From the NCBI GenBank assembly GCA_016288815.1, contig JAEELF010000036.1, positions 42,041 to 106,040 on the forward strand: DNA of 64,000 nt, written 5' to 3'. Below, piece by piece: positions 1 to 64,000 of the stretch. Each line of letters starts with the position of its first letter. Position 1 is the stretch's first letter. Source of the stretch: Ruminococcus sp. (lineage in GTDB: Bacteria; Bacillota; Clostridia; Oscillospirales; Ruminococcaceae). Both the position numbers and the translations under genes were made by a program. The notes under the pieces are model-generated. The model was given only the letters and a program-made list of their open reading frames with translations, was not told the origin of the DNA and did not search any database.

Positions 1-847
<847 letters not shown>

Positions 848-870
848 CTATAATTAATTCGTAATACGCA

Positions 871-1935
871 TTATACAAGCTCGTTCCTGCCCTGTTCCTT
901 TAGCTGGGCAATGACCTGCTTGACGTCCTGGGTGTTATTCTTCGAGCAGACGAGCAGGACATCGTCCGTATCGACGATGATGAGGTCCTCGATACCGATA
1001 GCCGCCACAAGACGCTTCCCGCCGACAATGGTCGAGCGCTCTGCACCGACGGAGATGACGTCTCCCTCAATATAATTCTTGTCGTCGTCGGTCTCGTTTA
1101 TACGCTCTATGGCGAGCCAGCTGCCCACGTCATCCCAGCCGAAGCTGCCGGGGATAGTGAATATATCCTCTGCCTTTTCCATGATACCGAAGTCGATGGA
1201 CTCGCTCGGGAAAGCCTCGAACTCGTTGACGAGGGTGTATGTGTAATTGTCGGTGCCGAAAGCCTCTCCTATGCGGAGCGCGCCCTCGTATACCGACGGC
1301 ATGAACTTCCTGAGGTTGTTCATTATGGAGCTTATCTTCCACACGAACATACCGCTGTTCCAGAGGTACTTTCCGGACTTGAGGTACTGCTTTGCGGTCG
1401 CGCGGTCGGGCTTCTCGACGAAGCGCTCAACTGCGTATGCACTGCCGTTCTCCTCGCCGAAGTTGATGTAACCGTAGCCGGTCTCGGGGTATGTCGGGGT
1501 GATACCGATAGTCACGAGGTTCTTGTCATCCTTGGCGACTGCGATCGCCTTTTTGAGGGTGTTCACATAGATGTCCTCGTAGCCGATGAGGTGGTCGGAC
1601 GGGAGCACGAGCATTATCGCGTCGTCGTACTTCCTGCTGATGACCGCCGCCGCGAATGCGATACAGGGAGCTGTATTGCGGGCGCAGGGCTCCGCGAGGA
1701 TATTCTCCTGCGGCACGTCCGGCAGCTGCTCAGCGACGAGGTCGGTGTAAGCGGCATTGGTGACGATGTAGACGTCCTCAGCCGAAACGAGCGGCTCGAG
1801 CCTCTTGACGGTCTTCTGTACCATGGTCAGACCGTCCTTTGTGAGTGAAAGGAACTGCTTGGGACAGGTGTTCCTGCTTTTGGGCCAGAAACGCTCGCCT
1901 CTGCCGCCTGCCATGATGACTGCTGTTATCTTCAT
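871..1935 (-). CDS. manC: Mannose-1-phosphate guanylyltransferase
   Basis: ORF 354 aa; MAGGRGERFWPKSRNTCPKQFL nucleotidyltransferase signature, FVEKPD, WNSGMF. Confidence 0.92.
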   Translation of the reverse strand: MKITAVIMAGGRGERFWPKSRNTCPKQFLSLTKDGLTMVQKTVKRLEPLVSAEDVYIVTNAAYTDLVAEQLPDVPQENILAEPCARNTAPCIAFAAAVISRKYDDAIMLVLPSDHLIGYEDIYVNTLKKAIAVAKDDKNLVTIGITPTYPETGYGYINFGEENGSAYAVERFVEKPDRATAKQYLKSGKYLWNSGMFVWKISSIMNNLRKFMPSVYEGALRIGEAFGTDNYTYTLVNEFEAFPSESIDFGIMEKAEDIFTIPGSFGWDDVGSWLAIERINETDDDKNYIEGDVISVGAERSTIVGGKRLVAAIGIEDLIIVDTDDVLLVCSKNNTQDVKQVIAQLKEQGRNELV

Positions 1936-3317
1936 TTGTCGTTCTCCTCTTTCCTGCTCTCCGGGAACGGCAGCACGCCCTCTTCTGTTTCTGCGTTGGT
2001 CTTGCCGGGGAAGAGCATAGTTTTCAGGGTCATTAATATTATCTGGAGGTCCATGCGCAGCGAGTAGTTCTCGATGTACATGAGATCCATTTTCAGCTTG
2101 TCGTAGGGAGATGTGTCATACACGCCCGTGACCTGCGCATAGCCGGTCAGACCCGCCTTTACCTTCAGGCGGAAGTCGAATTCGGGCATTTCCTTCATGT
2201 ATTCCTCAGTCAGCTCCGGACGCTCCGGGCGCGGTCCGACCACGGACATCTCACCCTTGAGTATGTTGAAGAGCTGCGGGAACTCGTCGATACGGAACTT
2301 CCTGAGCACCTTGCCCACGGGGGTTATGCGGTCGTCCTCCTCGGAAGCGAGCTGCGGGACGCCGTTCTTTTCCGCGTCAACGATCATGCTGCGGAACTTG
2401 TAGACGTAGAATTCCCTGTTGTCGATAGTGAGGCGCTTCTGCTTGTACAGCACCGGACCGCCGTCGTAGAGCTTGACCGCTATCGCGGATATGAGCATGA
2501 ACGGCGAAGCGGGTATTATCGCGATGAGCGAGAATACGATGTCGAACACGCGCTTGAAGAAGCGCTGCTCGAAGTCCAGTCCGTAATTGCGGCAGAGCAG
2601 CAGCGGCGAATCGAACAGACGTATATCCTCCGCGCCTCTTACGATTATGTCCGATATCTTGGGAGCTATGTATGCCCTGACGTTGTTGCGGAAGCAGAAT
2701 TTAAGGAGGTCGTTGCGCGTACCTGCCGGGATATCGCAGATTATGACGCCCTCGTACTTCATTATCTGCTCGAGGATATAGTCCTCGGGCTCGTTTATGC
2801 TGACGGACTCGCAGATCATGTACTTGTCCACGCGCTGGCTCATCTTGAGCACAAGCGACGCGGCCTGATGGCTGCCGTAGATGATGATGAGCTTCCTCGG
2901 GGGGTATATCAGGAAGTAGAACCACCCCGACACGACCGTCCATATGGAAATGAATCCGAAGTCGGCGAAGGTCATCAGGAATATCGGCATCGCGCGCATG
3001 AAGTCACGTCCGATAAGGCTGATCATGAAGTACGCGACGAAGTTCACGCACGCCATTGAGATCAGCTGCGAGTACAGCATATCGGTCTTTTTGAGGTAGC
3101 CCACCTTGAAGCCGCCGTACGCCTTGAAGAACAGCGCGGTCAGAAGGCAGTATATTCCGATGAGCACCCAGTTGCCTCGCCTGTAGAACGGCAGGACTAT
3201 GGTCTCGCTGTAGTATGTGTACCACACGAAGGCGAAGGTGCCCGTGAGGATACCGAGAAGTATGAGAGCGAGACTGAGGGATATTATTCTTTTATACCGG
3301 TCTCTTTTGCTTATCAT
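1932..3317 (-). CDS. Polyprenyl glycosylphosphotransferase (priming sugar transferase for exopolysaccharide)
   Basis: ORF 461 aa with N-terminal TM helices and bacterial sugar transferase domain (KRVFDIVFSL..., YKFRSMIVDAE, RKFRIDEFPQLFNILKGEMSVVGPRPERPE). Confidence 0.92.
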   Translation of the reverse strand: MISKRDRYKRIISLSLALILLGILTGTFAFVWYTYYSETIVLPFYRRGNWVLIGIYCLLTALFFKAYGGFKVGYLKKTDMLYSQLISMACVNFVAYFMISLIGRDFMRAMPIFLMTFADFGFISIWTVVSGWFYFLIYPPRKLIIIYGSHQAASLVLKMSQRVDKYMICESVSINEPEDYILEQIMKYEGVIICDIPAGTRNDLLKFCFRNNVRAYIAPKISDIIVRGAEDIRLFDSPLLLCRNYGLDFEQRFFKRVFDIVFSLIAIIPASPFMLISAIAVKLYDGGPVLYKQKRLTIDNREFYVYKFRSMIVDAEKNGVPQLASEEDDRITPVGKVLRKFRIDEFPQLFNILKGEMSVVGPRPERPELTEEYMKEMPEFDFRLKVKAGLTGYAQVTGVYDTSPYDKLKMDLMYIENYSLRMDLQIILMTLKTMLFPGKTNAETEEGVLPFPESRKEENDK

Positions 3318-3554
3318 GATATTTCCGGCGTATTGAGCCGGGTCTCCTTTGTTATTTTTGTATCTATCTTATATGCAACGTCATATAACGCTACATAGTC
3401 ATTATAACAAATACGCCCGCCTGTGTCAATAGAATCCGGCGGAATTTACAAATTTCCCTGCATTTTTATGGCAGTATGCACAACTACCCTTTATGGACGG
3501 GGCAGTTACGGGCGGGAAATCCTCCCCATGGACGTGCATTTTTTCTCATACCAC

Positions 3555-3583
3555 TTGACAAACCGCATAAAACGTGCTATTAT
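3555..3583 (+). promoter_or_regulatory. Sigma-A type promoter upstream of the Leu T-box
   Basis: TTGACA (3555-3560), 17-bp spacer, TATTAT (3578-3583). Confidence 0.7.
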
Positions 3584-3599
3584 GAGAATCACCAAAAAT

Positions 3600-3960
3600 G
3601 CGATGAAGGGAAACAAAGCCCGCAGATGTTTTCACAGAGAGCTGCCGGAGGGTGAAAGGCAGCAGACGGACACGGGTCATAGCTCCTCCCTGAGCAGTCG
3701 GCTGAAAGCGGCGGGTGCGGTCTGGAATGGCGGTGCTGTCTGAAAGGGCAGCGGGGTCTGTGAGGCGGCGCGGTCTGGGATGACAGCGCGGTCTGAGAAG
3801 GCAGTGCGCGGCAGAGTAGGCTTGAACGGGCTCTCCCGTTACAGAGATATGCGTTGATCCGACGCAGACGAGTGGGCGTATCATACGTCAAGAAGAGTGG
3901 TACCACGGAGTAAGAATCAGCTTCGTCTCTTCCATGCACTGCATGGAGGAGACTTTTTTA
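3600..3960 (+). ncRNA. T-box leader, probable leucine specifier (CTC at 3683-3685)
   Basis: Stem I apical region GCTGCCGGAGGGTGAAAGGCAGC; specifier context ATAG-CTC-CTCC-CTGAGC; T-box core AGAGTGGTACCACGG (~3894-3908); terminator GTCTCTTCCATGCACTGCATGGAGGAGAC+T-run (3924-3959). Directly upstream of leuA. Confidence 0.85.
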
Positions 3961-4005
3961 TTGCCATTATGCAGTTTTCAAACGGATCGGAACGGAGGTA
4001 TTTTT

Positions 4006-5676
4006 ATGAAAAACATCCAGAAGTACACGCGGCAGTTCTTTGAAGCGCCGCAGACCGCGATGAAATGGGCTCAGCGCTCCTATATCGACCGCGCCCCGCA
4101 GTGGTGCAGCGTAGATCTGCGCGACGGCAACCAGGCTCTCATCACGCCTATGAGTCTCGGCGAAAAGCTCGAATTCTTCAGCAAGCTGGTGGAGATAGGC
4201 TTCAAGGAGATAGAGATCGGCTTCCCGGCGGCTTCTGACACCGAATACGAGTTCTGCCGCGCCCTCATCGAGCAGGACCTCATTCCCGATGACGTCGCGA
4301 TACAGGTGCTCACGCAGTCCCGCGAGCACATAATCGAAAAGACCTTCGAGGCTCTGCGCGGCTGCAAAAACGCGATAGTCCACCTCTACAACTCGACCTC
4401 CGCGGCTCAGCGGGAGCAGGTCTTCCGCAAGTCGAAGGAGGAGATAAAGGCTATCGCCGTAGAGGGCGCGAAGCTCTGCAAGGAGTACCGCGAGCGCTAT
4501 GAGGGCAATTACAGGTTCGAGTACTCGCCCGAGAGCTTCACCGGCACCGAGCCCGAATTCGCCCTTGAGGTCTGCAACGCCGTTCTCGACGTATGGCAGC
4601 CGACCCCCGGCGACAAGGTCATAATCAACCTCCCTGTGACCGTGCAGCTGTCCATGCCGCACGTCTACGCGAATCAGGTGGAGTATATGTGCGAGAACCT
4701 GAGATACCGCGAGAACGTGATAGTTTCGCTGCATCCCCACAACGACCGCGGATGCGCGGTCGCGGACACTGAAATGGGTCTGCTCGCGGGCGCTGACCGC
4801 GTCGAGGGAACACTCTTCGGAAACGGCGAGCGCACGGGCAATGTGGACATCATCACCCTCGCGCTGAATATGTACTCACAGGGCATCGACCCGCAGCTCG
4901 AGCTCGGTGATATACCGTCGATAACCGAGATATATACCCGCGTCACCGGCATGAGCGTCTACGAGCGCCAGCCGTACTCCGGAAAGCTCGTCTTTGCGGC
5001 GTTCTCGGGCTCGCACCAGGACGCGATCGCGAAGGGAATGAAGTGGCGCGAGGAAAAGGGCTCGGAGATATGGAACGTTCCCTATCTTCCGATCGACCCC
5101 AGCGACGTCGGGCGCAGGTACGAGACCGACGTTATCCGTATCAACAGTCAGTCCGGAAAGGGCGGTATCGGGTTTATCCTCGAGACCCGCTTCGGCTACG
5201 ACCTTCCCAAGAAAATGCGGGAGAGCGTGGGGTATCTGGTCAAGGGCATTTCCGACCGCAGCCACCGCGAGCTCATGCCGGACGAGGTCTACGAGATATT
5301 CCGCAGCAACTATGTGGACATCACCTCCCCGCTTGCGCTCACGGAGGCACACTTCGCCCAGCGCAACGGCATCGAGGCGTCCATTGACGTTGATTTCAAC
5401 GGCAAGCATATCCACGCGGTAGACAGCGGAAACGGACGTCTTGACGCTGTCAGCAACGCGATACGCTCCTGCACGGGGCTTGAGTACAGTCTCAACACCT
5501 ACACCGAGCACGCGCTGGAGGTCGGCTCGACCTCGCAGGCGGTGTCTTATGTTGGGATAGTGTCGGCGGGCGGAGAGTGCTTCTGGGGCACGGGTATCGA
5601 CAACGATATCATTTCCTCGTCGATAAAGGCGCTGGTCAGCGCGGTGAACAATATGGTGCGCGGCTCGGCGGTGTGA
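4006..5676 (+). CDS. leuA: 2-isopropylmalate synthase (long/type 2 form)
   Basis: ORF track 3934..5676; start placed at ATG 4006 after GGAGG. APQWCSVDLRDGNQALI, HPHNDRGCAVADTE, GNGERTGNVD motifs. Confidence 0.95.
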   Translation: MKNIQKYTRQFFEAPQTAMKWAQRSYIDRAPQWCSVDLRDGNQALITPMSLGEKLEFFSKLVEIGFKEIEIGFPAASDTEYEFCRALIEQDLIPDDVAIQVLTQSREHIIEKTFEALRGCKNAIVHLYNSTSAAQREQVFRKSKEEIKAIAVEGAKLCKEYRERYEGNYRFEYSPESFTGTEPEFALEVCNAVLDVWQPTPGDKVIINLPVTVQLSMPHVYANQVEYMCENLRYRENVIVSLHPHNDRGCAVADTEMGLLAGADRVEGTLFGNGERTGNVDIITLALNMYSQGIDPQLELGDIPSITEIYTRVTGMSVYERQPYSGKLVFAAFSGSHQDAIAKGMKWREEKGSEIWNVPYLPIDPSDVGRRYETDVIRINSQSGKGGIGFILETRFGYDLPKKMRESVGYLVKGISDRSHRELMPDEVYEIFRSNYVDITSPLALTEAHFAQRNGIEASIDVDFNGKHIHAVDSGNGRLDAVSNAIRSCTGLEYSLNTYTEHALEVGSTSQAVSYVGIVSAGGECFWGTGIDNDIISSSIKALVSAVNNMVRGSAV

Positions 5677-5774
5677 CGCAGCACCGCGCCTGACACCGCT
5701 CGCGATCATGCACAATAAACCGTGTTGAAAACTGTGTGTAGTGCATAAAATAAAATCAAATATCCCGCTCCTTA

Positions 5775-5803
5775 TTGATTTCTTTATTAAAAAGTGCTAT
5801 CAT
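5775..5803 (+). promoter_or_regulatory. Promoter of ilvB leader
   Basis: TTGATT (5775-5780), 17-bp spacer, TATCAT (5798-5803). Confidence 0.55.
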
Positions 5804-5834
5804 TGGTAGCAAGAGTTGTCATAAGGAGCGAAGC

Positions 5835-5945
5835 ATGATGAGAACCGAAATGATATCTTCCGGTACTGTCCTGATCTGCGGCGCGGTCGTCAGCTCGGCT
5901 GACCGCAGTCTTAGTCCGCTCTGCCCGAATGAAGCTCTTGCCTGA
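5835..5945 (+). CDS. Candidate 36-aa ilvB leader peptide MMRTEMISSGTVLICGAVVSSADRSLSPLCPNEALA
   Basis: Strong SD AAGGAG (5823-5828) before ATG 5835; VLI and VV codon cluster; followed by an intrinsic terminator before ilvB. Confidence 0.6.
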   Translation: MMRTEMISSGTVLICGAVVSSADRSLSPLCPNEALA

Positions 5946-5979
5946 CGTGTACGCTGCGCGTACCGGTAATGTGCGCTAT

Positions 5980-6007
5980 CTCCGGCAGAACGCCGGAGTT
6001 TTTTTGT
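5980..6007 (+). terminator. Attenuator-type intrinsic terminator before ilvB
   Basis: CTCCGGC-AGAAC-GCCGGAG followed by T7; ends about 30 nt before the ilvB ATG. Confidence 0.8.
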
Positions 6008-6039
6008 TTAACATAAATTTTTGAGAAGGAATAATAAGC

Positions 6040-7776
6040 ATGGAGATCTCAGGTGCAAAGATCGTTGTTGAGACTCTGATCGAGCAGGGCTGCGATACCG
6101 TTTTCGGCTTCCCCGGCGGTCAGGTCATCGACCTCTACGACGAGCTGTATACCGCTCGCGACAGGATAAGACACATTCTCACCGCCCACGAGCAGGGCGC
6201 TGCTCACGCTGCTGACGGCTACGCGAGAGCCACCGGCAAGACCGGCGTAGTCATCGCGACCTCGGGTCCGGGCGCGACCAACCTCGTTACGGGCATAGCT
6301 ACGGCTTACCTCGATTCTGTGCCGCTCGTGGCGATAACGGGAAACGTTCCGTGCTCGCTCATCGGCAGGGACAGCTTCCAGGAGGTCGATATCGTCGGCG
6401 TGACCATGCCCGTGACGAAGCACAATTTCATCGTCAAGGACGTAAACGAGCTCGCGGACACTATCCGCATGGCTTTCAAGATAGCGAAATCAGGACGCCC
6501 GGGGCCTGTCCTCGTTGATATCCCCAAGGACGTCCAGACAGCGCTGTGCAGCTTCGAGGCACAGAAGCAGCCTGTCATACCCTACCCGCTACGGTTCGCG
6601 GACGAGGGCAGGCTCGAAAGGGCTGCCGAGATGATAAGGAACGCGCAGCGTCCGTACATCTACTTCGGCGGCGGCGTGATCTCGGGCAAGGCTTCGCAGG
6701 AGCTCCTTGAGTTCGCGGAAAAGATCGATGCGCCTATGGGCTGCTCGCTCATGGGACTGTCCGCAGTTCCGACCGACCACCCCCGCTTCCTCGGTATGCA
6801 GGGTATGCACGGCCACTTCGCCTCCTCCGCAGCCGAGGCTGAGTCTGACCTCGTTATCGCGCTCGGGGTGAGGTTCTCCGACAGATCGACCGGCAACAAG
6901 GAGCGCTCCTCAAGGAATTTCAGGCTCATCCATATCGACATAGACTGCGCTGAGCTCCAGAAGAATGTCTTCGCAGACCTTGCTGCTGAGGGCGACATCA
7001 AGGACGCGCTCGAGCGGCTCACTGCCATGATAAGCCAGCAGGAGCACCCGGACTGGTCCGCGCGGATAGTCCAGCTCCGTGCCGAGGAGAAGCGCCGCAC
7101 AGAGCGTGCGCTCGCTGCCTCCCGCAGCAAGGGATACGTTATCCCCTCCGTGCCCGGCGATACGGATAATAAGCCCGCTCCACGCCGGCTCGATCCATAC
7201 ACGATCATCGACATCGTCAGTGCGGGCGCGGACGACCCGATAGTAGTCACAGACGTCGGTCAGCACCAGATGTGGACTGCCCAGAGATACCCGCTTAAAC
7301 GCCCGAGGAGCTTCCTTTCGAGCGGCGGACTGGGTACGATGGGCTTCGGCGTGGGAGCTGCCATAGGCGCTCACGCAGCGACTGGCAAACGCATAGTTCT
7401 GTTCACGGGCGACGGCGGCTTCGGCATGAGCCTGAACGAGCTCGCGACCGCTGTGACCCAGCACACCCCCGTGGTCATAATCATCATGAACAACGGAGTG
7501 CTCGGCATGGTGCGCCAGCTCCAGACCATGTTCTACGACAGGCACTACTCCAACACCACCCTCAACCGCCGGACGAACTTCGTGCGGCTCGCGGAGGCTT
7601 TCGGAGCAGCAGGGGCGCAGTGTACCACTGCTGAGGAGCTCGAAAAGGCGGTAAAGGACGCATTCGGGTACAACGGTCCGTTCGTCATCGACTGCGCAGT
7701 GGACTGCGACGAATTCGTGCTGCCCATGCTCCCGCCGGGCGGCTCGATAGACGAGATAATCACAGAGATAGACTGA
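6040..7776 (+). CDS. ilvB: Acetolactate synthase large subunit
   Basis: 578 aa ThDP enzyme; GGQVIDLYDEL, HEQGAAHAADGYARATGKTGV, GDGGFGMSLNELATA. Confidence 0.95.
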   Translation: MEISGAKIVVETLIEQGCDTVFGFPGGQVIDLYDELYTARDRIRHILTAHEQGAAHAADGYARATGKTGVVIATSGPGATNLVTGIATAYLDSVPLVAITGNVPCSLIGRDSFQEVDIVGVTMPVTKHNFIVKDVNELADTIRMAFKIAKSGRPGPVLVDIPKDVQTALCSFEAQKQPVIPYPLRFADEGRLERAAEMIRNAQRPYIYFGGGVISGKASQELLEFAEKIDAPMGCSLMGLSAVPTDHPRFLGMQGMHGHFASSAAEAESDLVIALGVRFSDRSTGNKERSSRNFRLIHIDIDCAELQKNVFADLAAEGDIKDALERLTAMISQQEHPDWSARIVQLRAEEKRRTERALAASRSKGYVIPSVPGDTDNKPAPRRLDPYTIIDIVSAGADDPIVVTDVGQHQMWTAQRYPLKRPRSFLSSGGLGTMGFGVGAAIGAHAATGKRIVLFTGDGGFGMSLNELATAVTQHTPVVIIIMNNGVLGMVRQLQTMFYDRHYSNTTLNRRTNFVRLAEAFGAAGAQCTTAEELEKAVKDAFGYNGPFVIDCAVDCDEFVLPMLPPGGSIDEIITEID

Positions 7777-7786
7777 GGTGAGCACA

Positions 7787-8290
7787 ATGGGAGATCAGTA
7801 TGTAATAGCCGTTCTGGTATCGAATATATCCGGCGTGCTCTCAAGAGTATCGGGAATGTTCACGCGGCGCGGCTTCAATATCGACTCGCTGACCGTGGGC
7901 GAGACCGAATCGCCGGGATTTTCGCGCATTACGATATCCTTCCGCGGCGACGATGACATCAAGGAGAAGATACTCCGCCAGCTCGAAAAGCTGCACGACG
8001 TCCGCGAGGTCGAGGTGCTCGACCAGAACGGCTCCGTTATCCGTGAGCTGCTGCTGATAAAGGTCCGCAACTCGCAGGACTACCGTCAGGACATCATGAC
8101 CGCGGTGGAGATATTCCGCTCGAAGATAGTGGACTACTCCCCGACGGCGCTCGTGTGTGAGCTGACCGGCGAGAGCTCGAAGATAGATGCATTCATCGAG
8201 CTCGTCAAGCCCTACGGGATAATGGAGATGTGCCGCACGGGGATAGTGTCCCTTGAGCGCGGCGAGAACTGCCTGAAGACCGTAAAATAA
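7787..8290 (+). CDS. ilvN: Acetolactate synthase small subunit (ACT domain)
   Basis: VLVSNISGVLSRVSGMFTRRGFNIDSLTVGETE; ATG 7787 preferred to the GTG at 7778. Confidence 0.93.
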   Translation: MGDQYVIAVLVSNISGVLSRVSGMFTRRGFNIDSLTVGETESPGFSRITISFRGDDDIKEKILRQLEKLHDVREVEVLDQNGSVIRELLLIKVRNSQDYRQDIMTAVEIFRSKIVDYSPTALVCELTGESSKIDAFIELVKPYGIMEMCRTGIVSLERGENCLKTVK

Positions 8291-8339
8291 CGGTGTGATG
8301 CTGCACATCGCATAAAACAAACACAAAGGAGCTGTCTGT

Positions 8340-8903
8340 ATGAAGCTGCTGATAAGGCGCGCACTGCCGGAGGACGCAGAGGCGCTGCTCGGGATATACG
8401 CATATTACGTCAAATACACCGCGGTGACGTTCGAGTACGACGTCCCGACCGTTGAGGAGTTCCGCAGGCGCATGGAGGAGATAACCGTCCGGCACCCCTA
8501 TATCCTCGCGGAGGCTGACGGAAAGGTAGTGGGCTTCGCCTACGCAGCCCCGTTCGTGGGTCGCAGAGCCTATGACTGGTCGGCAGAGCTGACCGTCTAC
8601 GCGCACAAGGACTTCCAGAAATGCGGCATAGGCAAGCACCTCTACACCGAGCTCGAGGAGATACTCCGCAGAATGGGCGTGACCAACCTGTACGCCTGCA
8701 TTTCCGTCCCAGAGACCGAGGACAAGTACCTCACCGACAACAGCCTCGGCTTCCACAGGCACATGGGCTATGCGGTCGCGGGACGCTTCCATAAGTGCGG
8801 GTACAAGTTCTCAACGTGGTACGACATGGTATGGGTCGAGAAGACGATAGGAAGTCACTTCACTAATCAGCCCGAGGTGATAAGCTACAGCGACCTCAAA
8901 TAA
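8340..8903 (+). CDS. GNAT N-acetyltransferase (phosphinothricin acetyltransferase-like)
   Basis: 187 aa; IRRALPEDAEALLGIYAYYV, KCGIGKHLYTELEEILRRMG (acetyl-CoA loop), HRHMGYAVAGRFHKCGYKFSTWYDM. Confidence 0.85.
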   Translation: MKLLIRRALPEDAEALLGIYAYYVKYTAVTFEYDVPTVEEFRRRMEEITVRHPYILAEADGKVVGFAYAAPFVGRRAYDWSAELTVYAHKDFQKCGIGKHLYTELEEILRRMGVTNLYACISVPETEDKYLTDNSLGFHRHMGYAVAGRFHKCGYKFSTWYDMVWVEKTIGSHFTNQPEVISYSDLK

Positions 8904-8922
8904 TACTTGAAAGCGTGATAAT

Positions 8923-10191
8923 ATGGCTATGACAATGACGCAGAAGATACTTGCGGCTCATTCCGGCAGGGAGAGCGTGCAGGCGGGAGAGCTTATCCTC
9001 GCCTCCCTCGACCTCGTGCTCGGCAACGACATCACCTCACCGGTCGCGATAAAGGAGTTCGCAAGGCTCGGCAGGGACAGCGTGTTCGACAGAGATAAGA
9101 TCACAATGGTCATGGACCACTTCGCCCCGAACAAGGACATCAAGGCGGCGGAGCAGTGCAAAATGTGCCGGGATTTCTGCGGCGAAAAGGACATAACCCA
9201 CTTTTACGATGTCGGGCAGATGGGCATTGAGCACGCCCTCCTACCGGAAAGAGGTCTCGTCACCGCCGGGAATGCGGTCATCGGCGCGGACTCCCACACC
9301 TGTACCTACGGAGCGCTCGGCGCTTTCTCGACGGGCGTCGGCTCGACGGACATGGCGTGCGCTATGGCGATAGGCAAGGCGTGGTTCAAGGTGCCCTCCG
9401 CAATGAGGATAGTCCTCACGGGAAAGCTGCGGAGGCACGTCTCCGGCAAGGACGTTATCCTGCATATCATCGGAAAAATAGGCGTGGACGGCGCGCTGTA
9501 CAAGTCTATGGAATTCACCGGCGAGGGGCTTTCGTCCCTGACTATGGCAGACCGCCTGTGCATAGCGAACATGGCTGTCGAAGCCGGCGCGAAGAACGGT
9601 ATCTTCGAGGTAGACGGCGTCACTCTCGCCTACCTGCGTGAGCACGGCGCGGTTGAGCCGGCAATATACACCGCCGACCCCGGCGCTGAGTACGACGAAA
9701 CACTGGAAATAGACCTCTCCGCGATAGAGCCGACGGTCGCATTCCCGCACCTGCCCGAGAACGCAAAGACATTCGGTGAGTTCAGCGAGATACCGATAGA
9801 TCAGGTGGTCATCGGGTCGTGCACGAACGGCAGACTGGAGGATCTCCGCGCGGCTGCGGAGATAATGCGGGGGAAGAAGTGCGCGAAGAACGTGCGCGTC
9901 ATCGTTATCCCCGCGACGCAGAGCATCTACCTCGCTGCAATGGAGGAGGGGCTGCTCCGGACGTTCATCGAGAGCGGCGCGGTCGTTTCGACACCGACCT
10001 GCGGACCCTGTCTCGGCGGACACATGGGCATACTCGCCGCCGGCGAGCGCGCAGTCACCACGACCAACCGTAACTTCGTAGGACGCATGGGGCACGTTGA
10101 TTCCGAGGTCTACCTCGCGAGCCCGGCAGTCGCGGCAGCGAGCGCAGTAACAGGACGCATAGCAAGTCCGTGGGAGGTGATGAGCGAATGA
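8923..10191 (+). CDS. leuC: 3-isopropylmalate dehydratase large subunit
   Basis: 422 aa; aconitase-type [49 protein letters not shown]. Confidence 0.95.
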
Positions 10192-10682
10192 AGTACACAG
10201 GCGATGTTATAAAATACGGCGACAACGTCGATACCGACGTCATAATCCCCGCGCGCTACCTCAACACGAGCGACCACGCGGAACTCGCCTCGCACTGCAT
10301 GGAGGACCTCGACAGGACCTTCGTATCCCGCGTTAAGCCGGGGGACATCATCGCTGCGGGGAACAACTTCGGCTGCGGCTCGTCCCGCGAGCACGCTCCT
10401 ATAGCTATCAAGGCGAGCGGAGTCTCGCTCGTCATCGCGAAGAGCTTCGCGCGTATCTTCTACCGCAACGCTATCAACATAGGTCTGGCGATAGTTGAAT
10501 GTCCCGAGGCGGCGGAGGCGATCTCCGAGGGCGACCGCGTGGAGGCTGACCTCGATAACGGCATTATCCGCGACCTGACTACGGGCGCGGAGTTCAGGAC
10601 AGCACCGTTCCCGGAGTTCATCCAGACGATGATCGGGAACGGCGGGCTGGTCAGCTCCATAGCGAACGGGGCGATAAAGTAG
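10188..10682 (+). CDS. leuD: 3-isopropylmalate dehydratase small subunit
   Basis: [26 protein letters not shown]...[21 protein letters not shown] overlap with the leuC stop. Confidence 0.95.
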
Positions 10683-10725
10683 ATTCGGAATGCGGAATCA
10701 GTAATTAGAAAAAGGTCTGATAAAC

Positions 10726-11799
10726 ATGGATTTTAACATAGCGTTGCTCAGAGGCGACGGCATAGGTCCCGAGATAGTGGACAGCGCCGTCGTTATCCTC
10801 GAAAAGACGGCAGTAAGGTTCGGACACAGATTTGTTTTCACACCATACCTCATCGGCGGCTGTGCTATCGACGCCACAGGCAAGCCGCTCCCGCAGGAAA
10901 CTGTTGACGGCTGTCTCGCGTCGGACAGCGTGCTGCTCGGCGCGGTGGGAGGTCCCAAGTGGGACGACCAGCCAGGCGACAACCGCCCTGAAAAGGCGCT
11001 CCTCGGGATACGCTCGGCGCTCGGGCTCTACACGAACCTCCGCCCCGCGAAGCTCTATCCCGCGCTGCGTGCGGCTTCTCCGCTCAAGGACGGGATAGTC
11101 GGGGAGGGCTTCGATCTCATGATAGTCCGCGAGCTGACCGGCGGTATCTACTTCGGTGAGCGCGGCTACAGACAGGGCAGGTTCGGCGAGGAGGCATTCG
11201 ACACCGAGGCTTACAGCGTCACTGAGATAGAGCGTATCGGCAGGGTGGCATTCGACACCGCCATGAAGCGCAGCAGACGTCTTTGCAGTATCGACAAGGC
11301 GAACGTCCTCGAATCCTCGCGGCTGTGGCGGAAGACCATGCACGCCCTCGCGGAGGAGTACCCGGAGGTCGAATACAGGGATATGTTCGTGGACAACGCC
11401 GCAATGCAGCTCGTGCGCGACCCGCGGCAGTTCGACGTCATCGTGACCTCGAATATGTTCGGGGACATACTCTCGGACGAAGCCTCGCAGATAACCGGCT
11501 CGATAGGTATGCTCGCGTCGGCGTCACTGGGCGCTTCGACGAGGGGAATGTACGAGCCGATTCACGGTAGTGCGCCCGACATAGCCGGTCAGGACAGGGC
11601 GAACCCCATAGCGACTATCCTCTCCGGAGCGATGATGCTGAGGTATTCGTTCGGTCTCGCGGAGGAGGCTGACTGTATAGAAGCGGCTGTGGACAGCGTT
11701 CTCAACGCCGGATACCGCACCGCAGACCTCATGGGCGCCGAGGAGGGCGCTCCGCTCTCGTGCTCGGAGATGACGCAGAAAATAGCAGAAGCACTGTAA
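10726..11799 (+). CDS. leuB: 3-isopropylmalate dehydrogenase
   Basis: 357 aa; [51 protein letters not shown]. Confidence 0.95.
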
Positions 11800-11817
11800 A
11801 CGAAAGGAATGATCGTT

Positions 11818-12195
11818 ATGATAAAGATACACACAGAGAAAGCTCCGGCGGCAGTCGGACCGTATTCACAGGCAATGGTAGCGGGCGGAATGGTCTACAC
11901 CTCCGGTCAGATAGCCATTGACCCCGCAACGAACGCTATCGAGGCAAAGGACATCGCCGGACAGACCGAGCAGGTGTGCAGGAACCTCGCGGCAGTCCTC
12001 GAGACCGCGGGCTCCTCGCTCGAAAAGGTCGTGAAGACCACCTGTTTCCTCGCTGATATGGGCGATTTTGCGGCATTCAATGAGGTCTACGCAAAGTATT
12101 TCACCTCCCTCCCGGCACGCAGCTGCGTGGCAGTAAAGGCTCTGCCCAAGAATGCGCTCGTCGAGGTCGAGGTCATCGCAGAGACATCGCTCTGA
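11818..12195 (+). CDS. ridA: RidA family reactive intermediate/imine deaminase
   Basis: MIKIHTEKAPAAVGPYSQAMVAGGMVYTSGQIAIDP...RSCVAVKALPKNALVEVEVIA. Confidence 0.92.
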   Translation: MIKIHTEKAPAAVGPYSQAMVAGGMVYTSGQIAIDPATNAIEAKDIAGQTEQVCRNLAAVLETAGSSLEKVVKTTCFLADMGDFAAFNEVYAKYFTSLPARSCVAVKALPKNALVEVEVIAETSL

Positions 12196-12209
12196 TAAAG
12201 GAGAATACC

Positions 12210-13136
12210 ATGACAGTACGCGAAATGCAGGACAAGATCCTGCAACTCAAAAAAGAGACCGACACCGCTGTCCTCGCGCACAGCTATCAGGCGCGGGAGA
12301 TAGTTGAGATAGCCGATTTTACGGGCGACAGCTACAAGCTCAGCGTTGACGCGAAGGGCGTGAGCAATAAGAATATCCTGTTCTGCGGGGTACACTTCAT
12401 GGCGGAGACCGCGAAGATGCTCTCCCCCGAGAAGCGCGTTTTCCTCGCGAACCGTCAGGCGGGCTGCCCTATGGCTGAGCAGATGGACAGGGACCTCATC
12501 TCCGCCATTCGCGAGAAGGAGCCTGACCGCACGGTAGTGGCGTACATCAACACCACAGCCTCGCTGAAGACCGTATGTGACGTCTGCGTGACCTCATCGA
12601 GCGCACTGCGGATAGTCAAGGCTATGGACGCGGAGAAGATACTCTTTATCCCCGACTGCAACCTCGGCAGCTGGATAAAGGATCAGTGCCCCGACAAGGA
12701 CATCAAGCTCCTCAGCGGCGGCTGTCCGACCCACGCTGCGATGACTAAGCGTCACGTCGAAAAGGCCCGCGCAGAGCACCTCGGCGCTCTTCTGCTGGTA
12801 CACCCGGAATGTCAGCCGGAGGTAGTGAAGCAGGCGGATTACGTCGGCTCGACGAGCGGTATCATGGACTTTGCGAAGAAGTCCGATGCAAAGGAATTCA
12901 TTATCGGCACGGAGAACTCTATCGCGGAGCATTTGCAGTACGACTGCCCCGGGAAGAAGTTCTACCCGCTGTCGAAGGATCTCGTCTGTCGCAACATGAA
13001 GATAACCACGCTGCCGGACGTTTACGAGTCGCTGCTCGGGATAGAGAACGGCGGGGCGTTCGAGATACTCATGGACGATCAGCTCATCGCCGACGCACGC
13101 CGCTGTATCGACGAAATGATAAGGCTGGGCGGTTGA
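12210..13136 (+). CDS. nadA: Quinolinate synthase A
   Basis: 308 aa; AHSYQAREIVEIADFTGDSYKLS, FCGVHFMAETAKMLSPEKRV, GTENSI motifs. Confidence 0.92.
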   Translation: MTVREMQDKILQLKKETDTAVLAHSYQAREIVEIADFTGDSYKLSVDAKGVSNKNILFCGVHFMAETAKMLSPEKRVFLANRQAGCPMAEQMDRDLISAIREKEPDRTVVAYINTTASLKTVCDVCVTSSSALRIVKAMDAEKILFIPDCNLGSWIKDQCPDKDIKLLSGGCPTHAAMTKRHVEKARAEHLGALLLVHPECQPEVVKQADYVGSTSGIMDFAKKSDAKEFIIGTENSIAEHLQYDCPGKKFYPLSKDLVCRNMKITTLPDVYESLLGIENGGAFEILMDDQLIADARRCIDEMIRLGG

Positions 13137-13138
13137 GC

Positions 13139-14200
13139 ATGAACGACATCATCGAAAAGCTGTACCTCACCTCCGACCTCACCGACGAGGAGCTGCGTGC
13201 GCTCATCACGGACGAGTCCCCGGAGACTGCCGAGCTCCTGCGCAGAAGAGCCGACGAGGTGCGCCGGCGTGAGTACGGGGAAAAGGTCTTCCTGCGCGGA
13301 CTTATCGAGATCTCCTCCTATTGCAGGAACGACTGTCTGTACTGCGGGATACGCCGCAGCAGCCGCGACGCCGAGCGCTACCGCCTGAGCCGTGAGGACA
13401 TTCTCGCGTGCTGCGAAAACGGCTACGAGCTGGGCTTCCGGACGTTCGTCATGCAGGGCGGCGAGGACCCGCACTTCACCGACGACGTGATGTGCGGCAT
13501 AGTCTCCGAGATACGCGGAAAATACCCCGACTGCGCCATTACGCTCTCCCTCGGAGAGCGCTCGCATGAGAGCTACAAGCGCCTTAAGGACGCTGGCGCG
13601 GACAGATACCTCCTGCGCCACGAGGCTGCGAGCCCGGAGCTCTATGCAAAGCTCCACCCGGCTGAGCTGAGTCTCGAAAACCGCAAGAGATGCCTGTCCG
13701 ACCTGAAGTCGCTCGGATACCAGGTCGGGGCTGGATTCATGGTAGGAGCGCCGTTCCAGACAGTGGACGACCTCATCGCGGATCTGCGCTTTTTGCAGGA
13801 GCTCCGCCCGCAGATGATAGGCATAGGACCATTCATACCCCACCACAGCACACCGTTTTCCGGCGAAAAACCGGGGACTCTCGCCCTCACGCTGCGGCTG
13901 CTCGGGATACTGCGTCTGATGTTCCCGAAGGTGCTGCTCCCCGCGACGACCGCCCTCGGGACTATCGCTCCGAACGGCAGGGAGCTGGGGCTGCAAACGG
14001 GCTGCAACGTCGTGATGCCGAATCTCTCCCCGGTGAGAGTGCGGAAAAAGTACGATCTCTACGACAACAAGATTTGCACAGGCGAGGAAGCGGCTGAGTG
14101 CCGCGGCTGCCTGCAAAGACGAATAGAAGCTGCGGGATATACCGTCGCGTGCGAGCGCGGTGACTGCGCGGACTTTGATACACAAGGAGAATTAAAATGA
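13139..14200 (+). CDS. hydE: HydE-type radical SAM protein ([FeFe] hydrogenase maturase HydE family)
   Basis: Start moved to ATG 13139. FLRGLIEISSYCRNDCLYCGIR (CxxxCxxC), RYRLSREDI, FVMQGGEDP, TALGTIAPNGRELGLQTGCNVVMPNLSP. Confidence 0.85.
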   Translation: MNDIIEKLYLTSDLTDEELRALITDESPETAELLRRRADEVRRREYGEKVFLRGLIEISSYCRNDCLYCGIRRSSRDAERYRLSREDILACCENGYELGFRTFVMQGGEDPHFTDDVMCGIVSEIRGKYPDCAITLSLGERSHESYKRLKDAGADRYLLRHEAASPELYAKLHPAELSLENRKRCLSDLKSLGYQVGAGFMVGAPFQTVDDLIADLRFLQELRPQMIGIGPFIPHHSTPFSGEKPGTLALTLRLLGILRLMFPKVLLPATTALGTIAPNGRELGLQTGCNVVMPNLSPVRVRKKYDLYDNKICTGEEAAECRGCLQRRIEAAGYTVACERGDCADFDTQGELK

Positions 14201-15135
14201 GAGTAAGATTCCACCTCCCCGATTTTTCGGGACATTTCAAGCTCAACCTTATGATGGCGGAAATGCTGAAGAACCGCCCCGACTTCTTCCGCGAGGGCGT
14301 GGAGATAGCCTCCGTCTACGGCGTATTCCCGCCGTGTCTCTGGAACGGCGGCAGACCGCAGGGCGGCTTCTACGACAAGACCTTCATCAAGGGCGCTATC
14401 AAGGCGTTCAACGACCGCGGGATACCGCTCCGCTTCACGTTCACCAACCCCGTCCTCGAGAAGGAGCATCTCTCCGACGAGCGCTGCAACATGATACTCA
14501 ACCTCGCGAACAACGGTCTGAACGAAGCTATCGTGGTGTCGCCGGTGCTCGAGGACTATATCCGCAAGAACTATCCCAAGTACAAGCTCACCAGCTCGAC
14601 CTGCAAGCGCCTTGACGACGCTGAGCGCCTTACCGCCGAGCTCGAGAAGGACTACCACATCGTCGTGGTCGATTACGACCTCAACAATAAGTTCGACATA
14701 CTCGAAAAGCTCCCGCGCAAGAAGGACTGCGAGTTCCTCGCGAATGCCTGCTGTGAGCCGGGCTGCAAGGTCCGCGCAGAGCATTACCGCTCCATCGGCT
14801 ACCAGCAGATAGCCTACTGCGAGCACATAAAGAAGCACCCCGGTCAGCCCTTCGACCTGCCCAAGTACGACCCCAAGGGCTTCTACAAGTGCCAGTACGG
14901 TCAGCGCGGTATCTTCGAGATAAAGGGTCTCAGCACCCACATCTCCCCCGACGATATCTGGGAGAAGTACGTCCCCATGGGCTTCGAGCAGTTCAAGATA
15001 GAGGGCAGGACGGCGAACACCCTCAACGTCCTCGAGACCTATATGTACTACATGGTGAAGCCCGAATGCCGCGACGAGGCGCGCTTTACGATACTCCGCT
15101 CCCTCGAGAAGACCGGCTCGCTGATCTTCAGATAA
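14197..15135 (+). CDS. Uncharacterised Cys-rich protein, U32-peptidase-like (paralog 1)
   Basis: 312 aa; shares most of its length with the next ORF. SSTCKR, NACCEPGCKVRAEHY and GFEQFKIEGRT resemble U32/TIM-barrel family motifs (assignment is inference). Confidence 0.7.
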   Translation: MRVRFHLPDFSGHFKLNLMMAEMLKNRPDFFREGVEIASVYGVFPPCLWNGGRPQGGFYDKTFIKGAIKAFNDRGIPLRFTFTNPVLEKEHLSDERCNMILNLANNGLNEAIVVSPVLEDYIRKNYPKYKLTSSTCKRLDDAERLTAELEKDYHIVVVDYDLNNKFDILEKLPRKKDCEFLANACCEPGCKVRAEHYRSIGYQQIAYCEHIKKHPGQPFDLPKYDPKGFYKCQYGQRGIFEIKGLSTHISPDDIWEKYVPMGFEQFKIEGRTANTLNVLETYMYYMVKPECRDEARFTILRSLEKTGSLIFR

Positions 15136-15147
15136 GCGGAGGAACGC

Positions 15148-16104
15148 ATGAGAGTTAGATTTCATCTGCCGGACTTTTCCTCGCATTTCGAGTTCAATCT
15201 CATATTTGTGGAAATGCTCCGCAACTGCCCGCAGTATTTCCGGGAGGGCGTGGAGATAGCGTCCGTGTACGGCGTGTTCCCGCCGTCGCTCTGGAACGGC
15301 GGACGCTTCCAGACTGGTATCTGCGACAAGAGCTTCATCAGGCAGGTCATAAGTGAATTCAACAAGCGCGATATACCCCTGCGCTTCACGTTCACCAATC
15401 CTGTGCTGGAGAAGAAGCACCTCAGCGATGAGTTCTGCAACATGGTCATGAACCTCGCCAACAACGGCATGAATGAGGCGATAGTCTTCTCGCCGCTGCT
15501 CGAGGACTATATCCGAAAAAACTACCCCAAGTACAAGATAACCAGTTCGACCTGCAAGCGCATAACCGACCCCGGCGTGCTTCGCGGCGAGCTTGAAAAT
15601 GACTACCACATAGTCGTCATCGACTATGACCTCAACAACCGCTTCGACGTGCTGGAGACACTTCCCCGCAAGCAGGACTGCGAGATACTCGTCAACGCCT
15701 GCTGCGAGCCGGACTGTATGCGCCGCTCCGACCACTACCGCGCTATCGGCTACGAGCAGATAGCCTACGCTGACCATGTGCGTAAGTATAAGAATGCGCC
15801 GTTCAATGCGGAAAAGGTCAGACGTGAGCACCCAGAGCTCGTACCCGAGACAGGCTGCGGCTGCATGAGCCGCACGCTCTTCGAGATAAAAGGTCTGCGC
15901 AATCACGTCTCCCCGGACGACATCTGGGAGAAGTACGTCCCCATGGGCTTCGAGCAGTTCAAGATAGAGGGCAGGACGGCAGAACTGTTCAACCTCATCG
16001 AGATGTATATGTACTACATGGTGAAGCCCGAATGCCGCGACGAGGCGCGCTTCGTGCTCATCAGGCAGCTCATGCTGCACGACATTATCAAGATCAACGG
16101 ATAA
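15148..16104 (+). CDS. Uncharacterised Cys-rich protein, U32-peptidase-like (paralog 2)
   Basis: 318 aa; tandem paralog of 14197..15135 (MRVRFHLPDFS, GVEIASVYGVFPP, NACCEPDCMRRSDHY, KYVPMGFEQFKIEGRTA). Confidence 0.7.
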   Translation: MRVRFHLPDFSSHFEFNLIFVEMLRNCPQYFREGVEIASVYGVFPPSLWNGGRFQTGICDKSFIRQVISEFNKRDIPLRFTFTNPVLEKKHLSDEFCNMVMNLANNGMNEAIVFSPLLEDYIRKNYPKYKITSSTCKRITDPGVLRGELENDYHIVVIDYDLNNRFDVLETLPRKQDCEILVNACCEPDCMRRSDHYRAIGYEQIAYADHVRKYKNAPFNAEKVRREHPELVPETGCGCMSRTLFEIKGLRNHVSPDDIWEKYVPMGFEQFKIEGRTAELFNLIEMYMYYMVKPECRDEARFVLIRQLMLHDIIKING

Positions 16105-16116
16105 CGGAGGAAGGCT

Positions 16117-17670
16117 ATGAGAGCGGCTGCTGTTTTCAGTGATGATATGGTGCTCCAGCGCGGAAAATGCGTGAGGATATTCGGAACATACGACAGCTCC
16201 GACACGGACGTGATAAGCGTTTCCGTGCCGGAGCTTGGCATAAGCGCGGAAGCCGTGAAAAGCGGGCTCCGCTGGGAGGCTGTGCTCCCGCCGATGAGTG
16301 CTGCGGACAGCATCACCGTTGCGGTGGAGTGCGGAACGCAGCGCATCGAGTTCGTGAATGTCGCAGTCGGTGAGGTGTGGCTCGCGGGCGGACAGTCCAA
16401 CATGGAATTCGAGCTGCACAACGACAGATACGGCGCGCAGGCTCTCGCGGAGTGCTCCGGGGAGAACGTGCGCTTCTACTACACACCCAAGGTCTCGACG
16501 GTATGCGGAGAGCTTTACCGCTCCGAGGCTGAGAGCCGCTGGAAGACTGCCTCTGCGGAGGATTCCGCGTGCTGGTCGGCTGTGGGGTACTACTTCGCCC
16601 GCGAGCTGAGCCGTAAACTTGGTGTGACCGTGGGCGTGATCGGCTGCAACTGGGGCGGGACGTCCGCTTCGGCGTGGGTGAGCAGACAGACGCTCATGGA
16701 GAGCAGTGCCACACGCCCGTATATCGAGGATTACGAGACCGCCTGTGCCGGGAAGGCCCCCGAAGAAATGGCGGCTGAGTACGACGAGTACTGCGTCTAC
16801 CAGAGCGCGTGGGAGCAGCGTATGCAGAAATGCTACGCCGAGCGCCCGGACATCAAATGGGCTGAGCTCGAGGAGATCTGCGGCAAGAACCGCTACCCCG
16901 GACCTATGGGCTGCACCAACCCCATGCGTCCGTGCGGGCTCTACGAGACCATGATCTCCCGCGTGTGCCCCTATACCCTCGCGGGATTCATCTACTATCA
17001 GGGCGAGTCCGACGACCACCGCCCGCACGCCTATTATACGCTGATGAGCGCACTCATCAGGAACTGGCGCATTGACTGGTGCGACGAGGAGCTGCCGTTC
17101 CTGCTGGTGCAGCTGCCGATGTTCAAGTACGCCGAGGATCCCGACCGTGACAACTGGGCGGTGATACGTCAGGCACAGATGAGGGTCTTCCAGACAGTTC
17201 GGAACACCGGCATTGCGGTCGCGCTGGACTGCGGTGAGTTCAACAATATCCACCCGACCGACAAGCAGCCGGTCGGACACAGGCTCTTCCTACAGGCGAT
17301 GAGCGGGGTCTACGGCGGAATGAGCCGGAGAGAAACTCTTCCTCCGCTGTTCAGGGAATTCGTGCAGAGTGCGAGCGAGGTAAGATTGTATTTCGCCAAC
17401 TGCGAGGGCTTCGAGGTGCGCGGCGATCTCCGCGGGTTCGAGGTCAGGGTCGGCGGGGAGTGGTCTCCGGCGGCGGCGCGCATTGACGGCGATACGATAG
17501 TCCTTACCGCGGACGGAGCGGTCAGTGCGGTGCGTTACAAGTGGACAAACTACGCGGAGGTGGAGCTGTTCGGCGTGAACGGTCTGCCTGTGCCGACGTT
17601 TTCGAGCGATATCACCGGCGCCGCACAGTGCTTCGCGGCAACGGAGATAAGGGTAACCGACGGAAGATGA
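16117..17670 (+). CDS. SGNH-fold sialate O-acetylesterase-like carbohydrate esterase
   Basis: 517 aa; VWLAGGQSNMEFEL, IGCNWGGTSASAW, FIYYQGESDDHRP, HPTDKQPVGHRL. Confidence 0.85.
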   Translation: MRAAAVFSDDMVLQRGKCVRIFGTYDSSDTDVISVSVPELGISAEAVKSGLRWEAVLPPMSAADSITVAVECGTQRIEFVNVAVGEVWLAGGQSNMEFELHNDRYGAQALAECSGENVRFYYTPKVSTVCGELYRSEAESRWKTASAEDSACWSAVGYYFARELSRKLGVTVGVIGCNWGGTSASAWVSRQTLMESSATRPYIEDYETACAGKAPEEMAAEYDEYCVYQSAWEQRMQKCYAERPDIKWAELEEICGKNRYPGPMGCTNPMRPCGLYETMISRVCPYTLAGFIYYQGESDDHRPHAYYTLMSALIRNWRIDWCDEELPFLLVQLPMFKYAEDPDRDNWAVIRQAQMRVFQTVRNTGIAVALDCGEFNNIHPTDKQPVGHRLFLQAMSGVYGGMSRRETLPPLFREFVQSASEVRLYFANCEGFEVRGDLRGFEVRVGGEWSPAAARIDGDTIVLTADGAVSAVRYKWTNYAEVELFGVNGLPVPTFSSDITGAAQCFAATEIRVTDGR

Positions 17671-17706
17671 AATGATCATTGCAGGGGCGGACATTTCATA
17701 TCGCTC

Positions 17707-17735
17707 TTGACAAATCCGCGCAAATCGCATATAAT
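17707..17735 (+). promoter_or_regulatory. Promoter of the cysE T-box operon
   Basis: TTGACA (17707-17712), 17-bp spacer, TATAAT (17730-17735). Confidence 0.8.
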
Positions 17736-17744
17736 AGTATAGAA

Positions 17745-17965
17745 CTATGAATTGAAAAGCGCAGCAGTTAGAGTAGCTTGTTTTGAGCCTTACAGAGAGC
17801 GTCGGGTCGGTGCGACGGCGCAGGCGGGGCAGGTGAAGTGCAACTGTCAGCTCCGCGGGGGAAATGAGTATCCCGCGGCGTAGCCCTCGTTACGGGAAAA
17901 AAGCTACAAATCGGAGTGGGACCGCGTACATACGCCTCCGGGGAACATACCCCGGGGGCTTTTCG
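17745..17965 (+). ncRNA. T-box leader, probable cysteine specifier (TGC at 17839-17841)
   Basis: Apical GCGTCGGGTCGGTGCGACGGCG; specifier context GAAG-TGC-AACT-GTCAGC; T-box core GGAGTGGGACCGCG (17913-17926); terminator GCCTCCGGGG-AACATA-CCCCGGGGGC+TTTT. Confidence 0.88.
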
Positions 17966-17988
17966 TTTACCGAAAGGAGAATCCACGA

Positions 17989-18645
17989 TTGTTTGACAGA
18001 ATAAAGGAAGATATCGCGCTCATCAAGGCGCGCGACCCTGCCGCACGCAGCTCCTTTGAGATACTGATGACCTATCCCAGCCTCGTCGCGATACGCAGCT
18101 ACCGCCGCGCGAACTGGTTCTACCGGCGGAAGATGTTCACCATAGCCCGCATGATATCGCAGAGAGCCCGCCGCCGCACCGGTATCGAGATACACCCCGG
18201 CGCGACCATCGGCAGGGGACTTTTCATCGACCACGGCATGGGCGTGGTCATCGGCGAGACCGCAGTCGTCGGGGACAACTGCCTGATATATCAGGGCGCG
18301 ACCCTCGGCGGCACCGGCAAGGACAAGGGTAAGCGTCACCCCACCCTCGGGGACAACGTCCTCGTCGGCGCGGGAGCGAAGGTGCTCGGACCGTTCAAGG
18401 TGGGGAACAATGTCAAGATAGCGGCGAATGCAGTCGTGCTGAATGCTATCCCGGACAACTGTACTGCCGTGGGAGTTCCCGCGAGGGTAGTCCGCATGAA
18501 CGGCGAGAAGATAGCGCCGTGCGTTACGCAGGAGATCGACCAGATACACATTCCCGACCCCGTAAGTCTGGAGTTCTGCCGTCTCCGCGACGAGATCGAC
18601 AAGCTGAAAAAGGAAGTCGAGGCGATGAAGAATGGAGATACTTAA
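17989..18645 (+). CDS. cysE: Serine O-acetyltransferase (TTG start)
   Basis: 218 aa; IEIHPGATIGRGLFIDHGMGVVIGETAVVGDNCLIYQGATLGGTGKDKGKRHPT hexapeptide repeat; SD AAAGGAG before TTG. Confidence 0.93.
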   Translation: MFDRIKEDIALIKARDPAARSSFEILMTYPSLVAIRSYRRANWFYRRKMFTIARMISQRARRRTGIEIHPGATIGRGLFIDHGMGVVIGETAVVGDNCLIYQGATLGGTGKDKGKRHPTLGDNVLVGAGAKVLGPFKVGNNVKIAANAVVLNAIPDNCTAVGVPARVVRMNGEKIAPCVTQEIDQIHIPDPVSLEFCRLRDEIDKLKKEVEAMKNGDT

Positions 18646-19009
18646 GCTCCCTGATACGGAGACTGTCCACGAAGCCGTCCGCGCAGACAGACCGCTCATG
18701 GCGGCGATAGGCTTTGACGGCAGCAAGGCTGCGGTCGTGCCGTCGGCGTACTTCGGCAGCTACGAGCTGCTCGCGGCGAGCGCCGGCATACGCGAGGACG
18801 GAGCGTATTTCATGCTCTCGTTCAACAGTCAGTCCGCGGACTGGAACTTTAAGTGTCCCGAGCAGTACGCATACATTTACGACCCGGACGAGCGAACCGC
18901 TGCGTACTACCGTGACGGACTGAGCATGATACCGGAGTTCCTGATGATGTTCGGGTATTTCTCAAAGCTGAACATCACTAACGCCCCGCCGGATATATGG
19001 TCGTTCTGA
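18632..19009 (+). CDS. Hypothetical protein (125 aa), overlaps cysE 3' end
   Basis: Continuous ORF, translationally overlapping cysE, in the Cys T-box operon; no family recognised. Confidence 0.6.
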   Translation: MEILKLPDTETVHEAVRADRPLMAAIGFDGSKAAVVPSAYFGSYELLAASAGIREDGAYFMLSFNSQSADWNFKCPEQYAYIYDPDERTAAYYRDGLSMIPEFLMMFGYFSKLNITNAPPDIWSF

Positions 19010-19091
19010 GCCTGCATATTCCGCATGAACGCCGCAGGTGTATAAATGACCGACCTTGGGCGGGGTGATGGGCAGCGTTCCGCAAATCCGT

Positions 19092-19150
19092 AGGGCGCTC
19101 CCTTGTTCCCGTACCGTAAAATGATATTTGTGACCGGTGACGGCCACACG
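19092..19150 (+). repeat. Truncated copy (D) of modular hairpin intergenic repeat
   Basis: GGGCGCTCCCTTGTTCCC...GTGACCGGTGACGGCCACACG resembles the 3' part of the copies at 20597 and 41697. Confidence 0.5.
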
Positions 19151-19177
19151 CATTTTGAAATAAAATGGAGGAATAAT

Positions 19178-20596
19178 ATGTACCTTTATAATTCACTTTC
19201 ACACAAAAAAGAAGAATTCATACCCCATGAAGCCGGCAAGGTGAGTATGTACACCTGCGGACCTACGGTCTATCACTTCGCGCACATCGGCAACCTGCGC
19301 AGCTACATCATGGAGGATATCCTCGAGAAATATCTGCGCTACACGGGTCTGGACGTAAAGCGCGTAATGAACATCACCGACGTCGGACACCTCACCAGCG
19401 ACGGCGACACCGGCGACGACAAAATGCTCAAGGGCGCAAAGCGTGAGCACAAGACCGTCATGGAGATAGCTAAGTTCTACACCGACGCTTTCTTCGCGGA
19501 CTGCGCTAAGCTCAACATCAAGACCCCCGACGTGGTAGTCCCCGCGACCACCTACATCGACGAGTTCATCCGCGTCATCACGACCCTCATGGAGAAGGGC
19601 TATGCCTATGAGGCGGGCGGAAATATCTACTTCGACACCTCCAAGCTCGAGAAGTACTACGTCTTCAACGACTTCAAGGAGGAAGATCTTGCAGTCGGCG
19701 TGCGCGAAGGCGTCGAGGAGGACGGCAACAAGCGAAATAAAGCCGATTTCGTGCTGTGGTTCACCAAGTCCAAGTTCGACGATCAGGAGCTGAAATGGGA
19801 CTCCCCGTGGGGCGTGGGCTACCCCGGCTGGCACATCGAGTGCTCGTGCATAAGCATGAAGAACCTCGGCGAGTACCTCGATATCCACTGCGGCGGCATC
19901 GACAACGCCTTCCCGCACCACACCAACGAGATCGCGCAGTCCGAGGCGTACCTCGGGCACAAGTGGTGCAACTACTGGTTCCATGTGCTCCACCTCAACA
20001 CCAACAGCGGCAAGATGAGCAAGTCCTCGGGCGAGTTCCTGACAGTATCGCTGCTCGAGGAAAAGGGCTATTCACCGCTGATCTACCGCTGGTTCTGCCT
20101 CCTTTCGCACTACAGGAAGTCGCTTGTGTTCTCGTGGGAGAACCTCGACAACGCCGCGACCTCGTACAATAAGCTCGTGGAGAAGCTCGTCCCGCTCGTA
20201 AAGGACAGGAGCGGAGAGGTGGACGACAATGCGTTCGCGGAGCTGAAGAAGAGCTTTACCGACGCCCTCGACAACGACCTCAACACCTCGCTCGCGATAA
20301 CGGCGGTGTACGACGTGCTGAAGTCCGGCGCGAACAGCGTCACGAAGCTCGCGCTCATCGCGGACTTCGACCGCGTACTGGGACTGGGTCTCATTCAGGC
20401 TGCGCAGGCTCTCGCGGAGAATGCTTCGGACGCTGCGGAGGATATCCCGCAGGAGGTGCTCGACCTCATCGAGCAGCGCAGGGAAGCCCGCAAGGCTAAG
20501 GATTTCGCGCTTGCCGACGAGATCAGGGACAAGATCGCGGCGCTCGGATACGAGGTCCGCGAGACACGTCAGGGCACGGAGATAAATAAGCTTTAA
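19178..20596 (+). CDS. cysS: Cysteinyl-tRNA synthetase
   Basis: Start at ATG 19178 after [55 protein letters not shown]. Confidence 0.95.
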
Positions 20597-20775
20597 TAAT
20601 GGGATTCCAAAGGGAACCTGTTCCCTTTGGCGGAGTCCAGAGGCAGCACCTCTGGTCGCTTCGCTTTCAGTTTTTAAGGCGAAGCGAAACTATCTGAAAG
20701 GCGCTCTGCAAGAGAGAGCGTCCCCTTGTCGCCACGTTGAATTATATGCCCTGCGACCGGTGACGGTCGCACAGA
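20597..20775 (+). repeat. Modular multi-hairpin intergenic repeat, copy A
   Basis: ATAATGGGATTCCAAAGGGAACCTGTTCCCTTTGGCGGAGTCCAGAGGCAGCACCTCTGGTCGCTTCGC...GCGACCGGTGACGGTCGCAC; near-identical framework at 41697 (+) and about 31750-31967 (-). Confidence 0.85.
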
Positions 20776-20790
20776 ATATGCTCCATACAT

Positions 20791-20818
20791 AAAAAGGACG
20801 CTCGCAGGAGCGTCCTTT
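20791..20818. terminator. Bidirectional intrinsic terminator between cysS and the GH13 gene
   Basis: AAAAAGGACGCTCGCAGGAGCGTCCTTT. Confidence 0.75.
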
Positions 20819-20822
20819 CTGT

Positions 20823-22709
20823 TTATTCCACGAACTTCGCAGTGATGATCGAGTAGCCATACGGCGCGATCGTCAGTGCGTTGTTTTCATATTTGCCGAT
20901 ATACTGCCCGAAATCCGTGAACCTCGGCAGCTTGCCCGGGATATCCGTAAGACAGACCTCGTCCCCCGAGCGGTTGATGAAGAAGATGTAGTCCATGGTG
21001 TCGCCCTGACGTGTGAAGCCCGCGATACGCTCGTCAACTATCTCCTCGTCGTTGATGACGAAGTACGCCCTTCCGGACTTCATGTTCGGGATAGCCTTTC
21101 TCACGCGGCTCAGCTCGGTCACATACGCGATGAGGTCGGTGTCCTCGTTGCCCCATGGGTAGCAGCGGCGGTTGAAGGGGTCCTTGTAGCCCTGCAAGCC
21201 GGCTTCGTCGCCGTAGTATATGCTCGGCACGCCCGGCAGGAAGAACATCAGCGCCATAGCCGCCTTGAGGAGCTCCTTGCCGTGGTGGTACTGCTCATGG
21301 GTGAGCCAGCGGTCAGCCATCCAGTCCTTGCTCTTGTCGTCGCAGTTGTCGCCGCCGAGACGGTTTATCGCACGCTCGATGTCGTGCGTGGAGACGAAGT
21401 TCATCAGCACGTCGATAGTCGGCTTCGGGTAGTGCTCGAGGATAGTCATGACGGAGTAGACGAGCTCCTTTGCACTGCCGCCCTTCATGAAGCTGATTAT
21501 AGCCTCGCGGAAGGGGTAATTCATGACGGAATCGAGCTGGTCGCCGAGGAGGTAGCGGCGCTTTATGCCGTAGCTCTCCTTGTTGGAGGCGTCCTCCCAG
21601 ACCTCGCCGATGACGATCTTGTCCTTGTCGTAGCGCTTCACGCACTTGCGGAGGTTGTTCAGGAACTGGTCGGGGAGCTCGTCGGCAACGTCGAGACGGA
21701 AGCCCGCAGCGCCCTTGTCGAGCCAGTAGCGGAGCACGCCCTCGTCGCCGCAGATGAAGTTGGTATAGTCGGGGTTGTTCTCGATGACGTTGGGGAGGGT
21801 GTCGATGCCCCACCAAGCCTCGTAGACGTTCGGGAAGTCGATGAAGGTGTACCAGTCGAAATAGCGGCTGTCTTTTGACTGATAAGCGCCCGGCTCGGGG
21901 TAGCGCCCGAACTTGTTGAAGTACACGCTGTCTGCGCCGGTGTGAGAGAACACGCCGTCGAGGATAATTGAAATGCCGTACTTTTCAGCCTCCGTGCAGA
22001 GCTCCTCGAACTCCTCGTTCGTGCCGAGGAGAGGGTCAGCCTTCATGTAGTCGGCGGTGTTGTAGCGGTGGTTCTCGTGGGACTCGAATATCGGGTTGAG
22101 GTAGATACAGGTCACGCCGAGGTCCTTCAGGTAGCCCAGCTTCGACTGTATACCCGCGAAGTCGCCGCCGAAGTAGTCATTGTTCCACACATGACCGTTG
22201 TGGTCGGGCTTGTAGTAGGGCGTACCGCCCCAGTCATCACGGAGCACGCGCCCCTCGGGGATATTCTCGTGGACCTTGCCGCTCTTGCAGAAGCGGTCGG
22301 GGAATATCTGGTACATCACCCCGCCCTTGAGGAAGTCGGGGGTCTCGTAGGCGCGGTTGTAGACAGTGAGCTGGAAGAGCTCGCCGTGGTCGATCGAGCC
22401 GAGGTGGCAGTCGGTCATCTTGATATAGTGCCTGATACCGCCGGTCGTGTAGGCAAAGTAGTAGTAATGGACATCGCTGTAGCGGGCGTCGTACTCCGCG
22501 GAGTACGCCATGCAGTCCTCCTCCTCTTTAATGCTGTTCATGTTGATGAACCTCTCCTTGAAGCCGGTGCGGAAAAGCACAAGAACAGGCGGCATATCGA
22601 GGGTTAAATCGAGCGGCAGACGTATAGTGAACCTGCACGTCTCGAACTGTCTGACTGCTCCGAAAATGGACTTGTAATTCAGATTCCAAGTATCATATAT
22701 GGGTCTCAT
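20823..22709 (-). CDS. GH13 alpha-amylase family glycoside hydrolase (neopullulanase/cyclomaltodextrinase-like)
   Basis: GGVMYQIFPDRF, LGVTCIYLNPIFESHENHRYNTADY, GFRLDVADELPD, IGEVWED, NFVSTHDIERA. Confidence 0.9.
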   Translation of the reverse strand: MRPIYDTWNLNYKSIFGAVRQFETCRFTIRLPLDLTLDMPPVLVLFRTGFKERFINMNSIKEEEDCMAYSAEYDARYSDVHYYYFAYTTGGIRHYIKMTDCHLGSIDHGELFQLTVYNRAYETPDFLKGGVMYQIFPDRFCKSGKVHENIPEGRVLRDDWGGTPYYKPDHNGHVWNNDYFGGDFAGIQSKLGYLKDLGVTCIYLNPIFESHENHRYNTADYMKADPLLGTNEEFEELCTEAEKYGISIILDGVFSHTGADSVYFNKFGRYPEPGAYQSKDSRYFDWYTFIDFPNVYEAWWGIDTLPNVIENNPDYTNFICGDEGVLRYWLDKGAAGFRLDVADELPDQFLNNLRKCVKRYDKDKIVIGEVWEDASNKESYGIKRRYLLGDQLDSVMNYPFREAIISFMKGGSAKELVYSVMTILEHYPKPTIDVLMNFVSTHDIERAINRLGGDNCDDKSKDWMADRWLTHEQYHHGKELLKAAMALMFFLPGVPSIYYGDEAGLQGYKDPFNRRCYPWGNEDTDLIAYVTELSRVRKAIPNMKSGRAYFVINDEEIVDERIAGFTRQGDTMDYIFFINRSGDEVCLTDIPGKLPRFTDFGQYIGKYENNALTIAPYGYSIITAKFVE

Positions 22710-22764
22710 ACACAAATACGCTCCTGAAGAAAAAATGATAGACGGTGTATCACCGCCTTGCCCG

Positions 22765-22800
22765 AAAAAAGGGGACGGATAATCACATTATACGTCCCCT
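22765..22800 (-). terminator. Intrinsic terminator downstream of the phosphorylase
   Basis: On the minus strand GGGGACG...CGTCCCC followed by TTTTTT. Confidence 0.7.
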
Positions 22801-22847
22801 CTTCGTTTAGGGTCAATGAAATTAGTTTTGCCCGCAGGGCTCCCCGC

Positions 22848-25256
22848 TCAGCGGAGGTGCCAGATGTTGTCAGCGTACTCGGTAACAGCGCGGTCAGCGG
22901 AGAATATTCCGGCTCCTGCGATGTTGTTGAGCGACATCTTAGCCCACTTGAGCTTGTCGTTGTAGCACTCTGTGCAGTATCTCTGCGCGTTCCTGTAGGA
23001 CTCGAAGTCTGCGAGCACCATGTAGGGGTCGCGGTCCTTGAGGGAGTTCGCAACGTCATTGAAGGTGCAGCCGTTTATGCCGTGGTACATACGCTCGATA
23101 GCTTCGTGGATAGTGCCGTTGTGGTGGAAGTAATCCGACGGGTTGTAGCCTCTCTCCTTGAGAGCGTTGACCTCGGGGGTGGTCATGCCGAAGATGACGA
23201 TGTTGTCGTCGCCGGCAGCCTCCTTGATCTCGATGTTCGCGCCGTCGAGGGTACCGAGGGTAACAGCACCGTTGAGCATGAGCTTCATGTTGCCGGTACC
23301 GGAAGCCTCTGTGCCTGCGAGGGATATCTGCTCGGAGATATCAGCAGCGGGCATGAGGTGCTCGGAGAGTGTTACACAGTAGTTCTCGAGGAATACCACG
23401 GAGAGCTTCTGGCTTATGCGCGGGTTCTTTCTTATCTCCTCGGAGATAGCCCAGATCATCTTGATGATCTGCTTTGCGAGGTAGTATCCGGGAGCAGCCT
23501 TAGCCGCGAAGATGTAGGTCTTGGGGGTGAAGTCCGCATCGGGATTATTGAGCAGATACGCGTAATCCGCGAGGATATTCATAACGTTGAGGTGCTGTCT
23601 CTTGTACTCGTGGAGACGCTTTACCTGAACGTCGAAAATGCTGTCAGGATTGAGGATGAGCCCGCTGTTCGCCTTGACGTACTTTGCGAAGCTGTCCTTG
23701 GACTGTCTCTTGACAGCCATGAGCTTGTTGAGCACTTCCTCGTCGTCCTGGAACTGTCTGAACTTGCTCAGCTCTGCCGCATTCTTGATGAACTTCTTGC
23801 CGATAGTGTCGGAGAGGAGCTTGGTGAGTGCGGGGTTGGACTGATAGAGCCAGCGTCTGTACGCGATACCGTTCGTGACGTTCAGGAACTTCTCGGGTGT
23901 GTTCTCGTACTCATCGCGGAAGACATCGTGCTTGATGATCTCGGAGTGGAGCTTGGATACGCCGTTTACGCTGTGCGATACCGCAACGCAGAGGGTAGCC
24001 ATGTGTATCTGGTTGTCCTTGATGATGGACATACGGGTAGTTCTTGCGCTGTCGTTGCCGTTTTTCTCCATGAGGGACTGGCAGTAGCGGTTGTTGATCT
24101 CCACGATTATCGAGAAGATACGCGGGATAACAGCCTTCACGAGGTTGACGTCCCACTTCTCGAGCGCCTCAGCCATAACGGTGTGGTTGGTGTAGGCGAA
24201 GGTGCGTGTAACGATATCCCACGATTTCTCCCATGTGTAGCCGCAGTCGTCGAGGAGAATGCGCATGAGCTCGGGGATAGCGAGGGTCGGGTGGGTGTCG
24301 TTGATGTGGATAGCGACCTTGTCAGCGAGGTTCTCGAGAGTGCCGTAAACGTTCATGTGGTTGTTTACGATATCGCCCACGGACGCCGCACAGAGGAAGT
24401 ACTGCTGGCGGAGACGGAGGCTCTTGCCCTCGAGGTGGTTGTCGTTGGGGTAGAGTATCTTGGATATGGCGTTCGCGATGGAGTTCTGAGCGAGAGCGCT
24501 TGCATAGTCGCCCTTGTTGAACATATTCATGTCGAAGCTCGGAGCCTTCGCGGACCACAGACGGAGCACGGAGACGCCCTCCGAGCCGTAGCCGGAAACG
24601 TACATATCGTAAGGTGTAGCCACAACGGTGTTGTAGTTGACGTGCGAGATATAGTGGTACTGGTTGTCCCAATATTCCTGGAGGTCGCCCTCGAAGTGGA
24701 TATCAATAGCGAGCTCGGGCTTCGGAACGAGCCATACGGAGCCGCCGGGGAGCCAGTTATCGGGGAGCTCTGTCTGCCAGCCGTCCTCAAGCTTCTGCTG
24801 GAAGATGCCGTACTCATAGCAGATAGAATAGCCCATTGCGGGGAAGCCCTGAGTTGCGAGGCCGTCGAGGTAGCAGGCAGCGAGTCTTCCGAGACCGCCG
24901 TTGCCGAGACCTGCGTCGGGCTCGTACTCGTAGATCTTATCGAGGTTGATGTCGTGCTCCTTGAGCATAGCCTTGATGTCGTCGGCGAGCTCGAGGTTGT
25001 ATATGCTTGTCTTGAGCGAGCGTCCCATGAGGAACTCCATGGAGAGGTAGTATATCTGCTTGCCGCCCACGGAATGGGTGTGGTTGATGAAGCTCTGTCT
25101 CTTTGTGCCCAGTATATCCACGATTATGGAAGAGAGAACGTGGTATACCTGCTTATCGGAAGCCTCCTCGGGGGACACGCTGTAGAGCGCGGTGAGCTTG
25201 CGCGGGAATTCCTGTCTGATACGTTCCATAAGAGGGTTTGCCTTTTTTGCAGCCAT
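22848..25256 (-). CDS. glgP: Glycogen/maltodextrin phosphorylase
   Basis: 802 aa; YYLSMEFLMGRSL, GNGGLGRLAACYLDG, EASGTGNMKLMLNGAVTLGTLDGANIEI (PLP site). Confidence 0.95.
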   Translation of the reverse strand: MAAKKANPLMERIRQEFPRKLTALYSVSPEEASDKQVYHVLSSIIVDILGTKRQSFINHTHSVGGKQIYYLSMEFLMGRSLKTSIYNLELADDIKAMLKEHDINLDKIYEYEPDAGLGNGGLGRLAACYLDGLATQGFPAMGYSICYEYGIFQQKLEDGWQTELPDNWLPGGSVWLVPKPELAIDIHFEGDLQEYWDNQYHYISHVNYNTVVATPYDMYVSGYGSEGVSVLRLWSAKAPSFDMNMFNKGDYASALAQNSIANAISKILYPNDNHLEGKSLRLRQQYFLCAASVGDIVNNHMNVYGTLENLADKVAIHINDTHPTLAIPELMRILLDDCGYTWEKSWDIVTRTFAYTNHTVMAEALEKWDVNLVKAVIPRIFSIIVEINNRYCQSLMEKNGNDSARTTRMSIIKDNQIHMATLCVAVSHSVNGVSKLHSEIIKHDVFRDEYENTPEKFLNVTNGIAYRRWLYQSNPALTKLLSDTIGKKFIKNAAELSKFRQFQDDEEVLNKLMAVKRQSKDSFAKYVKANSGLILNPDSIFDVQVKRLHEYKRQHLNVMNILADYAYLLNNPDADFTPKTYIFAAKAAPGYYLAKQIIKMIWAISEEIRKNPRISQKLSVVFLENYCVTLSEHLMPAADISEQISLAGTEASGTGNMKLMLNGAVTLGTLDGANIEIKEAAGDDNIVIFGMTTPEVNALKERGYNPSDYFHHNGTIHEAIERMYHGINGCTFNDVANSLKDRDPYMVLADFESYRNAQRYCTECYNDKLKWAKMSLNNIAGAGIFSADRAVTEYADNIWHLR

Positions 25257-25716
25257 GGTAATATCTCCTTATCTGTTTGCCGCCGAGCGGCCATTACTGA
25301 AAGTATATTGCTCCGAACAGTATACTGACGATAAATCGCTTTTATCAGCCGGAACAAATTACAGTATGTATATTGTAATTGTACCACTTTTCACTCGGAT
25401 TTTCAACTGTATATTTCAACAAATATTTCTCAACGGATTTTACATATTACGAAAAATCGTTTAAGGAGAGTACCTATCCGGACGAATAACGAGCCATGTT
25501 TTTGTGAAAAATGCTGAAATGGTGTAAAAAATGCGCCGTGGTCAGTGCAAATCGACCATAATTTTCTTCCGTCAGAACGACGCATATATTTTTAAAAAAT
25601 AAAACTTCAAAAATGTTTGAAATCCGCTAAGAGATGTGTTATAATAGAAACAGTTCGTTCTGAGCGCATAAAAATAGATACGCGCGGGCGGGTCGGACGA
25701 GATAAGAGTAAAGGAA

Positions 25717-26940
25717 ATGATAAAAATGGCTAAGAAGAAAAGCGGCTCGTTACTTAAATTCCTCCTGATATTGATATGTCTGCTGTCCATAGCAGTTTCA
25801 CTGACTATAAATATTGCATTCTCCAAAGGAAAGACCCCGAAGCTCTTCGGGAGATACATCTACATCGTCGAGCAGAACGTGAATTTCGGCGCTGACAGCA
25901 AGATAACCCCCGGCTCCGCTGTTTTCGCTGCCGATGCATCTGACGTCACCCTCACCGAGAAGGACATCGTCATCGCTTACCCCGCCGGAGATCCCAATAA
26001 TCTCCACGTTGCCGGTGTGTACGCAGTCACTACTGCTGATGACGGCTCGATAAAGTACCGCCTCTACTACAACGGCGCCGAGGACACTGCCGGCGGCGTC
26101 TCCAAGGAAAGCGTCATCGCTATCTGCACGGGCTATAATTCCAGCGAAGAGATAGGCAAGTTCATCACCTTCGCAAAGAGCATAACGGGTATCCTCGTGC
26201 TGCTCATTCTCCCCTGCGTACTGCTCGTCATCATGCTCATCGCAAGGATCGCTTCCGCAGCAGGCGGCAAGGACGAGGACGACAGCTACGACTTCTACGA
26301 GTACGACGAAAACGAGAAGAAGGCCGCTCCCGAAAAGCCCAGCCACGCAAAGACCGGCTCCCCGCTCTTCGAGGCTTCGCAGGAGATCCAGCCCAGCAAC
26401 GAGCTCGAGCTCAAGAAGATGTCCATTGCCGAGAACTTCTCCCAGAAGAAGGTCAACCCCGATTCTCCGTACCAGAAGGAGAAGGAGCGCACCATGCAGT
26501 TCAAGACACAGCGCTCCGCAGAGACCTCCTTTGCAGCAAGAAATATGGGCGGAACTTCCTCCACGGCTCCCACTGCGGACGCCCTCCGCGAGGAAATGCT
26601 CCGCAAGAACGCAGAAGCCGAGCGCACAGGCTCGTTCAGCATAAAGAACGCAGTCCCCGCACCCGCTGCTCCGCAGCCCGCTGAAGCTCACGCAGCCCCC
26701 GACAACACCGGTGTGCTCTCGAAGGCTCAGCTCGCTGAGATGTCCAGGAACGATATCCCCAAGACCACGCCGCTCCGCAGCCAGTCTTCCGCACCATCGG
26801 CAGCGCCGAAGAAGAGCAGCTCGCCTGATATCGGGGACATCATCAAAAAGTCCGATACGAACGCACGCAAGAAGAGCGCCGCGGATATGTCCGTGGACGA
26901 CCTCCTCAAGCTCATCGAGGACGAAAAGAATAAGCTGTGA
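25717..26940 (+). CDS. Membrane protein with degenerate signal-peptidase (S26)-like region and long low-complexity tail
   Basis: N-terminal TM, beta-rich IVEQNVNFGADSKITPGSAVFAADASDVTLTEKDIVIAY..., second TM, then an Ala/Pro/Ser/Lys-rich tail. No SM catalytic motif. Confidence 0.6.
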   Translation: MIKMAKKKSGSLLKFLLILICLLSIAVSLTINIAFSKGKTPKLFGRYIYIVEQNVNFGADSKITPGSAVFAADASDVTLTEKDIVIAYPAGDPNNLHVAGVYAVTTADDGSIKYRLYYNGAEDTAGGVSKESVIAICTGYNSSEEIGKFITFAKSITGILVLLILPCVLLVIMLIARIASAAGGKDEDDSYDFYEYDENEKKAAPEKPSHAKTGSPLFEASQEIQPSNELELKKMSIAENFSQKKVNPDSPYQKEKERTMQFKTQRSAETSFAARNMGGTSSTAPTADALREEMLRKNAEAERTGSFSIKNAVPAPAAPQPAEAHAAPDNTGVLSKAQLAEMSRNDIPKTTPLRSQSSAPSAAPKKSSSPDIGDIIKKSDTNARKKSAADMSVDDLLKLIEDEKNKL

Positions 26941-27089
26941 TACAGAAGGCAGACCTCATCGGTCTGCCTTTTTTGCATTTTTTTCCATTTCCACATCGTT
27001 ATGCTACATATTATCACGCGCGCCGGGCAGAATAATATCAGACTCCCACCGATCCAGCCGCCTTTTTTCACCAAAAACCGCGCCAGATA

Positions 27090-27118
27090 TTGACAAATCG
27101 TCAAATACATTGTATAAT
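27090..27118 (+). promoter_or_regulatory. Promoter upstream of the first cyclophilin gene
   Basis: TTGACA (27090-27095), 17-bp spacer, TATAAT (27113-27118). Confidence 0.75.
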
Positions 27119-27154
27119 GTATATATCTGTAAATTCTTAGAACGAGGTATGTAA

Positions 27155-27955
27155 ATGAAGCGCAGCTCAAAATTCGGAAAGATCATCATTATCGCGGTAA
27201 TTCTCATGCTTGTGCTGACGCTGGGACTGATGTACCTCAACGCTCTGAGAGAGCAGAATAATACCTATATTTCGATAGATCCCGCCACTGTTGAGCTCGT
27301 CCAGCTCAATGAGCCGAAGGAGGGCGACCCGATAGCCATCGTCGATACTGACATGGGCGAGATACGTTTCGTGCTCTACCCTGAGTATTCCCCGGAGGCT
27401 GTTAAGAACTTCACCGAGCTTGCCGAGAGCGGATACTACGACGGCACCTACTTCTTCGACTGCGACGGCGGCGCGTATGCTGCCGGCGGCTCGAAAAAGA
27501 CTGACGGCTCGGTCGATACCGATGACGCCCGCGAGAGGATACCCCGCACGCTCGACCAGGACCTCTGGCCTCTGCGCGGAGCTGTGTGTCTGGTGAATAC
27601 CTCCGTCGAGCGCGGCGTGAAGGAATACATCTTCGGCGGCGGAAAGTACTACTGCGGCAGCCGCTTTGAGTTCGTCAACACTATCGAGTTCACCGACGAC
27701 ATCAAGGAGGAGATGCGCTCCGCAGAGACCCTTGAGGAACTCACCGAAGCCTTCATCAGCAAGGGCGGTGTGCCGAATTTCTCCCAGCAGATGACGATAA
27801 TCGGGCAGGTGTACGAGGGACTTGACGTCGTGGAGGCGCTGTCGAGTGTCGAATCACAGAGCAACGGGCTCTATATGCTCCCCAAGGAGGAAATAAAGAT
27901 CAGGTCGGTCACGATAGGAACATACGCTCCTCAGGAAGACGGCGATAAGGGCTGA
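27155..27955 (+). CDS. Cyclophilin-type peptidyl-prolyl isomerase, membrane-anchored
   Basis: N-terminal TM; IAIVDTDMGEIRFVLYPEYSPEAVKNFTELAESGYYDGTYFFDCDGG. Confidence 0.85.
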   Translation: MKRSSKFGKIIIIAVILMLVLTLGLMYLNALREQNNTYISIDPATVELVQLNEPKEGDPIAIVDTDMGEIRFVLYPEYSPEAVKNFTELAESGYYDGTYFFDCDGGAYAAGGSKKTDGSVDTDDARERIPRTLDQDLWPLRGAVCLVNTSVERGVKEYIFGGGKYYCGSRFEFVNTIEFTDDIKEEMRSAETLEELTEAFISKGGVPNFSQQMTIIGQVYEGLDVVEALSSVESQSNGLYMLPKEEIKIRSVTIGTYAPQEDGDKG

Positions 27956-28124
27956 TCTACGGCATTTTTGAATAAATATTCACGTTTTTGGAGAGAGCTT
28001 TCCCCCTATTATCACAAAAATCTGCGCAGGCTATTTACAAAGCCCATGCGATGATGTATAATATACAGGCTTGCGGAGCGTAACTGCGCGTCCATAGAGC
28101 CATACGGACAAGGAGATAGATAAG

Positions 28125-29537
28125 ATGATAAAAAAAGCACTGGCGGCGCTTCTTTGTGGAGCAGTCGCGGCAGGCTCGCTCGTTTCATGCGGAAAGAAGC
28201 TTCCCGTGGAGACAAGCACAACGGCCGGCGAGGCTGGCTCGTCACAGACACAGGGTCAGCAGGATCAGTTCGTGGCGACTGACATCAAGAACTTCACAGC
28301 GCCTGAGGTAGGCGATCAGATAATCATAATGAACATCAGGGACTACGGCGAGGTAAGGATACGCCTCTTCCCGGAGTATCTCCCCAAGGCTGTTGAGAAC
28401 TTCGTAACGCTCGCTGAACAGGGCTACTACGATGGCCTCATCTTCCACAGAGTCATCAACGAATTCATGATACAGGGCGGAGACCCGCTCGGCAACGGCA
28501 CCGGCGGACAGTCCTGCTGGGGCGGAAAGTTCGACGGAGGCACGGATACGCACCTCGTTCACGTCACAGGCGCTCTTGCATACGCAAACAGCGGTCCTAT
28601 GGTGGAGGGCGGCAGTCCTACTGCTACCGACGGCAGCCAGTACTACATCGTTACCGGCACTGTCCCCACTGAGGAAGATTTCGCACTGTACGAAAGCTAC
28701 GGCTATTCCTTCACCGACGAGCAGAAGCAGCTCTATGAGCAGTACGGCGGTTATCCGTCGCTCGACGGCAATTATACCGTTTTCGGTCAGGTCATCGACG
28801 GACTTGACATAATCCTGAAGATCGAGAAGGTCGCAACGAACTCCAGCAACAGACCGATCGAGGACGTTGTGGTGGATTCCGTGAAGGTCGGGACCTACAA
28901 CGGCGAGGAGATCCGCTTCTACCGCTCGGATTACGACCTCAGCGGTATAGGCGAGGTAGCTCCCAATTACCCGGACGCCGACTACGAGAACGCAGAGCTC
29001 GCAGCTAAGGAATACCTCGAAGCCTGCGCTTCAAAGGACGCCGAAGCCATTTACGATAAGTTCTCTTCCGACGAGATCGCGAGCGTCAACAAGCTCGTGA
29101 CCGACCGCCTGCTCGAGAGCAACCCCGACGCCTCCGCGGAGGACTTCAGCGAGAAGATATCCCGCAGCAATTTTGTAAACTTCCTCACAGAGCAGCTCGC
29201 AGAGGACATCACTGCGGACGGTCTTGAGCCGAAGATAAACAAAGACACCGATCTGGTCTACTACTACACCTACGACGACATCTCAAACCTCCAGAGCTCA
29301 CTGCTGAGCAGTGTTGAGGCTGCAATAATGTATTCGGAGACAGGACTTGTCTCGCCGGAGGATCCCGACACCTATGCGTTCCAGCCGAGCGCTGCGCTCC
29401 TCGTCTTCAGGATAAGCGGCGAGTGGCACGTTTCCTATTACTGGCAGGCATACGACTTCCTGTTTGCAGCGGTCGATGAAGCAACCTCTGTCGAAACTAC
29501 CGACGAAGCTGCGACTGACGAAGCGGCAGCTGAATGA
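28125..29537 (+). CDS. Cyclophilin-type peptidyl-prolyl isomerase, lipoprotein
   Basis: Lipobox LVSC; YLPKAVENFVTLAEQGYYDGLIFHRVINEFMIQGGDPLGNGTGG; extended C-terminal domain. Confidence 0.9.
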   Translation: MIKKALAALLCGAVAAGSLVSCGKKLPVETSTTAGEAGSSQTQGQQDQFVATDIKNFTAPEVGDQIIIMNIRDYGEVRIRLFPEYLPKAVENFVTLAEQGYYDGLIFHRVINEFMIQGGDPLGNGTGGQSCWGGKFDGGTDTHLVHVTGALAYANSGPMVEGGSPTATDGSQYYIVTGTVPTEEDFALYESYGYSFTDEQKQLYEQYGGYPSLDGNYTVFGQVIDGLDIILKIEKVATNSSNRPIEDVVVDSVKVGTYNGEEIRFYRSDYDLSGIGEVAPNYPDADYENAELAAKEYLEACASKDAEAIYDKFSSDEIASVNKLVTDRLLESNPDASAEDFSEKISRSNFVNFLTEQLAEDITADGLEPKINKDTDLVYYYTYDDISNLQSSLLSSVEAAIMYSETGLVSPEDPDTYAFQPSAALLVFRISGEWHVSYYWQAYDFLFAAVDEATSVETTDEAATDEAAAE

Positions 29538-29631
29538 TATACACCCACGATGTCCGGACGGACGTGAAAACAAAAGAAAGAGTTCAGGAGCAGATATATA
29601 ATATCCTGACAAATTAAGGAGAGAATTCATT

Positions 29632-30933
29632 TTGGATAAGTTTGTTGTCAAGGGCGGCCGCCGTCTTACCGGCGAAGTCACCATAAGCGGTGCAAAGAAT
29701 GCCGCAGTAGCTATACTCCCCGCAGTCATACTTTCCGACGAGCCCTGCGTCGTCGAGAATGTCCCCTCCATAAGCGACGTCAACATCAGCCTGCGTATCC
29801 TGCAGGAAATGGGCGCGACGGTCGAGAACATCGGCAAGGACGCTTACAGGATAGACCCTACCCATATCGACAAGTGCTGCGTACCGTATGAGACGGCGCG
29901 CAAGATGAGAGCTTCGTACTACTTCCTCGGCGCTCTCCTCGGCAAATTCAATAAGGCAAGAGTTTCCATGCCGGGCGGATGTCCCCTCGGAGACAGACCG
30001 ATAGACCAGCACCTCAAGGCTTTCTCCGCTCTCGGCGCTGAGTACACCCTCAGCCAGGGCATGATAGATCTCAGGGCTGACAAGCTCCGCGGGAACCAGA
30101 TATTCTTCGACGTCGTAACAGTCGGAGCCACTATGAACGCTCTGCTCGCCGCTGTAAAGGCGGAGGGACTCACGATCATCGAGAACGCCGCCAAGGAGCC
30201 GCACATCGTTGACCTCGCGAACTTCCTCAACTCCATGGGCGCGAATATCATGGGCGCGGGTACTGACGTCATCAAGGTAAGAGGCGTCGAGCACCTCCAC
30301 GGCACGACATATGCCGTTATCCCCGACCAGATCGAGGCAGGCACATTCATGATAGCTGCTGCCGCGACCCACGGCGACGTACTCATCAAGAACATAATCC
30401 CCAAGCACCTCGAGTCCATAACCAAGAAGCTCGAGAAGATAGGCGTAAATATCGAACAGTACGACGACAGCATGAGAGTCTGGACCGACGGTCCGCTCGT
30501 AAAGGCTAACGTCAAGACCACTCCTCACCCCGGCTTCCCGACCGATATGCAGCCGCAGATAGCTACTCTGCTCACTCTCGCCGAGGGTACGAGCATTGTC
30601 ACTGAGGGCGTGTGGGAGCAGCGCTTCCGCTATGTGGACGAGCTTCGCAGAATGGGCGCTGACATCACGGTAAACGGTAAGGTCGCTCTCATCGAGGGCA
30701 CAGGCAAGCTCATGGGCGCACCGGTAAAGGCGTGTGACCTCAGAGCCGGCGCAGCCCTTATAATCGCTGGTCTCGCAGCGAGCGGCATCACCGAGATAGA
30801 GGACATTTTCCATATCGAGCGCGGCTACGACTGCATGGAAGGCAAGCTCCGTGCGCTTGGCGCAGACATCGAAAAGATAAGCGTCCCCGATAAGGAGTCC
30901 GACAAGGACGAGTCCCAGAAGGACGCGGTTTAA
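29632..30933 (+). CDS. murA: UDP-N-acetylglucosamine 1-carboxyvinyltransferase (TTG start)
   Basis: 433 aa; GGRRLTGEVTISGAKNAAVAILPA, MPGGCPLGDRPIDQHLKAF, GTDVIKVRG; SD AAGGAGA before TTG. Confidence 0.94.
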   Translation: MDKFVVKGGRRLTGEVTISGAKNAAVAILPAVILSDEPCVVENVPSISDVNISLRILQEMGATVENIGKDAYRIDPTHIDKCCVPYETARKMRASYYFLGALLGKFNKARVSMPGGCPLGDRPIDQHLKAFSALGAEYTLSQGMIDLRADKLRGNQIFFDVVTVGATMNALLAAVKAEGLTIIENAAKEPHIVDLANFLNSMGANIMGAGTDVIKVRGVEHLHGTTYAVIPDQIEAGTFMIAAAATHGDVLIKNIIPKHLESITKKLEKIGVNIEQYDDSMRVWTDGPLVKANVKTTPHPGFPTDMQPQIATLLTLAEGTSIVTEGVWEQRFRYVDELRRMGADITVNGKVALIEGTGKLMGAPVKACDLRAGAALIIAGLAASGITEIEDIFHIERGYDCMEGKLRALGADIEKISVPDKESDKDESQKDAV

Positions 30934-30971
30934 AAAAACTACAGCCATGGATAAGCTCCATGGCTGTTTTT
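30933..30971 (+). terminator. Intrinsic terminator after murA
   Basis: ACAGCCATGG-ATAAGCT-CCATGGCTGTTTTTGT. Confidence 0.75.
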
Positions 30972-30972
30972 G

Positions 30973-31653
30973 TCAATACAGGCGGGTCTCACGCACGAAG
31001 GCATCTGCGGCGGCGCGTATCATTTCGTGGCAGGCGGGGACGTAGCCCGCTTTCACGCCGAGCAGCGCGGAAAAAGCCCCGCTTTTTGCGGCGAGCTTGG
31101 CTAAATGCCGCATATCGCGCTCGACGATGCTTGCTGTCGTGCCGTAGCGCTCTGCGACGCGGGTATAGAGTCCGGCTACGAGGTCGGTGAGGAGCTGCGG
31201 CTCGCAGATACACATTTCCGCCGCCGAGCTGAGGAAGTAGAAGCCCTTGTTGCTGGTGGGGAAGCCCTTCCGGGTGAGGAAAGAAGTGAGCTCGAACATG
31301 GAGGGCTCGCTGCCGCGGCGGAGCATTCCTGTGAGCTCGGCACAGACGATGTCAGCGGGAGCCGGCATTACGAAGCATTTAGCTGCTCCGGCGTCGAGGA
31401 GCGCGCGCATATTTTTTTCGGAGGGACTGTACATCAGCACAGCCATCGAAATATCAGGGAATTCTCGTATCATCGAAAGCGCGGGAGAGAGGTCGCAGCC
31501 GACCCCTATGACAGCCGCCCGCCAGCTTTGCTTCAGGACTGTCATGCGGAGCTCTTCCGGAGGGCACAGCCACGGCGCGAACCCTGCGCGGGAGAGCTTT
31601 TCGTTGAGCATACGGCAGAAAAACGACCCGTCGTCGATGACGAGCACCCGCAT
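30973..31653 (-). CDS. Spo0A-like transcriptional regulator with degenerate receiver domain
   Basis: MRVLVIDDG... receiver-like N-terminus; C-terminal KGFYFLSSAAEMCICEPQLLTDLVAGLYTRVAERYGTTASIVERDMRH closely resembles the Spo0A DNA-binding domain. Confidence 0.82.
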   Translation of the reverse strand: MRVLVIDDGSFFCRMLNEKLSRAGFAPWLCPPEELRMTVLKQSWRAAVIGVGCDLSPALSMIREFPDISMAVLMYSPSEKNMRALLDAGAAKCFVMPAPADIVCAELTGMLRRGSEPSMFELTSFLTRKGFPTSNKGFYFLSSAAEMCICEPQLLTDLVAGLYTRVAERYGTTASIVERDMRHLAKLAAKSGAFSALLGVKAGYVPACHEMIRAAADAFVRETRLY

Positions 31654-31749
31654 TATCCCACTGTTGCTGCGTTCGCTGAGCTGCATATGATCCCCTCCTT
31701 TTACAACGATATCTCTATTTTAGCATAATCGTCAGCAAAAAGCAACAGG

Positions 31750-31967
31750 AGTTTTTGTGCGGCATCAGGCGTAGTTGTTTGTGGCAGAAACAAGTAGAAG
31801 CCCTCTCTTGCAGGGCTTCTCCTCTTTCAAAACAGTCCACCGGACTGTTTTGAAATTCACCTCTTGCGGATAGCTTTCGTATATGCAGGGCTCTGCCCTG
31901 CAACTGCCAGAGGCTCTGCCTCTGGACTCCGCCAAAGGGGCAGTCGCCCCTTTGGAATCCCATTTCC
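31750..31967 (-). repeat. Modular multi-hairpin intergenic repeat, copy C (inverted relative to A and B)
   Basis: Minus strand: ATGGGATTCCAAAGGGGCGACTGCCCCTTTGGCGGAGTCCAGAGGCAGAGCCTCTGG...TTTCAAAACAGTCCGGTGGACTGTTTTGAAAGAGGAGAAGCCCTGCAAGAGAGGGCTTCTACTTG. Confidence 0.85.
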
Positions 31968-32077
31968 TGAGGTCGCTTTGTATCACTCAAAAAATCCTTG
32001 CATTCCGCGTGAAACTGTGGTATAATAAATATATATGTGCGTAAGAATAATCCCGATCAACGAAAGGAACTCTTTTT

Positions 32078-33196
32078 ATGATAATTCTTGATGAACTCAG
32101 GGTCGAGATGACCGGCTACCGCAAGGAAATGACCGAGCTTGCGGATGTGCTCAACATAAAAGCTGCGAAGGCACGCGTTGCCGAGCTCGGCGAAGAGACC
32201 GCAAAGGACGGCTTCTGGGACGACCTCGAGAACTCTCAGGCTGTGCTCAAGGAGCAGAAGTCCCTCGAAAAGAAGATAGACAAATACAATAAGCTCAACG
32301 ACACCCTCGAGGATCTCATCACCCTCATCGAGCTCTCTATCGAGGAGGACGACGACAGCTCCGTTGATGAGATAAAGGCAGAGGCAGAGTCCTTCAAGGC
32401 AAAGCTCGAGGAGGAGAAGCTCTCCACGCTGCTCACCGGTGAGTACGATTCCTCGAACGCTATCCTCACCTTCCACGCCGGCGCAGGCGGTACGGAGGCT
32501 CAGGACTGGGCTGAGATGCTCTACAGAATGTACAACCACTGGGCAGAGCGTCACGACTACAAGGTCGAGCTGCTCGACTACCTCGACGGTGATGAAGCGG
32601 GCATGAAGTCTGCAACTATCCTCATCGAGGGCGACAACGCCTACGGCTACATGAAGTCGGAGTCCGGCGTACACAGACTTGTCCGCATTTCCCCGTTCGA
32701 CGCTTCCGGCAGACGTCACACGTCGTTCGCAGCGCTCGAGGTAATGCCCGAGATCGACGATTCGATAGAGGTCGATATCCGCCCTGAGGACATCGAAATG
32801 GAGGTTTACCGCTCCAGCGGCGCAGGCGGTCAGAAGGTAAACAAGACCAGCTCGGCGGTACGTCTTATCCATAAGCCGACGGGTATCGTGGTCTCGTGCC
32901 AGACCCAGCGCAGCCAGTACCAGAACAAGGACTACGCCATGAAAATGCTCCGCTCGAAGCTCATCGAGATCAAGGAGCGCGAGCACCTCGAGAAGATCGA
33001 GGACATCAAGGGCGTGCAGAACCAGATCGCATGGGGCTCGCAGATACGCTCGTATGTGTTCATGCCGTATACCCTCGCTAAGGACCACAGAACAGGCTTC
33101 GAGAACGGCAATATACAGGCAGTTATGGACGGCGACATCGACGGCTTCATCAACGCTTACCTGAAGTCCCTCTCGCACGGTACACTTGAGAAATAA
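32078..33196 (+). CDS. prfB: Peptide chain release factor 2 (no programmed frameshift in this copy)
   Basis: 372 aa single frame; RF2 SPF motif (VRISPFDASGRRHTSFA) and GGQ (SSGAGGQKVNKTSSAVRL). Confidence 0.95.
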   Translation: MIILDELRVEMTGYRKEMTELADVLNIKAAKARVAELGEETAKDGFWDDLENSQAVLKEQKSLEKKIDKYNKLNDTLEDLITLIELSIEEDDDSSVDEIKAEAESFKAKLEEEKLSTLLTGEYDSSNAILTFHAGAGGTEAQDWAEMLYRMYNHWAERHDYKVELLDYLDGDEAGMKSATILIEGDNAYGYMKSESGVHRLVRISPFDASGRRHTSFAALEVMPEIDDSIEVDIRPEDIEMEVYRSSGAGGQKVNKTSSAVRLIHKPTGIVVSCQTQRSQYQNKDYAMKMLRSKLIEIKEREHLEKIEDIKGVQNQIAWGSQIRSYVFMPYTLAKDHRTGFENGNIQAVMDGDIDGFINAYLKSLSHGTLEK

Positions 33197-33197
33197 G

Positions 33198-33238
33198 AAT
33201 AAAAACCCCGGAAGTTCACACGAACGTCCGGGGTTTTG
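33198..33238 (+). terminator. Intrinsic terminator after prfB
   Basis: CCCCGGAAGTTCACACGAACGTCCGGGGTTTTGTT. Confidence 0.65.
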
Positions 33239-33300
33239 TTGATATATCTTTGTATGGGCTGATGCCAACATCAGCCCACAATTGTGCATAGAGTCATTTA

Positions 33301-34095
33301 TCAGTACGGCAGAACGAACTGATCTGCGCGCCATACGCCGTCCTCGAGCACCATAGAGAATGTTGCGGTCTCGGTGTAGGCGTCGTCGCCCCAGTCAGTG
33401 CCGTCGTAGTAGTTCTCGACGTTGAAAACTATCTCGGAATCGCTGCGGGACTCTACCTGAGTTACCTTGGAGCCGGAGTAGTAGATATCAGCGCCGCGGC
33501 CGCCGCAGAGCGCGTATACGCCCTCCTCGCCGTCAACGTAAAGAGAATCGAGGGCGGAGTTGGGGTGGCTGCTGGAGAATACTTTGTGGTAGTCGGCGAG
33601 AACGTCATCAACGCTGGTCACGCCGGGTGTCGTGATGAGGTAGTACATCCAGCCGAAGTCGCCGACGGTGATAGTGCGGGTGCTGTCCACCTCATAGGGA
33701 CAGCCAACGGTATAAGAGAACTCGGTCTGGCAGGCGGACTCGAACAGCGTCTGCGCAGCCGCGATGAGGGTGCGGTCGGACTCAGCCGCAGCGTCGTCAG
33801 CGAAGACTACAGCGCCGTCTTCGTCGAGCGAGAAAGCGCCGGTTCCTAGCGGGTCTACCTGTTCGGTGTCGGCGGGAGCATAGGACACAGCCTCTGTCTC
33901 GGCTTCGGCGGGAGCGTCGGTCTCGGCTTCCTCCTCAGCCTCAGTGGGAGCGAGCGGGTCAGGCTGGGTCTCGGGCATCTCGTCAGCGGACTCACTGCTG
34001 CTGCCGGAGGTGCCTGCGGGGTCCTCGGTCTTTCCGCACGACGCCAGAGCGCCGAGCATTGCGGTGATGATGAGCATTGCGATAAGTTTTTTCAT
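33301..34095 (-). CDS. Hypothetical lipoprotein
   Basis: Signal peptide with lipobox LASCGK, acidic/Ser-rich linker; no domain recognised. Confidence 0.75.
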   Translation of the reverse strand: MKKLIAMLIITAMLGALASCGKTEDPAGTSGSSSESADEMPETQPDPLAPTEAEEEAETDAPAEAETEAVSYAPADTEQVDPLGTGAFSLDEDGAVVFADDAAAESDRTLIAAAQTLFESACQTEFSYTVGCPYEVDSTRTITVGDFGWMYYLITTPGVTSVDDVLADYHKVFSSSHPNSALDSLYVDGEEGVYALCGGRGADIYYSGSKVTQVESRSDSEIVFNVENYYDGTDWGDDAYTETATFSMVLEDGVWRADQFVLPY

Positions 34096-34110
34096 AGTTG
34101 TTCTCCTTTT

Positions 34111-36276
34111 TTATTCGTCGTCGTCAAGTGTAAAGTCTATGGTACCGTCGCTGACGTTCACGGCGGCGCAGATGACCTGCACCTCCTTGCCGAGTTCGTA
34201 AGAGACTCTGCTGAAGCGTTCGGTCAGCGCGACAGGCTCAGTGTAGTCGTACTCTCCCTCGGGGAGGGTGCGTATGTGGACAAGTCCCTCGACCGTATTC
34301 GGCAGCTCAGCGTAGAAGCCGAACTCCGTGACGCCGGAGATCCTCGCTGTGAAGATCTCGCCGATGTGGGACTTCATGTACTCTGCCTTGTAGCAGTCCT
34401 CGCACTCGCGCTCTATCGCGACAGCGCGCATCTCGCCGTTCGTAGCGCACTCAGAAGCCTTGACCGCGAAGCTCTCGTAGCGCTTTTGCAGCCATTCCTT
34501 GCCGTAGCCGGCGAGTATGTCGGTGATTATCCTGTGGACCGCGAGGTCGGAATAACGGCGTATCGGGGAGGTGAAGTGCGCGTAGTCCTCGAGCACGAGC
34601 CCGAAGTGTCCGAGCGGCTCGGGGGAGTACTTAGCCTTTGCCATCGACCGCAGCACGAGCATATTCACAGCCTCGAACTTGTCCGTGCCGCGTGCGCTCT
34701 CGAGTATCTTCCCCGCGTGATACGGCTTGAATTCGGTGAAGTGCGGACACTCCAGCCCGAACTTGGGGAGTATCTCATGCAGCGCCTCGACTTTAGCCTC
34801 CGGCGGCTGCTCGTGGATACGGTAGACGAACGGCGCACCCTTTTCGCGCGCGAGCTTCGCTGCCGCCTCGTTCGCGGTGAGCATGAATTCCTCGATGATA
34901 CGCTCGCTGCGTCCGCGCTCACGCGGCTTCACGTCGCAGCAGACGCCGTCCTCACCGATGATGAGCTTGCTCTCGGTGGTCTCGATCTCGGGCGCGTGAC
35001 GGCGGATACGCTTCTGTATCAGCAGCTCCGCGAGCTCGTCCATAAGGGGTATGCGGTCTGCGATGTCGGCGTATTTCGCCTGTATATCGGCACTTGCCGT
35101 GCCGTCGATAAGTGTATTTATCTCGGAGTAGACTCCCTTGACCCGCGAGCGTATGACGCTCTTGCAGAAGCGGTAGGAGACGAGCTCCCCGTTGGTATCG
35201 AGCTCCATTATCGCCGACAGCGTGAGCCTGTCCTCGCCGGGATTGAGCGAGCACAGCCCGTTCGAGAGCTCCTCCGGGAGCATGGGTATGACCCTGTCCG
35301 CGTAGTAGACGCTCGTGCCGCGGCTCATCGCGTCCTTGTCGAGCTCGCTGTTGCCCTTGACGTAGTGCGAGACGTCCGCGATATGTACGCCGAGCGTCCA
35401 GCCGCCGGGCTTTTTCTCAACGGACACCGCGTCGTCGAGGTCCTTGGATTCGGCGCTGTCGATGGTGAATATCGGCTCGCCGCGCAGGTCCTCGCGGTTG
35501 TTGAGGGAGTGGATCTGTACGCCGCCCTCGGCTATTTTACGCACCTCGCGCATGGCTTCCGCGGAGAATTCCACCGGGGCGCCGTGGGAGGCGATTATCG
35601 CGCCCGCGCATGACGCGGCGAGCTGCGAGCTGCCGAAGACTGAGGTTATGCGCACTTTATGCTCCGCGTGGCGCCGACCTCTGTGGACTATCTCCGCGAG
35701 CACCTTGTCGCCCTCACTGAAGGGGACGCTGCGGTCGCGGACTATTATCATGTGGTTGCGTGTGGCTGTATCGGGGACGAGGTAGAGCGTGCCGTCCACG
35801 GACTCGATACGTCCGGTCATGAAGGAGCTGCCGGGCTCGATGATGTCGAGCACCTCGCCCTCGGGCTCGCCGGTGCGGGAGTCTATGTCCGCGATGAGCA
35901 CGCGGTCGCCCGGCATTGCGCCGAGCATACACTTCCCGGGAATGAAGTACTCCGTCCCGTCGTCGGTCTGAGCGAATCCGAACGTGCGGCTGAGGCGCGA
36001 GACAGTCGCGGGCTTTGCACCTATACGGGCGCAGAGCGCAGCTTTCATGCCCTTGCGGACGGTGATGACGCCCTCCGTGCGGAGCTCGCCGAACGCCTGC
36101 GCGAAGTTCTCCCTGCCGTTTTTCTTTGTCCGGCACTTGGACTCCAGCTCGCTCAGGGGCATAGCTTTCTTATCATATTTATTGAGGAACACGAGTATCT
36201 TGTTCCTGTAGCTTTCAACGCTCATGGCGGCGCCGGCCTTCTTGGCGGACGCGCGCTTTTTTGATTTTTCCGGCAT
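34111..36276 (-). CDS. rnr: Ribonuclease R
   Basis: RNB domain: FTIDSAESKDLDDAVSVEKK, HIADVSHYVKGNSELDKDAMSRGTSVY, HFTSPIRRYSDLAVHRI; C-terminal S1. Start placed at MPEKSKKR. Confidence 0.94.
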   Translation of the reverse strand: MPEKSKKRASAKKAGAAMSVESYRNKILVFLNKYDKKAMPLSELESKCRTKKNGRENFAQAFGELRTEGVITVRKGMKAALCARIGAKPATVSRLSRTFGFAQTDDGTEYFIPGKCMLGAMPGDRVLIADIDSRTGEPEGEVLDIIEPGSSFMTGRIESVDGTLYLVPDTATRNHMIIVRDRSVPFSEGDKVLAEIVHRGRRHAEHKVRITSVFGSSQLAASCAGAIIASHGAPVEFSAEAMREVRKIAEGGVQIHSLNNREDLRGEPIFTIDSAESKDLDDAVSVEKKPGGWTLGVHIADVSHYVKGNSELDKDAMSRGTSVYYADRVIPMLPEELSNGLCSLNPGEDRLTLSAIMELDTNGELVSYRFCKSVIRSRVKGVYSEINTLIDGTASADIQAKYADIADRIPLMDELAELLIQKRIRRHAPEIETTESKLIIGEDGVCCDVKPRERGRSERIIEEFMLTANEAAAKLAREKGAPFVYRIHEQPPEAKVEALHEILPKFGLECPHFTEFKPYHAGKILESARGTDKFEAVNMLVLRSMAKAKYSPEPLGHFGLVLEDYAHFTSPIRRYSDLAVHRIITDILAGYGKEWLQKRYESFAVKASECATNGEMRAVAIERECEDCYKAEYMKSHIGEIFTARISGVTEFGFYAELPNTVEGLVHIRTLPEGEYDYTEPVALTERFSRVSYELGKEVQVICAAVNVSDGTIDFTLDDDE

Positions 36277-36340
36277 CAAAGTCTCCTTTTGTCTGTAAAA
36301 AAACAGCCCCATGACTCAGGTCACAGGGCGGGTTCTCGGT

Positions 36341-36598
36341 TTATTTCGTGAAGATCGGGACAATGTTTATCGCCAGAACAACGACGAACATGAGAATTCC
36401 GAGGGTTCGTGTGATCTTGTTGAGGATAGCCTCTTTAGTTCTGCCCTCGTTCTTTCCGTAGAACGAATCTGTGCTTGCGCCTGTGAGGGCAGCGGTCATG
36501 CTGTCCTGACCCTTCTGCTCCTGTGAAAGGCAGAGGATGATAACGAGTACGCTTATGACGAGGAGGGCAGCGCCTCCGATGATCTCAAGAGTGGTCAT
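36341..36598 (-). CDS. secG: Preprotein translocase subunit SecG
   Basis: 85 aa, two TM helices, LSQEQKGQDSMTAALTGASTDSFYGKNEGRTKEAILNKIT. Confidence 0.9.
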   Translation of the reverse strand: MTTLEIIGGAALLVISVLVIILCLSQEQKGQDSMTAALTGASTDSFYGKNEGRTKEAILNKITRTLGILMFVVVLAINIVPIFTK

Positions 36599-37051
36599 GA
36601 ATGTTTACCTCCAGATTTGATTATGTATATCAACTTATCGCATTATCCGATTAGCTTATATATTATACCACGCATTGCGCACAATTGCAAGGGTTTGGAC
36701 AGTAAAAAAGATGACGAAAATACCCCGTATGATTTGTCAGGTATGCACAATTATCCCTGCGGCGTGCCCCGGTGCCCAAAGGGACAACCTCCCAGCGGAG
36801 GGGCCGTGATATTATGCCGGCTGCCCCTCCGCCGAGCGGTTTTCCCTTTGGAAAACCTTTTCCCCTCGCCACCTTCCCGCCGCGAGTTACCTTTCTTCGC
36901 GAACACCTCCGGTGTCGCTGGCGGGATCGGACGGGAACCGTTGAATTTTTGTGGGGCGATCGCTCTGTATCACCGTGCAATAAACAGTTGACATTTGCCG
37001 GAATATGCTGTAAAATATATAGGATAACATATTTTGAAACGAGGTACCTAT

Positions 37052-38458
37052 ATGCTTAAAAACACTGAAAAAGTAATGGATAAGATCGTTGACCTCTGTA
37101 AATCCAAGGGCTACGTTTACCCCGGCTCCGAGATCTACGGCGGTCTTGCAAACACATGGGACTACGGCCCGCTCGGCGTTGAGCTCAAGAACAACATCAA
37201 GAAGGCATGGCTGAAGAAGTTCGTGCAGGAGAACAAGTACAACGTCGGTCTCGACAGCGCTATCCTCATGAATCCGCAGACATGGGTAGCTTCCGGACAT
37301 ATCGGCGGCTTCTCCGACCCGCTCATGGACTGCAAGGAGTGCAAGACACGTCACCGCGCAGACAACCTCATCGAGGACTTCGACGGCACTAACGTTGCCG
37401 GCTGGACCAACGAGCAGATGACCGACTACATCAGGGAGCACAACATCGTCTGCCCGAACTGCGGCAAGGCGAATTTCACTGATATACGCCAGTTCAACCT
37501 CATGTTCGAGACCTTCCAGGGCGTTACCGAGGACTCCAAGTCCGAGCTGTATCTCCGCCCTGAGACCGCGCAGGGTATCTTCGTGAATTTTGCGAATATC
37601 CAGAGAACGACCCGCAAGAAGGTTCCGTTCGGCGTCGCACAGGTCGGCAAGTCGTTCAGAAACGAGATAACTCCCGGAAACTTTATCTTCCGCGTTCGTG
37701 AGTTCGAGCAGATGGAGCTTGAGTTCTTCTGCAAGCCCGGCACTGACCTCGAGTGGTTCAGCTACTGGAGAGGCTTCTGCAAGGATTTCCTGCTGGGTAT
37801 CGGTCTCAAGGAGGAGAATATCCGTCTCCGCGACCACTCCCCCGAGGAGCTCTGCTTCTACTCCAAGGCTACCACAGATTTCGAGTACCTCTTCCCGTTC
37901 GGCTGGGGCGAGCTCTGGGGCGTTGCTGACCGAACAGACTACGACCTCACACAGCACATCAAGACCAGCGGCAAGTCGCTCGAATACTTCGATCCAGAGA
38001 CCAACGAGAAGTATATCCCCTACGTTATCGAGCCGTCGCTCGGCGTAGAGAGACTCTTCCTCTCTGTAGTAACAGAGGCTTACGACGAGGAGGAGATCGT
38101 CTCCACAGACAAGGACGGCAACGAGAAGCGCGAGACCCGCACGGTAATGCACCTGCATCCGGCGCTCGCACCGTACAAGGCAGCAGTTCTTCCGCTCGTG
38201 AAGAAGCTCACTCCCAAGGCGGAGGAGGTATTCGAGATGCTGTCCAAGAAGTTCATGGTGGACTTCGACGAGACCGGCACTATCGGCAAGAGATACCGCC
38301 GTCAGGACGAGATAGGCACACCGTTCTGCATCACATACGACTTTGACACACTCGAAAAGGATAACTGCGTGACTGTCCGCGACCGCGACACCATGCAGCA
38401 GGAGCGCGTTCCGATAGACAAGCTCGTCGAGTATCTCGAGGCAAAGATAGCATATTAA
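37052..38458 (+). CDS. glyS: Glycyl-tRNA synthetase (dimeric alpha2 type)
   Basis: [68 protein letters not shown]. Confidence 0.95.
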
Positions 38459-38462
38459 GCAT

Positions 38463-38493
38463 CAAAGGGACAGCTGCTGGCTGTCCCTTTTTG
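38463..38493 (+). terminator. Intrinsic terminator after glyS
   Basis: AAAGGGACAGCTGCTGGCTGTCCCTTTTT. Confidence 0.7.
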
Positions 38494-38761
38494 TGCCCGG
38501 AGGGGCGTGTGGGGACGCATTCCGTGCGCCCGCTTTTCGCACATAAATGCGGTCTGACGTGGGTGTCAGCCCCTACAAAGGCAGTCAGCGAGTATATGTG
38601 GGGTAGTGGTGTTGAAAAGAACCGCTGAAAAACAGCACATTTCTGTGCGCTTCAACAAATTTCCATAAAAAATAGGATTTTCCGCTTTATTTTTCACGGA
38701 AAGTATAGTATAATAGATGTATATAATGCAGTGTAGACTATCTGTTTCTATGAGGTGCAAA

Positions 38762-41689
38762 ATGACAAAGAAATATTCACTCGGCATAGACGTCGGTTCG
38801 ACGACAGTAAAGACCGTCATCACGGACGAGGACGGCAATATCATATACTCCAAATACCAGCGCCATCTCTCCAAGGTCAAGGAGACCGTCACCGACCAGC
38901 TCAAGATAATACAGTCCGACTTCCCCGGTGAGAGCTTCACCGTATGCATTACCGGTTCGGCAGGTCTCGGACTCGCCAACTCTGCGGAGATACCTTTCGT
39001 GCAGGAGGTCCATGCGGCTTTCCTTGCTGTTAAGAAAAAGCAGCCCGATGCCGACGCAGTCATCGAGCTCGGCGGCGAGGACGCGAAGATAATCTTCCTC
39101 ACGGGCGGCGTGGAGCAGCGTATGAACGGATCCTGCGCAGGCGGTACGGGAGCATTCATCGACCAGATGGCAACCCTCCTCGGTATAACCGCGGACGAGC
39201 TCGACGAGCTCTCCCTCCACGCACAGAAGATCTACCCCATAGCCTCGCGCTGCGGAGTTTTCGCAAAGTCCGATATACAGCCTCTGCTCAATCAGGGCGC
39301 GCGCCGCGAGGACGTCGCCGCAAGTATCTTCCAGGCAGTCGTTGACCAGACCGTGTCGGGCCTGGCGCAGGGCAGAACGATCGAGGGCAAGGTGCTTTTC
39401 CTCGGCGGTCCGCTGTTCTTCCTGAAGGGACTGAAAAAGGCTTTCGTCAGGACGCTCGGGCTCGATGAGGAGCACGCGGTCTTCCCGGAGGAGGCTCCGG
39501 TGTTCGTGGCTTACGGCTGCTCGATATACGCCGCCGAGACCGCGGACAGCTTCACCATAGATGAGCTCATCGAGAAGATAACCAACGCCAAGGCTTCCGA
39601 CAATATCGTCACAGGCGAGCCGCTTTTCGCCTCGCACGCTGAATACGACGAATTCATCGACCGCCACAGACGCTTCGACCTCGGATATGCCGATATCCGT
39701 ACATATGAGGGCGACGCATACCTCGGCATAGACGCCGGCTCCACCACGACAAAGCTTGTTCTCATCACCGATGACGGACGCATCCTCTACCATCATTACT
39801 CCTCGAACCAGGGCCAGCCGCTCGACAAGATAGTGGATCAGGTCAAGATCATCTACTCCTCGATGAACCCGAACATCACCATAAAGGGCTCGGCAGTCAC
39901 AGGCTACGGCGAGGACCTCATAAAGTCCGGTCTTTCGATAGACCACGGTATTGTCGAGACCGTCGCTCACTTCAAGGCGGCAGCTTACTTCTGCCCTGAC
40001 GTTGACTTCATCATCGATATCGGCGGACAGGACATCAAGTGCTTCAAGATCAAGAACAAGAGCATCGACAGCATAATGCTAAACGAGGCTTGCTCGTCGG
40101 GCTGCGGCTCGTTCATACAGACCTTCGCAATGGCGCTCGGCTACGACATCGCTGAGTTCTCGCAGCTCGGACTTTTCGCCGAGCACCCCGTAGACCTCGG
40201 CTCACGCTGCACTGTATTCATGAACAGCTCCGTAAAGCAGGCGCAGAAGGACGGCGCGACCGTCGAGGACATCTCCGCGGGACTTTCGTCGTCTATCATC
40301 AAGAACGCGATATACAAGGTAATACGCGCAAAGTCACCGGACGAGCTTGGAAAGAACATCGTCGTGCAGGGCGGCACTTTCCTCAACGACGCAGTGCTGC
40401 GCTCGTTCGAGAAGGAGCTCGGTAGGAACGTTATCCGCCCGGCTATCTCGGGACTTATGGGCGCTTTCGGCTGTGCACTCTACGCGAAGGAGCGCTCCGA
40501 CGGCACCTCCAGTCTCATTCCGAAAGACGAGCTCGAGAACTTTACCTACACCTCCCGCAATGCGCAGTGCGGCGGCTGTACTGCGAACTGCCAGCTCAAC
40601 ATCATCAGCTTCGGCAAGGGACGCCGCTTTATCTCGGGCAACCGCTGCGAAAAGGGCGGTGGAGTGGTCAACCGCAGCAAGATACCGAACCTCTACGAAT
40701 ACAAGTACGACAGTATCATAAATATGGTCAGCAACGGTCAGCCCAGGCGTCCCCGCGCAAGGGTGGGACTGCCGCTCGCGCTCGGTTTCTACGAGCAGCT
40801 CCCGTTCTGGCATACGCTGTTCACCACGCTCGGCTTCGAGACAGTGACCTCCAGCGAGAGCTCGCGCGAGATGTACTACCTCGGTCAGCACACTATCCCC
40901 TCGGATACGGTCTGCTACCCGGCGAAGCTCGCGCACGGACACATCGAGGATCTCCTCGACAAGGGTGTGGACTTCATCTTCTATCCCTGCATGAGCTACA
41001 ATCTCGACGAGGGCGACAGCGACAACCACTTCAACTGCCCGGTAGTCGCGTACTATCCGGAGCTCCTCCTCGCGAACAACGCAAGGCTGAACTCGAAGAA
41101 CTTCATTCACCCCTACCTCGATCTCAATATCCGCAAGAACGTTATCCGCGTAATGTCGGAATCGCTGAAGCAGTACAACGTCCGGGGCAAGATACCGGCG
41201 GCTGTGGACGCGGCATACGAGGCGCTGGAAAGACACCATGCAGTGATAGCCTCGAAGGCGAGGGAGATAATCTCGCAGGCGCGCGCGGAGGGACGCAAGA
41301 TAATCGTCATCGCGGGACGTCCCTATCACATCGACAAGGAGATAAACCACGGCATACACAAGCTCGTGACGAGCCTTGGCATGGCGGTAGTCACCGAGGA
41401 CAGCGTCGCGCAGCTCGCGCACACGCCCAAGCTCGGTGTGCTCAACCAGTGGACGTACCACTCGAGACTTTACCGCGCCGCGAAGTACGTCACCACGCAG
41501 CCTGATATGCAGCTGATACAGCTCGTGTCGTTCGGCTGCGGAATAGACGCAGTTACCGGCGACGAGGTGCGTGCGATACTTGAGGGCGGCGGAAAGCTCT
41601 ACACGCAGCTCAAGATAGACGAGATAAACAATCTCGGTGCGGCAAGGATAAGACTGAGGAGCCTTGTGGCGGCTATTGACCAAAAGTAA
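38762..41689 (+). CDS. Acyl-CoA dehydratase activase-like protein with two BadF/BcrA-type ATPase domains plus DUF2229-like region
   Basis: Two ASKHA phosphate loops (IDVGSTTVKTVITDEDG; IDAGSTTTKLVLITDDG), two GGED/GGQD...C clusters (GSCAGGTGAFIDQMA; ACSSGCGSFIQTFA). Confidence 0.88.
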   Translation: MTKKYSLGIDVGSTTVKTVITDEDGNIIYSKYQRHLSKVKETVTDQLKIIQSDFPGESFTVCITGSAGLGLANSAEIPFVQEVHAAFLAVKKKQPDADAVIELGGEDAKIIFLTGGVEQRMNGSCAGGTGAFIDQMATLLGITADELDELSLHAQKIYPIASRCGVFAKSDIQPLLNQGARREDVAASIFQAVVDQTVSGLAQGRTIEGKVLFLGGPLFFLKGLKKAFVRTLGLDEEHAVFPEEAPVFVAYGCSIYAAETADSFTIDELIEKITNAKASDNIVTGEPLFASHAEYDEFIDRHRRFDLGYADIRTYEGDAYLGIDAGSTTTKLVLITDDGRILYHHYSSNQGQPLDKIVDQVKIIYSSMNPNITIKGSAVTGYGEDLIKSGLSIDHGIVETVAHFKAAAYFCPDVDFIIDIGGQDIKCFKIKNKSIDSIMLNEACSSGCGSFIQTFAMALGYDIAEFSQLGLFAEHPVDLGSRCTVFMNSSVKQAQKDGATVEDISAGLSSSIIKNAIYKVIRAKSPDELGKNIVVQGGTFLNDAVLRSFEKELGRNVIRPAISGLMGAFGCALYAKERSDGTSSLIPKDELENFTYTSRNAQCGGCTANCQLNIISFGKGRRFISGNRCEKGGGVVNRSKIPNLYEYKYDSIINMVSNGQPRRPRARVGLPLALGFYEQLPFWHTLFTTLGFETVTSSESSREMYYLGQHTIPSDTVCYPAKLAHGHIEDLLDKGVDFIFYPCMSYNLDEGDSDNHFNCPVVAYYPELLLANNARLNSKNFIHPYLDLNIRKNVIRVMSESLKQYNVRGKIPAAVDAAYEALERHHAVIASKAREIISQARAEGRKIIVIAGRPYHIDKEINHGIHKLVTSLGMAVVTEDSVAQLAHTPKLGVLNQWTYHSRLYRAAKYVTTQPDMQLIQLVSFGCGIDAVTGDEVRAILEGGGKLYTQLKIDEINNLGAARIRLRSLVAAIDQK

Positions 41690-41940
41690 CGCGGAATAAT
41701 GGGATTCCAAAGGGGCGACTGTCCCTTTGGCGGAGTCCAGAGGCAGCGCCTCTGGTCGCTTCGCTTTCAGCTTTCAAGGCGAAGCGAAATAAAACCGAAG
41801 GGCGCTCCGCAAGAGGTGAATTCAAAAACGATCCAGTGAATCGTTTTTGAGGAGGAGACGCCCTGCAAGAGAGGGCGTCTCCTTGTCGCCTCAACGTGAA
41901 AACAATCCCTGCGACCGGTGACGGCCGCACGAAAACGGGA
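41689..41940 (+). repeat. Modular multi-hairpin intergenic repeat, copy B
   Basis: ATAATGGGATTCCAAAGGGGCGACTGTCCCTTTGGCGGAGTCCAGAGGCAGCGCCTCTGGTCGCTTCGC...TTCAAAAACGATCCAGTGAATCGTTTTTGA...GCGACCGGTGACGGCCGCAC. Confidence 0.85.
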
Positions 41941-41967
41941 CGCCGATGACGCTGTCCCCTACAAAAA

Positions 41968-43218
41968 TTGATTCTGGGAGGAACGATTATGCCAGAATAT
42001 GCAAAATTCACCGAGGATATGATAAAAACTCACACTATCCTCGTTCCGGATATGCTTCCGGTACATTTCAAACTGCTCATCGCCATTTTTGAGGCGAAGG
42101 GCTACAAAATGGAGCTGCTCCAGAACGACAGCCGCGCAGTCGTTGACGAGGGACTGAAAAACGTCCACAACGACGCCTGCTACCCCGCGCTGCTCGTTAT
42201 CGGACAGTTCATGGACGCCCTCAACAGCGGCAAGTACGACCCCGACAAGACCGCCCTGCTCATCACGCAGACCGGCGGCGGCTGCCGTGCGTCAAATTAT
42301 ATCCACCTGCTGAGAAAGGCTGTGGACAAGAACTACCCGCAGGTGCCCGTGGTCTCGCTGAATTTCAGCGGACTTGAAAAGGACAGCGCATTCAGGATAT
42401 CCGCACCGATGTTCCTGAAGCTGCTGTACGCAGTGCTCTACGGCGACCTGCTGATGACCTGCTACAACAAGTGCCGCGCATACGAGATAAACAAGGGCGA
42501 GTCGAAGAAGGTGCTCGAAAAGTGGGAGCACCGCCTCGGGAACATCTTCCGCAAGGGCAGCAAGCGCTACCTCAAGACCAAGCAGCTCTACCGCATGATA
42601 CTCGACGATTTCGCGGCGATAAAGCTTTCGGACGAGAAAAAGATAAGGGTCGGCATAGTCGGCGAGATCTACGTCAAGTACTCACCGCTCGCGAACAACC
42701 ACCTCGAGGATTTCCTCATCTCGGAGGGCTGCGAGCCGGTCGTGCCGTCGCTGCTCGAGTTCGTCATGTACTGTGCAGCCGGCAACTTCAACGACGCTAA
42801 GATATACGATCACACCACCAAGGAGTCGATATTCAACAAGATAGGCTACAAGCTGATATACGCGAAGCAGAAGGAGCTCATCAAGGTCATGAAGGAGCAC
42901 GGCGCGTTCGAGCCGCTCCACGACTTCGAGCACCTCAGGCACCTCGCGGACAAGTACATAAATCAGGGCGTAGTCATGGGCGAGGGCTGGCTGATACCGG
43001 CAGAAATGGCTGCGCTGGCGAAGTCCGGCGTGGAGAACATCATCTGCACACAGCCCTTCGGCTGCCTGCCGAACCACATCGTAGCGAAGGGAATGTCCCG
43101 TGCGATAAAGCAGGACAACCCGAACGCGAATATCGTCGCTATCGACTACGATCCCGGCGCGACGCGCGTAAACCAGGAGAACCGCATAAAGCTCATGCTC
43201 GCAAACGCGAGAAGATAA
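41968..43218 (+). CDS. 2-hydroxyacyl-CoA dehydratase/activase-related protein
   Basis: NDACYPALLVIGQFMDAL, QTGGGCRASNYIHLLRKA, CTQPFGCLPNHIVAKGM; adjacent to its presumed activase. Confidence 0.8.
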   Translation: MILGGTIMPEYAKFTEDMIKTHTILVPDMLPVHFKLLIAIFEAKGYKMELLQNDSRAVVDEGLKNVHNDACYPALLVIGQFMDALNSGKYDPDKTALLITQTGGGCRASNYIHLLRKAVDKNYPQVPVVSLNFSGLEKDSAFRISAPMFLKLLYAVLYGDLLMTCYNKCRAYEINKGESKKVLEKWEHRLGNIFRKGSKRYLKTKQLYRMILDDFAAIKLSDEKKIRVGIVGEIYVKYSPLANNHLEDFLISEGCEPVVPSLLEFVMYCAAGNFNDAKIYDHTTKESIFNKIGYKLIYAKQKELIKVMKEHGAFEPLHDFEHLRHLADKYINQGVVMGEGWLIPAEMAALAKSGVENIICTQPFGCLPNHIVAKGMSRAIKQDNPNANIVAIDYDPGATRVNQENRIKLMLANARR

Positions 43219-43257
43219 ACACACATAAACGTATCGGGGTATTATCCGGGGGAACAT

Positions 43258-44118
43258 ATGATAAAGACGCGAACTGGCGAGACAGTCACAACAAACGAGG
43301 GGCAGAACAGGCTCCTGAAAAAGCTCTACGGGACGGTCCCGGGGAGGTGCGCCCTGAAGGTGCTCACTGCGCCCGTGGTCTCGGCAGCCGCCGGACTGTT
43401 CATGGATTCGCCGCTGTCGGTGCCGATGATAAAGCCGTTCATCAGGCGCAGCGGGATAGATATGTCGCAGTATCTGGGCGGAAAGTTCCGCTCGTACAAC
43501 GCTTTCTTCACCCGCCGGATACGTCCCGAGGCGCGCCCGATAGACACTGACCCGCGCCACTTTATCAGTCCCTGCGACTCAAAGCTCACGGTGTACCCGA
43601 TATCTCGGAAGAGCGTTTTCCGGATAAAAGACTCGTACTACCGCGTGGCTGACCTGCTGAACAACAAGTTCCTCGCGAGGCGCTACGAGGGCGGACTGTG
43701 CATGATATTCCGCCTTGAGGTGGACGACTACCACCGCTACTGCTACATCGACGACGGCACCAAGACCGGCAACACCTATATCCACGGCGTCCTGCACACG
43801 GTCAATCCCATAGCGCTCGAGCGGTACAACTTCTACAAGCGAAACTGCCGCGAATACACGATACTCCACACGAACAATTTCGGGGACGTGGTGCAGGTAG
43901 AGGTCGGCGCGATGATGGTGGGGCGTATCTGCAACCGCCACAGCGATGGCGTGATACGGCGCGGAATGGAGAAGGGCTGCTTTGAGTTCGGCGGCTCGAC
44001 GGTAGTGCTTCTCGCGGAGCACGGGAAGGTACGCATAGACCGCGATATCCTGCGGAATTCCGCGGAGGGTGCGGAGACTATCGTCAAGTACGGCGAGAGG
44101 ATAGGCACGGCTTCGTAA
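43258..44118 (+). CDS. psd: Phosphatidylserine decarboxylase
   Basis: 286 aa; YNAFFTRRIRPEARPI, VDDYHRYCYIDDG, GAMMVGRIC, GCFEFGGSTVVLL (GST cleavage site). Confidence 0.92.
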   Translation: MIKTRTGETVTTNEGQNRLLKKLYGTVPGRCALKVLTAPVVSAAAGLFMDSPLSVPMIKPFIRRSGIDMSQYLGGKFRSYNAFFTRRIRPEARPIDTDPRHFISPCDSKLTVYPISRKSVFRIKDSYYRVADLLNNKFLARRYEGGLCMIFRLEVDDYHRYCYIDDGTKTGNTYIHGVLHTVNPIALERYNFYKRNCREYTILHTNNFGDVVQVEVGAMMVGRICNRHSDGVIRRGMEKGCFEFGGSTVVLLAEHGKVRIDRDILRNSAEGAETIVKYGERIGTAS

Positions 44119-44120
44119 AC

Positions 44121-44150
44121 AAAAAGGACGGTCAGTGACCGTCCTTTTTT
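44121..44150 (+). terminator. Intrinsic terminator after psd
   Basis: AAAAAGGACGGTCAGTGACCGTCCTTTTTT. Confidence 0.8.
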
Positions 44151-44287
44151 AGGTGTCAAGTATCAGGTTTCAGGTCTTAGGTGTAGGGGTCGATGCCTAC
44201 ATCGACCCGCTATTTCTGTGCGGGACCAATTGGCGGGCGGGCGCCGGGGCGACGCCCCTACACCCTGACACCTGACCCCTGTTACCT
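44149..44287. repeat. Heptanucleotide (TCAGGTN) element with inverted arms
   Basis: TTAGGTG-TCAAGTA-TCAGGTT-TCAGGTC-TTAGGTG (44149-44183), central hairpin GGGTCGATGCCTACATCGACCC, then inverted heptads to 44287. Confidence 0.8.
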
Positions 44288-44320
44288 AAAAAAAGACGGC
44301 CCCAAGGGTCGTCCTTTTTT
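44288..44320 (-). terminator. Intrinsic terminator after recR
   Basis: AAAAAAAGACGGCCCCAAGGGTCGTCCTTTTTT (minus-strand orientation). Confidence 0.7.
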
Positions 44321-44921
44321 ATAATTCATTCCTGTTTTCGAGTGCCTTGTAGAGCGTGACCTCGTCCGCGTATTCGAGTATACCGCCGACAGGCAGCCCG
44401 AACGCGAGCCTTGTCACCTTAACGCCGAGCGGCTTCAGCAGATTTGCTGCGTACATCGCCGTAGCGTCGCCCTCAACAGTGGGGTTGGTCGCCATGATGA
44501 CCTCTTCCACGCCGCCCTGAGAGATCCTCGCGAGCAGCTCGCGGAAGCGCAGTTTGTCCGGGGTAATGCCGTCCATAGGCGAGAGGAGTCCGTGCAGGAC
44601 GTGGTAAACGCCGTTGTATTCGCGGGTGCGCTCGAATGCCGTGACGTCCTTGGGCCCCTCGACCACGCATATCACGCTGTGATCGCGCTCGTCGTCGGAG
44701 CATATCGGGCAGATCTCACGCTCTGTGAGGTTCTGGCAGCACTTGCAGCTGCGGACGTTCCTCTTCGCGTCGAGCAGAGCCTGAGCGAACTCGCTTACCT
44801 CCTCGTCGTTCATCGACATCACATGATAAGCCAGCCTCTGCGCGGATTTCATGCCGATACCCGGCAGCGAGGCGAACTTCTCCGCGAGAATGACGAGCGG
44901 GAGAGCGTTATGGTCAGCCAT
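44319..44921 (-). CDS. recR: Recombination mediator protein RecR
   Basis: 200 aa; PGIGMKSAQRLAYHVM, C4 zinc finger CKCCQNLTEREICPIC, Toprim VVEGPKDVTAFE. Confidence 0.94.
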   Translation of the reverse strand: MADHNALPLVILAEKFASLPGIGMKSAQRLAYHVMSMNDEEVSEFAQALLDAKRNVRSCKCCQNLTEREICPICSDDERDHSVICVVEGPKDVTAFERTREYNGVYHVLHGLLSPMDGITPDKLRFRELLARISQGGVEEVIMATNPTVEGDATAMYAANLLKPLGVKVTRLAFGLPVGGILEYADEVTLYKALENRNEL

Positions 44922-44927
44922 TATATC

Positions 44928-45275
44928 TTAGAAAAGACCGGGGAGCGATACTCCGCCAGTGATCTTGCTCATCTCTTCCTCAGTGGTAGCCTCGACCTTG
45001 TTGACAGCCTCGTTCACAGCGCTGATGATGAGATCCTGGAGCATCTCGATGTCCTCGGGGTCAACGACCTCGGGCTTGAGAGTGAGGGACTTGAGCACCT
45101 TCTTGCCCGAAACAGTTACCTCAACGGCACCGCCGCCGGCAGTTGCGGAGAAGTCTCTCTGCTCGATGTCCTCCTGGAGCTCTGTGATCTGATCCTGCAT
45201 TTTCTGAGCCTGACGGATCATGGAGTTCATGTTCTGAGCGCCGCCGCCCATGTTCTTCGGTATTCTTGCTTTCAT
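44928..45275 (-). CDS. YbaB/EbfC family nucleoid-associated protein
   Basis: 115 aa; NMNSMIRQAQKMQDQITELQEDIEQRDFSATAGGGAVEVTVSGKKVLKSLTLKPEVVDPED. Confidence 0.92.
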   Translation of the reverse strand: MKARIPKNMGGGAQNMNSMIRQAQKMQDQITELQEDIEQRDFSATAGGGAVEVTVSGKKVLKSLTLKPEVVDPEDIEMLQDLIISAVNEAVNKVEATTEEEMSKITGGVSLPGLF

Positions 45276-45296
45276 TTCAAATTCTCCTTATAGTTA

Positions 45297-46907
45297 TTAT
45301 TGGTTATTATCAACAGCTGTTTCGATGCTGCTGTCAATGGCTTTTTTTATGAGCTGCTCCGCCATGCTTTTCTGCTCCTCGGCAGTGGTAGCGCAGCGGG
45401 CGCGTATGACGTATCTCTTTCCGAGCACCTTTGAAATGGTCGAGCCGAGCGATACTGCGTTCTCGCGCACCTTGAACAGCGTGATGAAGAAGCGGTTCTG
45501 CGAGGTGATGAAGATGACGTTCCCCGCGGTCTGAGCGTAGGAGCCGTCAAGACTTCCCGCAACAGAGGGATTTACCTTGCGGAACTCCTCGAGCACGTCG
45601 TTCCAGCGCTCGAGCGGCTTGAGGTCCTCCATGCGCAGCTTTTTGAGGTCGATGTCCGGGACGGGCTCAGCCTCTCCGGAGGGACCGTTCGCAGTGAGCA
45701 CCTCGGGCTCGGCAGGTCTGCCGGGGGAGGCTTTTGCCATGCGCGGAGCGGAATTGATCTTGTTCTCCAACTGTTTTATTTTATCATATATTTCGGAATT
45801 GTCAATACCCTCAGCCGTATTTTTTACGCCTGAGCAGAGCTTTATCAGCGTCATCTCAAACTCTACGCGCTGGTTCATGACCTTCGGCATACGCTCGCGG
45901 CACTGCTGGAGGGCGTTGAGCCTGTCCATTACCGTCGGGAGATCGGTCTTTGCGGCGAGCTCCCTGAGCTTTTCGAGCTCGTCCGGCATACAGATTATAA
46001 GCTCCGAAGCCGTATCCGGCGAAGCGAGCAGCAGCATGACGTTCCTGAGCTGCGCGATGAGCTCCTCGCAGAGCCTTGCCAGATCTTTGGACATATCGTA
46101 CAGCGAGCCGGTTATCGCGAGGGCACGCGGGGTGTCGTTATCGGAGATAGCCCCGAGCATATCGTAGAGGTACTCGCGCCCGGCTATCCCTGCCGCATTG
46201 GAGACCGTTGCCGCGTCGATGTCGCCGGTGTAGACCGAGCACCTGTCGAGCAGCGATACCGCGTCGCGCATACCGCCGTCAGCGAGCCCGGCTATCATGT
46301 CCGCGCCGTCGTCTGTGAGGGGGATATTCTCCTGCGAGGCGATGAACTTGAGTCTCGCAGCGATGTCCGCCGACCTTATCCTGCGGAAGTCGTAGCGCTG
46401 GCAGCGCGAGGTTATGGTCGCGGGGACCTTGTGTATCTCGGTGGTCGCGAGAATGAACTTCACATACGGAGGCGGCTCCTCCATTATCTTCAGCAGGGCA
46501 TTGAAAGCACTCTGCGAGAGCATATGCACCTCGTCGATGATATATATTTTATAGTTCCCGCGCTCAGGAGTGTAGACCGCGCCGTCGCGGAGGTCGCGGA
46601 TATCGTCAACGCCGTTGTTGGAGGCAGCGTCTATCTCGACGATATCGGTGAGCGCGCCGGAATCGGCGTCGCGGCAGAGCTCGCATTCGAGGCAGGGATT
46701 GCCGTCGGTCATATGCTGACAGTTGACAGCTTTCGCGAGGATACGCGCACAGGTGGTCTTTCCGGTGCCGCGCGAGCCGGTGAACAGGTAGGCGTGGGCT
46801 GTTTTTCCGCTGATTATCTGGTTTTTCAGGGTATCGGTGATATGCTGCTGGGAGATGACGTCGTCGAAGGTCATCGGACGCCATTTCCTGTAGAGAGCCT
46901 TATACAT
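45297..46907 (-). CDS. dnaX: DNA polymerase III subunits gamma/tau
   Basis: 536 aa; YRKWRPMTFDDVISQQHIT, FTGSRGTGKTTCARILAKAVNC, IIDEVHMLSQSAFNALLKIMEEPP. Confidence 0.95.
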   Translation of the reverse strand: MYKALYRKWRPMTFDDVISQQHITDTLKNQIISGKTAHAYLFTGSRGTGKTTCARILAKAVNCQHMTDGNPCLECELCRDADSGALTDIVEIDAASNNGVDDIRDLRDGAVYTPERGNYKIYIIDEVHMLSQSAFNALLKIMEEPPPYVKFILATTEIHKVPATITSRCQRYDFRRIRSADIAARLKFIASQENIPLTDDGADMIAGLADGGMRDAVSLLDRCSVYTGDIDAATVSNAAGIAGREYLYDMLGAISDNDTPRALAITGSLYDMSKDLARLCEELIAQLRNVMLLLASPDTASELIICMPDELEKLRELAAKTDLPTVMDRLNALQQCRERMPKVMNQRVEFEMTLIKLCSGVKNTAEGIDNSEIYDKIKQLENKINSAPRMAKASPGRPAEPEVLTANGPSGEAEPVPDIDLKKLRMEDLKPLERWNDVLEEFRKVNPSVAGSLDGSYAQTAGNVIFITSQNRFFITLFKVRENAVSLGSTISKVLGKRYVIRARCATTAEEQKSMAEQLIKKAIDSSIETAVDNNQ

Positions 46908-46928
46908 CAGCCCGCCTCCTTTCGCAGG

Positions 46929-47828
46929 TCATTCCTCGCGGGCGGCGCTGCCGAGCACCACAGCCGCCTGAACGGATTTGAAATACGACATAAAGCCGTC
47001 GGGATCGTTGATATGATTAAGCAGCGCGAGCCGGAACAGCTCCTCGCCCTTTTCCATGTTGTGCAGCAGAGTGTATGCTATCGCCGCTCCGCCGAGCGCC
47101 TCAGCGTAGTTCTCGCGGCGGTCCATAGCCTCGCCGAACCATTTAAGCGCATTTTCGCCGTCGTTGAGCTCGAGGTACATCCTGCCCGCTTCAGTCCGCG
47201 CGAGCGGTGCGAGCGGACCTTCTCCGCCGGCGAGCGAGCGGTAGATATCCGCAGCCTTAGCGGTCTCGCCGCCCGAGGCATAGCACCTCGCGAGGAAGAG
47301 CTCGGTGAACGGTGCCGAGAACTCAGTTTTCAGGCATTTTTCGTAGCACGCCGCTGCGTTCGGGAAGAAGCTCATTATCTGGTAGCAGCGTCCGCGGTAG
47401 TACTCAAGGACGCCCTCTTCACGGCTCGTGAGACGCACTTTCCCGCCTGAAAGAGACGTGAATGCATCGAGCGCTTCTCGGTATTTTTCGCGGTGGAAGG
47501 TCACGAGCGCGCCCTCGAACATGAGGGATTTGTGTCCGATACCGGAAAATGCGCTGCCGATGAGCTCGTCGTCGTACATATGGTGGATATTCATGCCGTA
47601 GGACAGGACGTCGATGAGCGACACCGCGACCCACATCAGTAAGATCACAGCGAGCGACATCACGAAGCAGTCCGCGTAGGAGAGGCCTTCGCCCTTCCGG
47701 AGCAGGCTCAGTACCGCGGCAGCACCGGCTATGACGATCGCGGAGGCTGAAAGAGCCTTCGGAAGTGAGCGCATGAAGCACTTGGATATGCGTACGGCGC
47801 GGAGAAATATCAGTATCAGGAGTTTCAT
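46929..47828 (-). CDS. TPR-repeat membrane protein
   Basis: Start placed at ATG 47828 with SD AGAGGTG; TM segment plus TPR-like repeats (CYEKCLKTEFSAPFTELFLARCYASGGETAKAADIYRSL). Confidence 0.7.
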   Translation of the reverse strand: MKLLILIFLRAVRISKCFMRSLPKALSASAIVIAGAAAVLSLLRKGEGLSYADCFVMSLAVILLMWVAVSLIDVLSYGMNIHHMYDDELIGSAFSGIGHKSLMFEGALVTFHREKYREALDAFTSLSGGKVRLTSREEGVLEYYRGRCYQIMSFFPNAAACYEKCLKTEFSAPFTELFLARCYASGGETAKAADIYRSLAGGEGPLAPLARTEAGRMYLELNDGENALKWFGEAMDRRENYAEALGGAAIAYTLLHNMEKGEELFRLALLNHINDPDGFMSYFKSVQAAVVLGSAAREE

Positions 47829-47875
47829 CTGGCACCTCTGATATAGCAAAGGACAAAAGCATCCTGGGTTAACTA

Positions 47876-48077
47876 TAAAAAATTCCGGAGCATAGATGTG
47901 CAGGCTTGCTGCGGCACACAAAACGATCCGCTTAATGCTGCTCGGTCTCCCGCCTGACATGGTTCACGGTGTCTTGTTGCACAGGGCCCGCACATCTATA
48001 TTCCGGAATTCTTGTCTGAGACCGGCTGCAAATCGGTAAACAGCGGGTCACTGAAAGGGGCGCATAGCAACGCTCCG
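47876..48077 (-). ncRNA. ffs: Signal recognition particle RNA (5' extent uncertain; probable Alu-containing form)
   Basis: Minus strand GTGAACCATGTCAGGCGGGAGACCGAGCAGCATTAAGCGG...TGTGCCGCAG matches the SRP helix 8 core; flanking helix TTCCGGA/TCCGGAA with terminal T6; promoter TTGACA-17-TATAAT on the minus strand at 48112-48084. Confidence 0.87.
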
Positions 48078-48083
48078 CAGAAT

Positions 48084-48112
48084 ATTATACCACACCGCGG
48101 GGCAGTTGTCAA
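48084..48112 (-). promoter_or_regulatory. Promoter of SRP RNA
   Basis: Minus strand TTGACA (48107-48112), 17-bp spacer, TATAAT (48084-48089). Confidence 0.8.
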
Positions 48113-48185
48113 GGATTTTTGTTATATAATCTGCATTTCCCTGCGCGGGAGCCCTCTCCGCAGGCGGGGACAGGCTTCTCCGCGC

Positions 48186-48214
48186 TTGACATCAGGCAGC
48201 TTTTTTGTTATAAT
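48186..48214 (+). promoter_or_regulatory. Promoter of ABC exporter operon
   Basis: TTGACA (48186-48191), 17-bp spacer, TATAAT (48209-48214). Confidence 0.8.
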
Positions 48215-48286
48215 GGAAATGCGGATTTTTTAGGGATTTCCGCACAATACATCGAGCAGAAAGCTCACAGGAAAGGGGTAAACACC

Positions 48287-49027
48287 TTGGAAAACGTTCT
48301 TGAAGTCAAGGGGCTGTCAAAGCAGTACGCAAAAGTGCTCGCGGCAGACCACGTCTCCTTTGAGATCGGCAAGGGCGAGATCTTCGCTCTCATCGGTCCG
48401 AACGGAGCCGGAAAAACTACTACCATCCGCATGATATCCACTCTTCTCACTCCTACCGACGGCGACGCGGTGGTCGGCGGATTCAGCGTCGTAAAGCAGC
48501 CTGATAAGGTCCGCGAATGTATAACCTACCTCCCTGACGAGGCTGGCGCTTACAAGACCATGAAGGGCATAAACTACCTCAAGTTCATGGCGGGGCTCTT
48601 CACGACTGACCCGCAGAAGGTAGTCGCTTATGTTGAAAAAGCCAAGTCGATATGCGGCCTGGGCGACCGTCTCAACGACAAGATAGGCACCTACAGCCGC
48701 GGCATGATACGCAAGCTGCTCCTCGCACGCTCCGTAATGACACAGCCGCAGCTCGCTATCCTCGATGAGCCGACCAGCGGACTTGACGTCCTCAATGCGA
48801 TAGATATCCGCAAGACCATAAAGAAGCTCGCGAAGGAGGAGGGAATGTCCTTCCTGCTTTCGTCACACAATATGCTCGAGATAGAGTTCGTCTCCGACAG
48901 AGTGGGCATAATCTCCAAGGGACACCTCATGGTGACAGGTACTACTCAGGAGCTCAAGGAGCGCTACAATGCCGCGAACCTCGAGGAAGTCTTTGAAAGG
49001 GTGGTGAATGAGAATGAAATTCGTTAA
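48287..49027 (+). CDS. ABC transporter ATP-binding protein (NatA-like; TTG start)
   Basis: Walker A GPNGAGKTTTIRMI, signature YSRGMIRKLLLARS, Walker B LAILDEPTSGLD; SD AAAGGGG before TTG 48287. Confidence 0.9.
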   Translation: MENVLEVKGLSKQYAKVLAADHVSFEIGKGEIFALIGPNGAGKTTTIRMISTLLTPTDGDAVVGGFSVVKQPDKVRECITYLPDEAGAYKTMKGINYLKFMAGLFTTDPQKVVAYVEKAKSICGLGDRLNDKIGTYSRGMIRKLLLARSVMTQPQLAILDEPTSGLDVLNAIDIRKTIKKLAKEEGMSFLLSSHNMLEIEFVSDRVGIISKGHLMVTGTTQELKERYNAANLEEVFERVVNENEIR

Positions 49028-50366
49028 CCTTCTCAAGAAAGAACTCAGCGAGCTCATCAACGCACAGATGCTCGTAGGACTCGCTGCCATCATGATGATA
49101 TTCATGTTCCTCGGGAACACCATGAGCGACGCGATCGAGGAAGAGGTCAAGGCGATGACCAAGCAGTACACCGATATCACCATATCCGACCGCGACAACT
49201 CAGACTTCACCAAGGACATGATAGCCTCGTTCGAGGAGGCGGGAGTTAAGGTCACGAACCTCAGCACCTCCGGCGAGGACTACGCAAAGATACTCGCTGA
49301 CAACGATACAGAGTTCCTCACCATTATCCCCGAGGGCTTCGGTGAGGCTGTACAGAATGGAAAGAAGCCGCAGCTCGTCACTGTTTCGCGCATGAAGTCC
49401 GCAGCGACGATGTCCAACATCTCCAATGACAACGACGGGCCTGTCGCAATGATAAGCCAGTACATCTCCGACAGTATCTCCGATGAGGTAGGTCTCACCG
49501 AAGACGACGTTGCCCGCATGGCTTCGCCCGTGGAGATAGTCGAGAATACGGTAGTTGACAACAATTCCGCGAACGTCTCGATAAGCTCGCTCACCTCGAA
49601 GATAATGATCCAGAACATGATACTTCCTATCATCGTTTTCGTGCTCATCATCCTCACCTCGCAGATGCTGATAACTGCTATCTCCAACGAGAAGATAGAC
49701 AAGACCCTCGAGACGCTGCTCTCCGCACCGGTCTCCCGCGGTTCAGTCATCGGCGCGAAAATGCTCTCCGCAGCTATCGTTGCGCTGATAAATGCAGTCG
49801 TTTACATGATCGGCTTCTCGTCGTTCATTTCGGGCTCCACCAAGGAAGCGACGCAGGAGATAACCAACTCCGTGGCGGGTCAGTACCTCTCGGTAGATGA
49901 CGCAATGGCAAAGCTCGGTCTGACGCTCGGCGCAGTGGACTACGTTCTTGTAGGTCTCCAGCTGTTCTTCACAATACTCATATGCCTGTCGATATCGCTG
50001 ATACTCGGCGCGCTCGTGAACGACACCAAGTCCTCACAGTTCGTGCTCATGCCGATAATGATACTCGCAATGGTGCCCTATATGATATCCATGTTCAAGG
50101 ACATCAACTCCCTCCCCATGGGAATGCGCATTTTCGTATACGCGATACCCTTTACACACACGTTCTCGTCGATGTCCAACCTGATGTTCGGCAACAGACT
50201 GCTGTTCTTCGCGGGACTTGCATACCAGATAGTGTTCTTCGCTGTATGTATGTTCTTCGCACTGAAGCTGTTCAAGTCTGATAAGCTGTTCACCATTTCG
50301 CTGAATCTCAGCTCGAAATCGAAGTTCCGCAAGGGTAAGAAGGGCGCTCCCGCACAGGACGAATAA
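49008..50366 (+). CDS. ABC-2 type transporter permease (NatB-like)
   Basis: 452 aa; N-terminal TM, large extracellular domain, 5-6 C-terminal TMs (LIILTSQMLITAISNEKIDKTLETLLSAPVSRGSVIGAKML). Confidence 0.88.
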   Translation: MRMKFVNLLKKELSELINAQMLVGLAAIMMIFMFLGNTMSDAIEEEVKAMTKQYTDITISDRDNSDFTKDMIASFEEAGVKVTNLSTSGEDYAKILADNDTEFLTIIPEGFGEAVQNGKKPQLVTVSRMKSAATMSNISNDNDGPVAMISQYISDSISDEVGLTEDDVARMASPVEIVENTVVDNNSANVSISSLTSKIMIQNMILPIIVFVLIILTSQMLITAISNEKIDKTLETLLSAPVSRGSVIGAKMLSAAIVALINAVVYMIGFSSFISGSTKEATQEITNSVAGQYLSVDDAMAKLGLTLGAVDYVLVGLQLFFTILICLSISLILGALVNDTKSSQFVLMPIMILAMVPYMISMFKDINSLPMGMRIFVYAIPFTHTFSSMSNLMFGNRLLFFAGLAYQIVFFAVCMFFALKLFKSDKLFTISLNLSSKSKFRKGKKGAPAQDE

Positions 50367-50367
50367 C

Positions 50368-50397
50368 AAAAAAAGACGGCTTATGCCGTCTTTTTTA
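50368..50397 (+). terminator. Intrinsic terminator after NatB-like permease
   Basis: AAAAAAAGACGGCTTATGCCGTCTTTTTT. Confidence 0.75.
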
Positions 50398-50439
50398 TTA
50401 GGTGTCAGGTGTTAGATATCAGGCTTCAGGTGTCAGGGC
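50398..50439. repeat. Heptanucleotide array, six tandem units
   Basis: TTAGGTG-TCAGGTG-TTAGATA-TCAGGCT-TCAGGTG-TCAGGGC, directly after the terminator. Confidence 0.8.
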
Positions 50440-50514
50440 ACCGCCCCTGCACATTACGCCCTTACACGCAATGGATTAAAAATATTATATTTATACCCCC
50501 GCGCCCGTTTTTTC

Positions 50515-50543
50515 TTGACAATAACAAATAAATTTGTTATACT
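50515..50543 (+). promoter_or_regulatory. Promoter of large ABC operon with 20-bp palindrome between -35 and -10
   Basis: TTGACA (50515-50520), 17-bp spacer, TATACT (50538-50543); ATAACAAATAAATTTGTTAT (50521-50540) is a perfect inverted repeat. Confidence 0.75.
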
Positions 50544-50782
50544 AAATAGGAAGGTTTTATGCAGTTTAGGCAAATGCATATATCAGCGGGCATGGCATAG
50601 GCAGCCGAGTCCGCAATGGGTACAATACAGGGCGTGTGACCGCGCTTTTTCGAGCCCCCTCTCTGGCTGAAAAGGCTGCGGCTCAGGCAGCTATGCTCAT
50701 TTTTCGGTCAGTTTTCCCGAACAAAGGGGATAACTGCGCCGTTTTGTCGATTTTTCGCATTTGCGGGAAAGGTGGATATATA

Positions 50783-53728
50783 TTGAAAAGTAAAAGATTT
50801 TACCGTGGTCTCGCATCATGGCTGATGTCTTGCGTGACGGCGTTCAGCGCAGTGTCCGGGGCGATACCGGCGTTCGCTGAGGAGGACTACGCTCCCTCGC
50901 AGGCGACCCTCGCTGCTATGGCTGAGGACTACTACCATATCGACCCCATAGATACGGAGACGCTGTCGTTCAGCGACTACTACGACATCTACTCCGGCGA
51001 GGCGCGCCCCGACGAGGTCATCGAGATACGCGGCGCGAACTTCGCTGACATAAGCATCGGCGAATATGCAGTCGGTGCGTATCAGGACAGCGGCGGCGAT
51101 GTTCTCATCTGGGAGAGCAGCACCGGTGAGGTCAGCTATGACTTCGACGTCTCGCAGACCGGTATCTACTGCGTGAACATGACCTATTTCCCGCTTGAGT
51201 CCAACAGCACGACGATAGAGCTCTCCATGAAGATAGACGGCGTTTCGCCCTACGATACCGCCTCGCGAATCACGCTCAACCGCGTGTGGGTCAACGAGAC
51301 CGATATCTATACCGATTCCCGCGGGAATCAGGTGCGCCCGTCGCAGATACAGCAGGGAATGTGGAAGTCCTGCGACTTCGGCGACGTTGACGGACTTTTC
51401 AGCGAGCCGCTCTTCTTCTACATAGAGTCCGGACACCACACGGTCAGCTTCTCGTCCGAACGTGCACAGCTCGCGATAGAGAGCTTCAAATTCTACGCGC
51501 CCGCCGAGCTCCCCACCTACAGCGAGTACGCAGCGTCAGTCGGCGCGACCGTCAGCATTGGATCCACCCCGTCCAACCTCTTCCGCATAGAGGGCGAGGC
51601 GGCAGCATACAAGTCAGATTCCACCCTTTACCCCACCTACGACAACACCAGCTACCTCGCGTCGCCCTCCGACCCGACAAAGGTAGTCTACAACACCCTC
51701 GGCAGCGGCAACTGGAAAAAGGCGCTCCAGTCCGTAACATGGGTCATCAGCAAGGACGACATCAAGAACGACGGCTGGTACAAGATAGGCATAAAGTCCC
51801 GTCAGGACCAGATGCGCGGTCTCTACTCCAACAGGCGCATCTACATCGACGATCAGGTGCTCTGCGAGGAGCTCGATCAGATCAAGTTCTACTACGACAC
51901 TGACTGGTCAGTGGTCAGCCCGAAGTCAGGCGGGGACTACGTCTACGTCTACCTCACCGCAGACCGTGACCACACCTTCACTATGGAGGCTGTACCCGGC
52001 GAGATAGGAGATTCCCTTCGCAGGCTCGAGGACATCGTCTTCGACCTCAACAACTACTACCGCAAGGTGCTCATGATAACGGGCCCGAACCCCGATCAGT
52101 ATACTGACTACTACGTCCACGAGAAGATACCTGAGCTCGTTGACGAGTTCGGGCGCATATCCGGCGAGCTGAAGTCGATACAGTCCGAGATAGAGGGACT
52201 TTCCGGCTCGGCTGGCTCGGAGGCTTCCTCAATCGAGAACATGACCGTTATCCTCGATAAATGCACCGCAAAGCCCCTCAAGATACCGAACTACCTCTCG
52301 CAGATAAAGGACAGCATAACCGCTCTCTCCGCGTGGATGAGAGACTACCGCGACCAGCCCCTTGAGGTGGACTACATCGAGTTCGCGTCCGCGGACAGGA
52401 GCTTCACGAGCTGCAAGGAAAAGCTCGGCAAGTCGATCAGCTTCGGCGTGAAGGCATTCATCGGCTCCTTCTTCGAGGACTATACCACCCTCTCCGACGT
52501 TACCGGCGAGGATGTCATCAACGTCTGGGTATCGCTCGGACGAGATCAGGCGCAGGTCGTAAAGGAAATGGCTGAGAACGAGTTCATGCAGGAGACCGGC
52601 ATACCGATCTCCGTGAACCTTGTCATTGGAGGCGTGGTCGAGGCTACCCTCGCAGGAAAGGGACCGGACGTCGCGCTCTTCCTCGGAGGAGAATCCCCCG
52701 TCAACCTCGCGGCAAGAGGTCTACTCGTCGATGTATCGCAGTTCAGCGACTACGAACAGGTGACGGGGCGCTTCCAGGAGAACGCCATGACGCCCTACCT
52801 CTACAACGGCGGGGCATACGGTCTGCCGATAAGCCAGACCTTCCCGATGATGTTCTACCGCACGGACGTCCTCACGGAGCTGGGATACTCGTCCCCGCCG
52901 GAGACGTGGGACGACCTCATAGATATGCTCCCGGCGCTCCAGAGGAACTACATGAACGTGGGACTTATCCTCCCGCCGACCAATATCTCCCCCGCGACTG
53001 AGGCGGGACACACCTTCGCCATGCTGCTCCTCCAGAAGGGCGTGAACTACTACAACGCCGGACAGACAGCCTCCACCTTCGATTCTATCGAGGCGGTGCA
53101 GTCCTTCGAGCAGTGGACGGATTTCTACACCGATTACAGCTTCGAGCAGACCTACGATGCATTCAACCGCTTCCGCACGGGCGAATATCCGATAGTCATC
53201 TCGAACTACACGTTCTTCAACCAGCTCGCGGTGGCTTCGCCCGAGATAAAGGGGCTATGGGACTTCTGTCAGGTGCCCGGCACCCTCCGCGGGGACGGCA
53301 CTGTCTCCCACGCAGCCAATTCCACGGGCGCGGGAGCCGTCATCTTCAACAAGGTGAGCAATAAGGAGAACGCATGGGAGTTCATCAAGTGGTTCACCGA
53401 GACCGATACGCAGGTACATTACGGTACCCAGATACAGGGACTCCTCGGCATCATGGGACGCTTCGACACTGCGAACGTCGAGGCGCTCGGACAGCTCTCG
53501 TGGTCGAATGACGAGCTCGCAAGGCTCCGCGACCAGCAGGAGGAGCTCGTTGAGATACCCATTATCCCGTCGTCCTACGCTGTAACACGAAACATCATGA
53601 ACGCTTTCAGAGAGGTCGTCAACGAGGGCGAGAACCCCCGCGATACGCTCGGCTGGTACAACCGCGACATCAACGACGAGATCACCAGAAAGCGCGAGAA
53701 CCTCGGTCTCAGCACCGAGGAAGACTGA
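50783..53728 (+). CDS. Very large extracellular solute-binding protein (family 1-like C-terminus, extended N-terminus; TTG start)
   Basis: Signal peptide; C-terminal half TGIPISVNLVIGGVVEATLAGKGPDVALFLGGESPVNLAARGLLVDVSQF...AWEFIKWFT typical of sugar-binding lipoproteins; ~600-aa N-terminal beta-rich extension. Confidence 0.85.
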   Translation: MKSKRFYRGLASWLMSCVTAFSAVSGAIPAFAEEDYAPSQATLAAMAEDYYHIDPIDTETLSFSDYYDIYSGEARPDEVIEIRGANFADISIGEYAVGAYQDSGGDVLIWESSTGEVSYDFDVSQTGIYCVNMTYFPLESNSTTIELSMKIDGVSPYDTASRITLNRVWVNETDIYTDSRGNQVRPSQIQQGMWKSCDFGDVDGLFSEPLFFYIESGHHTVSFSSERAQLAIESFKFYAPAELPTYSEYAASVGATVSIGSTPSNLFRIEGEAAAYKSDSTLYPTYDNTSYLASPSDPTKVVYNTLGSGNWKKALQSVTWVISKDDIKNDGWYKIGIKSRQDQMRGLYSNRRIYIDDQVLCEELDQIKFYYDTDWSVVSPKSGGDYVYVYLTADRDHTFTMEAVPGEIGDSLRRLEDIVFDLNNYYRKVLMITGPNPDQYTDYYVHEKIPELVDEFGRISGELKSIQSEIEGLSGSAGSEASSIENMTVILDKCTAKPLKIPNYLSQIKDSITALSAWMRDYRDQPLEVDYIEFASADRSFTSCKEKLGKSISFGVKAFIGSFFEDYTTLSDVTGEDVINVWVSLGRDQAQVVKEMAENEFMQETGIPISVNLVIGGVVEATLAGKGPDVALFLGGESPVNLAARGLLVDVSQFSDYEQVTGRFQENAMTPYLYNGGAYGLPISQTFPMMFYRTDVLTELGYSSPPETWDDLIDMLPALQRNYMNVGLILPPTNISPATEAGHTFAMLLLQKGVNYYNAGQTASTFDSIEAVQSFEQWTDFYTDYSFEQTYDAFNRFRTGEYPIVISNYTFFNQLAVASPEIKGLWDFCQVPGTLRGDGTVSHAANSTGAGAVIFNKVSNKENAWEFIKWFTETDTQVHYGTQIQGLLGIMGRFDTANVEALGQLSWSNDELARLRDQQEELVEIPIIPSSYAVTRNIMNAFREVVNEGENPRDTLGWYNRDINDEITRKRENLGLSTEED

Positions 53729-53746
53729 CCGGAAGGAGGAATATGT

Positions 53747-54688
53747 TTGGCACAGATCTCTGCTGAGAATATCGGCAAGCGCACCAAGCAGGAGGAACGC
53801 CGCATGATGTGGCGCTCTGTGAAGGCGAACAAAGCCTGCTACCTCATGCTCGCGCCGTTCATGATATTCTTCATCATCTTCACTGTGGTGCCGGTAGTCA
53901 TGTCCCTCCCTATGGGCTTCACCGACTTCAACATGGCACAGGCTCCGAAGTTCATCGGACTGTCCAACTACACCACGCTCTTCCTCTCGGACAAGATATT
54001 CGTCAAGTCTATCCGCGTGACGATAGTCTTCGCGCTGTTCACTGGTCCGATAAGCTATATCCTCTGCTTCCTGCTGGCATGGCTCATCAATGAGCTCCAC
54101 CCGAAGCTCAAGACAGTGTTCACGCTCATATTCTACGCGCCGTCGATGGCTAACGTATACACAGTATGGCAGCTCATCTTCAGCGGCGATATGAACGGCT
54201 ATGTGAACTCCTTCCTCATCAACCTCGGACTCATAAACTCGCCCGTTCAGTGGCTCACCGACGGCAACTACGTCCTCGGCGTCACTATCGTGGTGCAGCT
54301 GTGGATCTCGCTCGGCGCGGGCTTCCTCGCGCTGCGTGCAGGCTTCCAGAACATCGACCGCTCGATGTACGAGGCGGGCGCTATCGAGGGTATAAAGACC
54401 CGCTGGCAGGAGCTCATCTACATCGTTATCCCCTCAATGGGACCGCAGCTCATGTTCGCAGCGGTAATGCAGATAGTAGGCTCCTTCACGGCAGGAACTG
54501 TCGCGCAGAACCTCGTCGGCTTCCCGAGTACTGACTACAAGGCCCACACTATCATGACCCACGCCTTCGACTACGGCTGGGTAAGGTACGAAATGGGCTA
54601 CGCCTCAGCGATATGTATGATACTGTTCGTCGTCATGTACGCCCTGAACAAGCTCATCAGCAAGGTGCTGAGCAAATACATGGATTAA
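53747..54688 (+). CDS. Carbohydrate ABC transporter permease (MalF/LplB-type; TTG start)
   Basis: 313 aa, about 6 TM, EAA loop EAGAIEGIKTRWQELIYIVIPSMGP. Confidence 0.9.
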   Translation: MAQISAENIGKRTKQEERRMMWRSVKANKACYLMLAPFMIFFIIFTVVPVVMSLPMGFTDFNMAQAPKFIGLSNYTTLFLSDKIFVKSIRVTIVFALFTGPISYILCFLLAWLINELHPKLKTVFTLIFYAPSMANVYTVWQLIFSGDMNGYVNSFLINLGLINSPVQWLTDGNYVLGVTIVVQLWISLGAGFLALRAGFQNIDRSMYEAGAIEGIKTRWQELIYIVIPSMGPQLMFAAVMQIVGSFTAGTVAQNLVGFPSTDYKAHTIMTHAFDYGWVRYEMGYASAICMILFVVMYALNKLISKVLSKYMD

Positions 54689-54700
54689 GGAGGCGGACAG

Positions 54701-55582
54701 ATGGCAGCAGCGGTAAATACTGCGAAGCTCAAGGCTTCAAACAAGCAGGCAGGCAGAAAGGTCGGCGGCACGGTCGCGATCTTCATCTTCCTCTCCCTTC
54801 TCGGTCTCTTCATGCTTTTCCCGATATACCTCACGGTAGTCATGTCGATAAAGCCGGTGGAGGAGATATTCATCTTCCCGCCGAAGCTCTACGCTATGAG
54901 ACCGACCCTCGACAACTTCAAGGATATGTTCGCGGTCATGCACCAGAACCGCGTCCCCTTCTCGAGATACGTCTTCAACAGTATCTTCGTCACTGTGACG
55001 GTAACCGTCGCGCAGTGCATATTCGCCTCAATGGCGGCTTTCGTGCTCGCGAAATGCCGCTTCCCGGGGAATAAGTTCATCAACGGCATCATCGTCGTAG
55101 CGCTGCTCTACCAGAGCAACGTCATATACATCATGCAGTACATCGTCATGGCGAAGCTGCACATGATCGACACCTACTGGGCGCTGATACTTCCCTCCAT
55201 AGCCTCGCCTATGGGACTCTTCCTCATGAGGCAGTCCATAGGTCAGGTGCCCGACGCCATGATAGAAGCCGCAAAGGTGGATGGCGCGGGGCTGTTCAGG
55301 ATATGCTGGCAGATAGTCATGCCCAACCAGAAGCCTGCCCTGATGACGCTCATCATCTTCGCCTTCCAGGCGGCATGGAACATACAGTCCGGAACGGTCG
55401 TGTTCCAGGAGCAGTACAAGACCCTCACCACGGTCGCTGCACAGGCAGCCTCCGCAGGTCTTGCACGAGCCGGCGTCGCAATGGCGGTATCCGTATTCAC
55501 GCTCGTTCCTCCGATAGTCATATTCATGCTCGCGCAGAGACAGGTCATCGAGACCATGGCTCACTCGGGCATCAAGGACTGA
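54701..55582 (+). CDS. Carbohydrate ABC transporter permease (MalG/LplC-type)
   Basis: 293 aa, EAAKVDGAGLFRICWQIVMPNQKPALMTLIIFAFQ. Confidence 0.9.
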   Translation: MAAAVNTAKLKASNKQAGRKVGGTVAIFIFLSLLGLFMLFPIYLTVVMSIKPVEEIFIFPPKLYAMRPTLDNFKDMFAVMHQNRVPFSRYVFNSIFVTVTVTVAQCIFASMAAFVLAKCRFPGNKFINGIIVVALLYQSNVIYIMQYIVMAKLHMIDTYWALILPSIASPMGLFLMRQSIGQVPDAMIEAAKVDGAGLFRICWQIVMPNQKPALMTLIIFAFQAAWNIQSGTVVFQEQYKTLTTVAAQAASAGLARAGVAMAVSVFTLVPPIVIFMLAQRQVIETMAHSGIKD

Positions 55583-55605
55583 TATGCACAGAAAGGGTGA
55601 GATAA

Positions 55606-57129
55606 GTGAAAAAAAGAAATAAAACGCTTTTGACGCTGTTCGCATCGTGTGTGCTCCTCGGAGGCGGGATAGTATCGTTCGCAGCAAGAGCGGGCGAGCC
55701 CTACGACGTGTACAACTACGACCGCTGGGGCGAGGCGATACCCTCGCAGGCGGGATATATAGCAGACCATGTCGTGTCGGGATACGACCTCGGCGTGGGC
55801 GCGATGAGCGCTCCGAGCGACATCTTCTGCGACCACAACGACATCTTCTACATCTGCGACAGCGGAAATAACCGCATAGTCGCCGCAGATTCCGACCTCA
55901 GCAGCATAGTGAAGGTCTACGACCGCTTCACCATGCCCGACGGCTCAGTGACTACCCTCAATAAGCCAATGGGAGTGTTCGTCTCCGCGGAGAACGGGAA
56001 CATCTACATCGCCGACAGCGAGAACTCGCGCGTGCTCGTCTGCGACACCGACGCGAATGTAGTCATGGAGATAACCCGCCCCGAATCCGACCTCTACAAC
56101 GGTACATTCCTGCCGCAGCGCGTCATCGCGGACAAGGCGGGCAATGTCTACGTCGTGCTGAGAAACATCACCACAGGCGCGGCGATGTTCGACCCAAACG
56201 GCGATTTCACGGGATTTTACGGCGCGAACCGCGTCGAGCCGACCGCTGAGATAGTCGGCAACTACATCAAGAACCTCTTCATGTCCGAGGAGAAAAAGGC
56301 GCGCCGTGCAAGGAACGTCCCCACCGGTATCACCAGCTTTGACATCGACGGCGACTTCATCTTCACCTGTACCTCCTCCTCGACTCAGACTACGGATACG
56401 GTCAAGAAGCTCAACGCTGCCGGAAAGAACATCTTCGCCAGCAAGGAGCTCGCTTTCGGCGACTACACCCCCATGTACGACACCTCCCAGAACAAGGTGC
56501 TCCAGCCTGCTATCTGCGACATCGACATCGCCGACGACGGCAACATCAACTGCCTCGACTATACTACGGGGCGCGTTTTTCAGTACGACAAGGACTGCAA
56601 CCTCCTGTTCATAACAGGGACTATCGCCCGTCAGGTGGGAGGCTTCAGTCAGGTGTCAGCCGTGGAATCGCTCGGCGAGAACCTCTACGTCCTCGACTCG
56701 CAGAAGAACACCATCACAGTATTCGTGGAGACCTCCTTCGGCGAGATAGTCCACGACGCGACGGATAAGTTCAACGCCGGCTACTACGACGAAGCGCTCG
56801 AGCCGTGGTACGAGGTGCTCAAGCGTGACGGAAACTACCGCCGCGCATACATTGGCGTAGCGTCCGCGCTGTACAACCGCGGCGACTACAAGGGCTCGAT
56901 GAAGTACGCGAAGCTCGCGGACGCCCCGAGGATCTACAACAAGGCGTTCGAGGGCTACAGAATGGAATTTCTGAAAGCCAATTTCGGATATATAGCGGCA
57001 GGGCTCGCGGTGCTGATAGTTGGCATAATAGTCCTGAAAAAGAAGCTGAAAAAGCGGAAGCCCGCGGCAGAGACTGCGGCGGCAGCTCCCGCAGCAGAGA
57101 ACGAGGTCAGCGGAAAGGAGGAGGAGTAG
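55606..57129 (+). CDS. Membrane-anchored NHL-repeat beta-propeller protein with C-terminal TPR and TM (GTG start)
   Basis: ICDSGNNRIVAADSDLSS..., IYIADSENSRVLVCD NHL motifs; TPR region YDEALEPWYEVLKRDGNYRRAYIGVASALYNRGDYKGSMKYAK; C-terminal TM. Confidence 0.8.
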   Translation: MKKRNKTLLTLFASCVLLGGGIVSFAARAGEPYDVYNYDRWGEAIPSQAGYIADHVVSGYDLGVGAMSAPSDIFCDHNDIFYICDSGNNRIVAADSDLSSIVKVYDRFTMPDGSVTTLNKPMGVFVSAENGNIYIADSENSRVLVCDTDANVVMEITRPESDLYNGTFLPQRVIADKAGNVYVVLRNITTGAAMFDPNGDFTGFYGANRVEPTAEIVGNYIKNLFMSEEKKARRARNVPTGITSFDIDGDFIFTCTSSSTQTTDTVKKLNAAGKNIFASKELAFGDYTPMYDTSQNKVLQPAICDIDIADDGNINCLDYTTGRVFQYDKDCNLLFITGTIARQVGGFSQVSAVESLGENLYVLDSQKNTITVFVETSFGEIVHDATDKFNAGYYDEALEPWYEVLKRDGNYRRAYIGVASALYNRGDYKGSMKYAKLADAPRIYNKAFEGYRMEFLKANFGYIAAGLAVLIVGIIVLKKKLKKRKPAAETAAAAPAAENEVSGKEEE

Positions 57130-57133
57130 CCTT

Positions 57134-57763
57134 ATGATGGATCTCACGCAGAAGCAGTGGGTCAAGCACGCTGTGATGCATCCCGTCGAGGGATTTGAGG
57201 ATATGCGCTGGAAGAAGTCCGGCTCGCTGAAAATAGCCTTCGGGATAGTGCTGCTGCTCTTCATCGCAGCCGTTGCGGACGGAAGGATCTACGGCTTCCA
57301 GTTCGGAGTGGCATACGACAAGACCTTCAACATCATACCCTACATCGTCAAGAGCATAGTGGTGTTCGCGGCGTGGGTAGTCGGGAACTGGGCAGTGTGC
57401 ACTCTCCTCGACGGCGAGGGCACGATGAAAAACATCTGCATTTACAGTGCCTACTCCCTGATACCGTACATCGTGCAGATATTCATATGTCTGCTCCTCT
57501 CGCACATACTCGTGCAGGACGAGGCGGTGTTCATACAGGCGGTGCGCATCATCGGCACGGGCTGGACGGCGATACTGCTGTTCTCGGCGATAAAGTCGGT
57601 TCACCAGTATTCGTTCGGCAAGACTGTATTCGCGATAATCCTGACGATAGCGGCAATGTTCATCATGCTCTTCCTGCTGGTGCTGTTCCTGTCGCTCGTT
57701 CAGCAGGTATACATCTTCATTTCGACGATCTACACGGAGATATCCTACCGTGTCAGGGTCTGA
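57134..57763 (+). CDS. YIP1-family integral membrane protein
   Basis: 209 aa, about 5 TM, HPVEGFEDMRWKKSGSLKIAFGIVLL...NWAVCTLLDGEGTMKNICIYSAYSLIPYIV. Confidence 0.75.
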   Translation: MMDLTQKQWVKHAVMHPVEGFEDMRWKKSGSLKIAFGIVLLLFIAAVADGRIYGFQFGVAYDKTFNIIPYIVKSIVVFAAWVVGNWAVCTLLDGEGTMKNICIYSAYSLIPYIVQIFICLLLSHILVQDEAVFIQAVRIIGTGWTAILLFSAIKSVHQYSFGKTVFAIILTIAAMFIMLFLLVLFLSLVQQVYIFISTIYTEISYRVRV

Positions 57764-57781
57764 TGAACGGCGGTGATCACT

Positions 57782-60619
57782 ATGAAGAACAAGATCAAAC
57801 GGACGCTCCTGTGTCTGCTTGCCGTGTCAGCAATGACCGTCACCGGGAATATCCATGCAGACGACGACACCGCAGTCACCGCAGAGGAGGTCTCCTCCGA
57901 CGAGACCGCTGAGGACGGCTCCGAGGGCACAGGCGGGCGCGCGAAGCGTAAGGAAGCCGACGAAAAGGCTGATTTCGACGTCGCGCTCGTTGAGAAGTAC
58001 CTGAAAAAAGTCGGCACCGAAGCCGGGCTCGACATCTACTACAAGAGCAAGGACATCGACGACGAGATATGGGACGCAAACGGCGGCAAGCCGGCTAAAA
58101 AGTCCGATTATACCGACGAGCAGAAGGCTCTGGCGGACGAGATAGACGACGTGGGCAAGCTCGGCGAGCTGGTCGCGGTCAACTCTGCGACGGGCTCCCC
58201 TGTGGCTCAGTTCAAGAGCGGAAGCAAGTCCGACGATGGCGTGCTGTACGTCAGCAATGCGGGACGCTACATCGTCACCGTCGATGAGAACTACACCAAG
58301 GTCATCAAGGTGCGGGAGCTCATCTCCTCGCTCGACTGCGAGAACGCCTTCCTCACCGACGAGGGCATGACCCTCGACCTCATGACGAGCGACAATAAAA
58401 AGCTCGACAACAGCTTCACATATTCCGCCGACGAGGACGGCTATGCCGTCTACAAGGCTGACAACGGTGAATTCGCGTGGCTCTCCACGGATAAGAAGCA
58501 CTTCTACGGCGCATTCAGATACGGTGCCGAGGACAGCGACCTCCGTATGCTCGTGGACGACCGCAACGCGATATTCGGTCTCGAGAACAAGGAGACCGGC
58601 TACATCTGGTGGTCTGCACCTCTCGGCGCAACGCAGGATACCGTCGCGACCGACCTCCTCGTGAACGAGCTCCGCTCCTCGAGCGTGCTCAGATACGGTG
58701 TCCCCGCGAGCCGCTCCAATAACAATGTCCTGCGCTCCGGCACCGACGACTGCGTGACCACAGTCTCCGACATAACCAACGGCATACGCATAGTCTACAA
58801 CTACCAGAAGGCGGGCTTCAAGTTCCCGGTGGAATACACCATCGAGGGCGACCACCTCAAGGCGAGCCTCAAGGTCTCGGAGATAGAGGAGACCAATTCC
58901 TCGAACGTCGCGACGGAGCTCACGCTGCTCGGCGGCTTCGGTGCAGCGTCCGATACAGAGGAGGGATACTTTGTTATCCCGGACGGCAGCGGTGCGCTCG
59001 TGAGGTTCAACAACAACCGCACGATGAATACCAACGCCTATGCACAGAGGGTCTACGGCTCGGACGTAACTGTCGTCCCCACGACCAAGGGCGCGGTCAC
59101 GGAGCAGCTCTACCTGCCGTGCTACGGCATAGTCAAGGATGACAACGCAATGCTCGTCGTTGCGTCAGAGGGCGACTCCAACGCAGTGCTCTCGGCTAAG
59201 GTCTCGAAGCAGTCCAACAGCAGCTACAACCTCTGCAACTTCACGTTTATCCTGCGCGGCACGGATACGTTCTATATGTCCGGAAACACCCGCGAGGAGC
59301 TGACGGTCTTCGAGAGCGGCAAGATAAAGTCCGACGACATCGAGCTGCGCTACTATCCTATCGAGAAAGAAGACGCGGACTACGTTGACATTGCCGAGCG
59401 CTACAGACAGTACCTCCTCGACGAAAAGGGAGTGACCGTCAAGGCACAGGCGGACAGCGCCCCGATGTATGTTGACCTCTACGGCGGCGCACAGAAGAAA
59501 AAGCCTATCCTCGGCATACCGGTTACGCTCAAGCAGGCGATAACCAAGTACGGCGAGGCTGAGAAGATACTCACCGACCTCAAGAACGGCGGAGTGGACG
59601 CCATGGTCGTGTCCTACAACAACTGGACGAACGACGGTATCAAGAACAAGGTCGATACCGACGCCAAGCCCTCATGGACACTCGGCGGCAAGGGCGACTT
59701 CAATGAGTTCAGGGACTTCATGTCCTCGAACGGCTATGAGTTCTACCCGACCTCCGACAACCGCGATTTCTACTCCGGCAACGGTTATTTCTCGTTCACG
59801 AGCACGGCTGTGAGAGTATCGGGCTCGTATTCGCGCATAGTCAGCTACGACCGCGCATATGGGATCCCCGACGGCTTCAAGAAGAATATGTCGCTGCTCT
59901 CGCCGAGCTATTTCATGGACGTCATGGGCGACATCGGCAAGAACTACTCCAAGGCAGGTCTGAGCGGAGTTTCGCTCGCGGACCTCACTACATCGCTTTA
60001 CGGCGATTACGGCAAGAAGGACATCTCCCGCGCTGCTGCGATGGATCTTCTGACCAGCGGCTATGAGTCGATAAACAGCAGCCTTTCCGGCGGCATACTC
60101 GCAGACAGCGCAAATGCCTATGTACTGCCGTATGTCAGCCACATCACCAACGTACCGCTCACGTCGAGCCGTTTCGACATCTTCGACGAGGACATACCGT
60201 TCTACCAGATAGTCATGCACGGCATTATCCCGTACTCCACGACAGCGGTGAACGGTGATGCGGATTCCGGCACGCTCCTCCTCATGGCGGCAGCGACCGG
60301 CAGCAACCTCTACTACGACATGATCTACGAGGAGACCAGCACCCTCAAGGACACTGAGTATGACACTCTCTTCTATGCGAATTACGAGCACTGGACCGAC
60401 ACCGCAGCAGCGGAGTACAAGCTGCTCGCACCCATGCTGAAGAGCGTCAGCGGCTGCACTATAACCGGCTACGATACAAAGAACGACGGCAAGCTCATCA
60501 CCACGACCTACTCCGACGGCACAGTCGTGAAGGTAGACCTTGATGAGAGAACGATCGAGTGGGGCGGGAACGTCTATGAGCTCGATAAAATTGCGGAAGA
60601 AGGAGGGATAAGATTCTGA
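57782..60619 (+). CDS. DUF5696-like large exported protein (predicted beta-sandwich plus TIM-barrel-like region)
   Basis: 945 aa from ATG 57782; signal peptide; EEGYFVIPDGSGALVRFNNNRTMNTNAYAQRVYGSDV, MYVDLYGGAQKKKPILGIPVTLKQAITKYGEAEKILTDLKNGGVDAMVVSYNNW. Confidence 0.75.
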   Translation: MKNKIKRTLLCLLAVSAMTVTGNIHADDDTAVTAEEVSSDETAEDGSEGTGGRAKRKEADEKADFDVALVEKYLKKVGTEAGLDIYYKSKDIDDEIWDANGGKPAKKSDYTDEQKALADEIDDVGKLGELVAVNSATGSPVAQFKSGSKSDDGVLYVSNAGRYIVTVDENYTKVIKVRELISSLDCENAFLTDEGMTLDLMTSDNKKLDNSFTYSADEDGYAVYKADNGEFAWLSTDKKHFYGAFRYGAEDSDLRMLVDDRNAIFGLENKETGYIWWSAPLGATQDTVATDLLVNELRSSSVLRYGVPASRSNNNVLRSGTDDCVTTVSDITNGIRIVYNYQKAGFKFPVEYTIEGDHLKASLKVSEIEETNSSNVATELTLLGGFGAASDTEEGYFVIPDGSGALVRFNNNRTMNTNAYAQRVYGSDVTVVPTTKGAVTEQLYLPCYGIVKDDNAMLVVASEGDSNAVLSAKVSKQSNSSYNLCNFTFILRGTDTFYMSGNTREELTVFESGKIKSDDIELRYYPIEKEDADYVDIAERYRQYLLDEKGVTVKAQADSAPMYVDLYGGAQKKKPILGIPVTLKQAITKYGEAEKILTDLKNGGVDAMVVSYNNWTNDGIKNKVDTDAKPSWTLGGKGDFNEFRDFMSSNGYEFYPTSDNRDFYSGNGYFSFTSTAVRVSGSYSRIVSYDRAYGIPDGFKKNMSLLSPSYFMDVMGDIGKNYSKAGLSGVSLADLTTSLYGDYGKKDISRAAAMDLLTSGYESINSSLSGGILADSANAYVLPYVSHITNVPLTSSRFDIFDEDIPFYQIVMHGIIPYSTTAVNGDADSGTLLLMAAATGSNLYYDMIYEETSTLKDTEYDTLFYANYEHWTDTAAAEYKLLAPMLKSVSGCTITGYDTKNDGKLITTTYSDGTVVKVDLDERTIEWGGNVYELDKIAEEGGIRF

Positions 60620-61674
60620 TGGCTAAGAAAAGACCAGACCCCGAAATAGAAGCCGCCAGGGAGAAGGCTGCGCAGATGAAGGCTGAGATAGGCACAGAGC
60701 TCCCTCCCTTAAAGGCAGGGGATACCCCTTCCGACGAGCCTGTACCGGCTGCCGCAGCGCCCGAAAAGGAGCCAAAGCACAGCAAGCTCCCCTACGAGAA
60801 GCGCAAGGCGCTCTACGGCTACGGCTTCATCGCGCTGTGGATGGTGGGAACGCTCCTGTTCTTCCTGATACCGCTTGTGACCTCGCTGTACTACTCGTTC
60901 TGCGATGTTCAGGTAAACCCCGGCTCGCTCGATACCAAGTGGGTGGGCTTGCAGAAGTACTCCGACGTCCTCACAGTAGACCCCAACTACACCGACTACC
61001 TCGGGGATATGCTCCTCGAGACCCTCTGGAAGACCCCGCTCGTACTGATATTCTCGCTGTTCATAGCGGTTATACTCAACCAGAAGTTCAAGGGCAGAGT
61101 GCTTGCGCGAGCGATATTCTTCCTCCCCGTCATCATCGCCACGGGACCCGTTTACAGGATAATCAACGGCGATATGAGCTCGACCGGAAACACCGGAGCT
61201 GCCCAGTTCTCGACGATGTTCTCGACTGACCTCATCGGCGAGCTGATGAACTTCCTCGGCATATACGGTCTGAGCGATAACATGGGCACGGTCATCTCCA
61301 CAGTCGCCGACAACATCTTCGGTATCGTGTGGAGCTCGGGAATACAGATACTCCTCTTCCTTGCGGCATTGCAGAATATCCCGCCTTCCGCGAGGGAAGC
61401 CGCCCAGATGGAGGGCGCTACTGCCTGGGAGTACTTCTGGAAGATAACCTTCCCGTATGTGAGCCCGTTCATACTCGCGAACCTGATATTCACTGTCATC
61501 GACTCCTTCACGAGCCCGATGAACAGCGTAATGAACCGCATTCTCGACATGAAGAACGACTGGAAGTTCGGAGAGGCGTCAGCAATGGCGTGGATCTACT
61601 TTATCATCGTTCTTGCGGCAATAGGACTCGTCACGGCCATAGTAAATAAGTTTATTTACTATGAGGTGGACTAA
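60619..61674 (+). CDS. Carbohydrate ABC transporter permease (MalF-type, second set)
   Basis: 351 aa; EAAQMEGATAWEYFWKITFPYVSPFILANLIFTVID; ATG overlaps the preceding TGA. Confidence 0.9.
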   Translation: MAKKRPDPEIEAAREKAAQMKAEIGTELPPLKAGDTPSDEPVPAAAAPEKEPKHSKLPYEKRKALYGYGFIALWMVGTLLFFLIPLVTSLYYSFCDVQVNPGSLDTKWVGLQKYSDVLTVDPNYTDYLGDMLLETLWKTPLVLIFSLFIAVILNQKFKGRVLARAIFFLPVIIATGPVYRIINGDMSSTGNTGAAQFSTMFSTDLIGELMNFLGIYGLSDNMGTVISTVADNIFGIVWSSGIQILLFLAALQNIPPSAREAAQMEGATAWEYFWKITFPYVSPFILANLIFTVIDSFTSPMNSVMNRILDMKNDWKFGEASAMAWIYFIIVLAAIGLVTAIVNKFIYYEVD

Positions 61675-61688
61675 GGAGGTGCGGGAAT

Positions 61689-62735
61689 ATGTCTGAAAAC
61701 ACCTCCATAAACGCTGCGGGCGAGGCTGTAGTCAAGGCTGAGCACGAGATAGGCAGCGGCATGAGCAAAAAGGAAGCCAAGAGGATACGCATGGAGACGA
61801 TGTCGCGGGAGGAATTGGCCTACCTGCGCAGAAAGTCTGTAGCGGAGAAGGTATGGCCGTTCTTCCGCTTCGTGATACTCTTCGGACTCGGCTTCGTCAT
61901 CATGTACCCGCTCATCTACATGGTGAGCTGCACCTTCCGCGAGAGGAGCGACATGAACGACCCCACGGTAATGTGGATACCGCGTCATTACACGCTCAAC
62001 ATCATCAAGGAGACCATACAGGCTATGGACTTCTGGAAGACTCTCCGCACAACGCTGGTGCTGAACATCGGCTGCTCGCTGGTGCAGGTGATATCCTGCG
62101 CGATAACCGGCTACGGCTTTGCAAGATTCAAATTCAAGGGCAAGAATCTGCTCTTCGGCATCGTCATCATGATGATACTCGTCCCCACGCAGGTAATTTC
62201 CCTGCCGTTGTACGTTCAGTTCAGATACTTCGGTATCAGGGGACTGTTCACCGTGAACCTCATCGACAATATGCTGACCATGTATCTCCCCGCGCTTACC
62301 GCGAACGGTATCCGCTCGGGACTTATGATACTGATATTCCGCCAGTTCTTCAAGGGACTCCCGCGCGAGCTCGAGGACGCCGCCTACATCGACGGCTGCG
62401 GGCCGTTCAAGACATTCATCAGGGTAATGGTGCCGAATGCGGCGTCATCGTTCCTGACGGTCTTCCTGTTCTCGGTGGTATGGTACTGGAACGACTACTA
62501 CGTCAGCACGACGTTCTTCACGAACACCAAGACGGTGGCGCTCATGCTGACGAACCTCGACAGCGAGCTGAAGATACGCCTGTTCAACGACCCGACGGTG
62601 CAGATAAGTCCGCGCGAGGAGATAGTCTGGAAGGAAGCCGGCTGTCTGCTGTCGATAGCGCCGATACTGGTGATGTATACCTTCCTGCAAAAGTATTTCA
62701 CTGAGGGTATCGAGCGTTCGGGACTTGTTGCATAA
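61689..62735 (+). CDS. Carbohydrate ABC transporter permease (MalG-type, second set)
   Basis: 348 aa; EDAAYIDGCGPFKTFIRVMVPNAASSFLTVFLFSVVWYWNDYY. Confidence 0.9.
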   Translation: MSENTSINAAGEAVVKAEHEIGSGMSKKEAKRIRMETMSREELAYLRRKSVAEKVWPFFRFVILFGLGFVIMYPLIYMVSCTFRERSDMNDPTVMWIPRHYTLNIIKETIQAMDFWKTLRTTLVLNIGCSLVQVISCAITGYGFARFKFKGKNLLFGIVIMMILVPTQVISLPLYVQFRYFGIRGLFTVNLIDNMLTMYLPALTANGIRSGLMILIFRQFFKGLPRELEDAAYIDGCGPFKTFIRVMVPNAASSFLTVFLFSVVWYWNDYYVSTTFFTNTKTVALMLTNLDSELKIRLFNDPTVQISPREEIVWKEAGCLLSIAPILVMYTFLQKYFTEGIERSGLVA

Positions 62736-62736
62736 A

Positions 62737-62768
62737 CAAAAAAGACGACCCGTAGGGCCGTCTTTTTT
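62737..62768 (+). terminator. Intrinsic terminator after the large ABC operon
   Basis: AAAAAAGACGACCCGTAGGGCCGTCTTTTTT (imperfect stem). Confidence 0.7.
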
Positions 62769-62769
62769 G

Positions 62770-62856
62770 TCAGGTGTCAGGTTTTAGGTTTCAGGGCGTA
62801 GGGGTCGATGCCTACACGATTTTCCTGACACCTGATCCCTGACCCCTGATACCTAA
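62770..62856. repeat. Heptanucleotide element with inverted arms
   Basis: TCAGGTG-TCAGGTT-TTAGGTT-TCAGGGC, GTAGGGGTCGATGCCTACACGA, then CCTGACACCTGATCCCTGACCCCTGATACCTAA. Confidence 0.8.
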
Positions 62857-62886
62857 AGAAGGACGACCTTGCGGTCGTCCTTTTGT
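62856..62886 (-). terminator. Intrinsic terminator for the TrpB2-like gene
   Basis: AAGAAGGACGACCTTGCGGTCGTCCTTTT. Confidence 0.65.
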
Positions 62887-62888
62887 TA

Positions 62889-64000
62889 TCAGCCGATATT
62901 CGGAAGTGTTGCGAGCGAAGCAGCGAGTTCCTCGTCTGTGGGGATATAGTCGGACATCGTACCGTCGTTGTATGCAGCGTAAGCGTACATATCGAAGTAG
63001 CCCGTACCAGTCAGACCGAAGAGGATGGTCTTCTCCTCGCCTGTCTCCTTGCACCTGAGTGCCTCGTCTATAGCAGCGCGGATAGCATGGCTGCTCTCGG
63101 GAGCGGGGAGAGTTCCCTCCACTCTTGCGAACATCTGCGCAGCCTCGAATACGGAGGTCTGCTCAACAGCGCGAGCCTCCATGAGTCCCTGATCGTAGAG
63201 CTCGGAGAGGATAGCGCTCATGCCGTGGTAGCGGAGACCGCCGGCGTGGTTCGGCGAGGGGATGAATCCGCTGCCGAGGGTATACATCTTCTGGAGCGGG
63301 CATACCTTGCCGGTGTCGCAGAAGTCATAAGCGTACTTGCCGCGTGTGAAGCTCGGGCAGGAAGCCGGCTCAACAGCGATGAAGCGATAATCAGCCTCGC
63401 CGCGGAGCTTTTCACCCATGAACGGGGAGATGAGTCCGCCGAGGTTGGAGCCGCCGCCGGCACAGCCGATGATGATGTCGGGCTTGATACCGTACTTATC
63501 CATAGCGATCTTGGTCTCCATGCCGATAACGGACTGGTGGAGGAGCACCTGTGAGAGCACGCTTCCGAGAACGTATCTGTAGCCCTCGGTGGTGGTAGCT
63601 ACCTCAACAGCCTCGGAGATAGCGCAGCCAAGGCTTCCGCCCGTGTTCGGGAACTCAGCGAGGATGCGCTTGCCGACCTCAGTCGTAGAGGACGGCGAGG
63701 GAGTAACGCTCGCGCCGTAGGTCCTCATAACTTCGCGGCGGAAGGGTTTCTGCTCGTAGGATACCTTTACCATATATACCTTGCAGTCGAGGTCGAAGTA
63801 GGAGCAGGCCATAGAGAGAGCTGTGCCCCACTGACCAGCGCCGGTCTCGGTGGTGACGCCCTTCAGACCCTGCTTCTTCGCGTAGTATGCCTGCGCGATT
63901 GCGGAGTTCAGCTTGTGGCTGCCGGAGGTGTTGTTGCCCTCAAACTTGTAGTAGATGTGGGCAGGGGTGCCGAGCTTCTTCTCAAGGCAATAGGCACGCA
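62889..64000 (-). CDS. TrpB2-like PLP-dependent tryptophan synthase beta chain (N-terminus off the window)
   Basis: Minus strand frame open to the edge: YYKFEGNNTSGSHKLNSAIAQAYYAKKQGLKGVTTETGAGQWGTALSMACSYFDLDCKVYMVKVSYEQKPFRREVMRTYGA..., PLP Lys in GSHKLN, GCAGGGSNLGG. Confidence 0.9.
   Translation of the reverse strand, partial: RAYCLEKKLGTPAHIYYKFEGNNTSGSHKLNSAIAQAYYAKKQGLKGVTTETGAGQWGTALSMACSYFDLDCKVYMVKVSYEQKPFRREVMRTYGASVTPSPSSTTEVGKRILAEFPNTGGSLGCAISEAVEVATTTEGYRYVLGSVLSQVLLHQSVIGMETKIAMDKYGIKPDIIIGCAGGGSNLGGLISPFMGEKLRGEADYRFIAVEPASCPSFTRGKYAYDFCDTGKVCPLQKMYTLGSGFIPSPNHAGGLRYHGMSAILSELYDQGLMEARAVEQTSVFEAAQMFARVEGTLPAPESSHAIRAAIDEALRCKETGEEKTILFGLTGTGYFDMYAYAAYNDGTMSDYIPTDEELAASLATLPNIG

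Follow-up and report, generated by a model that had tools for sequence, protein, structure and literature searches.

The stretch of Ruminococcus sp. DNA analysed here (64,000 nucleotides, hereafter the window) carries, only 1 nt past the stop codon of cysS, a run of hairpins whose arms differ from those of related copies while their pairing is kept, which raises the question of whether a structured RNA or a DNA element resides at this locus. The first-pass annotation had named four loci with a common framework of hairpins, and all four are indeed present and matched, without filtering, by a covariance model (R1) that covers the 3′ half of the element and was built from sixteen 3′ halves of the same genome that included copy B and left out copies A, C and D.

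20597-20775, + strand: copy A, with H1 at 20607-20630, H2 at 20637-20655, H3 (type R) at 20656-20688, H5 at about 20700-20722 and H6 at 20753-20770; R1 match at 20658-20773 (+), 56.9 bits.
41697-41933, + strand: copy B, the complete form with six hairpins, H1-H6; R1 match at 41804-41931 (+), 137.7 bits, copy B itself being part of the R1 build.
41934-41966, + strand: flanking GGGACGCCGATGACGCTGTCCCCTACAAAA module, placed by sequence against L194-L210 and similar to the module at the right end of the ND2009 MITE described below.
31750-31967, − strand: copy C, with H1, H2, H3 (type T), H4 and H5, diverged in the H6 region; R1 match at 31756-31872 (−), 92.1 bits.
19029-19150, + strand: copy D, a decayed remnant with an H3-like stretch and an H6-like GTGACCGGTGACGGCCAC, which has lost H1, H2, H4 and H5; R1 match at 19029-19150 (+), 38.2 bits, E=3e-7.

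The element as a whole is about 180-240 bp long and consists of up to six hairpin modules between a 5′ edge, (C)AATGGGATTCC, and a 3′ edge, ...TGCGACCGGTGACGGTCGCACG.

H1: CCAAAGGG..CCCTTTGG.
H2: CCAGAGGCAGNGCCTCTGG.
H3: at least three versions (R, S and T).
H4: AAACAGTCCGGTGGACTGTTT or AAACGATCCAGTGAATCGTTT; the outer arms vary.
H5: GGGACGC..GCGTCCC.
H6: GCGACC..GGTCGC.

The hairpins quoted in the first-pass annotation are present letter for letter, including the arm pair AAC/GTT in copy A versus GGC/GCC in copy C and the third-hairpin arms TCGCTTCGC/GCGAAGCGA in copies A and B versus TGCAGGGC/GCCCTGCA in copy C. A second model, covering H1 and H2 (R2), matches copies A and C with 83.5 and 88.6 bits, respectively, and the predicted folds of copies B and A are far more stable than those of dinucleotide shuffles (z=-9.4 and z=-4.8, with none of 200 shuffles as good). 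Copy A lacks the H4 that is present in most other copies and is hence not the full form; the loss would be consistent with a deletion between flanking GCGCTCTGCAAG-type repeats. Copy D overlaps the repeat family D18. The open reading frames that cross the copies are short and were judged spurious.

The window lies on contig C49 of a 2.33-Mb draft genome of 69 contigs (G000), where the element is abundant. The H1 pattern has 15 exact matches in this genome compared to none for the reversed control, which shows that the family does not arise by chance; a blastn search with the 3′ half gave 43 matches, and the covariance-model scan returned 47 matches for R1 and 60 for R2, about 10 of the latter belonging to a second, mirror-symmetric element. 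In that palindromic element the H1 hairpin is used twice, once on each side; its ends are GTCTGCGACGCATTAAAAATG...TTTTTAATGCGTCGCAGAC, its central hairpin is ATCCCATGCCGT..ACGGCATGGGAT, and it is seen at L332 (G000:C29:28030-28340), L333 and L336 and at contig ends of C26, C27, C40 and C65. Contig ends of the assembly often fall inside copies of the main element as well, for example at C1:1-59, C7:1, C19:1, C9:9 and the ends of C18, C58 and C66. Among the sampled genomes of Ruminococcus species, 37 of 60 have R1 matches, with a maximum of 58 copies per genome, and 23 have none at the threshold used. Outside the genus the family is patchy, with at least 8 of 149 genomes of the order matched (G000 included); a sister genus and certain genomes from other families are represented. 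The family is therefore not limited to a few recent duplications. The core pattern occurs in named records labelled Ruminococcus, R. flavefaciens, uncultured Clostridia and similar, and in one labelled Alistipes; this last metagenome-assembled genome (JAMPAJ010000001.1, loci L114 and L129), which carries the Ruminococcus element, is probably a mislabelled bin. The family has no match in phage or plasmid sequences, and an origin from either was rejected on that ground; a literature search found no description of it.

Two further kinds of repeats were observed in the window. Tandem repeats of a 7-nt unit (AGGTGTC/AGGTATC) directly follow terminator-like AAAAGACGG..CCGTCTTTT hairpins at 44119-44184, 50368-50437 and 62740-62854, and also adjoin some element copies on other contigs. 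Two diverged, gene-sized tandem duplications lie at 14197-16052, with stretches 74-89% identical at a spacing of about 950-966.

The cassette-like exchange of modules proposed earlier is evident throughout the genome. Every combination of H3 (R/S/T) with H4 (CAG/CGA) and of H4 with H5 (GGG/GAG) is found among the copies, and several H1 tips each occur with both H4 types. Visible deletions fuse H2 to H3 at a shared GGCAGNGCC loop (C39, C49:12434 and C64) or H1 to H2 (C46:6882 and C65), and insertion has added whole extra hairpins to L006, L340 and the copy at C49:12434. An insertable module, TGACTCCC..GGGAGATGTCAGCG.AGCTGACAGAGGG, recurs in or beside elements of several species (L006, L340, L199 and L066). 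At L061 and L074 the element is located between inverted CTCAG..TGTC..AAAAA / CTCAG..TGTCAAAAA repeats, beside duplicated copies of a terminator hairpin. Such free recombination of modules, with homology supplied by the shared linkers and loops and with the deletions at the GGCAGNGCC loops as its visible products, is what would be expected if ectopic gene conversion between copies swapped whole hairpins and no special arm-copying process existed. Conversion, however, redistributes existing arms and does not make new perfect ones, whereas many distinct perfect variants exist: the H1 tips TCGA, TACC, ATTA, GCGA, AACC and ACGA are all perfect, and the outer arms of H4 show four pair types at one position. 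Likewise, among the H1/H2 hybrid hairpins, the perfected form outnumbers the mismatched (A.C) form, exemplified by CCAAAGGCAGCGCCTCTGG, by 14 to 2. Block replacement as the whole explanation therefore appears rather doubtful.

Further evidence comes from how the arms change. The covariation score of H4-H6 is 0.387 compared to 0.122 ± 0.004 for shuffled alignments and at most 0.10 for slid structures, and that of H1-H2 is 0.501 compared to 0.142 for shuffled ones; both scores exceed all 500 shuffles and every slid structure. Two caveats apply: some of the relatives were collected with a pattern in which part of H4 is fixed, and fitting an alignment to a model favours pairing. The compensatory arm changes noted earlier thus stand far above chance, and the arms do not mutate independently. 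One interpretation of such a pattern would be a structured RNA, transcribed in 3′ untranslated regions or between cistrons and selected for its fold as an mRNA stabiliser, a processed small RNA or a terminator, with pairing in the RNA driving the compensatory changes; the very stable folds and the strong covariation are both in line with this. RNA stems usually tolerate G-U pairs, and SRP RNA from genomes of the same genus was chosen as a control for that reason. In the element, G-U occupies 55 of 3916 alignment cells (1.4%) and A-C 28, whereas in SRP RNA the corresponding numbers are 70 (13.9%) and 3 of 504 cells, and in tRNA stems, a small control of 96 cells, 9 and 0; cells are not independent events in any of these counts. 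One-sided changes number 45 and two-sided ones 707 in the element, against 13 and 5 in SRP RNA (Fisher p=4e-12), and 407 of the 697 double changes from one Watson-Crick pair to another are transversional and unable to pass through G-U, which leaves them without a tolerated intermediate. The 5′ hairpins do have more G-U than A-C cells (20:3), with 12-13 of the G-U cells derived from a single column.

The covariation is therefore of a DNA-like type. The rarity of G-U together with the excess of two-sided and often transversional changes points to copying of one arm onto the other at the level of DNA, and the selection on structure claimed in the first-pass annotation, if meant in the sense of RNA, is not borne out. 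Covariation with G-U tolerated on the transcribed strand, as an Rfam-type family would display, is not what is seen here (G-U 1.4%, G-U:A-C 55:28). In addition, the window has no Rfam match at the gathering threshold, and L012 and L020 at E<1 gave only chance-level matches. The + strand of copy B is also devoid of a consensus terminator, and a terminator function was rejected for this reason. Template switching is a described route to perfect stems and to instantaneous compensatory changes, and according to reported patterns in RNA genes it gives rise to hairpins and preserves them (PMC8794818). Since each module of the element is an inverted repeat, template switching during replication could copy one arm onto the other, by which a mutation in one arm would be either mirrored or erased.

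The genomic position of the copies is likewise uneven. In the relatives, a crude ORF caller identified both flanking genes for 78 copies, of which 32 have a convergent and 8 a divergent context; where the genes are co-directional, the copy is in sense in 25 cases and in antisense in 13. Of the remaining gaps between genes at these loci, 29 are convergent and 41 divergent (32:8 against 29:41, Fisher p=1e-4). When relatives and own genome are pooled, co-directional contexts favour sense over antisense by 36:16 (p=0.008). Copies thus accumulate at the 3′ ends of genes, and the earlier statement that they lie just after coding genes holds for copies A, B and D and as a statistical tendency, but not for copy C, which is placed between divergent genes, one of them partially matching Spo0A (30973-31686, −) and the other being prfB (32078-33196, +). 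The convergent bias matches that reported for BOX, RUP and SPRITE, where it was interpreted as tolerance of parasitic insertions (PMC3049150), and insertions of the present element might similarly persist chiefly downstream of genes because they would be least harmful there. The bias towards gene 3′ ends and the sense orientation would also suit a structured RNA, and the latter counts against a purely selfish DNA element, which has no need of it.

The copies are, moreover, inconstant in their presence. Eleven related species in an alignment have the two genes that flank copy B next to each other with no element in between (L255, misplaced in that alignment, was disregarded), and a copy between two genes that we take from their protein sequences to be rimM and trmD is found in the own genome only among the genomes compared, being absent in G004, G009 and G020. 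Relatives with the same gene junctions minus the element indicate that the elements are mobile. The absence of copies from these orthologous junctions, and from 23 of the 60 genomes of the genus, adds to the base-pair signature in speaking against a structured RNA, which is accordingly considered unlikely.

Another form of the element occurs in R. flavefaciens ND2009 (G047), in which at least ten near-identical copies of the core lie within a non-coding unit of about 300 bp at unrelated sites. The unit has perfect 13-bp terminal inverted repeats (TIRs), AAATCATAATTTA, and the copies inspected are bordered by TA at the right end in 11 of 11 and at the left end in 9 of 11 cases; in G006 and G010 the orthologous regions lack the unit, but their divergence is too great for a target duplication to be proven. 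The hairpin core is thus able to ride in a TIR-bounded MITE, as seen in this relative only. Being shorter than 600 bp, non-coding and multi-copy, the element resembles MITEs in general; it spans 180-300 bp and has 47-60 matches in the own genome. The own genome, in contrast, has no match of the ND2009 TIR TAAATCATAATTTA, and inspection by eye revealed neither TIRs nor target duplications around its copies. In G043, G045, G047 and G034 the same TIR bounds cargo whose length varies between a few bp and some 480 bp, which, together with its absence from G000, implies that core and ends are separable. The TAAATCATAATTTA frame behaves as if its ends were mobile independently of the cargo carried.

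Among the exact TIR matches listed in G047, G034 and G043 there is no pair at transposase-sized spacing, and an autonomous partner sharing the ND2009 TIR was rejected, as no unit of such size was seen. Neither the ND2009 MITE nor the own-genome copies could be linked to a partner transposase; because no cognate transposase with the same ends was found, the claim of kinship with MITEs is confined to the ND2009 form. On contig C11, two copies in inverted orientation were considered as a composite transposon; this was rejected, since dnaJ lies inside, and two separate insertions are assumed instead. A RAYT-like protein, suggested earlier as a possible linked gene, was looked for and not found. 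Movement as a REP/BIME-type element by a hairpin-recognising RAYT/Y1 (HUH) transposase would agree with the palindromes near both ends, with the own-genome copies having no visible target duplication, and with the occurrence of Y1 proteins in 23 of the 60 genomes of the genus. Nevertheless, there are no Y1 (PF01797) matches in the own genome or in the copy-rich G017, G043 and G047, and the copies that were apparently mobile most recently have TIRs at their ends, a feature foreign to Y1 elements. A link to RAYT/Y1 was rejected, given its absence from the own genome and a presence not tied to copy number, and such an origin is highly improbable.

Taken together, the family is dispersed, mosaic, non-coding and palindromic, and present or absent at orthologous gene junctions. 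The element is probably a non-autonomous, palindrome-rich mobile repeat with interchangeable hairpins that is moved in trans and whose arms are kept by template switching. Transposases acting in trans would move it, and whole modules would be shuffled and lost through recombination between copies and through deletions where short sequences are shared, as in the GGCAGNGCC loops of H2 and H3 or the GCTCTGCAAG repeats around H4. Where the element is transcribed as part of a 3′ untranslated region, effects on the transcript would be secondary, and the data can be explained without an RNA-level function. Besides the sense orientation, the partner transposase and own-genome target duplications not found and the G-U:A-C ratio of the 5′ hairpins (20:3) count against this explanation, as do the caveats on cell counts, choice of relatives and model-fitted alignments given above. 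A bolder proposal, plausible though held only tentatively, is that the copies represent a natural population of DNA hairpins in which template switching and not selection keeps the arms, the modules swap, fuse and are re-perfected, and the ends of unrelated transposons provide for the spread.

Covariation is routinely accepted as proof of a functional RNA. If the template-switching reading is true, classical "compensatory" covariation arises without one. The family, being abundant and easily aligned, with extreme covariation that lacks the G-U signature of RNA and for which the same genomes supply a control RNA, makes both a test case for the maintenance of palindromes by template switching and a warning to automated RNA discovery in Clostridia. 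On the practical side, many contig breaks in Ruminococcus assemblies are explained by the repeat, as are short spurious ORFs, and its copies are usable as position markers for strain typing of rumen and gut species.

Of the known systems, the BOX elements of Streptococcus pneumoniae, described with RUP and SPRITE (PMC3049150), are similar in being modular, with optional middle modules, stable folds and tens of copies per genome, and in being over-represented between convergent genes, nested or clustered with other repeats and without a transposase of their own. The likeness is one of organisation only, as no boxA, boxB or boxC sequence was recognised in an informal comparison; the host belongs to Oscillospirales, and instead of a tandem boxB array the present element has as many as six distinct hairpins, which exist in alternative versions. 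MITEs, such as the RUP/IS630-type and Correia elements, resemble the ND2009 unit in its multi-copy, TIR-bounded form of about 300 bp, most copies of which have TA on either side, and share the element-free orthologous sites in relatives, as at the copy B and rimM-trmD junctions, but the own-genome copies differ from them in having neither the ND2009 TIR nor a visible target duplication, and no partner transposase is known. The structured repeats of the Bacillus cereus group, bcr1 among them, are likewise short, chromosomal, stably folded and proposed to be mobile, and the present element differs from bcr1 in sequence, in host and in being a multi-hairpin mosaic. REP/BIME sequences with RAYT transposases (PMC3733652, PMC2817692) are extragenic palindromes, likewise arranged in composites, while the own genome has no Y1 protein, and no GTAG/CGTC tag was seen by eye at the foot of the hairpins. 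The survey of stem-loop repeat families in 40 genomes by Cozzuto et al. (PMC2267715) describes the general class into which the element falls, that of repeated intergenic stem-loops, many of them without known function. Within that landscape, the element is best filed as a new family of non-autonomous modular palindromic repeats, BOX- and MITE-like in its working and claimed as a member of neither.
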